Below are positions 1 to 52,058 of a DNA stretch of 52,058 nucleotides, in pieces. Made by a program: the position numbers and the translations under genes. Numbering within the stretch: the stretch's first letter is position 1; the number at the start of each line of letters is the position of its first letter. This DNA is from Nitrospirales bacterium (GTDB lineage Bacteria > Nitrospirota > Nitrospiria > Nitrospirales > UBA8639). Where the stretch lies: contig JAJDBR010000244.1 of assembly GCA_029261275.1 (NCBI GenBank), forward strand, positions 1 through 52,058, read 5' to 3'. Below the pieces are notes generated by a model. The model did not search any database. It worked only from the letters and a program-made list of their open reading frames with translations, and was not told the origin of the DNA.

Positions 1-1
1 A

Positions 2-1471
2 TTATTCCTTCATATTGTACGCTTACCTATTCGTTTCCATGATGCGAATAGCTCTGGGCGACTGATGGCACGCGTTGTGAGTGATGTGAATGAAATGGCT
101 AATGCCATCCCGAATGTCCTCAAGGATATGTTTCAACAAGGTTTGACCTTTATCGTCTTAATTAGTGTAGCGTTTTACCGAAATTGGGAATTGGCCTCTG
201 TGGTGTTAGTGTTGATGCCCCTGTCGTCATATGTCTTGATACGTGTGGGGAAACGAATTCGTAACCTTTCCAGGCGAGGGCAGGAATCGATTGGTAGCAT
301 GGCCTCTGTACTTAAAGAAGCTTTTACCGGCATAAAAATTGTCAAAGCCTATGGGCAGGAAGAAAAAGAGGGACAACGATTTTCGGAAATGAATAAGGTC
401 TATCGGAGAGTCCAAGTCAAGTCTTCTCAGGCTTCTGCAATTTCTTCTCCCTTGCTCGAAATCATTGGTGCTTGTGGAATCGCGTTTATTATTTGGTATG
501 GTGGGGGCTTAGTAATTGCTGGAGAAATGTCATCTGGCGATTTCTTTTCCTTCCTGGCTGCCTTATTCATGGCTTACGCTCCAGTACGTAAGTTGTCAGG
601 TGCGAATTCCTCAATTCAACGTGCTTTAGCCGGTGGAAAGCGGGTGTTTTCTGTATTGGACCTTGATAGCGAATTGGCAAAAGATGAAGGAAAACAAATA
701 CTTCCTTTGATTAAACGGCAATTAGCTTTCACCAATGTCAGTTTTTTATATGAAGGGGCCAAAGAACCATCCTTGGATCGTGTGAATCTGACTGTACGGG
801 TCGGCGAAGTCGTCGCCTTAGTGGGAGCCAGTGGCAGCGGTAAGACCACATTGGTGAGTTTGGTGCCACGATTTTATCGTCCGACAGAAGGTCAGGTAAC
901 GATTGATGATATGGACATCCGATCAGTTGATCGATCATCATTACGTCGACAAATCGGTATTGTGTCTCAAGAAACAGTGTTATTTGATGATTTAATTCGG
1001 AATAACATTGCGTATGGAAGGCCGAATGCCACAGAGAGCGAAATTGTTGAGGCCGCGAAGGCGGCTTATGCCTGGGAATTCATTGAACGATTACCCCAAG
1101 GCCTTGATACGTTTGTTGGAGAAAATGGCCTGAAACTATCTGGTGGACAGCGACAGCGGCTGGCCATTGCTCGAGCCATTCTTCGAGATCCACCAATTCT
1201 CATCCTTGATGAGGCGACCTCTGCCTTGGATTCCGAATCAGAAAAACTTGTGCAACAAGCTTTAGCCAATTTAATGAAGGCCCGTACGACCCTGGTGATT
1301 GCCCATCGGCTTTCGACCGTTCAGCATGCCGACCGTTTGGTGGTCATGCAGAAGGGGCGCATAGAAGAAATAGGAACTCATGCTGAACTGTTACAACAGG
1401 GTGGGTTATACACCCGGCTCTATCAAACCCAATTCCAACTGACTCAGCTGGAACCGCTTTCTACTAATTGA
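2..1471 (+). CDS. msbA: MsbA-type lipid A export ABC transporter, 5'-truncated by window edge
   Basis: This is a fused permease/ATPase half-transporter of the lipid-flippase type, which homodimerises in the inner membrane and moves lipid A-core to the periplasmic leaflet. The reading frame is open from base 2, and the residues before the first in-window ATG (position 65) already match the family (DANSSGRLMARVVSDV), so the true start lies upstream. The in-window part holds several membrane segments and then the nucleotide-binding domain: Walker A GASGSGKTT (about 826-852), signature LSGGQRQR (about 1137-1160), Walker B ILILDEATSALD (about 1198-1233) and the H-loop histidine in VIAHRLS. It is followed directly by an acyltransferase and waaA/lpxK, which supports MsbA over a drug exporter. 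A general lipid or multidrug ABC exporter is the alternative. Confidence 0.9.
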   Translation, partial: LFLHIVRLPIRFHDANSSGRLMARVVSDVNEMANAIPNVLKDMFQQGLTFIVLISVAFYRNWELASVVLVLMPLSSYVLIRVGKRIRNLSRRGQESIGSMASVLKEAFTGIKIVKAYGQEEKEGQRFSEMNKVYRRVQVKSSQASAISSPLLEIIGACGIAFIIWYGGGLVIAGEMSSGDFFSFLAALFMAYAPVRKLSGANSSIQRALAGGKRVFSVLDLDSELAKDEGKQILPLIKRQLAFTNVSFLYEGAKEPSLDRVNLTVRVGEVVALVGASGSGKTTLVSLVPRFYRPTEGQVTIDDMDIRSVDRSSLRRQIGIVSQETVLFDDLIRNNIAYGRPNATESEIVEAAKAAYAWEFIERLPQGLDTFVGENGLKLSGGQRQRLAIARAILRDPPILILDEATSALDSESEKLVQQALANLMKARTTLVIAHRLSTVQHADRLVVMQKGRIEEIGTHAELLQQGGLYTRLYQTQFQLTQLEPLSTN

Positions 1472-1495
1472 TCGATTGTCAAACATTAATGGCGT

Positions 1496-2205
1496 ATGGT
1501 GACCTGGATTAAACTTTCCCTTCTTCCCGTTGTTGCAGCCCGGAGTATTCGACTCCTGGGGAAAACGATGGCTTGGACGACAATCGGATGGGAGAAGGTT
1601 GATGCGTTTGCTTGCTCGGAGACGCCTATTATTATTGCCTTTTGGCATGGACGACAGCTCATGATGCCCTTGGCCTATCGTGGAACATCCGCCTCTATTT
1701 TGATTAGTCACCATAGGGATGGAGGGATCATTGCCAACATTATGAAGCAGTTCGGTTTTAACGCGGTTCGTGGGTCGAGTTCACGTAGAGGTACGAATGC
1801 TCTTCGCAAACTTGTGGCGGTGGGCCGACAGGGACAGGATTTAGTCGTCACGCCTGATGGACCCCGTGGTCCGGCTTGTCGGGTTCAGATGGGTGTTGTG
1901 TCTTTAGCCAAGCTCACGGGTTTTCCCATTGTGCCACTTACCCTCGCTTGCTCAAAAAAAAAGTCTTTTCCAGTTGGGATCAATTCCAGATTCCCTTTCC
2001 CTGGACAAAAGGACTCTTTGTTTGGGGAGATCCTATCTGGGTGGCACCTCACCTTAAGAAAGAGGAGGTGGTTGAATATGGCTTGGAATTACAACGTGCC
2101 TTAAATACCTTGACGGAACAAGCCGACCAGGCAGTTCAACATTCTGATCCGGCTGCCTGTTTTCTTCATGCCAGGAACCAAAGTTCCTCCTCCTCTGTTG
2201 GATAA
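1496..2205 (+). CDS. DUF374 lysophospholipid acyltransferase-like protein, split by a -1 frameshift
   Basis: The protein belongs to the DUF374 branch of the LPLAT acyltransferases, found in lipid A gene clusters. The first frame (from 1496) has family hallmarks: WHGR near the N-terminus, SHHRDGG, the GSSSRRG stretch and TPDGPRGPA. It then runs into non-family sequence and stops at 2104. The expected C-terminus (FSSWDQFQIPFPW, WGDPIWVAP, LTEQAD) lies in the -1 frame and stops at 2205. The switch falls on a nine-A run (1954-1962) read TCA AAA AAA AAG, so the dnaX-type heptamer A AAA AAG is in phase. A slip there would give about 236 residues, a normal family length. Explanations are a one-base loss in the assembly, a pseudogene, ribosomal frameshifting or transcript slippage; the sequence alone cannot decide. 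Confidence 0.75.
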
Positions 2206-2212
2206 CGCCTAC

Positions 2213-3628
2213 ATGTTTTGGCTGATTTACAATACATTGTTGATACTGGGTTTCCCAATTATCCTCGGTCTGCTTCTCACAAAGAAAAGATGTCAACGAG
2301 GGCTGTTAGCCAGATTGGGAAAGGTGCCTACGGCTTTGCAGGACCTTCATGGCCAAGTTGTTTGGGTTCATGCGGCGTCGTTGGGAGAGGTCACTGCCAT
2401 TGTCCCCTTGCTCAAAGCCATGAAAAAAGAGGACCCTCATCAAGAATTCCTTGTGTCGACCGTGACTGAAACGGGGCGGGAAATGGTGGTGAAAGAATTG
2501 AATGGGATTGCCACACATTGTTATGCCCCAGTGGATATATGGTGGGCCGTTTCCCGTTATGTTCGTGTCCTTAATCCACGCCTGTTTCTTCTTGTTGAAT
2601 CGGAAATTTGGCCAAATTTATTGATCAGTTTGCAACAGCAGCAAGTGCCCGTGTGTCTGGTGAATGGGCGAATCTCTTCACGATCCTTTTCTCGATATTC
2701 CTTTGTGAAGCGTTTCATGAAAACGATTTGGTCGTCGCTGGATATGGCCTTGATGCAAACGACTCAGGATGCCAACCGGATCAAAGAATTAGGTGCGCAT
2801 TCGAATGTGGTTCACGCGACAGGTAATATGAAATTTGATCTTTCATTTGATCATTCCAAGAATATTGATTTAGCTAAAGCCATTCGAACCTCATTGAAAA
2901 TTCGTGATACGGAATTAGTAATTGTAGCAGGAAGCACGCATCCACAAGAGGAAGAATATCTCTTGGATGCGTATCACACTCTGTGTGACTTACAGAAAAA
3001 TGTCGTCATGGTAATGGCTCCCAGACATATCGAACGGGCTCCAGAGCTTGAAGCGGTCATTGGACGATATGGATTTACTTGTGTTCGAAGAAGTCGAATG
3101 GGCGAGCAAAAAACGGAGTTCACTGCCCATCACACCGCTCGGGTGATTGTGTTAGATTCCAGAGGTGAATTGCCCTATGTGTATAGTTTGGGATTTGTGG
3201 CATTTGTTGGTGGTACTTTGGTTCCTGTAGGTGGGCATAACTTGTTAGAGCCCGCACAATGGGCTCGCCCTGTATTATTTGGCCCATACGTGGATCATTG
3301 CCATGACAGTGCTCATCAATTGCTACAGGCTGGAGGGGCTATTCAAATTCAACAACCCCAAGAATTAGTGGATCATTTCCTTTATCTGTTTGAACATGTG
3401 ACTGTGGCTGATCAAATGGGTACACGGGCCTTTTCGGTGATTCAGGAAAATCGTGGTGTGGTAGAGAAAAATCTCAGGATGATTCGTCAATTGCCGATGT
3501 ATTCAGGTCCTGCGGTATCTAATTCACGTCCTTCCAGAATCGATTCTGCGAGGGAACTTCCAGAAAGCATGGGGAATCGCCATGAATACACGCGGACGAT
3601 TTTTTCCCCACCGTCTTGTGACCGATGA
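2213..3628 (+). CDS. waaA: 3-deoxy-D-manno-octulosonic acid (Kdo) transferase
   Basis: WaaA adds Kdo from CMP-Kdo to lipid IVA at the inner face of the inner membrane. The N-terminal hydrophobic anchor begins MFWLIYNTLLILGFP, followed by the Kdo-transferase N-domain (VWVHAASLGEVTA, with the conserved glutamate of ASLGE) and a GT-B C-domain with FVGGTLVPVGGHNLLEPA near residue 345. I placed the start at 2213 because the anchor begins there and it follows the stop of the preceding gene. An upstream in-frame ATG at 2168 would add 15 polar residues and overlap that gene. Neither start has a clear ribosome site. About 40 residues after the last recognisable family sequence look unconserved and overlap lpxK. 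Only one waaA is seen; whether it adds one or two Kdo residues cannot be read from sequence. Confidence 0.92.
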   Translation: MFWLIYNTLLILGFPIILGLLLTKKRCQRGLLARLGKVPTALQDLHGQVVWVHAASLGEVTAIVPLLKAMKKEDPHQEFLVSTVTETGREMVVKELNGIATHCYAPVDIWWAVSRYVRVLNPRLFLLVESEIWPNLLISLQQQQVPVCLVNGRISSRSFSRYSFVKRFMKTIWSSLDMALMQTTQDANRIKELGAHSNVVHATGNMKFDLSFDHSKNIDLAKAIRTSLKIRDTELVIVAGSTHPQEEEYLLDAYHTLCDLQKNVVMVMAPRHIERAPELEAVIGRYGFTCVRRSRMGEQKTEFTAHHTARVIVLDSRGELPYVYSLGFVAFVGGTLVPVGGHNLLEPAQWARPVLFGPYVDHCHDSAHQLLQAGGAIQIQQPQELVDHFLYLFEHVTVADQMGTRAFSVIQENRGVVEKNLRMIRQLPMYSGPAVSNSRPSRIDSARELPESMGNRHEYTRTIFSPPSCDR

Positions 3629-4760
3629 ACTGATACTCTTATTTGTAGTGAACACCTTCCCTCTTTCTCGTGCCTCCTTCCAACTGCGTATATGGGATTG
3701 GTTCCAACAATACTGCCCATGGGTGTTGCAAGGAATCTCCATGGTCTATGGTATGATCGTCCGAATTCGACGGATCGCGTATTCACGAGAGTGGCTGCGG
3801 TCACAGCATTTACCCAAACCAGTGGTCAGTGTCGGAAATCTCACGGTTGGTGGAACCGGAAAAACGCCATTGGTCATATGGTTAGCCCATCAACTTCATG
3901 CCCAAGGTATGCGAGTGGCGATTTTAAGTCGCGGGTATGGACGGCAGAATGAATCATGTAATCTCATAGTCTCGGATGGGCAGGGGCATGTCAAAGATTG
4001 GCGTGTGTCTGGTGATGAACCCGCGATGATCGCTCATCATTGCCCTTGGGCCATTGTGGCCGTGGGGCCTGATCGATTTCGTCTTGGCCAGTGGGTCTTG
4101 GAACAGACTCCCTGTGATTATTTTCTTTTAGATGATGGCTATCAACATTTGTCATTGTATCGGGATGTGGATGTGGTGTTGTTTGATGCGACCGATGTTC
4201 AGGGGCTTTGCGGGGTTTTGCCAGCAGGTCGATTGAGAGAGCCATTAGAAGCGACGAAAGGGGCTGGGGCGGTGGTGTTTACACGGGCAGACTCCCTTTC
4301 ATCTATTCACGCAGTCCAAGATTGTATTGAAAAAGCTTTAGGGCAATCGATACGTCCCATTATTGTGAAATCCGTTCCCAAGCACATTCAACATATTGTG
4401 ACGGGGCAAATCAGACCATTAACATTCCTACAGAAGACTCCTTTACTGGTTGTGAGTGGGATTGGGAATCCATGCTCGTTCCGTGAATTGTTGTCTGGCT
4501 GTGGATTCGAAGTGTGTGAGGAAATTCGGTTTCCAGATCATTGTTCCTATGGCCAGGACGAGATCAACGTCATTCGAACACACATCGTCGAACCTGGTGA
4601 TATGATTATCATGACGACGGAAAAAGATGCGATGAAACTTCGAGAATGGTTTACGAAGGATGATCCGATTTGGTGCCTTACTACCGATTTAGAGTTTATG
4701 GCTGGTGAACATCATCTTCTCCAGCTTTTGGATACTGCCGGATGTAGGCGAATGAAGTGA
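3582..4760 (+). CDS. lpxK: Tetraacyldisaccharide 4'-kinase
   Basis: LpxK phosphorylates the 4' position of the lipid A disaccharide at the inner membrane, using ATP, to make lipid IVA. The P-loop is VGNLTVGGTGKTP (about residues 84-96) and the family signature LLDDGYQHL follows near residue 185. The hydrophobic amphipathic segment before the P-loop (WVLQGISMVYGMIV) fits the membrane anchor. The ATG at 3582 lies inside the end of waaA, a 47-base overlap that suggests translational coupling. The N-terminal 35 residues exceed the usual family length, so a later start is possible. The downstream heptosyltransferase begins at the base after this stop. Confidence 0.93.
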   Translation: MNTRGRFFPHRLVTDELILLFVVNTFPLSRASFQLRIWDWFQQYCPWVLQGISMVYGMIVRIRRIAYSREWLRSQHLPKPVVSVGNLTVGGTGKTPLVIWLAHQLHAQGMRVAILSRGYGRQNESCNLIVSDGQGHVKDWRVSGDEPAMIAHHCPWAIVAVGPDRFRLGQWVLEQTPCDYFLLDDGYQHLSLYRDVDVVLFDATDVQGLCGVLPAGRLREPLEATKGAGAVVFTRADSLSSIHAVQDCIEKALGQSIRPIIVKSVPKHIQHIVTGQIRPLTFLQKTPLLVVSGIGNPCSFRELLSGCGFEVCEEIRFPDHCSYGQDEINVIRTHIVEPGDMIIMTTEKDAMKLREWFTKDDPIWCLTTDLEFMAGEHHLLQLLDTAGCRRMK

Positions 4761-5885
4761 GTGAGGGTTGAATATGTCTCCTGGTTTCAATGGTTGTGGA
4801 TGAGCCATATCTCACCAAGAAAGATTCTGGTCCGTGTGCCGAATTGGATTGGGGATGCGGTCATGTGCTTGCCGGCGCTTATGGATCTTCGCGATTGTTT
4901 TTCGAAGGCGGATATTACCATCCTAGCAAGGCCAACGATCGCAGAATTACTACGTGAGCAATGCGGGATTAATGATGTCCTAGTTTATGAGCATCGCACG
5001 GTTCATCGAGGACTATTCGGACTCTTGAGGTTGAGCCAAATCATCCGGAAAAGGGCTTTTGATACCGCTGTACTTTTTCAAAATGCGTTTGAAGCGGCAA
5101 TGCTTGCTTCGCTTTCCAATATTCCGACACGAATTGGATATGCGACCGACGGGAGAGGATGGCTCTTATCTCAGTCGGTTCGCCTTCCTGCACCACGATC
5201 CCTACATCAAACTCGCTACTACCAACAACTTGTGCAATCAATCACTCATGTACCGTCGCAAGACCGTATCCCGAAATTGGTTGTAACAGCCAAGGATGAG
5301 TTGGCGTGGAAAGGAAAGATTCCTGAAGAGTTTCTGTCAGCTGAAGCTTTGTTGATTGGGATCAATCCAGGCTCTGTCTATGGTTCCGCCAAGCGGTGGC
5401 TGCCTGAACGATATGCAGAATTAGGTGATCAGGTTGTTGCTCAATTTCGCAAGAAGTATCCAAAATATTCGTCTATTCGTTGTCTCCTCATGGGAGGCCA
5501 AGGAGAGGAAGTTCTTGGAAGAGAGATTGCCAATCGAATGGGTTCAAAGCCCATAGTCTTGTCGGGCCAGACTTCTATTCGAGAGCTGATGAGTATTCTG
5601 AAGCGTTGTGCTGTTCTCGTGACCAACGACACGGGCCCGATGCATATGGCTCAAGCACTTGGGGTGCCAGTCGTGGCTATATTTGGCCCAACGGATCCTG
5701 AAACCACGTGCCCATCAGGTTTGAATCAGTCTTTGATTTGTGCACATGTACGGTGTGCGCCCTGCCTTCTGCGAGCTTGTCCCATTGATCATCGTTGTAT
5801 GAAAGGGATTTCCACAGATCAAGTGATGACGGCTGTGATGAAACAGGTCCATGGGAATTCTGCTTTATCTTCATCAAGCGTGTAG
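4761..5885 (+). CDS. waaF: ADP-heptose:LPS heptosyltransferase II-like (GT9)
   Basis: This is a GT9 glycosyltransferase that transfers L-glycero-D-manno-heptose from an ADP-activated donor to the LPS inner core in the cytoplasm. It carries the WaaF-type start ILVRVPNWIGDAVMCLPAL and the C-terminal donor-site motif TNDTGPMHMAQALGVPVVAIFGPTDP, in which the Asp-x-Gly-Pro-x-His pattern is typical. A GTG at 4761 follows the lpxK stop directly. An ATG at 4800, just before the conserved core, is an alternative with no better ribosome site. A C-terminal Cys cluster (CAHVRCAPCLLRACP) resembles that of other GT9 enzymes. Assignment as the second heptosyltransferase rests on the WIGDAVM motif and on a separate WaaC-type gene downstream. 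Confidence 0.88.
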   Translation: MRVEYVSWFQWLWMSHISPRKILVRVPNWIGDAVMCLPALMDLRDCFSKADITILARPTIAELLREQCGINDVLVYEHRTVHRGLFGLLRLSQIIRKRAFDTAVLFQNAFEAAMLASLSNIPTRIGYATDGRGWLLSQSVRLPAPRSLHQTRYYQQLVQSITHVPSQDRIPKLVVTAKDELAWKGKIPEEFLSAEALLIGINPGSVYGSAKRWLPERYAELGDQVVAQFRKKYPKYSSIRCLLMGGQGEEVLGREIANRMGSKPIVLSGQTSIRELMSILKRCAVLVTNDTGPMHMAQALGVPVVAIFGPTDPETTCPSGLNQSLICAHVRCAPCLLRACPIDHRCMKGISTDQVMTAVMKQVHGNSALSSSSV

Positions 5886-5893
5886 GTTGGAAG

Positions 5894-6484
5894 ATGGCTA
5901 TTGAAATTCGGAAGCATGTCGCGATTTTTTTGGACCGTGATGGGACTTTGAATGAAGATTGTGGATATGTGACCTCCCCCGAACAACTCGTTCTTTTCTC
6001 CGGAGTTCCCGAAGCCATGGCGCGCTTGAATCAATTAGGAGTTCGGGTCATTCTTGTGACCAATCAGTCAGCCATTGGCCGCGGTTTGATGACCATTCAT
6101 GATTTACAACATATTCATCAAGTATTGGCGGATCTTCTTCGTGTCCATGGAGGCCGTATCGATGACATCTATGTTTGCCCTCATCGTCCAGATGAAGGAT
6201 GTGGCTGTCGCAAGCCCCATGTGGCGATGCTTCAACAAGCGGCAGAGCGTTTTTCTCTTGATCTGTCAAAGTGCTATTTCGTGGGAGATAAGTGCAGTGA
6301 TTTGGAAGCAGCAAATAAAGCAGGCGTCACAGGAGTTCTCGTGATGTCAAGTGTCTATAGTGAAGCGGCCCTTCAGGCGAGAGATAATGGACAGTTTCCG
6401 ATTGCTCATGTGGCCCAGACGTTTGTCCAAGCCGTCGACTGGATTGAGAAAGAACTGTGTGTAGACCCCAGTGCGTTACGATAG
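5894..6484 (+). CDS. gmhB: D-glycero-beta-D-manno-heptose-1,7-bisphosphate 7-phosphatase
   Basis: This HAD-superfamily phosphatase removes the 7-phosphate from heptose 1,7-bisphosphate in the ADP-heptose pathway. The HAD motif FLDRDGTLNED gives nucleophile Asp14 and general acid Asp16. The GmhB zinc loop is visible as CPHRPDEGCGCRKP near residue 95, and the last HAD motif as FVGDKCSDLEAA. The ATG at 5894 is preceded by a GGAAG-type ribosome site; an upstream in-frame ATG (5795) lies inside waaF and adds nothing family-like. The gene sits between two heptosyltransferases, which supports the pathway. Histidinol-phosphate phosphatase is the nearest alternative but does not fit the context. Confidence 0.92.
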   Translation: MAIEIRKHVAIFLDRDGTLNEDCGYVTSPEQLVLFSGVPEAMARLNQLGVRVILVTNQSAIGRGLMTIHDLQHIHQVLADLLRVHGGRIDDIYVCPHRPDEGCGCRKPHVAMLQQAAERFSLDLSKCYFVGDKCSDLEAANKAGVTGVLVMSSVYSEAALQARDNGQFPIAHVAQTFVQAVDWIEKELCVDPSALR

Positions 6485-6526
6485 GATCGGCTTTTCAATT
6501 TCAAGGAAAAGGTAGTTGCTATTCGG

Positions 6527-7603
6527 ATGGAAGATGAGAAAAGCACATTCGTTGACCTTTCTCCTCGGCGCATCTTGGTTATCAAGTTAAGTTCTTTAGG
6601 AGATATCGTTCATACGCTTCCTGCGGTTGGGGCGCTCCGGCAGAGATTTCCATTTGCTCAACTGAGTTGGCTCGTGAAATCGCAGTGGGCGTCAATTTTG
6701 GAAGGGAATTCTGATGTCGACCATTTGTGGTCCGTTGATATGTCCTGGCAAATTTGGCCTAGCCTGATCCGAGATCTTCGCCAACGGCAGTATGATCTCG
6801 TGGTGGATTTTCAGGGACTTTTTCGTACAGGGCTTCTCGGCATACTCTCTGGTGCTGACATGCGTGTGGGATTTGAGCAAGCCAGAGAGGGGGCTTCATG
6901 GATGTATACGCATCGGGTCTCCTTGCCAGGAGATCAACAATTTCCCTGGCGACTGCTAGGAGTGCATGCTGTCGATCGGAATTTGGCAATCGCTCGATCT
7001 CTTGGTGCCGATGTCTCTCGACCAATTTTTCATTTTCCAAGATTGGCGGAAGAGGAGAAATATATTTGTGGCCTTTTGTATGAAACTGAAGGTGATGATT
7101 CTATACCTCTCATTGCTTTGGCTCCCTGGAGTCGTTCTGCGTTAAAATCATGGCCACTGGGTCGTTTTGTTCAGTTAGCTGAAGAGCTTGTGGAGATGCG
7201 GACTCTTCGTGTGGTGATAGTTGGTGGACCGGCAGATAGCCAACCGGCAGAAAAATTTAGCCATTTAGAGTCTCAAGGACTTATCAAGTTGGTAGGGAAA
7301 CTCTCGCTTCGTCAATTGCCTGCATTGTTGCGAACAATGAAGCTGGTTATTGGCAATGATTCATCACTCATTCATCTCGCGGCGGGAGTGGGAACGACGA
7401 CCTTGGCGATCTTTGGACCAACGGAACCCAAAGCGACAGGACCCTACCCCTTCGACCGACATTCTGTGCAGCGCCTGGAATTGCCATGTAGTCCCTGTGG
7501 TCAACGAACCTGTCAGAATCCCAACTATTTGGAATGTTTGCATAGCATGTCTGTCAGCTCGGTTCTGGAGAGCGTGCACAAAATAATTGGGCCTCATATT
7601 TGA
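6527..7603 (+). CDS. waaC: LPS heptosyltransferase I-like (GT9)
   Basis: This GT9 enzyme is predicted to add the first heptose to Kdo in the LPS inner core. The N-terminus has RRILVIKLSSLGDIVHTLPAV, where the SSLGD(I/V)VH pattern is characteristic of the WaaC branch. The C-terminal half has IGNDSSLIHLAAGVGTTTLA and FGPTEP, the donor nucleotide site. Length (358 residues) is normal. The gene is 42 bases after gmhB on the same strand. A cysteine-rich stretch near the end (LPCSPCGQRTC) parallels the one in the upstream WaaF-like protein. The assignment relative to the other two GT9 proteins of the cluster is by motif only. Confidence 0.88.
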   Translation: MEDEKSTFVDLSPRRILVIKLSSLGDIVHTLPAVGALRQRFPFAQLSWLVKSQWASILEGNSDVDHLWSVDMSWQIWPSLIRDLRQRQYDLVVDFQGLFRTGLLGILSGADMRVGFEQAREGASWMYTHRVSLPGDQQFPWRLLGVHAVDRNLAIARSLGADVSRPIFHFPRLAEEEKYICGLLYETEGDDSIPLIALAPWSRSALKSWPLGRFVQLAEELVEMRTLRVVIVGGPADSQPAEKFSHLESQGLIKLVGKLSLRQLPALLRTMKLVIGNDSSLIHLAAGVGTTTLAIFGPTEPKATGPYPFDRHSVQRLELPCSPCGQRTCQNPNYLECLHSMSVSSVLESVHKIIGPHI

Positions 7604-7674
7604 TGATCTTTGCGATTCAGGGAAAAGCAATGGGACAATGCGCCGTTGGGGTGGTTGGTTGAAAAGGAGAGGTT

Positions 7675-8445
7675 ATGGGTAAGCGACATGCACGAAACAA
7701 ATTGTCGGCAGTGGTGATTGCCTATAACGACGCTCCCAATATGCGACGGTGTTTAGAAAGTCTGCATTGGGCTGATGAAATTGTAGTCATTGATTCCCAT
7801 AGTACAGATGGAACAACTGAAATTTGCTTGGATTATACCGAACAAGTCTTTCATTATCCGTTTCAAGGGTTTGGGATATTGCGAAATCACGCCATAACCC
7901 ATGCTGCACATGATTGGATTTTTAGCTTGGATACCGATGAATGGGCGACTCTGGAAATCCAGCAGGAAATCGAACATCTTTTGACTCACGATCCTCCAAA
8001 ACAGGCCTATTTTGTGCCCCGCCGGAATTATTTCCTGGGTCGATGGATCAAGCATTGTGGGTGGTATCCCGACTATCGGCAGCCACAATTATTTCATAAA
8101 GCCCATATGCGTTATCGAGAAGACCTAGTGCATGAAGGGTTTGAGGTGACGGGAAAGACAGGGATTCTCCAGTCCTATGTCGAGCAAATTCCTTTTCGAA
8201 CTCTTGATCAATACTTTGCGAAGATGGATCGCTATTCGACTTTAAGAGCCAAAGTGATGCATTCCGAAGGGCGACGTTTTCGTGCACATCAATTGTTCTC
8301 ACATCCGTTGTTTACCTTTTTCAAAATGTTTGTACTTCGTGGAGGAGCTCTTGATCGAAAACCTGGCCTGATTCTTTCTGTCCTCTATGCCTATTATGCA
8401 TTTGTAAAGTACGCCAAGTTATGGGAACTTCAAAGGGACATGTAA
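7675..8445 (+). CDS. WaaE-like family 2 glycosyltransferase
   Basis: A cytoplasmic GT2 enzyme of the WaaE/KdtX type, a group that adds a hexose to LPS inner-core heptose. It shows LSAVVIAYNDAPNMRRCLES, the nucleotide-binding pair WADEIVVIDSHSTDGT and a DXD-type motif SLDTDEWA near residue 83. A His-rich acceptor region follows (IKHCGWYPDYR, EDLVHEGFE). The C-terminus has a hydrophobic stretch near residues 225-250 that may contact the membrane. The ATG at 7675 has a GAGAGG ribosome site. A second WaaE-like paralogue lies at 10466. The actual sugar and acceptor cannot be read from sequence. Confidence 0.82.
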   Translation: MGKRHARNKLSAVVIAYNDAPNMRRCLESLHWADEIVVIDSHSTDGTTEICLDYTEQVFHYPFQGFGILRNHAITHAAHDWIFSLDTDEWATLEIQQEIEHLLTHDPPKQAYFVPRRNYFLGRWIKHCGWYPDYRQPQLFHKAHMRYREDLVHEGFEVTGKTGILQSYVEQIPFRTLDQYFAKMDRYSTLRAKVMHSEGRRFRAHQLFSHPLFTFFKMFVLRGGALDRKPGLILSVLYAYYAFVKYAKLWELQRDM

Positions 8446-8514
8446 GGAAACATGTTCGCTTAATTTTTGATTGCATTCAGGTCGTTGAAGCATGGTCATC
8501 GACCAAAGAGGGAA

Positions 8515-9639
8515 ATGACGAGCTTTCGTATTTTGCATACTGAGTCTTCCCATGGGCTAGGAGGTCAGGAATATCGCGTGTTATCCGAGGCCAAAGGAAT
8601 GGGTCTTCGTGGTCATCAAATGGTTATTGCAGCTCCAGCGAATAGTCAATTATCTCGCCTTGCCAAGCACGAAGGGATTCATTGTGAAACCATTCCAGTA
8701 GGGATACCCGGATGGGGACGGTTGATGTCGATATTTCTCAACTTGATTGGGAAATATCAGATTCAAATTATTCATACACATGGTTCACAAGATAGTTGGA
8801 TGGGGGCATTGGCCGGACGATTCTCCTCTTGCCGACCAGTGATTGTGAGGACTCGTCACAAAAGTACTCCTGTGTCGGACTCACTTCGCCATGCTCTGTT
8901 ATATCGGTGTTTACCTCATGTCGTGACCACAACCGGTGAGGCTGTTCGCCAACAATTCATTGATCATAATCACCTCGATCCTGATGCGGTCTTTTCAATC
9001 CCGACAGGAGTGGACATTCAGCGGTTTCAGCCGGGTTTCCCCAATGATGCTGTCAAACAGGCGTTAGGGATTCAGGCTGGCCAACTGGTGGTGGGAACTG
9101 TTTCCTTCCTTCGCCCTGAAAAGGGAATGGATGTGTTAATCGAAGCTATGAGCCTGTTGAAGAGAGAATTTCTGCAAATATGTTGTCTCATCGTGGGAGC
9201 CGGCCAGGAACATCAAAAACTTCTTGAGCAAATTTCTCAACGGCAATTGGAGGGGGTCGTTGTCTTGACAGGTTTCCGAGAAGATATTCCCGAGTTGTTG
9301 AGGATCATGGATGTGTTTGCCTTGCCGTCATTCGAAGAGGGAATGCCGCAGTCTCTACTTCAAGCATTGGCCACTGAGCGAGCGGTTGTCGCGTCTTCGG
9401 TGGGAGGAGTCCCAGAAGTAATCCGCCATGGTAAAACGGGATTTTTGGTTCCTCCACGGGACCCTGTTGCTCTGGCTCAAAACGTTACAACATTACTTCG
9501 TGAGCCTGATCAAGGGAAAACGATGGGGCAACTTGGACGTCAACTGATTGTTCGTGACTATTCGATAGAATCGATGTTGACGAAAACGGAGACCCTCTAT
9601 TCCTCGCTATGGGAGAAAAGAGAAAAACAAACAGTCTGA
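8515..9639 (+). CDS. Family 4 glycosyltransferase
   Basis: A GT-B fold retaining glycosyltransferase (GT4) that presumably extends the LPS core or a surface glycan. The N-domain has ILHTESSHGLGGQEYRV, a typical acceptor-loop start with a Gly-Gly-x-Glu motif. The C-domain has GTVSFLRPEKGMDVLIEA and the donor-site ALPSFEEGMPQSLLQALA, the E-x7-E pattern of GT4, followed by ASSVGGVPEVI. The ATG at 8515 is chosen because it has an AGAGGGA ribosome site and begins the conserved core; a TTG at 8467 would add 16 polar residues. It lies 69 bases after the WaaE-like gene. Sugar specificity is unknown. Confidence 0.85.
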   Translation: MTSFRILHTESSHGLGGQEYRVLSEAKGMGLRGHQMVIAAPANSQLSRLAKHEGIHCETIPVGIPGWGRLMSIFLNLIGKYQIQIIHTHGSQDSWMGALAGRFSSCRPVIVRTRHKSTPVSDSLRHALLYRCLPHVVTTTGEAVRQQFIDHNHLDPDAVFSIPTGVDIQRFQPGFPNDAVKQALGIQAGQLVVGTVSFLRPEKGMDVLIEAMSLLKREFLQICCLIVGAGQEHQKLLEQISQRQLEGVVVLTGFREDIPELLRIMDVFALPSFEEGMPQSLLQALATERAVVASSVGGVPEVIRHGKTGFLVPPRDPVALAQNVTTLLREPDQGKTMGQLGRQLIVRDYSIESMLTKTETLYSSLWEKREKQTV

Positions 9640-9699
9640 GTATTTTCTTTTTTTGGATATGATGTATTCAGTGCTAGCTTTGTTTTTTGAACCTTTTCG

Positions 9700-10485
9700 A
9701 TGATTTGTCTAACAGGAGATGTACATCAGCGATCATATCGAGGGACCGATACGCCATTTTCTCCATTTTCAGAGGTTGAGCTGGCCATGAAATATGCCAA
9801 GATTTCCGCAAAGTATGGTATTCGTATCACCATGTTTCTCACTGGGAAAGCCTGTCTTGAAGAACCAACCGATGTAAAAGAAATTTCTCAGATGCCTCAT
9901 TGTGAAATAGGAGGACATACATTTGCCGCCTTTCGAGATCCATGGTCTAGAATTTATAGAAAATTCTTCAAGACCCCGTGGGGTAATGAATCGCATCAAA
10001 TGAAAGATATTTTAAAGACCATTGAGAGTATTCAATCGGTGACAGGAGAGCGTATTTCTGTCTGGCGAAACCACAGTTATATTCAGACGGTTGAGACTCC
10101 GCGCTTATTGGAAGCAGCCAAGATTCAATGGGTTTCGGATGAAGTGAATCGGCAGAAACGTTCTTGGGAGCCACTTTCTCAATATATCAAATCTTTGCCA
10201 ATTAACGTTCAACCAGACCATGAGCATCTTTTGCATGGCACCTATCAAATCGGCAAGGCGAAAGCCTCAAAGCTTGTTGGACGAATCTCAATCGGCGAAT
10301 GGATTGAGCAGGTAAAAGTGGAAGTGCAAGAAATCGTGGATAGAGGGGGTACTGCTACCATACTAGCTCATCCGCTCTGCATGGAAGTGGCGGATGGAAT
10401 GGTGGCCTTTGAAGATCTCTGCCGATTTTTGCAGCCCTTTCCTAATTGTTGGGTGTCGGAAGTTGATGCGGATAGAGGATACTGA
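9700..10485 (+). CDS. NodB-like polysaccharide deacetylase family protein
   Basis: The protein resembles carbohydrate esterase family 4 (NodB) deacetylases, which remove acetyl groups from N-acetyl sugars. It begins MICLTGDVHQRSY, where the Asp matches the first catalytic/metal position. It then has ITMFLTGK, EIGGHTFAAF (a metal-ligand motif reading G-G-H-T instead of the common S/T-H-x-x-x-H), WRNHSYIQT (the CE4 arginine motif region) and TILAHPLCME (the His of the last motif). It lacks a signal peptide, so it would act in the cytoplasm on a lipid- or nucleotide-linked sugar. The next gene overlaps it by 20 bases. I infer deacetylation of an amino sugar in the LPS core; substrate and activity are unproven. 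Confidence 0.75.
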   Translation: MICLTGDVHQRSYRGTDTPFSPFSEVELAMKYAKISAKYGIRITMFLTGKACLEEPTDVKEISQMPHCEIGGHTFAAFRDPWSRIYRKFFKTPWGNESHQMKDILKTIESIQSVTGERISVWRNHSYIQTVETPRLLEAAKIQWVSDEVNRQKRSWEPLSQYIKSLPINVQPDHEHLLHGTYQIGKAKASKLVGRISIGEWIEQVKVEVQEIVDRGGTATILAHPLCMEVADGMVAFEDLCRFLQPFPNCWVSEVDADRGY

Positions 10486-11260
10486 AACAGTGAGCCGTTT
10501 ATCGATTTCAACAGTGATTATTACGAAGAATGAAGAAGGCAATATTGCTGAGTGTCTTCAGAGCGTGAAGTGGGCGGACGAGATCATTGTGGTGGATTCC
10601 GAAAGTACGGATCGTACGCAAGAACTTGCCCGTGGTTACTCCTCGCGAGTTTTTGTCAGGCCGTGGGAGGGCTATGGACCACAAAAAAACTTTGGTATCT
10701 TACAGGCCACTGGAGAATGGATTCTGATTCTTGATGCAGATGAGCGAGTTTCCCTGGGTTTGGCCAAGGAAATTCAGGCCCGATTAACGACTTGGACAAG
10801 TGGGGATCCGAGGGCATTCTGTGTTCCACGTCGGAATGTGTTTTATGGAGAATGGGTTCGATGGGGGGGAGCCTATCCAGACCTACAAATCCGACTTTTT
10901 CAAAACGGACAAGCGACCTACAATGATGTGGAGATTCATGAGAACTTAATTGTAGAAGGATGTATCGGGGAATTTGAAGGATATTTGGAACATTATACGG
11001 AAAAACAGATCATCGATCATTTTAAAAAGTTCTCTCACTATATTACGCTGGCTGCAAAAGAAAAAGCTAAATCTACAGCCAGGGTTCAATGGTGGCATCT
11101 ATTATTGAATCCTTTGGGTACATTTCTGAAGAAATATTGTCTGAAACAGGGATTTAGAGATGGCATCCGCGGGATCATTTTTGCTGGGTTTGCGAGTATG
11201 TATACTTTTGGGAAATATGCCAAGCTGTTTGAATCTCGATATTCTTCAGATAATATGTGA
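10466..11260 (+). CDS. WaaE-like family 2 glycosyltransferase (second copy)
   Basis: A second GT2 enzyme closely similar in plan to the one at 7675: STVIITKNEEGNIAECLQS, WADEIIVVDSESTDRTQE, the DXD-type ILDADERVS, VPRRNVFYGEWVRWGG and a C-terminal hydrophobic segment (GIIFAGFASMYTFGKYA). The ATG at 10466 has a TCGGAAG ribosome site inside the end of the deacetylase gene, giving a 20-base overlap; an upstream in-frame ATG at 10394 lies deep in that gene and is not favoured. The tight overlap suggests the deacetylase and this transferase act together, perhaps on the same sugar. Acceptor and donor are unknown. Confidence 0.82.
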   Translation: MRIEDTETVSRLSISTVIITKNEEGNIAECLQSVKWADEIIVVDSESTDRTQELARGYSSRVFVRPWEGYGPQKNFGILQATGEWILILDADERVSLGLAKEIQARLTTWTSGDPRAFCVPRRNVFYGEWVRWGGAYPDLQIRLFQNGQATYNDVEIHENLIVEGCIGEFEGYLEHYTEKQIIDHFKKFSHYITLAAKEKAKSTARVQWWHLLLNPLGTFLKKYCLKQGFRDGIRGIIFAGFASMYTFGKYAKLFESRYSSDNM

Positions 11261-11362
11261 GCTGCAGCGTTCTACTAAAATTTTCCCTCTGATTTATTGT
11301 GAGACTAATTTTCATATGATCGGTCAATTAACCTCCTAAGGGATTCATTCTCTAGAATACAT

Positions 11363-12457
11363 GTGAAGATTGTCATTTCTGCTTGGCATTTAAAGAATAG
11401 GAATGTGGGTATCGGAAGATATACCTATCATCTTATTGAAAATCTTGCGCGAGTTGATCAGGCCAATCAGTATGAAATTTTGATCCCAGAGGGGTCCCAT
11501 AATTTTCAGTCATGGCCAAACGTTCGGTATCGTTTGATTGGCCTTCCCTTCTTTAAGCGGCGTGTTTGGGAACAACTGGCTCCACTTATGGTAGGAAGCT
11601 ATGATCTTCTCCATTTTCCCTATGATTCATGTATTGGAATGAAACGAGGGAAATTCGTTGTGACGTTACATGATGCCAAGCCTATTCTGTTTCCCTCAAC
11701 ATCAAACCGTCGGAGTTGGAAGCAAACACTCAAGAATATTATTGCTCCGGATTCCCTTCAAAAAATTGATCATGTTGTGACCGTCTCTGAATGTTCTCGT
11801 CGAGATTTGATTGAGCAGATGGGGATTTCTGCCGATCGAATTACGGTGATTTACCAGGGAGTAGATTTAGAGCATTTTACTCCTGCTGTGCCATTGCAGG
11901 GTGTGCGTTTCGAGTTTATGCCCTATGTCCTCTGTGTGGCAGGGACGGACCCCTCCAAAAACGTCAAGAGTCTTATTGCGGCGTTTTCCAATCTCGCCCC
12001 GGAAATTCGAAGCCAACATCATCTAGTTTTGGTTGGAGACGTCAATCGGAACAAAGCATTACAACTATGTGTGCAGGAGCAAGGAATTGCGGAAAACACT
12101 GTTTTCACGGGAGTCGTCTCTGATTCACAGTTAGCTGCGCTTTATCAGAACGCGTCTGTCTTTGTGTTCCCTTCTTTATATGAGGGGTTTGGGCTACCGG
12201 TGCTAGAAGCCATGGCTTGTGGATGTCCCGTTATTACCTCCAATATTTCTTCACTGCCTGAAGTCGTAGGAGAAGCTGGTATTCTTGTGAATCCTCGTGA
12301 TCTAGAAAAACTCGTTGAGGCAATGACCAAAGTTTTAACGGACAACACTTTGGCTGAAACTCTTCGAAAGCAAGGTAGAGTCCAAGCCGAAAAATTTTCC
12401 TGGGAGAATACAGCAAGAGCAACAGCAGATTTGTATGAAAGGATTGGTCATGCCTGA
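11363..12457 (+). CDS. Family 4 glycosyltransferase
   Basis: A GT4 glycosyltransferase of the mannosyl/rhamnosyl-transferase-like type. The GTG at 11363 starts [23 protein letters not shown], with the G-I-G-R-Y motif that many GT4 enzymes of O-antigen and EPS clusters share. Later come [20 protein letters not shown] and the donor site [21 protein letters not shown], with [16 protein letters not shown]. It is followed 47 bases later by a paralogue with the same plan, pointing to a local duplication. The 102 bases before it are A/T-rich and hold no gene. Sugar specificity is not visible. Confidence 0.85.
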
Positions 12458-12504
12458 TCCAGGTTTGAATCAATGATTAATACTGCTTTCAATCTTAAGG
12501 ACGA

Positions 12505-13617
12505 ATGAGCGTTTCCTGCCGAGTAGGGTTTGATGCTGGACCAGCGCATGCGGTGTATAGTGGAATCGGACAATATGTTCGTCAACTCTTTCCCGCAATG
12601 TTTCAGGTCAATTCCACAATTGAATGGGTCGCGTATACCACGTCCCGGCAAACGACTCATCCGGATGGTCTGGAGACTATGGCCCCCCTTACCATCAAGC
12701 CATCCGAGCCCCGATGGCTTCCGAGTTGGATGGGGTCTTCCTATGAATCCTTAGATCTCTTTCATGGGACAAATTTCAAAGCCCTGGATTACGGGCAAAA
12801 AAAAACCGTGTTGACCATTCATGATTTATGGCTGGATCGACATCCTGCCTTTTCTAAAAAGTTGTTTGGTCAAGCGCTTTCTTCTTGGAAAACTCGTCGT
12901 TGTGCTATTCGGGCAGATAAAATTATTGCCGTGTCCCAATTTTCAAAGCAGGAAATTCATGAGGTGTTTGGCATTCCCTTGGAAAAGATTGCCGTGATTT
13001 TTCATGGTTGTTCGGATGACATGTTTCCAGATGATGATGAGGAGCGATGGCAGGACGTGCGTGCTCGATTGGGTTTGTCTGACCGCCCTTTTATCGTATT
13101 TGTGGGAGGAGCTGAACCTCGAAAAAACCATCGAGCACTATTTGAAACTTTTGCGCAATTTCCTAAACTTGCACAGGAGTTTTCGTTGGTCGCCATTGGA
13201 GATGAAACCGTGAGAGGCGTGAGTCTTCGTCAGACGGCTCAAGCCTTAGGGCTAGCAGAGGTTGTCACATGTCTGGGCTCGCTTTCCACGGCAGACCTTC
13301 GTGTAGTGTATTCGCATGCTGCGGCATTGGTCTTTCCATCGCTCTATGAAGGTTTTGGTCTTCCCTTGCTTGAAGCCATGGCATGCGGTACTCCAATTGT
13401 CACAGGGCAGGACACGGCTTTACCTGAAGTGGCTGGAGACGCGGCATTGTATGTTAACGTCCAAGATTCCGAACAGTTGGGAACCGTATTAGGGCAACTG
13501 CTCAATGATTCGAAGCTACAGGAACGATTGCGAAACACAGGATTCGATAGAGTGAAGCAATTTACCTGGGGGCGGGCGGCCAGAGAGACCCTAAGCGTCT
13601 ATGAGGAAATCTGTTAA
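12505..13617 (+). CDS. Family 4 glycosyltransferase (tandem paralogue)
   Basis: This GT4 enzyme repeats the plan of the preceding gene: VGFDAGPAHAVYSGIGQYVRQL at the start, LTIHDLWLDRHP, then FVGGAEPRKNHRALFETF, and the donor site [20 protein letters not shown] with ALPEVAGDAALYV. The ATG at 12505 is preceded by TTAAGGACGA, a good ribosome site. Length (370 residues) is normal for the family. The pair probably adds successive, related sugars to the same oligosaccharide. Which sugars they add cannot be told from sequence. Confidence 0.85.
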   Translation: MSVSCRVGFDAGPAHAVYSGIGQYVRQLFPAMFQVNSTIEWVAYTTSRQTTHPDGLETMAPLTIKPSEPRWLPSWMGSSYESLDLFHGTNFKALDYGQKKTVLTIHDLWLDRHPAFSKKLFGQALSSWKTRRCAIRADKIIAVSQFSKQEIHEVFGIPLEKIAVIFHGCSDDMFPDDDEERWQDVRARLGLSDRPFIVFVGGAEPRKNHRALFETFAQFPKLAQEFSLVAIGDETVRGVSLRQTAQALGLAEVVTCLGSLSTADLRVVYSHAAALVFPSLYEGFGLPLLEAMACGTPIVTGQDTALPEVAGDAALYVNVQDSEQLGTVLGQLLNDSKLQERLRNTGFDRVKQFTWGRAARETLSVYEEIC

Positions 13618-13641
13618 AGGAACAGACAGCTTAAAAAGTTT

Positions 13642-13965
13642 ATGCGATATATCTTGATGTCTTGGGGCAGTTGGGTGGGTTTGGTTGCCAGCGGAGTGGT
13701 GTGGGGACTCCCACGTATGCCTCATTATCAAGACTGGATGCCGTATGGATATAAATTAGGGGGAATAGCCTTAGTGGTGATGTATCTCTCTTTTGGGCTG
13801 GGAAGTCTTGGAGTATATAGTCTTGTGGCTGGAGGGATGGGCTGGGGAACAACGGTCACTCAAAATCGGAAGATTTTCCGTCTTGGGTTCACGGCGTTGG
13901 TGCTAGCCTTAGGGTTGGGGTGGAGTTATATGAAATTGATGTCCCTCACTCTGCAGCTATGGTAA
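13642..13965 (+). CDS. Small membrane protein of unknown function
   Basis: A 107-residue protein with about three predicted membrane helices (roughly residues 8-22, 36-66 and 80-105) and few charged residues. I do not recognise a family. It begins 24 bases after the glycosyltransferase stop and ends 7 bases before the next membrane-protein gene, so it is almost certainly cotranscribed with the LPS genes. A role in glycan assembly or export is only a guess from position. Confidence 0.6.
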   Translation: MRYILMSWGSWVGLVASGVVWGLPRMPHYQDWMPYGYKLGGIALVVMYLSFGLGSLGVYSLVAGGMGWGTTVTQNRKIFRLGFTALVLALGLGWSYMKLMSLTLQLW

Positions 13966-13972
13966 GGAACCT

Positions 13973-14713
13973 ATGTCCGCTGCTCGCACTGTTGTAAGCC
14001 TTGAACGGATGAGGGATGTCCAGCCTTTTCATGCGGGCTGTTTAAAACATTTCGCGCAGGCTGTGGCTTATGTTGCGATAGGGATCGTTCTAGTGAAGTG
14101 GGGAACTGGTCTCCCGGGGTGGCAAGATGTTATTGCCTCCGAAAATGGACCAGTGGAGCGAATGAGTGCGGCCATTTGGTTTATGGGGTTTATCTGGTGT
14201 CTAGGGGCTGCTTTTTCTCAACGAAACCGGGCAATTGAATGGCTGGGCTTTGCCATGTTCCTGTTGCTGTTTGGCTTGAGAGAATTAGATGCCCATGTGT
14301 GGGCCACTGGATGGAATTTGGATAAGGTGGCCAATTTCTGGAATCCTCATTACCCATTGCTAGAAAGATTGTTGGTCTTAGGGTTTTTGATTTTTCCATG
14401 TCTTATCGTTGGCTTGATGCTCTGTTCTCGGTTTTGGAAGGTGGCGGGAAGGGCCTGGAGGGAGGGTGAAGCCTGGTTAAGCCATCTGATCTTAAGCTTA
14501 GGCTTATTGGTCCTCTGTGTATCCTTAGATAAAGTTGGCCCCTATGGGTTGTTGTTTATTGAGATAAGTGATTCAGGGAAAGTATTTTTGATGATCCTTG
14601 AAGAGTCCTTGGAATTGATCTTAGCCGTATTTGCGTTGGTGTCGCTGTGGCCATATTTGCAGGTGGCGTTTCTCAGTGATGAATCGCCAATGGGGATAAG
14701 GCCGAGATCCTGA
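13973..14713 (+). CDS. Polytopic membrane protein of unknown function
   Basis: A 246-residue protein with about six hydrophobic segments (near residues 28-42, 65-85, 90-105, 130-150, 165-180 and 205-230). Conserved-looking polar spots inside the helices include ENGPVERMSA, FGLRELDAHVW and ILEESLELILA; acidic residues within membrane segments could be functional. It starts 7 bases after the small membrane-protein gene and lies before a heptosyltransferase. The family is not recognised; position suggests a part in LPS modification or its control. The C-terminal tail (SDESPMGIRPRS) is polar. Confidence 0.6.
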   Translation: MSAARTVVSLERMRDVQPFHAGCLKHFAQAVAYVAIGIVLVKWGTGLPGWQDVIASENGPVERMSAAIWFMGFIWCLGAAFSQRNRAIEWLGFAMFLLLFGLRELDAHVWATGWNLDKVANFWNPHYPLLERLLVLGFLIFPCLIVGLMLCSRFWKVAGRAWREGEAWLSHLILSLGLLVLCVSLDKVGPYGLLFIEISDSGKVFLMILEESLELILAVFALVSLWPYLQVAFLSDESPMGIRPRS

Positions 14714-14779
14714 TTCCTCGTTAATGTATTGATTGTCGCTTTTCACGCATGCCGTGAAGGCTTTAAAGATAATGGAGTA

Positions 14780-15787
14780 ATGAAGAATATCTTACTGATT
14801 AAACTTCGGTATCTAGGCGATGTCGTGTTATGCACGCCGGTGCTTCCTCTTCTGAGAAAGCAATTTCCCGATGCCAAAATTATCTTTCTTGTCAATCAAG
14901 GGACAGCGGAGGTACTACAGAACAATCCCTATTTGGATGATGTTTGGGTGCTCCCCAGGCCATCCTGGTGGCAGCAAGTTAAATTTATCTGGCGTGTGCG
15001 TGAAGCCAAATTTGATACGGTTATCGATTTGACAGACGGAGATCGGGCTGCCTTTCTTTCTTGGTTGACCGGTGCGCCCGTACGATTGGGGTTTAACCGA
15101 GATAGACTCTGGCGAGGAAAGTTGTATACCCAAGTCTTACCTTCCGCCTATGGCTCCATGCATATGGTTGACTATCACCAACAAGCGTTAGTTGGCCTGG
15201 GTATTCATAAGTCGGTTGGCGCTCCTGAGGTTTATGTCTCTTCTGAGGTGGGAGAACAAGTCGAGAGGGAGATCGACGACCTTTTTGAAAAAGGGCAATC
15301 TCTGGTTCTCATTCATCCCACAGCCAGGTACCATTTTAAGGCCTGGCCTTTAGAACGTTTTGCCGCGGTCGCAGATTGGTTGAGTGGGCAGGGGATTCGC
15401 GTCGTATTGATTGGGAATCAGCGAGAAATTCTTATTGGCCAGCAAATTCTCAATTTAACCACACATAAGCCAGTTAATCTTATGGGGAGCACAGGAATTT
15501 CTCAATTAACCACATTAATGAAACGAAGTCATTTATTAATTGGAAATGATGGCGGCCCTATACATATCGCGGCGGCGGTGGGGTGTCCGGTTTTGGGATT
15601 GTTCGGTCCTACAGATCCTGCGGTGTGGGGGCCTCGAGGAGTGATGGTGCAGGTAATTTACAAAGGCGTAAATTGTGAAGAATGTTTTTATCCAGGTTGT
15701 TCTCGTGGCGAAGAGAGCTGTATGCGACAAATTTCTGTTGAAGAAGTCTGCCAAGCTGCCCAGTCGATGCTTCCCGTCCCTGCCTAG
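14780..15787 (+). CDS. GT9 heptosyltransferase-like protein (third in cluster)
   Basis: A third GT9 family member. It begins MKNILLIKLRYLGDVVLCTPVLP, the RYLGDVVL variant being typical of the WaaQ/heptosyltransferase III branch, and has LIGNDGGPIHIAAAVGCPVL and GLFGPTDPAVWGP at the donor site. The ATG at 14780 has a GGAG ribosome site; an upstream TTG (14729) would add 17 unlikely residues. A C-terminal Cys cluster (NCEECFYPGC) parallels the other two GT9 proteins. It is the last gene of the envelope operon, and the strand switches after it. I infer a third inner- or outer-core heptose or a related sugar. Confidence 0.82.
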   Translation: MKNILLIKLRYLGDVVLCTPVLPLLRKQFPDAKIIFLVNQGTAEVLQNNPYLDDVWVLPRPSWWQQVKFIWRVREAKFDTVIDLTDGDRAAFLSWLTGAPVRLGFNRDRLWRGKLYTQVLPSAYGSMHMVDYHQQALVGLGIHKSVGAPEVYVSSEVGEQVEREIDDLFEKGQSLVLIHPTARYHFKAWPLERFAAVADWLSGQGIRVVLIGNQREILIGQQILNLTTHKPVNLMGSTGISQLTTLMKRSHLLIGNDGGPIHIAAAVGCPVLGLFGPTDPAVWGPRGVMVQVIYKGVNCEECFYPGCSRGEESCMRQISVEEVCQAAQSMLPVPA

Positions 15788-15869
15788 CCTTCTTTGATAA
15801 CTTTTGTTGATACAACCGTGAGGTGAATTAGGAGGAATTCTCCGAGCTAGCCGTCTTATGGTTTCATGA

Positions 15870-16931
15870 TTAGGGAAAGACAGGGAGTGGAGAATAAACG
15901 AGGTTATGACCGACCAATTTCTCAAACCACTGTTCCGTTTTTTCAGGAGAGATCGGATGTTGGTTCAGTCGTATCTCTAAACGAAATTGTCCCTCAGAGC
16001 CAACGAGTCCTACAATAGCAGAAGCATCAACCCCTTCTGGCAAGGCAACTGCGGTTTGAAATTCGGCCAAGCTTCCATACATCCGACCGCGGGAATTGAG
16101 CAACGAAAAGATTTCTGGTATTTCCTCTAATCGGCAATGAAGAGAGCAGCGGTACATCAATCGGGTGTCTGATGAAGGTTGCTGGAAATCGCGTAAGGCT
16201 TGCTGGGAAAATCCCGTAAGATAGACGCGGACTTGGTTAGCTGGATGAGAGATTGTTGCCGCAAGTTGGCTGGCCGAAACAAGAAATTCAAAGGGATCAG
16301 GAGAGTTTAATTCAAATTGACAAGGTCCAAAGGCATCAGGCCAGGAACAAAACAAAGGGGTGTCGTTTCGTGAGGTTTGAAGACTCACCCTGTGATGGTC
16401 AACTTTTGTTTCAATGGGTAATTGCAGAACCTCGATGGCTGTACGAAAACCCTCCTGTCGGTCATTTAACCAAAATTGGTCACGAGGGGGTTCCACCGAT
16501 TCTCCAGGGGCAATAATCTCCGTGGTATGTAACCGTACGCGAATAAAGCCGTGTGTATGGCGAAACCCCACCCAGAACGAAGCTAGTGGCTGAAGTGTGG
16601 CGATTGGATGGCCGATGCGCCAAGGATGTGCAACAGAACAATAGGTATTCACAGTTTGGTGCTTCTGGAACACCGTATGGTACCCACCTGCCAGAAGAAA
16701 AAAGTCACCCTCCCACTGGTCCAACACATGGAGGAGTGTGACATCTTCCGTCGGCCATGCCTCTAACTGGTGAATTTCATCAAGATCGGCCACTTCCCAT
16801 TCTTCAATATAGGTAATCATTTCCTTTTCAGGTTGCATAGAGGTTAAGCCAGCATGCCGTAAGGTATCAGCAACTACTAAAATATCGTCGAAGGAAAGAG
16901 GGGCGATGGATTCCCAGCGATGTTCACGCAT
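15870..16931 (-). CDS. Protein of unknown function
   Basis: A 353-residue soluble protein with no signal peptide and no membrane segment. The family is not recognised. It is rich in aromatic, acidic and proline residues, and has beta-like stretches such as DQWEGDFFLLAGG and GFIRVRLHTTEII. No catalytic motif could be picked out. It lies convergent to the end of the LPS operon (82 bases between stops) and next to tRNA-Ser. Base use matches the surrounding genes, and it is open over its full length, which supports a real gene. Confidence 0.65.
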   Translation of the reverse strand: MREHRWESIAPLSFDDILVVADTLRHAGLTSMQPEKEMITYIEEWEVADLDEIHQLEAWPTEDVTLLHVLDQWEGDFFLLAGGYHTVFQKHQTVNTYCSVAHPWRIGHPIATLQPLASFWVGFRHTHGFIRVRLHTTEIIAPGESVEPPRDQFWLNDRQEGFRTAIEVLQLPIETKVDHHRVSLQTSRNDTPLFCSWPDAFGPCQFELNSPDPFEFLVSASQLAATISHPANQVRVYLTGFSQQALRDFQQPSSDTRLMYRCSLHCRLEEIPEIFSLLNSRGRMYGSLAEFQTAVALPEGVDASAIVGLVGSEGQFRLEIRLNQHPISPEKTEQWFEKLVGHNLVYSPLPVFP

Positions 16932-17065
16932 AGGTAGAAAGAGTAAAGGGTAGGGAGGAAGGAGAGATCACAAAGGTTGTACGGTTCTAAGGCGTCTAGA
17001 CTTGAAATAGTCTTGGGGACAGCAAGTTAAAAGAAAAGGGGGCATTGGGAATGGAGAGAAAAAGA

Positions 17066-17155
17066 TGGCGGAGAGGATGAGATTCGAACTCATGGTAGGT
17101 GTGACCCTACGTCGGTTTAGCAAACCGATGCCTTCGGCCACTCGGCCACCTCTCC
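17066..17155 (-). tRNA. tRNA-Ser (anticodon GCU)
   Basis: On the minus strand the 90-base gene begins GGAGAGGTGGCCGAGTGG and ends CCTCTCCGCCA. The acceptor stem GGAGAGG/CCTCTCC is fully paired, the anticodon loop reads TTTGCTAAA between CGG/CCG stem bases, giving GCU (serine), the long variable arm expected of tRNA-Ser is present, and the T-loop reads GTTCGAATC. The 3' CCA is encoded. A T-rich tract (TCTTTTTCTC) follows closely and could end transcription. Confidence 0.97.
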
Positions 17156-17503
17156 GCGCAAGATTTTTGGTGTTATTTTAATGAGTTGTGTTTTTGTCTA
17201 TCCTGAACCACTTCATTACATTAATAGGTGGCTAGAGATTATCGACATTCTGTCCCAGAATAGCTAGGAAGCCAATAATATTACCATGTTCGAACGGGTG
17301 TTAGATATATTTCGAAAAACATTTTGTCGAATTAAAGTGGAGGTTCTTAAGAAAATCTCACGCTCTCAACCATGTGTTCATGAAGATAAATGCGACCAAA
17401 TCCTTACACCAGTTGATGTGAAGATCATTTTTTAAAGGCCAATGTATTTGGTTCTAATGGCTTAGGCCATTCATACCGTTTAGCAAGTCCGTGTGTGAGA
17501 TTG
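17156..17503. other. Intergenic stretch without a convincing gene
   Basis: About 350 A/T-rich bases between tRNA-Ser and the CpsD-like gene. One small plus-strand frame (17286-17435, 49 codons, starting MFERVLDIFRKTF) is open but has no ribosome site and no recognised family, so I do not call it. An 8-bp inverted repeat TTTAGCAA/TTGCTAAA (17479-17508) overlaps the stop of the CpsD-like gene and could weakly end its transcript. Nothing else was seen. Confidence 0.4.
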
Positions 17504-18262
17504 CTAAAGGAGTTTGTGAATAGATTTTGGAATATGAAACTTCCTCTTGGTATAGACAATACCAAGGATATTCCCTTCTCGACGAAGAATCTGTTTTTTT
17601 ACGTTCTGTGTTACGGCGGACCGGGTCGATTCGCCCGCAACCACGAGGACGACCCCATTCACCGATTCACAAAGAGCAAGACTGTCTGCTGAGACACTGG
17701 CTGGGCAAGAATCAATCAGGATGAGCGAAAACTGGCGCCGCAAGGCTTTCCACATATCAGAAGAATGAAAAAAACTTCGCTCGGTAAGAGACCGAAAAAA
17801 TTGAGAAGGCAACGTAGCCAGAAATAAGTTTGATTGTTCAGGATGGGATGTGGTCCCCTCAAGGGATGGCCCATCTTTGAGTATAAAATCTAATAGAGGA
17901 CTCGTTGCAAGCCCAAATGCTTGAGCCTGAGAGGGTTGCTTGAGGTCAGCGTCAATGAGAAGTACGGGCTTGCTAGTTTGCCCTGAAACCATCAAGGCAA
18001 ATTCTCGAATGAGGGTAGAAGTGCCTTCTCCAGCCCTCGAACCAATAAACTGAATCACGTTTTGGTTAGAGTTTGGAAGACTTGTTGTAAGGCTCTGGGC
18101 TAAAGCTCGTAGCTCAGATTCTTCATGAAACTTCTGAATAGATACGGAGCGGTTACTTGATTGGGGAGGCAATGGGGAAGGCGCTGGTTCCTTGTTCAGG
18201 TCTTTGGTGGCTGCCAAGCGTTCTCTCTGAGCTGATTGAAGAGCGTCGTAAAGTTTACTCAT
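17504..18262 (-). CDS. CpsD/BY-kinase-like ParA-type ATPase
   Basis: A cytoplasmic P-loop ATPase of the CpsD/CapB/Wzc-catalytic group that regulates polysaccharide polymerisation and export. It has the Walker A region IGSRAGEGTSTLIREFA (near residue 68), the Walker A' motif VLLIDADLKQPSQAQ and the Walker B ILIDSCPAS. The usual Lys of the GEGKST loop is Thr here, as also seen in some exopolysaccharide-associated members. The C-terminus ends YTKRKFHIPKSIHKLL and lacks the tyrosine cluster of true bacterial tyrosine kinases. No Wzz/CapA-type partner or exporter is adjacent. It may act with the LPS/EPS genes upstream, but an autokinase role is doubtful. Confidence 0.75.
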   Translation of the reverse strand: MSKLYDALQSAQRERLAATKDLNKEPAPSPLPPQSSNRSVSIQKFHEESELRALAQSLTTSLPNSNQNVIQFIGSRAGEGTSTLIREFALMVSGQTSKPVLLIDADLKQPSQAQAFGLATSPLLDFILKDGPSLEGTTSHPEQSNLFLATLPSQFFRSLTERSFFHSSDMWKALRRQFSLILIDSCPASVSADSLALCESVNGVVLVVAGESTRSAVTQNVKKQILRREGNILGIVYTKRKFHIPKSIHKLL

Positions 18263-18611
18263 TGTCGTTCCGTATTGTTTCGATGCTTCGATAGTCCAAT
18301 ATTAAGGACTCCGAAGAATAAAGTCTAGGTTACTGGTTGTTGAATGATATGGCTTGGTCTATTTCCACCTCGTTCTCAATGATGGGAACGTAATGAGGGG
18401 TATGACAAGCAGGGTCGAGAGGATGTGCAGGAAGGCAGGGGAATTGGGGAAATTCCTTGAGAAAAATGGAGCGATCCTCCACTGATTGTGCGGAAATGCC
18501 AAATCGTGTGGATCTATTATATTGTTTGGGGCCTGTGGGAAGGTGTTACAGGGTTGATCCACGGGGCAAGAGGAGAAGGTTTATCACGAAAGCTAGAAAA
18601 GCTGACTTCCG
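18263..18611. other. Intergenic stretch without a convincing gene
   Basis: About 350 bases between the SulP stop and the CpsD-like start, which are both on the minus strand. Frames present here are short, have no ribosome sites and resemble no family. It probably holds the promoter of the CpsD-like gene, but I could not pick out a clear promoter or a terminator. Confidence 0.4.
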
Positions 18612-20318
18612 TCAGGCACTTTTGGGACCGATGTCCCGGCCAAGGAATTGTTCGCCGATGTAATCGATACCTTCGTCTAAAGCCGCTTCAAAACTTTCCG
18701 CAAAATTCTGTTCCCCGATATTGGATATCACACTTAATTCACTCAGGGTGCGACGGACGGCTGGGTTCATCCCTTTAATGAGGACTTTGGTTCCATTCTT
18801 TTGAGCATTATGCGCCATGTCCTCAAGTGCAAAAGCTCCGGACAGATCGACCATGGGAACATGAATGAGCGAAATAATGAGAACCTGATAATCTGTGAGC
18901 TTATCGACTTGACGGTAAAGTGTGTCGGCAATACCAAAAAACATGGGGCCATTTGGTTCAAGGACCGCAATGAGCTTTCTCAAATGTTTCGGAACGCGTT
19001 CATGCCCTGGCTTCTGGCTCTCTTCAAGGCCCATCACTTGCGGTTTCCACATTTCGCTCATGTCTCGGACAAACAGAAAGAAGGCAATGGCCAACCCCAC
19101 GCCCACGGCCACCAGTAAGTCTTCCCACACCGTGAGAAGGAACACGGTCCAGAAGGTAATTTTGGCTGGTGTAGGGATGCGATGCAGAATAGGGAAGACA
19201 CGGAAGTCTAGGATGTCGTAGCCAACCTTAAAGAGAATGGCCGCGAGACAGCCCATAGGAATATATGAGGCTAGAGGGGCTAACCCTAAGACGAGGGCGA
19301 GGAGTACGCACCCATGGACGATGGTTGAGAGGATCGTCCGTGCCCCACATTGAATATTGGCAATGCTCCGCATCGTGGCGGTGGCCGTCGTCAGCCCTCC
19401 GATCAAGCCTGCTGCCATATTGGCTAGGCCCTGTCCCCAAATTTCCTGATCGCTGTTATGGCGTTCATCATTGCTCATTTGATCAATGACGACGCAGGTG
19501 AGGAGAGAATCGTAGATGGCCAAGCCGGCCAGGGCGGCGGCTGGGGGGAGCATGTCATAGAGTTGGCTGATTGGTGGGAGGTAGAGATCTGGCAGACCCG
19601 TCGGGACCTCAGGAATATAGTCAATTTCCAGTCCTAAGAGATTGGCCACGATTGTCCCAACGGCAAGCCCTATTAAAGGGGCTGGGAGCCAGATGATTTT
19701 GGTGATCTTGGGCCAAATAAGAATCGTACCCAAGGTGATGAGTGAAATCATGAGTGCGTTAAGATGAGCATTCATGAGAGAGTTAGGAATGGACAGTAAG
19801 GCTTCCCGAACGGATGAGAGAGTGGGAAGGCCTAAAAAGGGGTTTAATTCGATAATGATGACAATGGCACCAATGCCACACATAAACCCGGATATGACGG
19901 AATAGGGGGTGAGATAGATGAATTTCCCGACACCCATGGCCGCCAGGATGAGCATGATCACGCCGCTCAAAAACACACATCCAAAGGCAAAGCTCAGATC
20001 AGGTTGGCCATTGGCCAACATGTGATCGTGCATAACGACGGCGAGCTGAACGGTTTTTGGGCCAGTCGGGCCGCTGACGCCAACGTTTGATCCACCAAAT
20101 AGGCCGCCGACGAACCCTCCGGCAATAGCCCCCCACATACCCGTAATAGCGCCAAGCCCGGATGCCACACCAAAGCCTAAAGCCAATGGAAGGGCAATAA
20201 AGGCGACCGTGATTCCAGCCAAGGTGTCCTGGGCCAGGTTGGTTCCCATGATCCGGATTCTTGGCCATGGGTTCATATCCGAAAGGAACCCTTTAATTTT
20301 TTTTCCAATAAAATCCAT
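18612..20318 (-). CDS. SulP-family anion transporter with C-terminal STAS domain
   Basis: An inner-membrane SulP/SLC26-type anion transporter. The N-terminal two thirds (residues 1 to about 430) hold 11-12 hydrophobic segments, starting with AGITVAFIALPLALGFGVASG and the SulP signature GVSGPTGPKTVQLAVV near residue 80. The C-terminal part (about 455-560) is a cytoplasmic STAS domain with VDLSGAFALEDM. Length (568 residues) is normal. A ribosome site (AGGAAGTC) precedes the ATG. Substrates in this family are sulfate, bicarbonate or dicarboxylates. In an autotroph bicarbonate uptake is attractive, but nothing here fixes the substrate; no carbonic anhydrase or sodium-symporter partner is adjacent. 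A CBS-domain gene lies about 290 bases upstream on the same strand. Confidence 0.9.
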   Translation of the reverse strand: MDFIGKKIKGFLSDMNPWPRIRIMGTNLAQDTLAGITVAFIALPLALGFGVASGLGAITGMWGAIAGGFVGGLFGGSNVGVSGPTGPKTVQLAVVMHDHMLANGQPDLSFAFGCVFLSGVIMLILAAMGVGKFIYLTPYSVISGFMCGIGAIVIIIELNPFLGLPTLSSVREALLSIPNSLMNAHLNALMISLITLGTILIWPKITKIIWLPAPLIGLAVGTIVANLLGLEIDYIPEVPTGLPDLYLPPISQLYDMLPPAAALAGLAIYDSLLTCVVIDQMSNDERHNSDQEIWGQGLANMAAGLIGGLTTATATMRSIANIQCGARTILSTIVHGCVLLALVLGLAPLASYIPMGCLAAILFKVGYDILDFRVFPILHRIPTPAKITFWTVFLLTVWEDLLVAVGVGLAIAFFLFVRDMSEMWKPQVMGLEESQKPGHERVPKHLRKLIAVLEPNGPMFFGIADTLYRQVDKLTDYQVLIISLIHVPMVDLSGAFALEDMAHNAQKNGTKVLIKGMNPAVRRTLSELSVISNIGEQNFAESFEAALDEGIDYIGEQFLGRDIGPKSA

Positions 20319-20568
20319 CGATATTTATGACTTCCTAATTTATAAAGTGGTAGCTAAAAGCAAGGGAGGGAACTAGGAGGGTAGACTCAATTGCTTGAAA
20401 CTCGGGAAAAAATAGAGCAAATCTCGTACCTATTCATTGCCCAAAATTTCTCAAGCAAAGACATAGGAAGAAGTTGATATTATGATGTTTTTTAAAATTG
20501 AGAAAGGCTGATTGTAAGCGAGATTTTGTTTTTAAATGAAACCGCTCTTGAAGGAATGTGCTAAAACG

Positions 20569-20582
20569 CACATATTAATGTG
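20569..20582. promoter_or_regulatory. Small palindrome upstream of SulP gene
   Basis: CACAT-ATTA-ATGTG, a 5-bp perfect inverted repeat with a 4-base spacer, in the A/T-rich region between the CBS-domain gene and the SulP gene. It could be an operator for a dimeric regulator. It is short enough to arise by chance. Confidence 0.25.
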
Positions 20583-20606
20583 ACAGGCGAAGTTTTGAAT
20601 TGGAAG

Positions 20607-21023
20607 TTAACCCTCGAAAAAATCAGAAAAATATCGGATGAGATCGCTGATCGTGACAATTCCCACAATGTTTCCTGCTTCTTTCACTACCAGATGACGA
20701 ACCCCATTGGCTTTCATCATGGCCTGTGCCTCACGAACAGGCTGATCACTCTCGATAAGAAGCATCTCTGATCTCATAATGGCTCTCACCGTAGTGGTTT
20801 CCATATTGAGGCCTTTTGCCACGCCTTCCCTCGTCAGCCGTTTATCGGAAACAATCCCAACGTAATCGTCTCCATCGGTCACAAGTAAGGCACTCACCCC
20901 TTGGTCAATAAACGATTGGCTCAGTTCTTTGAGTGAGGCATCCACCGAAATGGTTTTGACATTTCTGGCCATGTACTCGCTAATAGTTGGAGGCATTTTC
21001 CCCGCATTGTCTTCTTCAGCCAT
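20607..21023 (-). CDS. Tandem CBS-domain protein
   Basis: A 138-residue cytoplasmic protein made almost wholly of two CBS domains (about residues 12-70 and 78-135), which form a Bateman module that binds adenine nucleotides or similar ligands. Features include ARNVKTISVDASLKEL, GVSALLVTDGDDYVGIVSD and GVRHLVVKEAGNIVGIVTISDL. The ribosome site GGAGAACAGG precedes the ATG. It lies upstream of the SulP transporter on the same strand, so it may sense cell energy state and act on that transporter, but such a link is inference from position only. Confidence 0.85.
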   Translation of the reverse strand: MAEEDNAGKMPPTISEYMARNVKTISVDASLKELSQSFIDQGVSALLVTDGDDYVGIVSDKRLTREGVAKGLNMETTTVRAIMRSEMLLIESDQPVREAQAMMKANGVRHLVVKEAGNIVGIVTISDLIRYFSDFFEG

Positions 21024-21304
21024 GGCCTGTTCTCCTTAGTGGTTAGATGAAATGGATGGAAAGGAGGTCAGCGGCAGGTAGATGTGCCCTTGTTTTCACT
21101 AGTTAGATGGACGCCAAAATTCCCACCAGCAGCGTGGGTTGGGCTCTTGTGGAACAAGATATAACAAATTGGCTTGAAGATTACAAAAGCCGATCGACTA
21201 GTTGTCGAAACTTCACCATGAAAATTTTCGGTTAAGGTCGAGGAAGGATTTGAAGCGAACGAGAAGAGACAGAGCAAGGCCGATTAAAAAATACTGACCT
21301 ACCG

Positions 21305-21634
21305 TTATGGAGAAATTGATTTCCCCATTTGGGTACTGACAAACGCGAGAATCTTTTCGGTATCTTCAACGATACCATCCGTGATGTTGAGACCCAGCGC
21401 TTTATCTTCTTCGTCTAGAGTATCGACCAACCCTCGTTCTTGAAGTAAATTCACGTCCCAAAATACCATTCCATGGCTGACCCGTTGTCCGTTGATGTTA
21501 GCCATCACGTTAATGTTGTCACCATGTTCGGTGGGCGTACTTAAAAAAGACAGTTCGACGCTGTCTTGTTTGGCTAGTTGGATAAACTCCATGAACGTCT
21601 TAATTCTTTCTAAACTATTCAGATCCATTTCCAT
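21305..21634 (-). CDS. Small soluble protein of unknown function
   Basis: A 109-residue acidic protein, starting MEMDLNSLERIKTFMEF. It appears to contain a beta-rich middle (VELSFLSTP, INVMANINGQRV) between helical ends. The family is not recognised. It is the first of a run of small minus-strand genes with the 76-residue and DsbA-like proteins, with gaps under 100 bases, and may share their transcript. The ATG at 21634 has no strong ribosome site; the second ATG (21628) is equally possible. Confidence 0.55.
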   Translation of the reverse strand: MEMDLNSLERIKTFMEFIQLAKQDSVELSFLSTPTEHGDNINVMANINGQRVSHGMVFWDVNLLQERGLVDTLDEEDKALGLNITDGIVEDTEKILAFVSTQMGKSISP

Positions 21635-21710
21635 AAAAAGATGGCTTTCTCATGTTGAGGAAGGACATGCCCTCTTCAGGAAAAACAAAAGGAAAATAGC
21701 GAATGCCCGG

Positions 21711-21926
21711 CTATGCGGTTCCCTGATGTCCAGAAATTGAAGGATTCTTTTGATTCTTCTTCTGGGCGCGCTCGGCGATGTTTTCCATCAGCCCGGCGAA
21801 TTTTTTGTATTGCGGATGGTCAGGAGACAATGGATTGCCATCTTCGTCGCACATGAGCTCTTGCATGCCTTCTAAAATTTCGCTCATTTCTGGGAAAAAT
21901 TCACCATCTGATTTTTTACGTCCCAT
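21711..21926 (-). CDS. Small charged protein of unknown function
   Basis: A protein of 71 residues from the preferred ATG (MGRKKSDGEFFPEM); a start five codons upstream is possible, but the shorter form has the GGAGAGCCCC-type ribosome site closer. It is highly charged, likely helical, with no membrane segment, and reads LSPDHPQYKKFAGLMENIAE. The family is not recognised. It ends 77 bases before the 109-residue protein's start and begins 48 bases after the DsbA-like gene on the same strand. Confidence 0.5.
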   Translation of the reverse strand: MGRKKSDGEFFPEMSEILEGMQELMCDEDGNPLSPDHPQYKKFAGLMENIAERAQKKNQKNPSISGHQGTA

Positions 21927-21973
21927 GGGGCTCTCCTTCATGTATGAAATAGCTAATATTTGAATAATGCTCG

Positions 21974-22609
21974 CTACGATTTCTTGTCTTCGTCTAAAAT
22001 GCTTTGGATCACCATCTTGAGATTATCGAAGTTGAGGTTTTTGATTCGAATGTTCCCATCCAGGACCACGGTGGGGGTATGGGTGACTTTGATGCGTTCT
22101 CCCCATGCTTTTCCTTTGCCTAACGTTTGAAACGGTTTTCCACTGGCCAAGCCTGCTTCAAATTCTGTCCTGTCCAGTCCCACCTCTTTGAGCACCAACG
22201 TACGCATAGTCTTATCAAAGATTTGAATGTCTTTCTCATGAATGGATTGAAAGAGGGTTTCTTTCATCTTTTGGCCTTTACCCATGGCCACGGCCTGATT
22301 GTACATTTCAAAAGCTGTGGGTAATTTTCCAGGCATCACAGGAAATCCGATCATGCGGGACTCAAATTTTTCGCCGAATTCGTTTTGGAGTTTGGTCACC
22401 ACCACGCGCTCAAACATATGGCAATGCGGGCAATAGAAATCAGCGAATTCAAGTAAGATCACCTTCCCTGATTCATGGAGGGAGGGTTCTCCTTCCATCA
22501 TCTCGAATTCGCCTTGAAGGGCACTGAAGGCGGCATTGGACCAACTCAAAAAGCTAAACAGGAGGGCAAGGCTTAGCATAAGTTTTAAAGGGGTATTGTG
22601 TGCTTTCAT
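21974..22609 (-). CDS. DsbA-like periplasmic thiol:disulfide oxidoreductase
   Basis: A secreted thioredoxin-fold protein of the DsbA family that would form or shuffle disulfides in periplasmic proteins. Residues 1-30 are a signal peptide with hydrophobic core LMLSLALLFSFLSW and likely cleavage after SNAAFSA. The active site is FADFYCPHCHMF, with Cys60 and Cys63, the classic C-P-H-C of DsbA. The cis-proline loop appears as THTPTVVLDG near residue 177. The ribosome site AAAGGATC precedes the ATG. No DsbB is adjacent. The upstream gene for an unknown protein ends 18 bases before it and is probably cotranscribed. Confidence 0.88.
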   Translation of the reverse strand: MKAHNTPLKLMLSLALLFSFLSWSNAAFSALQGEFEMMEGEPSLHESGKVILLEFADFYCPHCHMFERVVVTKLQNEFGEKFESRMIGFPVMPGKLPTAFEMYNQAVAMGKGQKMKETLFQSIHEKDIQIFDKTMRTLVLKEVGLDRTEFEAGLASGKPFQTLGKGKAWGERIKVTHTPTVVLDGNIRIKNLNFDNLKMVIQSILDEDKKS

Positions 22610-22627
22610 GCTGATCCTTTCAGGAAA

Positions 22628-23101
22628 TTAGGAATCTCGTGGCCCTTTTGCCTCATGGGCCTGATGATCGGAAGTGGCCAATTCCGGTTTCTTTTCAATA
22701 TCAATACTAACACCAGTTTTAGCTAGTAATACTAAAGCCGAGGGATGGTCCTTCAGTACGGCAACATACGATGCGGTAATTTTTCCAACATCCTGTTCAA
22801 GGTCCAGTCTATATAATGCACTCAGCTCAGCGACCACTTTGAGCCCAGCCCAGTTTGCCGCAGCTTCGTTGAGAGTTTTTGCTTCTGCTACGCCTCGTAA
22901 AAAGCCTGTCTCCACATATTTGTAATAATCGTCATATGGGTACGTTCTATCGCTGAACACATCAAACATCTCTTCTATTTCGTCCTTTATTTGCTTTTGT
23001 ACGCCTTCCTCCTGAGACCAGGGAACGGCAGCCCCATCACTGAAGCCCTTCAACCGTATTGGATCGCCGATTGTAAATGTGAAGGTGCCGTTCGTATCCA
23101 T
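22628..23101 (-). CDS. Protein of unknown function
   Basis: An acidic protein of about 157 residues from the ATG at 23101; a TTG at 23122 would add seven residues. It has no signal peptide by eye and no membrane segment. The middle, DVFSDRTYPYDDYYKYVETG, is rich in Tyr and Asp, followed by a helical part with LNEAAANWAGLKVVAELSAL. The family is not recognised. It is the first gene of a likely minus-strand operon with the DsbA-like gene 18 bases downstream. Confidence 0.55.
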   Translation of the reverse strand: MDTNGTFTFTIGDPIRLKGFSDGAAVPWSQEEGVQKQIKDEIEEMFDVFSDRTYPYDDYYKYVETGFLRGVAEAKTLNEAAANWAGLKVVAELSALYRLDLEQDVGKITASYVAVLKDHPSALVLLAKTGVSIDIEKKPELATSDHQAHEAKGPRDS

Positions 23102-23386
23102 GGTGTCTGTAATCTCAAGCAATGAGGGGATTTGGAGCCGTGGTTGAATGATTCAATGGAGTTTATCCTAATTTCGTGGCTAGGAGATTAGCTCTCGAAT
23201 GAATGAAGCTCGATCAGGTAACATCTTCCATGCTCATAGGCTTACATCGCTCCTCATCATATCAGACTAGGCCTAGGCGGCTTCAAGGTAAAATATAATG
23301 AGGCTGGAGATTATGAGACATTTTCTTCTAATTTTATTGGATTTTGAATAATATTGTTGGATTGATGGATGAAAGGAGACGAGTTA

Positions 23387-23707
23387 ATGAAAATCGTACA
23401 GTTAAAGGATTATCAGACCTTTGCCGAAGAAAAAATGAAGAAGCTGAATGTGTTTGAAACCCCTAGATTTTTTTGTGATATCTATTGCTTTGAGCCGAGC
23501 CAATTTCAAAAAGCCCATGCCCATGGAGATCAGGATAAATTGTATTTTGTCTTAGAGGGGCAGGGGACGTTTCAGGTAGGAGCGGAAAGCCAGATTTTAG
23601 AAGAAGGGCAGGGGACCATGGCTCCAGCAGGTGAGGAGCATGGTGTGGTCAATCACACTGAACATCGACTTCGGGTGTTAGTCTTTATGGCACCGAACCC
23701 AACGTGA
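23387..23707 (+). CDS. Small cupin-domain protein
   Basis: A 106-residue single-domain cupin. The metal site is visible: QKAHAHGDQDKLYFVLEGQG gives two His and a Glu, and EEHGVVNHTEHR supplies the last His. Small cupins of this kind bind a metal and act as isomerases, dioxygenases or sensors; the substrate is not evident. The ATG at 23387 has a good ribosome site (AAAGGAGACG); an ATG at 23369 overlaps that site and is less likely. The gene is monocistronic and convergent with nirK. Confidence 0.82.
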   Translation: MKIVQLKDYQTFAEEKMKKLNVFETPRFFCDIYCFEPSQFQKAHAHGDQDKLYFVLEGQGTFQVGAESQILEEGQGTMAPAGEEHGVVNHTEHRLRVLVFMAPNPT

Positions 23708-23748
23708 GGACAGGTTTGATTGGCCTAATCATCGAGAGGAAAAAGATG

Positions 23749-23786
23749 AAGCGGGCGGAGAGGCCTTTTGGCTTTTCCGCCCGCTT
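23749..23786 (-). terminator. Hairpin terminator of nirK
   Basis: An 11-bp perfect stem AAGCGGGCGGA/TCCGCCCGCTT with a 16-base loop that can pair further (GGCC/GGCT). Read on the minus strand it lies 18 bases past the nirK stop and is followed by TCATCTTTTTCC, a T-rich tract. On the plus strand no T tract follows, so it mainly serves nirK. Confidence 0.7.
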
Positions 23787-23803
23787 CGGGTGAACAAGAA
23801 CTC

Positions 23804-24838
23804 TTAAGGCGTGGGATTCATCGCATTGAAGATCGTGGTATTCTCTTCTCCTGCTACCGAAAGAATGCCTATCGCTCCTTTGGCCACCCGGAAAATACTA
23901 TGGTCGACTAACAGATAGGCTCCGGGTACATCGACTTTGAATTCAACAATCGCAGCACCCGCTGAAGGGATAAGTGTCGTTTGTACGTTTTGATTCACGG
24001 TTCCGCCAATGGCTCCTTCAACATAGACTTTGTCAAAAATTTCCCCGATGATGTGAAAGGACGATGTGCCGTTTGGGCCAATGTTGCCCACAAAGAGTCT
24101 GACTGTTTCTCCAGCTTTAGCCTGAAGTTCTTCTCCCATTAATGCCCCGGCTTTGCCGTTAAACACCACATGGTCTGGATGTTCCCCCAAGCCTTTTTCC
24201 ATGGATAATTCCATGACCCCCTTGTCTTTGCTGGGCATCGTGTAGAATTCGCTCTCTAATATGGCATATTCATGATCAACAGCTGGTAACCCTTCTGTTG
24301 GATCGACAAGAACCAATCCATACATGCCATTGGCGATGTGGGCGGGGATGTTCGGCACAGGTGAGGCACAGTGGTAGATGAACAAGCCAGGAGTTAACGC
24401 CTGGAAGGAAAAGACTCCTTCCTGTCCAGGGGCCGTTAAATTTGCTCCGGCACCTCCGCCAGGCCCATTCACGGCATGCAAATCCATATTGTGTGGGAAC
24501 GTATTCTCTGCATGATTTTTCAGATGAAGTTCAACGGTATCCCCGACGCGTACGCGAATCATGGGGCCGGGCACAGTCCCGTTAAAACTCCAAAATTTAT
24601 ATTGCACGTCATCGGCTAAGGTTCCCACATATTCTTTGGCCTCAACATTTACAACGACCTTGGCGGGCTGTTTCCTGGTAATGGGGGCAGGGACTTCTGG
24701 CAGGGTGGTGAGTGTGGCTTGAACCGTTGGCATGTCTGTGGCCCATATCGTGGGGGTAAGGCCCAGAAGAGCAACAGCTATGAACAAGCTTGTGACGGTC
24801 ATTTGATTTGTTCTCATCAATACAATATTCGTGATCAT
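23804..24838 (-). CDS. nirK: Copper-containing nitrite reductase (NO-forming)
   Basis: NirK reduces nitrite to nitric oxide in the periplasm with electrons from a small carrier; nitrite-oxidising Nitrospira commonly carry one. From the ATG at 24838 (ribosome site GGAGAAGGAGAG) the 344-residue protein has a signal peptide (cleavage near TIWA) and two cupredoxin domains. Copper ligands are all present: type 1 His116, Cys157, His167, Met172; type 2 His121, His156 and His313. Catalytic Asp119 and His262 match the second-sphere pair of the family. The Cys-to-His spacing of the type 1 site is one residue longer than in Alcaligenes NirK. A longer start at 24907 adds only basic residues. The promoter region carries an FNR-like box. 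Confidence 0.94.
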   Translation of the reverse strand: MITNIVLMRTNQMTVTSLFIAVALLGLTPTIWATDMPTVQATLTTLPEVPAPITRKQPAKVVVNVEAKEYVGTLADDVQYKFWSFNGTVPGPMIRVRVGDTVELHLKNHAENTFPHNMDLHAVNGPGGGAGANLTAPGQEGVFSFQALTPGLFIYHCASPVPNIPAHIANGMYGLVLVDPTEGLPAVDHEYAILESEFYTMPSKDKGVMELSMEKGLGEHPDHVVFNGKAGALMGEELQAKAGETVRLFVGNIGPNGTSSFHIIGEIFDKVYVEGAIGGTVNQNVQTTLIPSAGAAIVEFKVDVPGAYLLVDHSIFRVAKGAIGILSVAGEENTTIFNAMNPTP

Positions 24839-24929
24839 GAATTGTACTCTCCTTCTCCGTTCTGTCTGCTGTGATAAAATTTTACGTGCCTTGTTAGGAG
24901 TTATCATAGAGATATGTTCCTAAGAAACA

Positions 24930-24943
24930 ATGACATAGATCAT
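24930..24943. promoter_or_regulatory. FNR/DNR-like box upstream of nirK
   Basis: ATGAC-ATAG-ATCAT lies about 92-105 bases upstream of the nirK ATG, in the 174 bases separating it from the Crp/Fnr gene. It matches the FNR consensus TTGAT-N4-ATCAA at three to four positions in each half. Centred at -41.5 it would put transcription start about 57 bases before nirK. Confidence 0.5.
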
Positions 24944-25012
24944 TAAAATGAGAGAAATGAGGATATTGCTGCCTGAAAACGGAGGGAAAGTGGGGGTTTG
25001 AACGAAGCGCCT

Positions 25013-25708
25013 CTATGGTAACGCGTGAGGCGCCATTTCTTGGAGGTGTGGGAGATTGAGAATCAGGAGCTGTTTTCCATGCCCAGCAATAATTTGAATT
25101 TTTTTGAATCGGCTGAGAATGCGGCTCGTGGTTTCTTTGGTCAGTCCAGCCATATCGGCCAGGTCTTGATGGGTGAGGCGAACGGAAATGCGAAGGCCTT
25201 TGTCTTCTTGAATGCCGGAACGCTCAGCGAGGTTCACCAGGAGGGCCGCGACGCGTTGTTCGGCTCGGTCTAAGGCAAAACCTTTGGCATTATCCTGTGA
25301 TTCTCGAAGCCTTTGACTTAAATAATTGATAATGCTGACGGCGGCCTCAGGATTTCGTTGGATAATGTCTAACATGGCTGTGCGGTGAATTTTGAGAACA
25401 GTCCCGTCACCCATCGATTGAGCGCAGCCGGGATGGGAGTCTCCAGAAAATGCTGAAGCTTCACAACAGAAGAGATCGCCCGGCATGAGGACCTTGAGCG
25501 TCACCTCGCGTCCTTCAGGATTGGATTTGACGCATTTCACATTGCCGTGTTGGACAATATGAAACCAGTCAGCCGGATCTCCTTCTCGAAAGATGAATTG
25601 CCCCTTTTGGATAGGGACTTCTACTGCGTGTTTGGCTAATTCCTGTCTGTCCTTTTCAGAAAGGCAGGCAAAAAGTGGCAGAGAGTCAATGCTGGATTGC
25701 GAAGCCAT
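25013..25708 (-). CDS. Crp/Fnr-family transcriptional regulator
   Basis: A 231-residue regulator: cyclic-nucleotide-binding-like effector domain (about residues 8-125), dimer helix (about 118-155) and C-terminal winged helix-turn-helix (about 175-222). The recognition helix reads TKETTSRILSRFKK; Glu192, Ser195 and Arg196 are spaced like Glu209, Ser212 and Arg213 of FNR, predicting an FNR-like site. The N-terminal iron-sulfur cysteine cluster of FNR is absent; cysteines are at 15, 59, 81, 82 and 95. A signal such as NO (as in DNR/NnrR), redox or a nucleotide is possible. The gene starts 9 bases after the transketolase stop, so it is probably cotranscribed with it, and lies just upstream of nirK. 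Confidence 0.9.
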   Translation of the reverse strand: MASQSSIDSLPLFACLSEKDRQELAKHAVEVPIQKGQFIFREGDPADWFHIVQHGNVKCVKSNPEGREVTLKVLMPGDLFCCEASAFSGDSHPGCAQSMGDGTVLKIHRTAMLDIIQRNPEAAVSIINYLSQRLRESQDNAKGFALDRAEQRVAALLVNLAERSGIQEDKGLRISVRLTHQDLADMAGLTKETTSRILSRFKKIQIIAGHGKQLLILNLPHLQEMAPHALP

Positions 25709-25717
25709 TGTCTGTCA

Positions 25718-27577
25718 TCATTTCACCAGTAGTTTCACTTTTTCAATGATGGCGCGCGCGCTAATACCATAACGATCGAGGAGTTGTGCAGGCTTGCCGC
25801 TATGGGCAATTTCTTGGATTCCCATTTTATGGAGGCATACCCCTTCGGTGGACAGGGCACTCAGAACTGCATCACCAAGGCCTCCGTGGAGATAATGATC
25901 CTCCACGGTTAAGACCAAATTGTTTGTGGCTTTCGCAGCTTGTTGGAGGGTATCGACATCAATGGGGGCAATGCTGTACAGATCAATGATGCGAACGGTA
26001 ACTCCCGATTTGTATAATTCATCATAGGCTTTCAGAGCTTCAAATAGAGTGACGCCAGCCGCCACAATCGTCAATTGGTCCTTCTCACTTTGGCGAAGGA
26101 CTTTGGATCCACCAATCGTGAAGGTCTCATTTTGGTCGTAGAGAATGGGAGTCTTTGGCCGTCCTGTCCGCATGTAGACCATGCCTGTATAGTTGGCCAT
26201 GGTTTCTACGAGCCGATAGGCACACATCCCATCTGAAGGATACAAGACCACCACGCCAGGCTGAGCGGCCATCATGGCTAAATCTTCCAGGCCCATTTGC
26301 GAGGGCCCGTCCTCCCCTATGCTGACGCCCACATGCGACCCCATGAGTTTGATATTTGATTGGCTGATCGCGGCCATGCGAATAAAATCGTACGCTCGTG
26401 TGAAAAAGGCGGCGAACGTCGCGGCAAACGGAATCTTCCCGCAGGCCGCAAGACCAGCAGCGGCCCCGATCATATTTTGTTCAGCAATGAAGTTCTCAAA
26501 GAATCGTTCAGGAAACCGCTTGCCAAATTTATCGGTATAGGTTGAATTTTTGACATCCGCATCTAGTCCCACCACCAACGAATTAACTTCTCCAAGTTCA
26601 GCTAGCGCCACACCAAATGCTTCCCGAGTCGCCACGGAATCTGTTGGCCCATAAGGTGGGGCTGGAAGGGATTTTCCTGAACTGTTCGCACGTTGCACCG
26701 GGGTTGGTGGGGCGATAGAGAGAGCAGGAGCTGGAGAAGACAGGGACTGGTTCAATAACGCAATGACTTCCTCGGCTTGTTCTGTGTTTAAAGGTTTTCC
26801 ATGCCAAGTCGGATGGTTTTCGGCAAAGGGAATTCCTTTGCCTTTAAAGGTTTTTGCTAGAATCATTGTTGGCTTCTGGGTCGTTTGACGGGCTTGAGCA
26901 AAGGCCTCAAGCAACTCCGCATGGTTATGGCCATCGACACAGATAGTATGCCAGCCAAAGCCTTCCCAACGGGCCTTGTAGGCTTCTATGTTATGTTCCA
27001 ACATGGTCGGGTCTGATTGTCCAAGTCGATTAATATCGATAATGGCGCACAGGTTGTCGAGTTGCGCTTGCCTAGCGACATCGGCCGCTTCCCAAACCGA
27101 GCCTTCTACCGATTCTCCATCGCCTAACACGACATAGGTTCGAGCCGATGTCTTATCCAAATATTTATTATTGAGCGCGATGCCGATGCCCACGGAAAGG
27201 CCTTGACCGAGCGAGCCAGTGGCCATATCCACGAATGAGAGGCGTGGCGTGGGATGTCCTTCGAGATCGGATTCTAATGTACGAAGTTCAAGTAATTCTT
27301 TAGGATTAAATAACCCGGCTTCAGCCCATGCGGCGTAGAGCAGCGGGGCAGCATGGCCTTTTGAAAGGACAAACCGATCATTGTCTGGGTTTCGAGGATT
27401 CTTTGGATCGTATCGCATCACGGAAAAGAAGAGAGTCGCGACGATATCGGCGGCCGAGCAACAACTGGTTGGGTGGCCATTTCCTGCTTGGGTCGTGGCC
27501 CGAATGCTATGAATGCGAAGTTGATCGGCCTTTTGACGAAGCTGTTCTGGTAATTGGGCAGCACCAATAGTGGTCAC
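25718..27577 (-). CDS. tkt: Transketolase, single-chain
   Basis: A thiamine-diphosphate enzyme moving two-carbon units between sugar phosphates in the pentose phosphate and Calvin-type pathways. The protein has 619 residues, near the animal/archaeal-type length and shorter than the roughly 660 of E. coli TktA. The N-terminal TPP domain shows QAGNGHPTSCCSAAD (about 30-44) and the metal-binding GDGESVEGSVWEAAD (near 152). A linker rich in Ala/Pro (about 278-305) separates it from the pyrimidine domain, FFENFIAEQNMIGAAAGLAA, with its catalytic Glu, and the C-terminal domain. The linker suggests fusion of the two subunits found separately in some bacteria. Downstream is the Crp/Fnr gene. Confidence 0.93.
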   Translation of the reverse strand: MTTIGAAQLPEQLRQKADQLRIHSIRATTQAGNGHPTSCCSAADIVATLFFSVMRYDPKNPRNPDNDRFVLSKGHAAPLLYAAWAEAGLFNPKELLELRTLESDLEGHPTPRLSFVDMATGSLGQGLSVGIGIALNNKYLDKTSARTYVVLGDGESVEGSVWEAADVARQAQLDNLCAIIDINRLGQSDPTMLEHNIEAYKARWEGFGWHTICVDGHNHAELLEAFAQARQTTQKPTMILAKTFKGKGIPFAENHPTWHGKPLNTEQAEEVIALLNQSLSSPAPALSIAPPTPVQRANSSGKSLPAPPYGPTDSVATREAFGVALAELGEVNSLVVGLDADVKNSTYTDKFGKRFPERFFENFIAEQNMIGAAAGLAACGKIPFAATFAAFFTRAYDFIRMAAISQSNIKLMGSHVGVSIGEDGPSQMGLEDLAMMAAQPGVVVLYPSDGMCAYRLVETMANYTGMVYMRTGRPKTPILYDQNETFTIGGSKVLRQSEKDQLTIVAAGVTLFEALKAYDELYKSGVTVRIIDLYSIAPIDVDTLQQAAKATNNLVLTVEDHYLHGGLGDAVLSALSTEGVCLHKMGIQEIAHSGKPAQLLDRYGISARAIIEKVKLLVK

Positions 27578-27744
27578 AAACGACTCCTTTTTTTCTGAGA
27601 TTTGGGATAGTAATTGAGGTTGAGTGAAAAGGTAACAGACCCCTCTACCCCAGTCAATTTGAAACAGAATTGTACAGTCTTTTAAATATCGATCTTTTAT
27701 TCAGCTTTGGTGTCACATAAATATTTGGTGTTGCTGGGGTTCGT

Positions 27745-27910
27745 CCCCGCGGAAGAGCTTTTTGCTTGGCGGGTCCCGAAGGGCGTAAGCTTTGTTCTGG
27801 AGGCCAAAGAACCCAAAACCATGTTGGCCGTGGTCTGGCCTTTCGGGTGCCCTGTACGGTTCGCCAACTTCGCCGGCGCGCAAACTCGCTAGGCTCAAAT
27901 AATGCGCACC
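27745..27910 (-). repeat. Dispersed structured repeat, copy A
   Basis: Oriented on the minus strand. It has the box TTTGAGCCTAGCGAGTTTGC (27881-27900), then about 70 bases later ATGGTTTTGGGTTCTTTGG leading into a hairpin with stem CTTTG/CAAAG (27790-27809). The order and spacing match copies B and C. Open frames here in several directions are by-products of high GC content. Confidence 0.7.
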
Positions 27911-28100
27911 TTTTCTCCGAGGTCGGCTGCACTGCTCGGTCATGCCACAAGGCCAGGGAATTCCAATCATGTTCTGTTTTATTGAGAAGAAACCCTGCAT
28001 CTCCGATCATTAATTACATAACCTACATAAAACTTTAATTCTTCACTTTATCCGACGCCTGCCGGCTGGACCCTGGGTCGAACGCTCGTAATGTCCAGCG

Positions 28101-28250
28101 GGCCTTGTTTGAGCGCAGCGAGTTGGTCCGCGGTCCAAAGGTTTGCGTCCGTCTCATTCGATATTGCCAGTCGGGGCGGCAATGGTTTTGCGCACTTTTG
28201 CTGAAACAAAAGTGGGTCGGACGCCGAGCCGAGACTCGGCATCACAGGAG
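28101..28250 (+). repeat. Dispersed structured repeat, copy B
   Basis: Oriented on the plus strand, divergent from copy A. The box CCTTGTTTGAGCGCAGCGAG starts at 28103 and continues TTGGTCCG. At 28183 comes ATGGTTTTGCG, followed by the hairpin CACTTTTG-CTGAAA-CAAAAGTG (28193-28214) and a second hairpin GCCGAG-CCGAGA-CTCGGC (28223-28240). An open frame passing through it (MFERSELVRG) probably is not a gene. Confidence 0.75.
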
Positions 28251-28561
28251 ACCGCTTGGGCACCCTTGGATAGTTAGTGAACAACTTAAAAATATGGTGA
28301 CGAGTCGCCACGCAGGATCGGGGCTGCACAAGTACTCACGAGAGGCAACCTTTGCGGGCGATGGATCTGCGTTGGCTCCGCTGGAAAGGAACCCGATCTG
28401 TCAGCGCGGCGACGCCTTCACGAGCATCCGCAAAGACTCGCAGAACGGAAAGATATTCCTGGGAAACCACACTAGTTGGCCCTATTTCCTTCCGCCAACC
28501 AGATATGCTTAGATCTTCATGAATTTTCTGTGATGGCACGAAGCAGTGGGACACGATTGCC
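28251..28561. other. Spacer between repeat copy B and the FHA-LCAT gene
   Basis: About 310 GC-rich bases. Frames are open on both strands (for example 28336-28587 minus), but none has a ribosome site or recognisable family. It should contain the promoter of the FHA-LCAT gene; no clear sigma-70 motif was found. Confidence 0.4.
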
Positions 28562-30325
28562 TTGATTAGCAAAAACATACTCGTCACTACACCGCAAAAT
28601 CACCACTACATTTATGAACTTGGCGCCGAACGTGTTTCGGTTGGCCGGGGTTCTGATTGTGCGATTGGCTTGAGCGCTGAAGAGGTATCCAGGCGGCATG
28701 CGGAGTTTGTAGTGTCCGAGCAGATGGTGACGATTCGAGATCTCGGCTCTACTAACGGTACGTTTTTGAATGACTCCCCCGTAACTGCTGAGCCGGTGGT
28801 GCTCACCACTGACGATAATGTTCGGGTTGGCACCTACAGCTTGCGTTTGATCGATGCAAGTGACTCGGCGCTGGAGGGCTTGGGTTGGTCTGCGGAGATC
28901 CCGTTGCCACAGGTGGAGGAAAATGCAGCGACTGTGATCCAAAAACTGGACACTATTGTTGCAGATCAGACCATGTTGTCTGGGGAATCCGGATCATCGC
29001 CAGTACTGCGAGTGATCGTGCACGAAAGTCGCAGTCGCATCACCGTGAGTGAAGATGATCAAGTCAGCAGTATGACCCTCGACAATCGCAACTATTCCGT
29101 TGGGCGAGGTGCAGACAATGATATTGCTCTGTCCGACCCGCGCGCCTCCCTAAAACACGCGCAATTGGCATGGCGCGACGGAAGCTTTGCGCTGGTTGAT
29201 TTGAGTTCCACCAATGGTTGTCGACTAAATGGTGTGGCGGTTGATCGGCCAGTCAGGCTGAGCACTGGTGACATTGTGCGGATTGGGCGTGCAGTGATCC
29301 GTTTCACTGCGGATCGTTTGCCGAAGGCTGGATCTGGACAAGTCAGACAGCCGGTTGTCGTGATTCCAGGTTTCGCTGGTTCCGAGCTGTGGATAGACGA
29401 GACCAAGTTGTGGCCGAACCTGCGCTGGCTGTTGAGGGCTTCGGAAAAAAGTCTGCTGCAGGACTGGACCCAACCACTCAGGGTGGGTCAAATCGTACGT
29501 GAGCCCGCGATGTTGCCTGGGCTTGCGCGAAGTGATTCTTTTGCCTGGGCGATCAAATACCTTACCGATGAATTAGGTTACCAACCCGGTGTTGATCTCA
29601 TGGAATTTCCCTATGATTGGCGTCAAGACAATCGCGCCAGTGCGCGGCAGTTGTTGTCGGCCATCGGAAACTGGCGCGCATCTCGAGAAAATTCCACTGA
29701 GAAGGTCACCGTCATCGCTCATTCCATGGGCGGGCTGGTAGCTCGGGCGATGTTGAACCATGCGGATGGGGCAGATGCTTGTGAACGCTGTATCTTTCTC
29801 GGCACCCCCCACCAGGGATCCGTGTCCGCGCTAACGGTAGTTCTTGGTGACGGAACGAGCTTACCACAACGATTGGCCAGTACTAGAGTTTCCAATGTTG
29901 CGCTGACGTTTGACTCATTTTACCAACTGCTACCCAGCTTCCCGGTAGCAACGTTCGAAGACGGCAACCCATTTTCGCCGCTTACTCATCCCGAGTGGCT
30001 CGAGCCGCAATTTCGTCCTGGTTTGGAGGCTGCTTTGCAATTTCAAGGCGAACTTTCCATGCACCCATCGGATATGAAAACCACCTGTATATTCGGCTAT
30101 GGGCAAAAAACCCTGGATAAAATTACGGTACGTTATGAGAAGGGCAAAATCATACTCAAGGATTCATTTTACGAAACGCACGGGGATGGCATTGTGACGG
30201 AACGCAGTGCGGTGCTAGGCAGTTCTGAAATACATCCGATTAACCAACAGCATGGCACACTTTTCTCTGACCCTGATGTACTACGACGAATTCGATATGA
30301 GCTGATGGAGCGCAAACGCGGCTAG
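28562..30325 (+). CDS. Protein with two FHA domains fused to an LCAT-like lipase/acyltransferase
   Basis: A 587-residue protein with an unusual architecture. FHA domain 1 (about 20-97) has GRGSDCAIGL, VSRRHAEF and DLGSTNGTFLN. FHA domain 2 (about 172-248) has GRGADNDIAL, ASLKHAQL and DLSSTNGCRLNG. These bind phosphothreonine peptides. From residue 264 follows an alpha/beta-hydrolase of the lecithin:cholesterol-acyltransferase/PGAP1-like type: VVVIPGFAGSELW (oxyanion region), nucleophile elbow AHSMGG (Ser388), GDGIVTERSA (Asp542) and QQHGTLFSDPDV (His564), a full triad. No signal peptide or membrane segment is seen, so it should be cytoplasmic. The start is a TTG at 28562; no ATG lies between the upstream stop (28520) and the first FHA domain. 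Base use looks GC-richer than its neighbours. A small FHA gene converges on it. Confidence 0.82.
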   Translation: MISKNILVTTPQNHHYIYELGAERVSVGRGSDCAIGLSAEEVSRRHAEFVVSEQMVTIRDLGSTNGTFLNDSPVTAEPVVLTTDDNVRVGTYSLRLIDASDSALEGLGWSAEIPLPQVEENAATVIQKLDTIVADQTMLSGESGSSPVLRVIVHESRSRITVSEDDQVSSMTLDNRNYSVGRGADNDIALSDPRASLKHAQLAWRDGSFALVDLSSTNGCRLNGVAVDRPVRLSTGDIVRIGRAVIRFTADRLPKAGSGQVRQPVVVIPGFAGSELWIDETKLWPNLRWLLRASEKSLLQDWTQPLRVGQIVREPAMLPGLARSDSFAWAIKYLTDELGYQPGVDLMEFPYDWRQDNRASARQLLSAIGNWRASRENSTEKVTVIAHSMGGLVARAMLNHADGADACERCIFLGTPHQGSVSALTVVLGDGTSLPQRLASTRVSNVALTFDSFYQLLPSFPVATFEDGNPFSPLTHPEWLEPQFRPGLEAALQFQGELSMHPSDMKTTCIFGYGQKTLDKITVRYEKGKIILKDSFYETHGDGIVTERSAVLGSSEIHPINQQHGTLFSDPDVLRRIRYELMERKRG

Positions 30326-30624
30326 GTTTGCTCGAATACGAACTCACAGCGCCCCAGCGAAATCCTATCGTGATGTGCCAACTTTGTTAATTCAACCAGC
30401 TCATTGTTAACGTAAACGCCAGTGCTGAAACCAAGGTCCTCAATCTGCCAAGCGCCATCTAAAAAAGGCAGTTTTGTATGCTGTTTTGACACATTCGTAT
30501 CGCTAATCACAACGTCGTTTTGTGGCAGGCGCCCAATTCGGTATTCAGCAGCCACCAGCGTTACGATGCGGTCTTGCCGAATTAGGAGGCAAATCTTTTG
30601 TTGACAGATCAACTCTCCCCCCAA
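30322..30624 (-). CDS. Small single FHA-domain protein
   Basis: A protein of about 100 residues that is nearly all FHA domain: YRIGRLPQNDVVI (Arg32), VSKQHTKL (Ser46, His49) and DLGFSTGVYVNN. The usual Asn of STNG is missing here (STG), so the phosphopeptide contact may be altered. Its stop overlaps the stop of the FHA-LCAT gene by 4 bases in a convergent arrangement. The first possible start in the family-like region is a TTG (30624); the frame stays open 29 more codons upstream to 30715 without ATG, GTG or a good ribosome site. The gene could use a rare start or be the trimmed remnant of a longer one. Confidence 0.6.
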   Translation of the reverse strand: MGGELICQQKICLLIRQDRIVTLVAAEYRIGRLPQNDVVISDTNVSKQHTKLPFLDGAWQIEDLGFSTGVYVNNELVELTKLAHHDRISLGRCEFVFEQT

Positions 30625-30780
30625 TTCCCCATCAATGATGGTATCGTTATTTTTCCGAGAACGGGAAATGCCAGGTAAATGTTTGTGATTGTCAGTGAAA
30701 ATGCGATCTGTTTATGAACCTGGTTTGATCAAGGAATTCCCAACAGTAGACCATCCATGGTTTTTTGAGATGGAATAGAA

Positions 30781-32139
30781 TTATTGGGTGAGTTGTGTCT
30801 TCGTAGGGATTTGATTCAGAATGGTTGAACGAACTTGATAGAGCCCTTTGTGCCCGGCCCCTCTCGCAAACACGAGCCCCTTTTCACGTTTGCCTAGCAC
30901 TAATTCCCCAGCCAATTTTCCCTGGCGATTTTTTCCACGGATGGTAGCGGTCGGTGAGTCTAATCCCGTTTGACTGGATGTGGTGGACCCCTCGGGATGT
31001 GCGATCTCGGTCGGGAGGTCAACTACGCGACTGACGAACAGGTTGATCACTTCTTGATTCAACATGGCATTGGGTGTGTTGTCTAGGACCCAGTCATCAT
31101 GTTGCTTGATGAGCACGTATGGTTCTTTTGGCGTGGTCACTTCCAACATCACCACATCGTTCATTTCCATGCCGAATAATCGTTTATCTTGAAAATAGAA
31201 GGCATCTCTAGTAATAGGCTTTAAGATGTTTGGAGAAATCTCATAGAGTGGACCTTTGCGGGAGGTGATGGCGTAGGCTTTTTCTGCATCTTGAAATTGA
31301 TACAGACTGACGTAATGAGTCCTGGGTCCTTCTAATAAGGTGATCCCGACATGAGTGCGATCTGGTTGGTTGAGAATTCGTTGTTTTTCTTCTTCGGCAT
31401 CCACGAACCCTGTGGCTTTGAGTCCGCTTAAATCCATCAACAGAGTTCCGACGATAATTTTATCGGCAGGGGCTTTCATGGGACTGGTGAACATCCAATT
31501 TGGGGAGAGACTATGGACTCCGGCGGCTCGTGCCATGACCATTGTCGAGTCGGCTTGCTGAATATGCACTTCTTGGACACGTTCGCGTTCAAAAAATAGC
31601 AGGTCTTTCAGTCGAAAATCTGGCAAGGTTTTTTGTGCAAAGGTCATCACATCCAGGGTCGTCAGGACAACGTGGTTATCTTCTTTTGTTTGGACATACA
31701 AGGAGGGGGCAAAGGGGCCGCGATCGCCCAGGGCGAGTTCTTGCGTGATGGTCGGCGTGGTGAGTGTCAGAGTGAGGTAGGGCGGCTGTAATCCATACTT
31801 CTCTAACGTGGTAGGTCCATCTTCAATCGTTCGTTTAATTTTTCCGATGGTGAGTGCGCGTAATATTCGTCGGACTTCTTGGTTGTCTGCGGGAAATCGC
31901 ATAGGTTTGGTGATGGTCCATCGAAATGATTGGTCACGCTCAAATTGTATCGTTTCGGTGTCGGTGGACCAGGTGATCGTGGTGATCTCTTGATAATCAA
32001 ACGGAAGGAGTTGTCGTTCCTGTGTCTCTTGTTTTGTTAATTGACGGGTTTGCGGAATATCGACAAACAGGATATAGCCTCCTAACCCGAGCACAAGGAG
32101 TGCTAACACGATGGTAATACGAACCGGATTGTTCAGCAT
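30781..32139 (-). CDS. DUF4340-domain protein of a Gld-like ABC system
   Basis: A 452-residue protein with an N-terminal membrane anchor (VRITIVLALLVLGLGGYILF, residues 6-25) and a large periplasmic part with repeated beta-rich units, for example ITTITWSTDTETIQFERD and LEKYGLQPPYLTLTL, typical of DUF4340. It is the last gene of a four-gene minus-strand operon with an ABC ATPase, permease and GldG-like protein; one base separates it from the GldG-like stop. In this arrangement the protein is thought to be an accessory of the exporter. The substrate is unknown. Confidence 0.82.
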   Translation of the reverse strand: MLNNPVRITIVLALLVLGLGGYILFVDIPQTRQLTKQETQERQLLPFDYQEITTITWSTDTETIQFERDQSFRWTITKPMRFPADNQEVRRILRALTIGKIKRTIEDGPTTLEKYGLQPPYLTLTLTTPTITQELALGDRGPFAPSLYVQTKEDNHVVLTTLDVMTFAQKTLPDFRLKDLLFFERERVQEVHIQQADSTMVMARAAGVHSLSPNWMFTSPMKAPADKIIVGTLLMDLSGLKATGFVDAEEEKQRILNQPDRTHVGITLLEGPRTHYVSLYQFQDAEKAYAITSRKGPLYEISPNILKPITRDAFYFQDKRLFGMEMNDVVMLEVTTPKEPYVLIKQHDDWVLDNTPNAMLNQEVINLFVSRVVDLPTEIAHPEGSTTSSQTGLDSPTATIRGKNRQGKLAGELVLGKREKGLVFARGAGHKGLYQVRSTILNQIPTKTQLTQ

Positions 32140-32140
32140 G

Positions 32141-33664
32141 TTAGAGGCTTCGGCGCTTTTTCCATACAGAGAGGCCTATAAATAATGTGAGCAGTGGAAG
32201 GAATAATACTTGAAAAAAGACGAGGGCTTGTTCTTGTGACGGATTGGGTACAAATGGGTGAAACGCAGGTTCTTTGGGCGTGATAGAGACGAGAGCCTCT
32301 TCTTTTGCCAGCCACGCCACTGTCTGTAAGAAAAAATCTGTGTTGCCAGGATACGTGAGCCACCCATTGGTGGCAAACGCGGCGTTACCAACGATGACGA
32401 TGGCGGACTCCGGTTTCTGGTCTGGTCCCACACGTTTGGACGTGAGGGCGGCTGCGATTGCAAAGGGGCCTTTCGGGTCGAGGCCTTCATCAAAGACCGG
32501 TTCTGTCTTGGTGAGCGTGGTTTCTTCCCAACTTTTTGGAGAGGTGTGGGCCAATGGCTCAAAATCCCAATCTTTTCCTTGAGCGGCATCAAAGGTGACC
32601 GATCGGGAAACCGGAAAGATAATGGGCGTGGTGAAATTTTCGGTAATATCGTGCGTGGTGAAGGTCCGGACCATTAATGCCGTTGGACTGCCTCGGCCTA
32701 AACGGTCTTGTTCATCGGCAAGGATACCTGTACCCAATTGAATTCCCCATTGCGAGAGGAGGGGATCCAAAGAATCTTGACTGCTGGGATCATGCAGGAC
32801 GAGGAGTCGTCCGCCATTACGGAGGAATTGAGAAATTTGACCGACGTCTTCATGAATAAGCGATTGTGTTGGGGAGGGAATTACCACTAATGAAGCCTGA
32901 CTGGAATGAATATTTTTCCAATCAATAGTGTCGACCTTATAGCCTTGCTTGTTCAGAGCATCAGCTGCACGTGACAATCCAGGTGTTTCCGTATCGGCTA
33001 GGCTTTTTTCTGAATGCCCCGTGGTAAACGCAATGCCTTTTTTGATATCTCGTGTGACTCGAAGAAGAGCATTGGTTACATCCGCTTCGGATGCGCGTTG
33101 CAGGTAAATCTGTTGAGGACCGCTTTCAATAACGGCGGTATCAATACGTGTAACTTGATAGGATTTGGCTTTATCGGGGTGTCGTTCTGGATCAATGAAT
33201 TCCACCGTGAGCAGAGAGCTTTCTTTGTCATAGGTGGTCAAGAGGTCTTGGTATGCTCCATATCCTGGACTACCTTCGCGTGTAAAGACTTGGATGTTGA
33301 CTTCTCGTGGGAGGGCACGAAGGACTTGATAGGTTTGCCTGCTTAATGTGAAATTTTTGGTTTCTGAAAAATCCCATTCTGGGGCATGTTTGTTGGCGAG
33401 GTGGTTAGTTAATCCCACAGCAAGGCCAGCCAAGAAAATGGCGAGAATACTCTGTGCGCCAAGTCGAGTGGAGCGTTTCCGCGATCCCCTGACGAGTTCT
33501 TGAAAATGAATGCCAACGAAACTGAGTAAGCACAGGGTTCCAATTCCCAGTACGATAGAAGATGTGTTCTCTGCTTCTGGGACTAGGAGGGGAAGGCTGA
33601 AGCCTCCCAATGCGAGTAACAGCCCTGCTGCTCCCAGTAGAGTGGCGACCCGCGTTATTTCCAT
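32141..33664 (-). CDS. GldG-like ABC transporter auxiliary protein
   Basis: A 507-residue membrane protein with two helices near the N-terminus (about 8-30 and 36-54), a third near 70-85 and one at the C-terminus (FFQVLFLPLLTLFIGLSVW). The periplasmic part matches the GldG/ABC-type uncharacterised transport component: FSETKNFTLSRQTYQVLRAL, then VNIQVFTREG and ELNGITTGHSEK-like IAFTTGHSEKSLAD. In Bacteroidetes GldG works with GldF/GldA in gliding; the same module is found in non-gliding bacteria. It overlaps the permease gene by 10 bases. No gliding genes are seen here, so gliding is not implied. Confidence 0.82.
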   Translation of the reverse strand: MEITRVATLLGAAGLLLALGGFSLPLLVPEAENTSSIVLGIGTLCLLSFVGIHFQELVRGSRKRSTRLGAQSILAIFLAGLAVGLTNHLANKHAPEWDFSETKNFTLSRQTYQVLRALPREVNIQVFTREGSPGYGAYQDLLTTYDKESSLLTVEFIDPERHPDKAKSYQVTRIDTAVIESGPQQIYLQRASEADVTNALLRVTRDIKKGIAFTTGHSEKSLADTETPGLSRAADALNKQGYKVDTIDWKNIHSSQASLVVIPSPTQSLIHEDVGQISQFLRNGGRLLVLHDPSSQDSLDPLLSQWGIQLGTGILADEQDRLGRGSPTALMVRTFTTHDITENFTTPIIFPVSRSVTFDAAQGKDWDFEPLAHTSPKSWEETTLTKTEPVFDEGLDPKGPFAIAAALTSKRVGPDQKPESAIVIVGNAAFATNGWLTYPGNTDFFLQTVAWLAKEEALVSITPKEPAFHPFVPNPSQEQALVFFQVLFLPLLTLFIGLSVWKKRRSL

Positions 33665-34425
33665 CGATAGGCGTCAATAGCTTGGTGGGCGGCAAACCAC
33701 ATAAAGGCGACCCCCGATATGTAGTACACGAGATCTTTGATACTCAACAGTCCCCGAATCAATCGTTCATAATGTTCGGTGAACGATAGATAGGACAAAA
33801 TATTTCCTAGGGTTGAGTCTCCGAAGGCCGAACTTAATGCTCCGAGTACCCACAGCCCTAGGATAAGACCAAAGCTGAGGAACGCGGCAATGATCTGGTT
33901 TTCCGTCAAGGCTGACGCAAAAAGGCCAATGGCTAACATCAACGCGCCCTGGAGAAGGAGAGCTAGGTAACCTAGGAAAATTGGGTGCCAGTCAAAAGTG
34001 GCGTAGGCTGAAAGGGTAAGCGGAATGAGGCCCGTGAGCGACAAGAGTCCTGAATAGACAATGATCACGCTGAGAAATTTTCCGGAAACGATGTCATTCA
34101 CACCAATCGGTGAAGTGAGGAGAAGTTCGAACGTCCGTAATTTTCGCTCTTCGGCAAAAAGCCGCATGGTCAACAATGGCAAAATGATCATCAGGATAAG
34201 GTTTATACTGTGAAAGAGTGGCCGAAAGATCATTTCATTGAGATTTAGTTGAGCATGAGTATTTTGTAATTGCATGAGCCGAAGTGCTTGGTTGCTGGCG
34301 TTAGCGACTGCTTGATAACTAAGGAGTCCGACGACCGCCAAAAAAATCGCACCAATGACGTAGACGACTGGGGAGACAAAAAAACTTCGTAATTCCTTAG
34401 CAATAATAGTCTGAGCAGGGTTCAT
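33655..34425 (-). CDS. ABC transporter permease, GldF-like
   Basis: A 256-residue integral membrane protein of the ABC-2 type with six hydrophobic segments (near 17-38, 65-85, 105-130, 140-165, 170-200 and 230-250). It has the conserved stretch LRTFELLLTSPIGVNDIVSGK after the second helix, which is the coupling region of ABC-2 permeases. It lies 56 bases after the ATPase gene and overlaps the GldG-like gene by 10 bases. The substrate is unknown. Confidence 0.87.
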   Translation of the reverse strand: MNPAQTIIAKELRSFFVSPVVYVIGAIFLAVVGLLSYQAVANASNQALRLMQLQNTHAQLNLNEMIFRPLFHSINLILMIILPLLTMRLFAEERKLRTFELLLTSPIGVNDIVSGKFLSVIIVYSGLLSLTGLIPLTLSAYATFDWHPIFLGYLALLLQGALMLAIGLFASALTENQIIAAFLSFGLILGLWVLGALSSAFGDSTLGNILSYLSFTEHYERLIRGLLSIKDLVYYISGVAFMWFAAHQAIDAYRWK

Positions 34426-34481
34426 CGTGGCGCTCTGTGATTCAGGCTTTTCTGAAATTGCGGAATCCCGCTCTTCTGTAC

Positions 34482-35417
34482 TTATCCAATGGGTTTGTTG
34501 GACCTGGTGAGCACCTTAAAGACATCTTCAAGGCTCACGGTCTGGGTGGTGAGTTCCAAAAGTCCCACACCTCGAGTAATGACCATTTTCGTCAATTCTT
34601 CTCGGACATCTTCTCCAATATGGGTCTCTACGATATATGAATTGGGCGTCGGTCCAAGGGAAACCTGTATCACGCCAGGAATCTTTCCAAGTGCTTCCAA
34701 TAGGTCTAGGTCATTGTGTTTAACCGTAAGGCGTAGAGTTTCAGACTGGCGGAGTTTTGCCCCTAATTGTTCTGGTGTATCAATAGCCACGATTTGGCCT
34801 TGATGGATAATGATGACTTTTTGACAGACGGCTGTGGCCTCCGCCAAGAGATGCGTACTCAAGATGATTGTATGGGAACCCGCTAGGCTTTTTATGAGGT
34901 CGCGAATTTCCATGATCTGGTTGGGGTCTAATCCTGTGGTGGGCTCGTCCAAAATCAAAACAGGCGGATTGTGAATGAGGGCTTGAGCCAACCCTACACG
35001 TTGGCGATAGCCTCGGGACAAATTGCCAATCACTCGTCCTTGTACGTCCGTCAAGCCGGTTTGCTGGATAATAAGTTCCATGCGCTTCGGTAATTGCTCT
35101 GGTTTAATGCGTTTAATCCGTCCGACAAACGTGAGATATTCCTTGACGGTTAATTCCAAATAGAGCGGAGGTGCTTCGGGAAGGTAGCCAATATGCTTTT
35201 TGACTTCCCATGGTTCTTCTAGGCAATCAAATCCAGAAATTTGTACCGTGCCAGATGTTGGCGGCATAAAACCGGTTAAAATGCGCATGGTGGTCGTTTT
35301 GCCGGCACCATTTGGGCCCAAAAATGCGACGATTTCTCCTTTTTTTATCGAAAAAGAGATATCATCCAGGGCGGAGACCTGGCCATATTTTTTGGTGACA
35401 TGCTGAACGTCGATCAT
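34482..35417 (-). CDS. ABC transporter ATP-binding protein, GldA-like
   Basis: A 311-residue ATPase: Walker A GPNGAGKTT (residues 34-42), Q-loop near 82, signature LSRGYRQRVGLAQAL, Walker B VLILDEPTTGLDP and H-loop STHLLAEATAV. The C-terminal 80 residues, after the H-loop, form the extra domain usual for ABC-2 exporters. It is the first gene of the minus-strand Gld-like operon, so it drives the permease at 33655. Its promoter should lie in the 246 bases shared with the divergent Pal-like gene. Confidence 0.9.
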   Translation of the reverse strand: MIDVQHVTKKYGQVSALDDISFSIKKGEIVAFLGPNGAGKTTTMRILTGFMPPTSGTVQISGFDCLEEPWEVKKHIGYLPEAPPLYLELTVKEYLTFVGRIKRIKPEQLPKRMELIIQQTGLTDVQGRVIGNLSRGYRQRVGLAQALIHNPPVLILDEPTTGLDPNQIMEIRDLIKSLAGSHTIILSTHLLAEATAVCQKVIIIHQGQIVAIDTPEQLGAKLRQSETLRLTVKHNDLDLLEALGKIPGVIQVSLGPTPNSYIVETHIGEDVREELTKMVITRGVGLLELTTQTVSLEDVFKVLTRSNKPIG

Positions 35418-35551
35418 TTCAATTTTTTGGAGTGAGCCCTTGGAGCGGAAAGAGAGTAAATGTTTAGAGAAATGTAAAAAGTAGCGCTGAAATCATACCT
35501 ATGTGAAAAAAAAACCGTCAAGGTGCTAACTGAAATTGCCTTGACTTGAGA

Positions 35552-35579
35552 TTGACTCTTGTGCCTAAAGTTGTATTAT
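35552..35579 (+). promoter_or_regulatory. Sigma-70-type promoter of the Pal-like gene
   Basis: TTGACT (35552-35557), a 16-base spacer, then TATTAT (35574-35579). It would start transcription near 35586, leaving a leader of about 78 bases before the ATG at 35664. It lies between the divergent ABC ATPase and Pal-like genes. Confidence 0.65.
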
Positions 35580-35663
35580 GCGACACATTTTCTGAGGTTT
35601 GCTCGTTTCTACCAAATCTAAAAAGTGCCAAATTTGTTCAAGGTTTTAAACTGAATACTTAAG

Positions 35664-36305
35664 ATGAAGAAAAGCTTACTAGCAAATTTTGGAATCCTGG
35701 CATTCTCATTGATGTTGACGGTTGGATGTAGTTCCCTTCATGAAGTATCAGTCGTGAGTCACGGTGAAGAAGTGGCCGCAGTGGAAGCGCCGGCCTCAAC
35801 GATCGATGATTCGACGGTTCCGACGATGGAACAAGAAAAAATTGCCCCGCCCTCTCCTCTCACGCCCACTATAACCCATATTCCCAGTACCCCGTTGATT
35901 GTTCTCCCTTCTGTCAAGGATTCAGTTGCGAAAGAAATCCTTGCTCAATCTGCTGAGGACACGACCCTTCCATGGACATTACAAGATATCTTTTTTGATT
36001 ATGATCAAATGGCGATTCGGCAGGATGCGGTCCCTATATTGGAGCAAAATGCTAAGGTGCTTTTGAAGCGGTATCCCAATCGAGAGCTTGTGATTCAGGG
36101 GCATTGTGACGAGCGTGGCACTGAAGCCTACAATCTCATCTTGGGAGAACGCCGAGCTTCGTCCGTCAAGAATTATCTTGTGAGTTTAGACGTGGATGGT
36201 TCTCGGTTACGAGTCCTGAGCCTTGGAAAAAGTCAGCCATTTTGCTTGCAGCGGACTATTCCTTGTTTTCAGAAAAATCGCCGAGCGCACTTTGTGCTCA
36301 AATAA
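35664..36305 (+). CDS. Pal/OmpA-family peptidoglycan-associated lipoprotein
   Basis: A 213-residue outer-membrane lipoprotein. The signal peptide ends in the lipobox LTVGC, with lipidated Cys22. A Pro/Thr-rich linker (about 25-105) follows, then an OmpA-like peptidoglycan-binding domain (about 108-212) with IFFDYDQMAIRQDA and the Pal motif GHCDERGTEAYNLILGERRA. The linker is longer than in E. coli Pal (173 residues in all). No tolA, tolB or ybgF gene is adjacent. A sigma-70 promoter lies directly upstream. Function: tethering the outer membrane to the cell wall. Confidence 0.85.
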   Translation: MKKSLLANFGILAFSLMLTVGCSSLHEVSVVSHGEEVAAVEAPASTIDDSTVPTMEQEKIAPPSPLTPTITHIPSTPLIVLPSVKDSVAKEILAQSAEDTTLPWTLQDIFFDYDQMAIRQDAVPILEQNAKVLLKRYPNRELVIQGHCDERGTEAYNLILGERRASSVKNYLVSLDVDGSRLRVLSLGKSQPFCLQRTIPCFQKNRRAHFVLK

Positions 36306-36499
36306 CTAGTGTTCTCTTAACTTGGTGGAATATCTGAGAAGGAAGGGATTTCAACGCCCTAATCTGAAGATTTCCGCCTCTAGTTTTCCACCCTTTTGAG
36401 TTATTGTTGAAGGTAGAATCTCGGGTTAGGTTGGGCAGAAGGGTTCTTCCCCTCATTGATTATGGTGGCTTTCTCTTTCCTCACCCAAGAAGGACTTTT

Positions 36500-36871
36500 A
36501 TGAAAATTTGGATTCTTGCGGTTGGCTTTGTCGCGTTTCTGGCGCCATTGGGATGGGCAGAAGTATGGGAGTTTTCCTGTACCGAAGCCGTTTCATTACT
36601 GAAATCAGCTCAAGACCACGTTGTTCAAAAGCATGATCAATTACAGGAAGCAAAATTCAGTCTCAGGCACTCCCCTCGGACGTTTGACGGGTGCCGACGG
36701 AGTCGTCGAGGATTTGACGGGGGAAAGCTTCATTGCGTGACGCATCAATCACGACACGGGAATCTCCTCAAAGATATCCATGTTGCCCAACGTAGTCTTG
36801 ACGCAGCGAGGCAAAATTTTGATCGCCATATTAAAGATGTTCTCCGATCCTGTCCTGTTTCTTTACCTTAA
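36500..36871 (+). CDS. Small secreted protein of unknown function
   Basis: A 123-residue protein with a clear signal peptide (MKIWILAVGFVAFLAPLGWA, cleaved after about residue 20). The mature part has four cysteines (two could pair), a helical start (EAVSLLKSAQDHVVQKHDQL) and a helical end (NLLKDIHVAQRSLDAARQNF). The start at 36500 has an AAGAAGGAC ribosome site; an upstream TTG (36404) would add 32 residues without signal-peptide character. The family is not recognised. It lies 194 bases after the Pal-like gene on the same strand. Confidence 0.6.
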   Translation: MKIWILAVGFVAFLAPLGWAEVWEFSCTEAVSLLKSAQDHVVQKHDQLQEAKFSLRHSPRTFDGCRRSRRGFDGGKLHCVTHQSRHGNLLKDIHVAQRSLDAARQNFDRHIKDVLRSCPVSLP

Positions 36872-37097
36872 GATTTGACCGACCTATACCCCGTTAAATC
36901 GCTCCTTCCTTTATTTTGGCGAACAATGGGTTACAATATTCTTCCATTCGACCATTAGATTATTCTTTTCGCTTCTCATCTCCATTTTTCTGACTGTTTA
37001 GGGCAGAGAAAATCTTGTTTAAAATTATGTGATCATGTAAATTACCTACGGGTTGTTCTGGTGATTTGTCTGTACATGGTTATGCGACTTTATTGAT

Positions 37098-37889
37098 ATG
37101 TTTAGTCTAAAAAAATTCCTAGCGCCTCTTTTCTTCCCTATTTCAATTTGTGTCGAGCTTATTATGCTTGGATTGGTGGTATTGGTTTTTTCTCGGAAGC
37201 AGAAAACGGGGAAGGTGTTAGTTGCGATGGGTATGGTTATCCTTGTGCTATGTAGTATGGAAGGGGTCTCGGGGCGAATCTTGGGTACGCTTGAATCACA
37301 ATATCCTCCATTGAAGTTAGCAGAGGTGTTGCCATATAAAAATGGGGTGATAGATGCGTCATCTGTGAAGTGGATCGTGGTGTTGGCCAGTGGGATAACC
37401 GGGGATCCATCTTTGCCCATTCAGCTACAAATTTCTCATCATTCACGTGTTCGGCTGGTTGAGGCCATTCGTCTCTATCATATCCTCTCTGGCAGTAAAA
37501 TTATCTTGACGGGAGGAATAGGATTTGACGGCCCTCCTCAAGCGACGATCTTGAGTCGCGTGGCGGAACAATTAGGCGTGGCCAAATCAGATATTGTGTT
37601 AGAAGTCGAATCTCGTGATACTAAAGACCATCCCTTATATATTCGACATCTTGTGGAAGATGAGCCATTTATTCTGGTAACGAGTGCGTTTCATATGCCA
37701 CGGGCAATGAAGTTATTTGTGAAGCAGGGGCTTTCCCCAATCCCTGCTCCCTCTGGCCGTTGGAAGCCTGCAAAAAACATTTGGTCGACTGGCAATTTTT
37801 TTCCTAGTGCTTCAGGCCTTCGGTTGTCCGAACTCGCTTACCATGAATACATAGGGATCACTTGGGCCTGGGTTCGTGGTCAAATTTAA
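37098..37889 (+). CDS. YdcF/ElyC-like DUF218 membrane protein
   Basis: A 263-residue protein with two N-terminal membrane helices (about 8-32 and 41-57) and a DUF218 domain (about 93-250). Features: IVVLASGITGD, RLVEAIRLYHILSGSKIILTGG, ILEVESRDT-like LEVESRDTKDHP, and FILVTSAFHMPRAMKLF, all typical of the family. In E. coli the homologue ElyC affects peptidoglycan synthesis at low temperature and acts near undecaprenyl-phosphate metabolism. The same role here is inferred. The gene seems to be transcribed alone. Confidence 0.85.
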   Translation: MFSLKKFLAPLFFPISICVELIMLGLVVLVFSRKQKTGKVLVAMGMVILVLCSMEGVSGRILGTLESQYPPLKLAEVLPYKNGVIDASSVKWIVVLASGITGDPSLPIQLQISHHSRVRLVEAIRLYHILSGSKIILTGGIGFDGPPQATILSRVAEQLGVAKSDIVLEVESRDTKDHPLYIRHLVEDEPFILVTSAFHMPRAMKLFVKQGLSPIPAPSGRWKPAKNIWSTGNFFPSASGLRLSELAYHEYIGITWAWVRGQI

Positions 37890-38019
37890 GCCATTTTTTA
37901 GAAATTTGTCCTTGATTTTTCTCCGATTTGAGATCTTCGCCCCCTTTTTTCTGGGCTTTCTTTGTCCGATATAGATAGCGTGACCTTCGAATATTGGCAT
38001 GCTAATAAAGGAAGCCCTT

Positions 38020-38373
38020 ATGAAGTATAGAGGTAAACAACAGGCAATGAATCTTGGAGATATTATGCCGGGGATGTATCTATTCACCTTGACGTTGTTC
38101 TTTTTGTTAGGGGGATGTAGTATTTGGAATGGGTATTTAGATCCGGATTACGGATCGAGCCGCGCAGACCTATTGTGCCACCCGTATGGAGAGTGTTCGC
38201 AAGGAACTTGGGTGGCAATTGATGAAATTGGTCAAGACGCAACTATTGCAAAGTTAGAATGCCGTGAGGTGGTTGACCAGCGGTATGGGAATGAGTGGTG
38301 GGCAGATTCAGTGGCGAGAGGTCTAGAAATTGGAAAATGTATGGAGAAAAAAGGCTATAGGTTGAAACAGTAA
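38020..38373 (+). CDS. Small putative lipoprotein
   Basis: A 117-residue protein from the ATG at 38020, which has an AAAGGAAGCC ribosome site; an ATG at 37999 would overlap that site. Residues 20-36 are hydrophobic (MYLFTLTLFFLLGGC) and end in a lipobox-like LLGGC, so the mature protein probably starts at that cysteine. Four further cysteines follow (HPYGEC, LECREV, EIGKCM and DLLC). The family is not recognised. No gene lies within 750 bases downstream. Confidence 0.55.
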   Translation: MKYRGKQQAMNLGDIMPGMYLFTLTLFFLLGGCSIWNGYLDPDYGSSRADLLCHPYGECSQGTWVAIDEIGQDATIAKLECREVVDQRYGNEWWADSVARGLEIGKCMEKKGYRLKQ

Positions 38374-39129
38374 GAATTGGGACGCCTTATTTAACCGTAT
38401 CTAGGGAGAGTCCCTTCATTCTTCTTGGCAGGGGGTTTTGCGGAGTCCCCCAGGTTGTTGCCTGAATCCAAGCCCTGGCACTTATCATGAATAGTATAAA
38501 TAACATGTTGTCTTGAATCATTCCCCCTCCTTGTGATTTCGTTTCAGGAAAGTCTTTATTTTTCATCAACCCCTTCCTAAAATCATGATATATTGGCTTC
38601 TTGGGTAAGTTTGTTAAAGCTTTTTCTGTAGTCTTCGTTGTGGGTTCAATATATGAAATCGTGAGATATGGTTTTGAGACCTGTGCCGTAGCAGAAGTGA
38701 AACGGAATATTGCAAGCGCCCTCTGTGATGAGACCGATTGATTCTACTTGGGCATCCTAAGTGTGGGTGAAGGTTGAGAAATGGCTGGTGTCGCTGGAGA
38801 ATTTCCTGGAGGTGGCTGAGATAGTAAGCAGGAGGGCCGAAACCCACACAGTGCTATATTAAAAAGTTCTTGAGAAGCAGGTGGCGACCACACGAGGATA
38901 AGTAAGAGGAAAAAAAGGCGACAAACAAGAAAGCTCGCGGCAGCATGGAGAGTTTTTTAAAGAAATGATTTAGCCAAGTCAGGAAATTCAAACGAATAAT
39001 AAAAGAGGTGTCTCTTAACAATGGAAACATATTCGGCTGTGGCACAGGTTTTAGGGGAAATAGTGGTGAAAGGGCGAAATGCTCTGAGGGTCTTCCTCAT
39101 TTAGCTGCCCGAAAGGATCTCGTCTTCTT
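38374..39129. other. Long intergenic region, possibly with a structured RNA
   Basis: About 750 bases without a convincing gene. Minus-strand frames (38387-38569, 38614-38847, 38854-39045) have no ribosome sites and no family resemblance. An 8-bp long-range pairing TGTGGGTT (38639-38646) with AACCCACA (38841-38848) would enclose about 200 bases, so an RNA gene is possible. I could not match it to 6S, tmRNA, SRP or RNase P RNA by eye. Confidence 0.35.
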
Positions 39130-39708
39130 ATGAAAAAAGTTAAACCCAGCCATTCACCGACAAAAGTGCTGCGGAGTGCAAAATCGTTTAAGAAGCCGAC
39201 TCATCTCAGGATTGTGAAAAGTCCAAACAAAGTGTTTAAAGAACTAAAGTTGTTTGCGACGGATGTTGATGGGGTGTTGACCGATGCTGGGATGTATTAT
39301 AGCGAGTCAGGAGAAGAGTTGAAGAAATTTAATACTCGCGATGGAATGGGAATAAAGTTATTGCAGGGTGAGGGTGTCATGGTGGCTATCATCACCGGGG
39401 AAGAAACAAAGGTTGTTACACGCCGTGCGAAAAAATTAGGTATTACGGAAGTCTTTCAAGGGTCGAAGGACAAGGTGTCCGTTTTAACGCATTTGTCTAA
39501 AAAATTTGCTATTCCATTTGACCAAATGGCCTATATGGGGGACGATGTCAATGATCTAGGTGCATTGCAGGCAGTAGGGTATGCCGCTGCTCCAGCGGAT
39601 TGTGTCGACCAGGTTCGTCAGGGGGTCCATTATATTTGTCAGAAAAACGGGGGAGCGGGAGCTGTTCGAGAAGTTATTGATATGATTTTGGCCGCAAGAA
39701 AACGGTAA
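39130..39708 (+). CDS. kdsC: Kdo-8-phosphate phosphatase
   Basis: A HAD-superfamily phosphatase that hydrolyses Kdo-8-phosphate to Kdo, feeding waaA. Motifs: LFATDVDGVLTDAGM (nucleophile and acid Asp near residues 42-46), NTRDGMGIKLLQ (KdsC-type tetramer signature), ITGEE and YMGDDVNDLGAL (motif 4). The N-terminal 38 basic residues (MKKVKPSHSPTKVLRSAK) are not part of the usual family; a later start is possible but none has a ribosome site. No kdsA, kdsB or kdsD is next to it. Sialic- or pseudaminic-type phosphatases of the YrbI group are alternatives. Confidence 0.85.
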   Translation: MKKVKPSHSPTKVLRSAKSFKKPTHLRIVKSPNKVFKELKLFATDVDGVLTDAGMYYSESGEELKKFNTRDGMGIKLLQGEGVMVAIITGEETKVVTRRAKKLGITEVFQGSKDKVSVLTHLSKKFAIPFDQMAYMGDDVNDLGALQAVGYAAAPADCVDQVRQGVHYICQKNGGAGAVREVIDMILAARKR

Positions 39709-39843
39709 AGAAATATTAGGGGGGAGTTTTGAGTTTTGAGAACAGAGTTCCGATATTAGGGTATAGAGGGCCTAGGAATTGTCAGGTGATCTTGAAAAAA
39801 GGGTAGAAGTCATCGTCATGGTAAAGACAACAGAGGATCAATC

Positions 39844-41292
39844 ATGAATGATCATGTGTTTGGCGTCATCTTAGCTGGGGGAAGTGGCACTCGCTTTTGG
39901 CCGTTGAGTCGCGAGCGATTTCCGAAGCAATTATTGCGAATTATCGGAGAACGGACCCTGTTACAACAGACCTTTGAGCGCCTCATCCAACATATTTCAG
40001 CTAAACAGATGATGATTGTGACGAATGAAATTCAAGCTGAGCCAACTCGGCTTCAATTGAATGATTGGAAAGATGACCTAACAGACAACATTATCCTTGA
40101 ACCGGAGGGCCGAAATACCGCGCCGGCCATTGCCCTCTCCGCCTTACAACTTCTACATCGAGACCCTGAGGCAGTGATGGTGGTAGTTCCTGCTGATCAT
40201 GTGGTTAAAGCTTCGAAGAAATTCATGAAGGCCGTGCTATTTGCCACGAAATTAGCGAAACAAGGTCATTTAGTGACATTTGGTATTTATCCTTCCAGGC
40301 CAGAGACGGGATACGGGTATATTCAGCCCAACACACGCAAACAAGTAGGCTCTCAAGGAGCGTTTGTCGGGTATTCAGTTACAAAATTTGTTGAGAAACC
40401 TAATCTTCCCACGGCCAAACGCTATTGTCGATCAAAGAACTATTTTTGGAATAGCGGAATATTTGTCTGGAAAGCGTCGAGTATTCTCGAAGAATTGGCT
40501 TTGCAGCAACCAAAATTGTCAAAAATATTGAACAATCTTGCTCGTCATGTAGGGACACCGGAATTTCCCGCGTCTCTTCGAAAAGCGTACGGCAAGATGC
40601 CCTCATTGTCGATTGACCATGCCGTGATGGAGCAGTCGGTTCGTAGTGTTGTCGTACCAGTAGATTTTGGGTGGTCGGATGTGGGGAGTTGGGGAAGTCT
40701 GGAGGAAGTTGCTCCTCTTGATAAAGATGGGAACGTGCGGAATGGCAATATTATTGATATCGGTAGCCGGAATTCAGTTTTGTTTGGGGAGCGTCGAATG
40801 GTTGCAACAATCGGACTCGACAATATGGTTGTTGTCGATACGCCTGATGCCACCCTCGTTTGTCCGAAAGATCGAGCCCAAGATGTGAAAGCCATTGTTA
40901 GTCTTCTTAAACAGCAACAGGCCCCTGAACATTTGGAGCATCGAAGGGTTCAGCGTCCTTGGGGTGCTTACACGGTTTTAGAAGAAGGGCAGGGGTATAA
41001 AGTGAAGCGGATCGAAGTCGTTCCGGGAAAGCGGCTGTCATTGCAACTGCATCATCAACGAAGTGAACATTGGGTGGTAATTGCAGGGACCGCACGAGTG
41101 ACTCGCGGTGAGGAAGTGTATGATTTGCAGGCGGGAATGAGTACGGGGATTCCCAAAGAAACCGCCCATCGATTAGAAAACCCTGGGCAAGCGCTATTAG
41201 AAATAATTGAAATTCAAAATGGTCCCTATCTAGGTGAGGACGATATTGTGCGACTGAAGGATGATTTCGGACGGATGCCACTCGTTCGCTAG
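39844..41292 (+). CDS. manC: Mannose-1-phosphate guanylyltransferase / mannose-6-phosphate isomerase
   Basis: A bifunctional type II enzyme of 482 residues giving GDP-mannose. The N-terminal nucleotidyltransferase domain (about 1-290) shows ILAGGSGTRFWPLSRERFPKQ-type residues 8-27 with the pyrophosphorylase loop GGSGTRFWP, then VVPADHVV and FVEKPNL. The C-terminal cupin (about 350-480) shows RPWGAYTVLEEG and LQLHHQRSEHWVV, the PMI metal site. A ribosome site (AGAGGAT) precedes the ATG. The phosphomannomutase gene follows 37 bases later, so the two make GDP-mannose for the glycosyltransferases of the window. Confidence 0.92.
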   Translation: MNDHVFGVILAGGSGTRFWPLSRERFPKQLLRIIGERTLLQQTFERLIQHISAKQMMIVTNEIQAEPTRLQLNDWKDDLTDNIILEPEGRNTAPAIALSALQLLHRDPEAVMVVVPADHVVKASKKFMKAVLFATKLAKQGHLVTFGIYPSRPETGYGYIQPNTRKQVGSQGAFVGYSVTKFVEKPNLPTAKRYCRSKNYFWNSGIFVWKASSILEELALQQPKLSKILNNLARHVGTPEFPASLRKAYGKMPSLSIDHAVMEQSVRSVVVPVDFGWSDVGSWGSLEEVAPLDKDGNVRNGNIIDIGSRNSVLFGERRMVATIGLDNMVVVDTPDATLVCPKDRAQDVKAIVSLLKQQQAPEHLEHRRVQRPWGAYTVLEEGQGYKVKRIEVVPGKRLSLQLHHQRSEHWVVIAGTARVTRGEEVYDLQAGMSTGIPKETAHRLENPGQALLEIIEIQNGPYLGEDDIVRLKDDFGRMPLVR

Positions 41293-41329
41293 GTTTCTTG
41301 GTTGAAGTAGGCAGGTGAAAGGACGCAAA

Positions 41330-42727
41330 ATGGGTATTTTTCGAGAATATGATATCCGGGGAATTGTGGAAAAGGATTTGACTTCTGATGTGGTGGAGAA
41401 AATTGGGCGAGCGTATGGCACCTTAGCGAAAGAACGAGGTGTCCAGACCATTTCAGTTGGGCGTGACGGTCGATTAACCTCCTCGGCCCTCAGAGATCAA
41501 TTAATCGCTGGGCTGATAGGGACCGGGGTTAATGTGGTTGATTTGGGGCTGTGTGCTACCCCGTTGTTATATTTTTCCCTGTTTCATTGTGACGTGGATG
41601 GAGGCATTATGATCACAGGTAGTCATAATGCGGCAGAATATAATGGTTTCAAAATGTGTGTGGGAAAGGAAGCGATTTACGGCGAAAATATACAACGTTT
41701 AAAGGAAATTTTTGATAATGAACAATTTGCTTCTGGAATGGGAACAGTTGTTGAGGAAACGATAATTCCAGAGTATCTGGCCTTTTTGAAAGGGCAGTTC
41801 TCCTCTGTGCGAGCAGACCACCTTCGGGTCGTGATTGATTGTGGAAATGGTGCGGCCTCTCTTGTAGCCAAAGAAGCACTTGAACAATTAGGTTGTCAGG
41901 TCACTGGGTTGTATTGTGATTTGGATGGTAATTTTCCGAATCATCATCCAGATCCGACTGTTGTGGGAAATCTAGCGGACTTGGTTAGTACGGTCAAAGA
42001 GATCAAGGCTCATGTAGGTATTGGGTACGATGGCGATGCAGATAGAATCGGCGTGATTGATGAGCATGGCGAGATTTTGTGGGGGGATCGCTTGTTGCTG
42101 CTATTTGCCAGAGATGTGTTAGATAAGCATCCGGGGAGTACCTTTATCTCTGAAGTCAAAGCCTCGAAGGTTTTCTATGATGATATTCCCAAGCGAGGTG
42201 GTCGTGCCATAATGTGGAAAACGGGTCATTCCATTATCAAAGCCAAAATGAAGGAAGAGAAAGCTGTCTTGGCGGGAGAAATGTCTGGTCATGTGTTTTT
42301 TGCTGATCGGTATTATGGCTATGATGATGCTATTTATGCTTCATGTCGCCTCATTGAAATACTGGTTGAAAAAGAAAAACCGCTTTCGTGTCTTTTATCT
42401 GATGTCCCTGACACCGTTGTCACTCCGGAAATTCGTGTGGATTGTTCAGATGATCAGAAGTTCCAGCTTGTGGCGGCGATAACGCAACGGCTTCAGGCCA
42501 TCGCAAGAACACAAGATCAGCACACAAGGCCATTGTCCATTCGAGAATTGATTACGATTGATGGCGTTCGAGTCTGCTTTGAGAACGGTTGGGGGCTTAT
42601 TCGAGCATCTAATACGCAGCCTGCCCTGGTTTTACGGTTTGAAGCCGGGTCGCAGGAACAATTATCTCAGATACAGGACTATTTAGAATCGCAACTCGCT
42701 GAGGTCAGTCAGACCCTCAACATATAA
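41330..42727 (+). CDS. manB: Phosphomannomutase/phosphoglucomutase
   Basis: An alpha-D-phosphohexomutase of 465 residues converting mannose-6-phosphate to mannose-1-phosphate, the step before ManC. Motifs: FREYDIRGIV at the start, the phosphoserine loop ITGSHNAAEYNG (the Ser is present; the usual Ala/Pro are Gly/Ala), metal site GYDGDADRIG, sugar loop GEMSGH and phosphate-binding RASNTQPALVLRFE. The ATG at 41330 has AAAGGACGC as ribosome site; a GTG at 41315 is less likely. AlgC-type dual activity on glucose is possible. Confidence 0.9.
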   Translation: MGIFREYDIRGIVEKDLTSDVVEKIGRAYGTLAKERGVQTISVGRDGRLTSSALRDQLIAGLIGTGVNVVDLGLCATPLLYFSLFHCDVDGGIMITGSHNAAEYNGFKMCVGKEAIYGENIQRLKEIFDNEQFASGMGTVVEETIIPEYLAFLKGQFSSVRADHLRVVIDCGNGAASLVAKEALEQLGCQVTGLYCDLDGNFPNHHPDPTVVGNLADLVSTVKEIKAHVGIGYDGDADRIGVIDEHGEILWGDRLLLLFARDVLDKHPGSTFISEVKASKVFYDDIPKRGGRAIMWKTGHSIIKAKMKEEKAVLAGEMSGHVFFADRYYGYDDAIYASCRLIEILVEKEKPLSCLLSDVPDTVVTPEIRVDCSDDQKFQLVAAITQRLQAIARTQDQHTRPLSIRELITIDGVRVCFENGWGLIRASNTQPALVLRFEAGSQEQLSQIQDYLESQLAEVSQTLNI

Positions 42728-42816
42728 TAAGAGTACAAATTTTTGATCTCCTTGGGTTTTCTGCTCGTTAGTTTAATGGGTCAATGATGACAGATGTTGG
42801 AATTAAGAGACCGTGT

Positions 42817-42836
42817 GATGTGATAAGCGTCACATC
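42817..42836. promoter_or_regulatory. Perfect CRP/FNR-type palindrome
   Basis: GATGTGA-TAAGCG-TCACATC: two 7-bp arms in perfect inverted repeat with a 6-base spacer, containing TGTGA-N6-TCACA, the CRP core. It lies about 130 bases upstream of the predicted start of the yacL promoter and 90 bases past manB. A Crp/Fnr regulator is encoded at 25013-25708, but its helix resembles FNR more than CRP. Confidence 0.55.
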
Positions 42837-42922
42837 TTGGTTATGCCTGCCAGCCTGATTTTCACGAAAGCCTTCTTGCCTCTGTTCCCTTTTTAAAACC
42901 AAAGAGTTTTCCCAACGTATGA

Positions 42923-42951
42923 TTGCTCCTTCATGCAGAAAGGCTTATAAT
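42923..42951 (+). promoter_or_regulatory. Sigma-70-type promoter upstream of yacL
   Basis: TTGCTC (42923-42928), a 17-base spacer and a consensus TATAAT (42946-42951). Transcription would start near 42958, giving a leader of about 257 bases before yacL. It probably drives yacL-ispD-ispF-cysE. Confidence 0.65.
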
Positions 42952-43017
42952 ACTAATTCCTACCCTCGGTAATGGATATTCCAACGGATGATTCCACCAC
43001 TTTCTCAATCTTCCAAA

Positions 43018-43197
43018 ATGCGTTTTGAGCCGTTTACCCCTTTGGTGGAGATTGCGGATCTTTTCAACATAATGAGGACTCAGGAAAGCAGCAATTGTTG
43101 AATGGGAATTGAAGTCATTCACGATTTGTGCAATATTTATCGTCGAAGTGAAGTGCTCAAGACAGAAGATGGTCTTCTGTCTGAATCACAAATCTAA
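43018..43197 (+). other. Two short in-frame reading frames in the yacL leader
   Basis: A 27-codon frame (43018-43101, reading MRFEPFTPLVEIADLF...) ends in TGA and is followed at once, in the same frame, by an ATG opening a 31-codon frame (43102-43197, MGIEVIHDLCNIYRR...). The amino acid make-up looks protein-like, as if one short gene were split by a stop codon. The ribosome sites are weak. This could be a decayed gene, a leader peptide pair or chance. Confidence 0.35.
43160..43182 (+). promoter_or_regulatory. Perfect hairpin in the yacL leader
   Basis: AGACAGAAGA-TGG-TCTTCTGTCT, a 10-bp perfect stem with a 3-base loop, 32 bases before the yacL ATG. No T tract follows, so it is not a standard terminator; it may affect translation or RNA stability. 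Confidence 0.5.
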
Positions 43198-43214
43198 GAG
43201 AAGGAGAATCTCGT

Positions 43215-44240
43215 ATGGTGCTACGAGCCATGTTCCTTGTCGTTGGGATGATGTTAGGCATGTCCTTAGGATGGAGTCTTTCGGATGGCCAAACAGAAAT
43301 TTTGGGAATTGGTGCCGTTATTGGAGTGGTAGTCGGGATTTGCATTCTTGTTGCAGAGCAACGCTTACAGGCTGTTCCCTTGCCCGTGGCGTTATGGGGA
43401 GGGGTCGGGCTGGTCGTCAGTCTTCTGATTGCTGGATTGATTGGCCTTTCGACTGGATTAATTGGAGGATCTGAACATTCTGTTTTTTCCTTATTAGCCA
43501 CATTAATTATCTTTTTAGGCGTTCCCTATTGGGGGTTAAGCATGGGGCGGCGATTTGGCGAAGAAGGTTGGGTAGATGCTGATTCGGCCAGTGGAAGTCC
43601 TGATACGACGTTGAAGTTGAAGTTGCTGGATACGAGTGTGATTATTGATGGTCGAATTGCCGATTTATGTGACACTGGATTTATCGAAGGTACCTTGATT
43701 GTTCCCCATTTCATTCTGCAAGAATTGCAACATATTTCAGATTCATCGGACGGATTAAAGCGTGCGAGAGGGCGACGAGGGTTGGATATTCTGAATGTGC
43801 TTCAAAAGATGAATAATATCCAAGTGAAATTGGTGGAGGATGATTTCCCTCATGTGAAAGAAGTTGATACCAAGTTGATTGAATTGGGCAAACAAATGAA
43901 TGGGAAAGTGCTAACCAATGATTTTAATCTTAATAAAGTTGCGGGTATTCAAGGGGTGGAAGTGTTAAATATCAATGACCTGTGTAATGCCCTAAAACCG
44001 GTAGTACTGCCTGGAGAAACAATTCGTGTCTTTGTGTTAAAAGAAGGCAAAGAATCTGGGCAGGGTGTGGCGTATTTAGATGATGGGACCATGGTGGTCG
44101 TGGACCATGCCAGAACCTCGATAGGGAAAACGGTGGATGTGATTGTGACGAGTGTCTTGCAAACTAGCGCCGGTCGAATGATTTTTACACGCATCAAAGA
44201 AGAAAAAGAATGCGAGGAGTTAAGTTTGGCGCGTGTCTAA
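43215..44240 (+). CDS. yacL: PIN/TRAM-domain membrane protein (YacL-like)
   Basis: A 341-residue protein with four membrane segments in the first 110 residues, then a PIN nuclease-like domain (about 132-250) and a C-terminal TRAM RNA-binding domain (about 265-330). PIN acidic residues are visible: KLLDTSVIIDGRIADL, LQELQHISDSSDG and VLTNDFNLNKVA. The TRAM part reads LPGETIRVFVLKEGKESGQGVAYLDDGTMVVV. The ribosome site GAGAAGGAGAA precedes the ATG. B. subtilis YacL has the same domains and precedes ispD and ispF there too. Its cellular role is not established. It overlaps ispD by 8 bases. Confidence 0.87.
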   Translation: MVLRAMFLVVGMMLGMSLGWSLSDGQTEILGIGAVIGVVVGICILVAEQRLQAVPLPVALWGGVGLVVSLLIAGLIGLSTGLIGGSEHSVFSLLATLIIFLGVPYWGLSMGRRFGEEGWVDADSASGSPDTTLKLKLLDTSVIIDGRIADLCDTGFIEGTLIVPHFILQELQHISDSSDGLKRARGRRGLDILNVLQKMNNIQVKLVEDDFPHVKEVDTKLIELGKQMNGKVLTNDFNLNKVAGIQGVEVLNINDLCNALKPVVLPGETIRVFVLKEGKESGQGVAYLDDGTMVVVDHARTSIGKTVDVIVTSVLQTSAGRMIFTRIKEEKECEELSLARV

Positions 44241-44937
44241 ATCTGTGGTGGCGGTTGTCCCTGCCGCTGGCCAAGGGACCCGTATGGGGACGGCAACCCG
44301 CAAACAATATCTGACCTTAGGTGGTCTTCCTCTTCTCGTGTTCTCCCTCAATATTCTTCAGCAAATCCAATCCATTCGGGAAATCATCCTCACCGTTCCT
44401 GAAAACGACAGAGATTATTGTTGGTGCGACATTGTCAAGCCATTTGGGCTGGAGAAAGTCACTCAAATTGTTGCGGGTGGGCAACGTCGTCAGGATTCGG
44501 TACGCAATGCGCTTTTTGCCATTTCCGATCCTCCAGATCTCGTCTTGATTCATGATGGCGTTCGGCCATTTATCGATGACCATATCGTTGAAAATAGTAT
44601 CTCATATGCAGAACGAACTGGTGCAGCTGTTGTGGCTATGCCCATTCATGACACCGTGAAACGGGTTGACGCCGAACACGTGATTCAAGAAACTTTAAAT
44701 CGAGAAGAGCTATGGCATATTCAAACTCCTCAAACCTTTCGTTATGATTGGTTGATTGACGCCCATCACCGGGCGCAACAAGAACAATGGGAAGTCACGG
44801 ATGATGCGGCCTTGATCGAGCGAATGGGCTATCCGGTTTCCGTTGTGGAGGGAAGTTGTTTTAATATAAAGATTACGAGGCCCGATGATCTGATTTTTGG
44901 AGAGTCTATTTTAAATAGGGGCAAGCCTAATCCTTGA
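44233..44937 (+). CDS. ispD: 2-C-methyl-D-erythritol 4-phosphate cytidylyltransferase
   Basis: IspD makes CDP-ME from MEP and CTP in the non-mevalonate isoprenoid pathway. Motifs: VVPAAGQGTRMGTATRKQYL (residues 7-26, CTP loop), GGQRRQDSVRNAL, LIHDGVRPFI, TPQTFRYDWLIDAH and VTDDAALIER. Length (234) is normal. The GTG start at 44233 overlaps the end of yacL by 8 bases, so translation is probably coupled. ispF follows 63 bases after the stop. Confidence 0.94.
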   Translation: MSKSVVAVVPAAGQGTRMGTATRKQYLTLGGLPLLVFSLNILQQIQSIREIILTVPENDRDYCWCDIVKPFGLEKVTQIVAGGQRRQDSVRNALFAISDPPDLVLIHDGVRPFIDDHIVENSISYAERTGAAVVAMPIHDTVKRVDAEHVIQETLNREELWHIQTPQTFRYDWLIDAHHRAQQEQWEVTDDAALIERMGYPVSVVEGSCFNIKITRPDDLIFGESILNRGKPNP

Positions 44938-45000
44938 TGCCATCGATTAGGTTGAGAGTTTGAATTGACTCATGAGGGACACCATGTTGAAGGTCATTCT

Positions 45001-45480
45001 ATGAGAATTGGGCAGGGATACGATATCCATCCATTGCGCGAAGGTCGCGCGTTAATTTTAGGCGGGGTCACGATACCCCACTCGCAGGGCTTAGACGGCC
45101 ATTCTGATGCGGATGCATTAACACATGCTGTCTGTGATGCACTGTTGGGTGCCATGGGAGAAGGCGATCTGGGCACGCGCTATCCCGCCAGCAATCCGGC
45201 ATTTAAAGACCTTTCGAGCTTGCTCATGTTAGAAAATGTGGTGCAGACTTTGACAGCTAAGAATTATGGTCTTGTGAATCTGGATACGGTCATCTGCGCC
45301 CAGGCTCCAAAGCTTTCCCCTTTTCTGATCTCCATGCAGAAAAGTCTGGCTCAAGTACTTCAGGTAGAGTGCCATCAAGTGAATGTTAAAGTAAAAAGCG
45401 GAGAAGGAATTGGGATGATTGGACGAGCAGAAGGGATAGCAGTTTTGGCTGTTTGCTTGATTCAGTCTTTGAATTCCTGA
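45001..45480 (+). CDS. ispF: 2-C-methyl-D-erythritol 2,4-cyclodiphosphate synthase
   Basis: IspF cyclises CDP-ME 2-phosphate in the same pathway. The 159-residue protein (normal length) has RIGQGYDIHPLREGR, the metal ligands of GYDIH, LDGHSDADALTHAVCDALLGA split over residues 35-55, and VKVKSGEGIGMIGRAEGI near the end. The ATG at 45001 has GAAGG upstream; a TTG at 44965 would add 12 residues that are not family-like. cysE begins 6 to 51 bases downstream. Confidence 0.94.
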   Translation: MRIGQGYDIHPLREGRALILGGVTIPHSQGLDGHSDADALTHAVCDALLGAMGEGDLGTRYPASNPAFKDLSSLLMLENVVQTLTAKNYGLVNLDTVICAQAPKLSPFLISMQKSLAQVLQVECHQVNVKVKSGEGIGMIGRAEGIAVLAVCLIQSLNS

Positions 45481-45486
45481 GAGAAC

Positions 45487-46176
45487 ATGGCGGCCAGTAA
45501 TGGGTTTTCGGTGGTCCGAGAAAGTGGATGCATGCCTAAGGTGACGCAAATTGCAAAAGATTTACAGGCGGTGTTTGAGCGTGATCCAGCTGCCACAAGC
45601 CGCGTAGAGGTCTTCCTCACCTATTCGGGGTTTCATGCCCTTTTGGCCTATCGGGTTTCCCATTGGCTTTGGAGTTGCCACATTCCGTTTTTCCCTCGAC
45701 TCATTTCTCAATTGGCACGTTGGGTGACAGGGGTGGAAATACATCCAGGCGCAACCATTGGAGCTGGGTTCTTCATTGATCATGGGATGGGAGTGGTGAT
45801 TGGTGAAACAACAGAAATTGGGGATTATGTGACCTTGTTTCAGGGAGTCACGTTGGGAGGAACCGGGAAAGAACGGGGAAAGCGGCATCCAACGTTGGGA
45901 AACCACGTGGTCGTGGGTGCCGGAGCAAAAGTGTTAGGTGGTATTTGTATTGGTGATAATGTGAAGGTTGGTGCCAATGCCGTGGTCTTGCGGTCCGTCC
46001 CGCCGAATTCCACTGTTGTTGGAAATCCTGGACGCATTGTCAAATACGATGGGGAGCGTCTCCCTGAAGCCACGATGGATCACACCAATATTCCGGATCC
46101 CATTGCTGAACGCTTTGAAGCGATGGAACAGGAATTGATCGTTCTTCGAAAGAAAGTTGAAGAGGTAGATTCGTAG
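45487..46176 (+). CDS. cysE: Serine O-acetyltransferase
   Basis: CysE acetylates L-serine with acetyl-CoA, the first step of cysteine synthesis. The conserved protein starts at [21 protein letters not shown] (ATG at 45532); the ATG at 45487 would add 15 residues and lies 6 bases after ispF. The body has the short-CysE left-handed beta-helix: [46 protein letters not shown] and [15 protein letters not shown]. Catalytic His (FIDHGMG) and Asp-like residues are present. As in Bacillus it follows ispF, although gltX, which lies between them there, is absent here. Confidence 0.92.
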
Positions 46177-46201
46177 GCCAAATTTTGAAGGAAGATTGGC
46201 C
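46176..46201 (+). terminator. Possible terminator after cysE
   Basis: GGCCAA (46176-46181) and TTGGCC (46196-46201) can pair over a 14-base loop, overlapping the last base of the cysE stop codon. It is followed by CTTTATATTG, a poor T tract, so termination is uncertain. Confidence 0.35.
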
Positions 46202-46308
46202 CTTTATATTGTCTTAGCTGCCAGGCTCTTTTACACTATAGACGAATCATTAATTGGTATATTTGGATAGAAAAATTTGGTAGATGCTTCGTGGAAGGAG
46301 TTGAAGTG

Positions 46309-47232
46309 ATGACACCTCGTGTGAAAGAAATTTTGCGAAATTATGATGGGAATTCCCCAGGTGTATTAATGAATCTTGCACGGTTGCTGATGAACGGAAT
46401 GCTAGGAGGAACTGGACGTTTAGTGATCCTCCCAGTTGATCAGGGGTTTGAACATGGACCTGCCAGAAGTTTTGCGGTCAATACCTCAGGGTACGACCCA
46501 CATTATCATTTTCAATTGGGTATTGAAGCTGGTTGTAATGCCTATGCGGCTCCGCTAGGGTTTCTTGAAGCAGGAGCAGCAGAATTTTCAGGTCAAATCC
46601 CTCTCATCCTGAAGCTCAATAACAATGATTCTTTACTTGAAACTAAAGATCCGAATTCCGCAATCACGGGAAGTGTGAGGGATGCCCTGCGGTTGGGGTG
46701 TTGCGCCGTGGGGTATACGATTTACCCAGGATCGGCGCATAGCCAAGAAATGTATCAACACCTGAGAGAGATTGCCGAAGAGGCCAAATCTTATGGTCTT
46801 GCTGTTGTAGTCTGGTCCTATCCCCGTGGTTCGGGGTTAAGTAAAGAAGGAGAGACGGCAATCGATGTCGTGGCGTATGCCGCGCAAATCGCGGCGCAAC
46901 TCGGAGCGCATATTGTTAAAGTGAAAGTCCCCAGCGCTCACTTAGAACAAGCTGCCGCTAAGAAAGTGTATGAAGCTGGGAAAATCCCGATCAGTACACC
47001 AGCTGATCGCATTCGACATGTGGTCCAAAGTACATTTGATGGTCGACGAATTGTGATCTTTTCAGGTGGAGCGAAGGGCGAAGATCAAAAGATTTTTGAT
47101 GAAGCGCGAGCGATTCGAGATGGTGGCGGTTTCGGTTCGATCATTGGTCGAAATTCCTTTCAACGTCAAAAGCCTCAAGCACTGGAATTTCTCACCACCG
47201 CCATGAAAATCTACGCTGGAACCCTGGCCTGA
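46309..47232 (+). CDS. fbaB: Class I fructose-bisphosphate aldolase (DhnA type)
   Basis: A DhnA/FbaB-family Schiff-base aldolase of 307 residues that splits fructose-1,6-bisphosphate in glycolysis or makes it in gluconeogenesis. Evidence: LVILPVDQGFEHGPARSF near residue 42, LILKLNNNDSLL, VGYTIYPGS, WSYPRGSG and the IVKVKVPSA region with the likely Schiff-base Lys, then FSGGAKGEDQK and GSIIGRNSFQR. The ATG at 46309 has GGAAGGAG as ribosome site; a GTG at 46291 overlaps it. A clear terminator follows. Confidence 0.9.
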   Translation: MTPRVKEILRNYDGNSPGVLMNLARLLMNGMLGGTGRLVILPVDQGFEHGPARSFAVNTSGYDPHYHFQLGIEAGCNAYAAPLGFLEAGAAEFSGQIPLILKLNNNDSLLETKDPNSAITGSVRDALRLGCCAVGYTIYPGSAHSQEMYQHLREIAEEAKSYGLAVVVWSYPRGSGLSKEGETAIDVVAYAAQIAAQLGAHIVKVKVPSAHLEQAAAKKVYEAGKIPISTPADRIRHVVQSTFDGRRIVIFSGGAKGEDQKIFDEARAIRDGGGFGSIIGRNSFQRQKPQALEFLTTAMKIYAGTLA

Positions 47233-47274
47233 ATATTCAGAGGCTGCGGTAGTGCCTTTTAGTGGTTTCGATTG

Positions 47275-47304
47275 AACCATCCCCCTAATAGGGTAATGGT
47301 TTTT
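47275..47304 (+). terminator. Rho-independent terminator after the aldolase gene
   Basis: AACCAT pairs with ATGGTT (47275-47280 and 47296-47301), with an inner CCC/GGG pairing around TAATA, followed by TTTTTG. It lies 43 bases after the aldolase stop. Confidence 0.75.
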
Positions 47305-47353
47305 GTGGAGTAAATTAGTGTCTGACCCTTATACTTCAGCGTACAGCGAATAG

Positions 47354-48088
47354 TTAGTATAATACCTGAGTTAAGTAAAGCCCATGGGGTGGTGCCGTAC
47401 GTCCGGCGGCTCTTCGATTTTTTGATTCCAAGATCTCTTCGATTGTATTTCCGTTACGCTTGTGTTGCCCAACTTCCACCAGTGTTCCTACGATAGAGCG
47501 TACCATTTGTTTCAAAAAACGATCCCCTTCAATACGGATCAACAATGACAGTGATTCCGAATGAAGAGAAAGATGTGAAATTGTGCAAATGGGGTTGATG
47601 GTTTGTGAGCGTTGTCCACGAAATGATGTGAAATCATGGGTGCCTAAAAATTGTGAAATAGCTTGGCGCATGACATCCGTATCCAGAGGGTAAGGGAAAT
47701 GCCAGGTTCGATGGCGGTCCAAGGCTGGTCGAAAGGGTCGTAGAGTCATTCGATATTCATACATTTTCCCCTTGGCGCTGAAACGTGCATGGAAATCATT
47801 TGGGACCTGTTCGCTGGAGATAACAGAAATATCTTTGGGGAGGTAACGGTTAAGTGCTGGGGCCCATTGGGCGTTGGCCAACGATTTGTGGGTTTGAAAG
47901 CTCGCCACTTGACCCAAGGCATGAACCCCTGAATCGGTCCTCCCCGCTCCAATGATTGCAAGGTGTTGGTGGGTAATCTTGGCAAGAGCTTCTTCAAGAA
48001 CACCCTGAATCGTAGGATGGTTAGGTTGTTGTTGCCAACCGGCATACGCGGTACCTTCGTATTCTATTGTGAGTTTGATTGTGGCCAT
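47354..48088 (-). CDS. truA: tRNA pseudouridine synthase A
   Basis: TruA makes pseudouridine at positions 38-40 of tRNA anticodon arms. The 244-residue protein has IEYEGTAYAGWQQQPN at the start, IIGAGRTDSGVHALGQVASF with the catalytic Asp, YRMTLRPFRPALDRHRTWHF and the DFTSFRGQRS loop. Length is normal. It is convergent with the aldolase gene and separated from the amidase gene by 147 bases, which contain no gene. Confidence 0.94.
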   Translation of the reverse strand: MATIKLTIEYEGTAYAGWQQQPNHPTIQGVLEEALAKITHQHLAIIGAGRTDSGVHALGQVASFQTHKSLANAQWAPALNRYLPKDISVISSEQVPNDFHARFSAKGKMYEYRMTLRPFRPALDRHRTWHFPYPLDTDVMRQAISQFLGTHDFTSFRGQRSQTINPICTISHLSLHSESLSLLIRIEGDRFLKQMVRSIVGTLVEVGQHKRNGNTIEEILESKNRRAAGRTAPPHGLYLTQVLY

Positions 48089-48235
48089 AAGATTTTTGGA
48101 GGCTGATTTGAAAGATGAAATGAGACAACCAATACGTTGGCGATGAAAAGGAAATATGGAGAGATGTTACCGGACGGGCTGCTGGAATAAAAGGTGCTGC
48201 ACTAGCAGAAGAAAGGATGATTTGAAACGGAGAAC

Positions 48236-49513
48236 TTAGCGAGAAGCGGTTTGTAAGGGCCTGATATATGATTTGATACCCTCAAAGATTCCCTGAGCCA
48301 TACGTTTTTGATAGGTAGAACTTTTGAGAAGCTTTTCTTCTGTTGGGTTGGAGATGAAGGCAATTTCAGCCAGAATGGCCGGCATAGTTGTCATGCGAAG
48401 GACAAAGAACGGCGCTGTTTTTACCCCATGATCTTTTATTTTATAAAAAGGTTTGAGGTATGTCACAAGGGCCTTTTTTGTGGTCCAAGCAAACTCCTGA
48501 GAATCTTCAATTTTTTTGTCATGGAGTTTGTCAGCAAGAATAAACTGCCAAGCTGGTCCATTATCTTCAAGCGGAGTGCCGTTTTCTCGTGCAGCAACCT
48601 CAAGTGCCCGTGGGTCACTGGCTTCACCAAAATGATACAGTTCCAGTCCCTTTATCGTCTTTTTTGGATGAGAATTAATATGAATGGACACAAAAATATC
48701 GGCTTTGTGTTCATTCGCAAAAGTTGCGCGATCTTTTAATTCGATAAAGACATCCGTTTTCCGTGTCATGAAAACTTTGGCCTTGGTTTGTTTAACCAGC
48801 AGATCCCGAAGATGGGTGGAAATTTTTAAGACAATGTCTTTTTCTCTGGTCCCTTTTCGACCCAAGGCGCCAGGGTCTTTCCCCCCATGGCCAGGGTCGA
48901 GCACAATGATCATATTTTTTTTAGGGACAGAAGTTACAGGAGGGGCAATATGCACTGGCGGCGGCGGAGTCTTTGTCTTACCCGTTTTTGCGGATAGTGC
49001 TTTTGGTGGCTTTGGAGCCTTAACAATTGTGGCTTTCTTGGAAGGGGCAGGGTAGAGATCTACCACGATGCGTGGAGGCTTATGAAGGACATACCATTTA
49101 TAGCCCTTCCATGGTTTTGTGGGAATCGAAAGGATAAGGGTCCCTTTCGCCGTTCTGGAAATCGATAGATCAATGGGAAATGTGTTGGTGGTGGTTTTCG
49201 AAAGAGCCTTTTTAAGGATGCGGGTATTGGGAAACTTGAGTTGAAATTCTGTATCGTTTCGTTGATCAGTAGATGCAGGTTGAGCATCTCGATTTAAGTC
49301 AAGGACAAGACGGGTATATTTTTTATGCTGATGGGCTCGAATGTTACGGATAGATGTGGAAGGCGTACGTTTTGCGACCAACGAAAGGTACGAGGATGTT
49401 TCCCACGCCAATGGAAGTGGCTTCCCAATCTCTCCCCCAAAGCTTGGTAGCGAAAGAGCGAGAACCAACAAAAGCGAGCTAGAAGTAATAAATGCGTTTT
49501 GATAGGGGGGCAT
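48236..49513 (-). CDS. amiC: N-acetylmuramoyl-L-alanine amidase with AMIN domain
   Basis: A secreted peptidoglycan amidase that cleaves the bond between MurNAc and the stem peptide during cell separation. From the ATG at 49513 the protein has 425 residues: signal peptide (SSLLLVLALSLPSFGGE), an AMIN targeting domain (about 45-150; YTRLVLDLNRDAQPA), a Pro/Lys linker (about 155-195), and a zinc amidase_3 domain with IIVLDPGHGGKDPG, DIFVSIHINSHP and the catalytic Glu of ILAEIAFISN. The next in-frame start upstream (49660) gives a non-secretory extension and is not favoured. The symbol is by architecture. Confidence 0.9.
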   Translation of the reverse strand: MPPYQNAFITSSSLLLVLALSLPSFGGEIGKPLPLAWETSSYLSLVAKRTPSTSIRNIRAHQHKKYTRLVLDLNRDAQPASTDQRNDTEFQLKFPNTRILKKALSKTTTNTFPIDLSISRTAKGTLILSIPTKPWKGYKWYVLHKPPRIVVDLYPAPSKKATIVKAPKPPKALSAKTGKTKTPPPPVHIAPPVTSVPKKNMIIVLDPGHGGKDPGALGRKGTREKDIVLKISTHLRDLLVKQTKAKVFMTRKTDVFIELKDRATFANEHKADIFVSIHINSHPKKTIKGLELYHFGEASDPRALEVAARENGTPLEDNGPAWQFILADKLHDKKIEDSQEFAWTTKKALVTYLKPFYKIKDHGVKTAPFFVLRMTTMPAILAEIAFISNPTEEKLLKSSTYQKRMAQGIFEGIKSYIRPLQTASR

Positions 49514-49650
49514 AGAGAGTAAAACCGTTTCTATCTTTTTCCCAGATGATGCCCTTCTTGTCAAGCAAGGTCGAATTGGATCTTGCTCCATTTGAGAGGG
49601 TAAACTGGGCAGGAACCCGTGGTTAAGGTGAGGAGAAAAGTGAAAGAGAC

Positions 49651-50199
49651 ATGACGCCAAAGCATCTTATCATTGATGGCTACAATGTGTTAGGCGCGAT
49701 GGGGTTGCCTCCCCAACGAGTGATCGGCCAAGGGGAAGGTCATCGTGATCATTTTGTGTCACGCTTGGGCCTGTATTCGCAAGCTATTCACTGTCCAATT
49801 ACCGTGATATTTGATGCCTGGCGACAACCAGGGAACATGAGGCAAACCAGTCATCAGACCGGAGTGACGGTCATGTTTTCTTCGGAGGGCGAACGAGCAG
49901 ACCAAGTCATTCAACAACTCATTCGGCAGTTTGGAAATGAGACGGCGGTTGTGTCATCGGATCTTGAAGTCATCAATGTCGCACGGGCTTTTGGGGCCTT
50001 CGTTATTCGTTCCGAGGAATTTCTAACTCGGTTGCAAAAAGGAAGTCAGCAACGAACATCCGTTCGTTCTGCCAGAGGAACATCTGATGCAAAAGATGAA
50101 AGTGACGATGTGTCGATAAGGGGCAAAGATAAGAAAGGCAATCCCCGAAAATTGCCCAAAAAACTTCGGCAACGAAATCGCATTATGAAGAGATTTTAA
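49651..50199 (+). CDS. NYN-domain putative RNase (YacP-like)
   Basis: A 182-residue NYN/PIN-like nuclease domain protein (YacP/Rae1 group): LIIDGYNVLGAMG, with the conserved Asp, ITVIFDAWRQPG, VMFSSEGERADQVIQQ and VVSSDLEVINVARAFG. The first 135 residues form the domain; the tail (NPRKLPKKLRQRN) is basic. B. subtilis Rae1, of this family, cleaves mRNA on ribosomes; that role is inferred here. The gene is divergent from the amidase and its 3' end overlaps the tatD stop by 17 bases. Confidence 0.82.
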   Translation: MTPKHLIIDGYNVLGAMGLPPQRVIGQGEGHRDHFVSRLGLYSQAIHCPITVIFDAWRQPGNMRQTSHQTGVTVMFSSEGERADQVIQQLIRQFGNETAVVSSDLEVINVARAFGAFVIRSEEFLTRLQKGSQQRTSVRSARGTSDAKDESDDVSIRGKDKKGNPRKLPKKLRQRNRIMKRF

Positions 50200-50965
50200 A
50201 GAGCCGTTTGGCGTTATTTGTGGTTAATTCTGAAATCTGAGAGAGCCCCACTGTCGAGCCTTCATATTTTAATTCAGCTATTTGTTCCGCAACATATTTC
50301 ACATAGGCCGATTCGTTGCGTTTCCCTCGAAACGGGACCGGGGTGAGATAGGGTGCGTCAGTTTCGATAAGAATGCGGTCATCCGGAACAGTGCGAATCA
50401 CGTCTCGGAGAAGCGTAGCATTGCGAAAGGTAATAATCCCCGAAAACGATAGATAAAACCCAAGATCTAAGGCTTCTTTTGCCAACCAAGGGTCACCTGA
50501 AAAACAATGAAAGACGCCTCCCACCGATTCAGCATGCTCTTCTCGGAGAATGGTCATCGTATCTTCTTGGGCTTCTCGTGTGTGGATGACAAGGGGGAGG
50601 TTGAGGGATTTGGCTAACGCTATTTGATTACGGAATTGCTGGCGTTGAGTTTCGCGGGGGGAATGATCGTAGTGATAATCAAGTCCGATCTCTCCAAACG
50701 CCACGACCTTAGGACTCTGAGCTAATTGACGCAATTCTTCATTCCAATGGGGTTCGATTCGTTTGACTTCATGGGGATGAACGCCAACGGTGGCATACAC
50801 GTTCGGACGTTCAGTTGCTAACTTCACCGCAGAGGTGCTCGTCGACAGGTCGCAACCAATTGTAATGAAGGCTTTAACCCCAGCTTCTTCAGCACGCTGA
50901 AAGACCGCTTCCCGATCTGTATCGTACCGCAAATCATCCAAATGCACATGGGTATCAATCAACAT
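50183..50965 (-). CDS. tatD: TatD-family metal-dependent hydrolase
   Basis: A TIM-barrel metallo-hydrolase related to the TatD DNases. Metal ligands are visible: LIDTHVHLDDL (H-x-H), VAFGEIGLDYHYD (Glu), VIHTREA and GVFHCFSGD (His), and ILIETDAPYLTP (Asp). Length (260 residues) is normal. The gene sits head-on to the NYN gene with a 17-base overlap of stops. Substrates in vivo are uncertain; 3'-5' DNA exonuclease activity is known for the E. coli protein. Confidence 0.93.
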   Translation of the reverse strand: MLIDTHVHLDDLRYDTDREAVFQRAEEAGVKAFITIGCDLSTSTSAVKLATERPNVYATVGVHPHEVKRIEPHWNEELRQLAQSPKVVAFGEIGLDYHYDHSPRETQRQQFRNQIALAKSLNLPLVIHTREAQEDTMTILREEHAESVGGVFHCFSGDPWLAKEALDLGFYLSFSGIITFRNATLLRDVIRTVPDDRILIETDAPYLTPVPFRGKRNESAYVKYVAEQIAELKYEGSTVGLSQISELTTNNAKRLFKISS

Positions 50966-51085
50966 GAAATAACTCCTTTGTTCCTAAGTCTGGCATGGTA
51001 ACATATTCAAGGAATAGGTTGTAGGTATGAGTGGGGTGTTCCCCATATATTGATCCAACTAGGATGCAAATAATGAGGGCTCTAA

Positions 51086-51625
51086 ATGTCTTTTGACGAA
51101 GAATGGTTTCGAATGATTAATGGGGCGGCTGGCCAATGGTCTGCGTTGGATAGGCTTATGTTTCAGTGTTCCCAAGAGAGCAATTTGCTCATTCCTGGAA
51201 TTTTGGCAGTGACGTTTTGGGGATGGGTTAAATGGGACGAGGCCAAATTTGCGGCACCTTCCTTAGGAGTATTGGTTGGGTTCAGTGATTTACTTGGCGG
51301 GCAATTAAAAAATCTGATTGCGCGTCCTCGTCCCTGTCAAATTCTTTCACAGGTTCATGAAATGGTGGGATGTGGGGGAAGCTATAGTATGCCGTCCAAT
51401 CACGCAGTGAATTCTAGCACTGCCATCGCATTTCTGGTCACTCTCTATCCTTCACTAGGATGGATCCTATTGCCCCTAATGGGTCTTATCGGGCTCTCAC
51501 GAGTCTATTTGGGTGCGCATTATGGCACGGATGTATTGGTGGGGTGGGGGATTGGGGTGGTGTTAGGTGGCGGTGTGGCATATTTGCTGAAAACCAAAGT
51601 TTTTTCTCGAAAGAAAGAAAGCTAG
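51086..51625 (+). CDS. PAP2-family membrane phosphatase
   Basis: A 179-residue inner-membrane phosphatase. The three-part PAP2 signature is complete: KNLIARPRP, PSNHAVNSS and SRVYLGAHYGTDV, with membrane helices around. It may dephosphorylate undecaprenyl pyrophosphate or phosphatidyl lipids, and could work with the LPS genes of the window (for example, removing lipid A phosphates), but its substrate is not seen. It has no ribosome site of note (AAATAATGAGGG). The gene is transcribed away from tatD. Confidence 0.85.
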   Translation: MSFDEEWFRMINGAAGQWSALDRLMFQCSQESNLLIPGILAVTFWGWVKWDEAKFAAPSLGVLVGFSDLLGGQLKNLIARPRPCQILSQVHEMVGCGGSYSMPSNHAVNSSTAIAFLVTLYPSLGWILLPLMGLIGLSRVYLGAHYGTDVLVGWGIGVVLGGGVAYLLKTKVFSRKKES

Positions 51626-51751
51626 AAGGTTGCTTGAACCAATGACGTTGGGATCCTGCTCCTCTCCATTTTCTTCCTTCGTTCCAACTAGAATTTGGTG
51701 TTTTTCTCCTAATTTACCTCAAAGCTTTTTTGCTAAGTATTTTCTCCAAAT
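51626..51751. other. Intergenic spacer before repeat copy C
   Basis: About 125 bases of T-rich sequence (TTCTTCCTTCG, TTTTTCTCC) between the PAP2 gene and the repeat. No gene or clear hairpin was seen. Confidence 0.4.
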
Positions 51752-51900
51752 GGTGCCTTTCCGGGTTTCGGCCCGGCGGCCGAGGCCCTTTTCTTTCGGG
51801 AAAAGGACCCAAAGCCATTTACACCCAACTCGGCCCTATTCGTTCTGACGTAATCAACGGAATGTCGGACCAACTCGCTCCGCTCAAACAAGGTCCGACA
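51752..51900 (-). repeat. Dispersed structured repeat, copy C
   Basis: Minus-strand copy of the same family as copies A and B. The box reads CCTTGTTTGAGCGGAGCGAG, then TTGGTCCG; about 60 bases later comes ATGGCTTTGGG and a hairpin CCTTTTC-CCGAAA-GAAAAGG (51787-51806 on plus). It also has a GC-rich palindromic end. The IS3-family element begins about 20 bases beyond it. Confidence 0.75.
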
Positions 51901-51919
51901 ATTCTTTAGAACGTCAGCC

Positions 51920-52058
51920 TGTAAGCTTCCCCAAAACATGGACAGCCCAAAAGTAGAGCTTTCTGGCACAATTGACCCAGGAGGTTCTCATGAAAACGTC
52001 TCGATTCAGCGAAACACAAATTATTGCGATCTTGAAACAAGGGGACAGTGGTATCAAA
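51920..52058 (+). mobile_element. IS3-family insertion sequence, left end, cut by window edge
   Basis: The sequence TGTAAGCTTCCCCAAAACAT followed by GGACAGCC (from about 51920) looks like an IS3-type terminal repeat, with its characteristic TG start. The orfA start lies 70 bases further. The right end is outside the window. Confidence 0.65.
51990..52058 (+). CDS. IS3-family transposase OrfA, truncated by window edge
   Basis: The ATG at 51990 is preceded by the ribosome site AGGAGG. The 23 visible codons read MKTSRFSETQIIAILKQGDS and on, typical of the helix-turn-helix N-terminus of IS3/IS407-type OrfA (the SRFSEEQI-like start). OrfA normally pairs with OrfB through a frameshift; neither OrfB nor the slip site is in the window. 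Confidence 0.85.
   Translation, partial: MKTSRFSETQIIAILKQGDSGIK

Follow-up and report, generated by a model that had tools for sequence, protein, structure and literature searches.

The window analysed here, a 52,058-nucleotide stretch of DNA from a Nitrospirales bacterium, is contig C162 of a draft genome (3.81 Mb in 283 contigs, 90% complete). It carries a gene for a 587-residue protein in which two FHA domains precede an LCAT/PGAP1-like hydrolase, and a gene for a 100-residue protein with a single FHA domain (Table 1). This arrangement had been proposed in a first-pass annotation. The domains of the larger protein were confirmed by Pfam with scores above the cut-offs, and the ORF coordinates place the two genes head-on, with stops overlapping by 4 bp (30322-30325). 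Both open reading frames were called from TTG, and no upstream ATG, GTG or TTG is present in either open frame, so the N-termini of both proteins are uncertain. GC3 is equal in the two parts of the larger gene (0.538 in the FHA part and 0.540 in the hydrolase part). Its G+C content of 52.9% is above that of all other listed genes except a small ORF in the repeat region (28105-28512), and 30 of the 39 genes compared lie closer to the rest in codon use; both are weak hints of acquisition.

Table 1. Features of the FHA-LCAT locus, in window coordinates.
Feature	Position	Strand	Basis or remark
FHA-FHA-LCAT hydrolase gene, 587 aa	28562..30325	+	ORF call, Pfam
Single-FHA protein gene, 100 aa, convergent	30322..30624	-	ORF call, Pfam; F-S-T-G replaces S-T-N-G
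FHA domain 1, residues ~16-97	28607..28852	+	pThr-contact motif residues present
Linker, residues 98-168	28853..29065	+	T-[VIM]-[ILV] three times (T124, T131, T137), possible phospho-acceptors; post hoc motif
FHA domain 2, residues ~169-249	29066..29308	+	pThr-contact motif residues present
LCAT/LPLA2-type alpha/beta hydrolase, residues ~262-587	29345..30322	+	Pfam, alignment, model
Ser388	29723-29725	+	
Asp542	30185-30187	+	
His564	30251-30253	+	
Stretch from tkt to the DUF4340 gene	27665..30780		no match in five relatives with both genes adjacent (insertion or replacement)
Dispersed intergenic repeat block in the tkt-DUF4340 stretch	27802..28247		many more copies genome-wide

FHA domains occur in adaptors, transcription regulators, kinases and secretion systems. 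Pfam detected two of them in the 587-residue protein (PF00498, E 1.7e-38, 131.3 bits against a cut-off of 20.7) and one, also above the cut-off, in the small protein (57.9 bits). The residues G-R, S-x-x-H and S-T-N-G, which we take to be the phosphothreonine-contact motif of FHA domains, are found in both FHA1 (G28-R29, S43xxH46, S63-T-N-G) and FHA2 (G181-R182, S196xxH199, S216-T-N-G), and both domains of the larger protein may bind phosphothreonine. The small protein keeps G31-R32 and S46xxH49 and has F-S-T-G, not S-T-N-G, at positions 66-69. The two genes had been regarded as a pair; their head-on arrangement stands, but a partner role of the small protein is weakly placed. Given its opposite strand and altered motif, we rejected it as an obvious partner, and the one role we retain for it is possible competition for phosphothreonine. 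Among solved and curated proteins, the FHA domains of the query resemble those of regulators of the GarA/OdhI and FhaB type, with scores below the respective cut-offs (125 for FhaB, against 120.8 bits summed over two domains, and 200 for OdhI, against 81.5 bits). To our knowledge, these regulators contain no enzyme. TagH, of which this genome has one copy, also shares the FHA domain with the query. Identity with TagH was rejected: the query has no T6SS_FHA_C domain (up to E 1) and scores 89.9 bits against the TIGR03354 cut-off of 120.25.

The linker between FHA1 and FHA2 contains T124-V-I, T131-I-V and T137-M-L. When up to 60 residues after each of 18 distinct FHA domains were compared with 2000 shuffles, T-[VIM]-[ILVM] occurred 9 times versus 2.3 expected, a count matched by 1 of the 2000 shuffles for what is a post hoc motif: it was chosen after viewing the 587-residue protein and the FHA proteins of loci L166 and L167, and these supply 7 of the 9 occurrences. 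The independent occurrences come only from L007 and L008, which are similar to each other. Overall, the motif is present after 7 of the 18 domains and absent after 11. This pattern suggests that phospho-acceptor sites may lie near some FHA domains.

The hydrolase half matched both LCAT (PF02450, 49.4 bits, E 5.4e-13, cut-off 21) and PGAP1 (38.7 bits, cut-off 24.3). Its catalytic triad, read earlier as complete, was borne out by a 46-row alignment (A3, for which 45 of the 47 filter-passing relatives were used, L087 and L106 being left out). Ser388 and Asp542 are conserved in all 46 rows and His564 in 38, the eight exceptions being six gaps, one E and one K. An AlphaFold2 model, built with an alignment of 45 relatives, predicted an alpha/beta hydrolase fold, as the earlier reading would have it. 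In the hydrolase, ten-residue blocks had pLDDT values mostly of 85-98, with weaker stretches at 311-330 (69-71), 431-440 (53) and 581-587 (68); nearly all blocks of the FHA part were below 56, because the alignment was without FHA rows. Foldseek placed lysosomal phospholipase A2 and LCAT in the twelve leading rows (E from 5.2e-15 to 2.0e-11; the top four had E 5.2e-15 to 2.8e-14 and target TM of 0.62-0.65), followed by ordinary lipases. Tle4 was absent from the first 50 rows. A PDB profile search with A3 gave Tle4 (4r1d) at 1.7e-24, Group XV PLA2 at 1.1e-23 and LCAT at 1.2e-17. Together, the profile and Foldseek results narrow the original description, a lipase or acyltransferase, to the LPLA2/LCAT fold, and on the basis of fold and motif the enzyme is most likely a phospholipase or transacylase. 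Group XV (lysosomal) PLA2 and LCAT share with the query the alpha/beta hydrolase fold, the Ser-Asp-His order and the motifs HSMG, GDGTV and H. They differ in that they are not known to have FHA domains and are lysosomal or secreted. The largest 19-residue hydropathy of the 587-residue protein is 1.24, and it has no TM-like stretch.

We searched for other proteins of the FHA-FHA-LCAT order and found none in the genomes and loci covered. The genome searches concerned one phylum and used overlapping sets (40 relatives, 295 and 395 genomes of the phylum, and 235 of the order, own genome counted), in which the best few candidates per genome (3 in the set of 395, 4 in that of 295 and 5 in that of 235) were scored, with the E limit set to 1e-12 or 1e-15. 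No other genome among the 394 of the phylum and 234 of the order (overlapping sets) had FHA and hydrolase in one match. At E <=1e-12, matches in other genomes covered either the hydrolase alone (30-38% identity) or, in two genomes (G442 and G434), the FHA part alone (28-29% identity). The tandem-FHA proteins of these two genomes align with the query over FHA1 to FHA2; by Pfam, they consist of FHA-type domains only (three in G442 and two in G434) and contain no hydrolase. As a separate observation, the three-FHA protein of G442 (L166:3486-5566) adjoins a 127-residue single-FHA protein; by reading, the FHA protein of one of the two genomes adjoins a single-FHA gene and that of the other a gene resembling a TPR-kinase.

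Other phyla were covered through GTDB, IMG/VR, plasmid and phage searches. No other fusion was found in the 80 GTDB loci covered, out of at least 117 relatives. These 80 loci are all included in the 100 loci with a lipase match, in which FHA was detected in 3 of 100 open frames, all three being, like a truncated fourth frame (L019), copies of this gene; lipase ORFs of 1033-1052 residues from G199, G233, G337 and G380 were left out of this domain reading. With the 587-residue query, phage records yielded a 45-residue FHA match alone (2 records), and plasmid records yielded 44 matches, none of which covered 80% of the query. The FHA half matched 5 plasmid records, one of them, a Brasilonema ABC transporter gene, with 85% coverage. 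For the small FHA protein there were 21 matching plasmid records, all below 60% identity. Six LCAT-type loci were found in IMG/VR with no FHA frame in any of them, and the FHA half had no match there. Phage or plasmid cargo was rejected, there being no full-length match in either collection, and so was a widespread system, as no second fusion was found in the searched genomes. Besides, no FHA-lipase fusion appeared as a topic in the titles and abstract starts of the open-access PMC papers covered, which agrees with the earlier statement that no described system of this architecture was known. FHA-FHA-LCAT combines known parts in a new way and was seen in a single genome; because no second genome with the fusion was found, there is no conservation argument for the combination.

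The neighbours of the pair were assigned by Pfam to transketolase, a Crp-type regulator, multicopper oxidase, DUF4340, ABC transporter parts and OmpA. We compared 13 stretches around the DUF4340 gene, taken from genomes of the same genus, none of which had a match to the 587-residue protein or the small FHA protein (E 1e-8). The tkt gene adjoins the DUF4340 gene in 5 of the 13, at a spacing of about 450-540 bp in four (G007, G009, G015 and G008) and of 1.4 kb in G014. In the other eight tkt is not beside the DUF4340 gene: four (G018, G016, G013 and G003) have other genes in its position with a dsbA gene next, and in four (G006, G005, G010 and G001) the stretch ends or carries other genes at this position. 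The neighbourhood itself is therefore variable. In G007, similarity past tkt is limited to the first 87 bp (27578-27664), and the remainder of its tkt-DUF4340 gap had no significant match in the window, so the segment beyond, up to the DUF4340 gene, is an insertion or replacement; the pair thus sits in a non-conserved stretch flanked by core genes. In G014 the corresponding gap (L041:5518-6181) is occupied by a FitA-like antitoxin together with a PIN protein; the present genome has FHA-LCAT there, so the slot takes different cargo.

Positions 27578-28600 had 48 matches in their own genome, counting the self-match, and two parts of the repeat block account for most. The 47 further matches indicate that the upstream sequence comes from this genome. 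Part of the block is also present in the relative G006 (L038). No RNA family reached the gathering score in 27000-31500, and a short GC-rich word, taken as a guess at the repeats, gave no signal in the window (10 matches versus 11.1 expected).

Kinase, phosphatase and secretion partners had been expected elsewhere. Pfam found none of these genes among the eight neighbours on either side, and all three types are present on other contigs, none of them linked to the FHA-LCAT locus. Two Ser/Thr kinases exceed the Pfam cut-off, one of 623 residues on C51 and one of 1873 residues on C251, the latter also with AAA, GAF and sigma-54 parts. A single PP2C phosphatase is encoded on C85. Contig C255 (L064, L058) carries T6SS genes, namely Hcp, VipA, VipB, TagF, DotU, TssK (VasE) and TagH. 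Genome-wide there are four FHA domains, three at this locus and one in the TagH protein. Two more LCAT-type matches were detected, a strong one on C146 (51.1 bits) and one barely above the cut-off on C157 (22 bits).

Some relatives of the hydrolase are associated with CHAT proteases. A CHAT domain was found in 21 of the 100 loci with a hydrolase relative, corresponding to 20 of 93 distinct genes (16 of the 75 GTDB loci within these 93), and in 12 cases it is fused in the same frame. No CHAT was found by our model in the other 79 loci; 21 is a low count, because the model missed a TPR-CHAT protein in L053 (G317), which Pfam detects immediately before the lipase gene. In some relatives, then, the hydrolase module appears to be under other control parts. 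For example, in the LCAT-CHAT protein of L056 (DUF7379-LCAT-CHAT-TPR-S), the same hydrolase family lies within a larger protein, with CHAT and TPR-S where the query has FHA. Alpha/beta hydrolases are reported to adjoin, and to pair with, caspase-type proteins in conflict systems (PMC7159879), and FHA is reported among the rarer effector-linked domains (PMC7159879, PMC8195603). These comparisons lend some support to the idea that the hydrolase would be a controlled effector and FHA its unusual control part here. Several arrangements were also noted. L053:4589-11430 has the LCAT gene after TPR-CHAT, with ThiF and JAB-type genes following, and reads like a ubiquitin-like conflict operon; G353 (L161:6446-9833) has a three-gene run of CHAT, an unknown 328-residue protein and an LCAT hydrolase. 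The L056 protein (L056:4427-10009) has 1861 residues, and lipase-match frames of 1853-1871 residues were observed in eight same-genus genomes (40 searched).

The explanation we favour, at about an even chance, is an intracellular phospholipase or acyltransferase of the LPLA2/LCAT fold that is directed by its FHA domains and switched by a kinase. The enzyme would be cytoplasmic, with its two N-terminal FHA domains reading threonine phosphorylation. These may dock it on a phosphorylated membrane partner, such as a kinase or a T6SS component; alternatively, they may bind phosphothreonines in their own linker, so that the active site is held or released. Phosphorylation by one of the two Ser/Thr kinases and reversal by the PP2C phosphatase could then time the attack on membrane lipids. 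The analysis shows the domains, the conserved triad, a predicted hydrolase fold, the lack of a TM-like stretch and the presence of kinases and a phosphatase in the genome; we infer that the substrate is a lipid and the enzyme cytoplasmic, as well as its binding to phosphothreonine, the kinase switch and the target. Against this explanation stand the lack of an operon partner and of a second genome with the fusion, and also the low-confidence model of the FHA half, the post hoc choice of the linker motif, the 79 loci with no CHAT by our model and the altered motif of the small FHA protein. A bolder version, which we consider improbable, is a kinase-triggered membrane lipase: with its tandem FHA domains it would recognise a phosphorylated partner, or phosphorylated T124, T131 or T137 in its own linker, and this would activate or place a phospholipase that attacks the cell's own membrane or that of a neighbour, as a phospho-gated counterpart of the CHAT-linked lipases. 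If true, an FHA-gated membrane lipase would tie Ser/Thr kinases directly to bacterial membrane chemistry, and a phospho-reading control part would be added to a hydrolase family sometimes tied to CHAT proteases.

Two other readings also treat the protein as an effector. It could serve death or defence, with a phosphorylation signal freeing a lipase to damage the membrane of its own cell. The CHAT proteases fused to or beside some relatives, the conflict systems mentioned above and the toxin-antitoxin pair in the G014 gap fit this possibility; however, CHAT, STAND or another sensor is absent among the neighbours scanned, neither protein matched a PADLOC 2.0.0 family (0 families up to E 0.01), whereby a known anti-phage system was rejected, and a second copy of the system was not found. 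We regard this reading as unlikely. Very unlikely, in our judgement, is a Tle4-like effector or other T6SS-associated lipase, in which FHA would dock to phosphorylated T6SS apparatus and the hydrolase would be injected or act there. It draws on the best PDB profile match, Tle4/TplE, and on the T6SS genes and TagH of this genome. According to PMC5611513, 4R1D is the Tle4-Tli4 complex. PMC10482370 reports that phosphorylated TssL is bound by FHA proteins in some T6SSs. As general background, Nitrospira marina is reported to have its T6SS proteins in greater abundance at low oxygen (PMC8115632). Against the T6SS reading, no VgrG (PF05954) was found in the whole draft genome (90% complete), the T6SS genes are on a different contig, and Pfam assigns the eight neighbours on either side to housekeeping-type or transport functions. 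The convergent gene encodes an FHA protein that does not look like an immunity protein, and alignment with Tle4 requires long insertions that are missing from the profile of this hydrolase family. Membership among Tle4 effectors was set aside on one feature, no VgrG gene being among the eight neighbours.

An ordinary lipid-turnover lipase with FHA as an anchor only, or a chance fusion without regulatory meaning, is quite unlikely in our view. In its favour, the combination is seen in one genome only and is missing at this position in the relatives compared; but both the FHA contact residues and the triad are intact in the 587-residue protein, and both parts therefore look kept by selection. 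That an FHA gene and a lipase gene were artificially fused in assembly, as a draft of 283 contigs and the lack of a second genome might suggest, is hardly credible: the join is in frame at a domain boundary, and GC3 is the same on both sides. The earlier concern that two separate genes were joined here by an assembly error was addressed through the relatives of the hydrolase half, of which the best-scoring in the phylum are only 36-38% identical (G229, G023), so no known gene pair explains the fusion as an assembly join. In addition, the upstream repeats recur in the genome, and the flanking gene order matches that of same-genus genomes.
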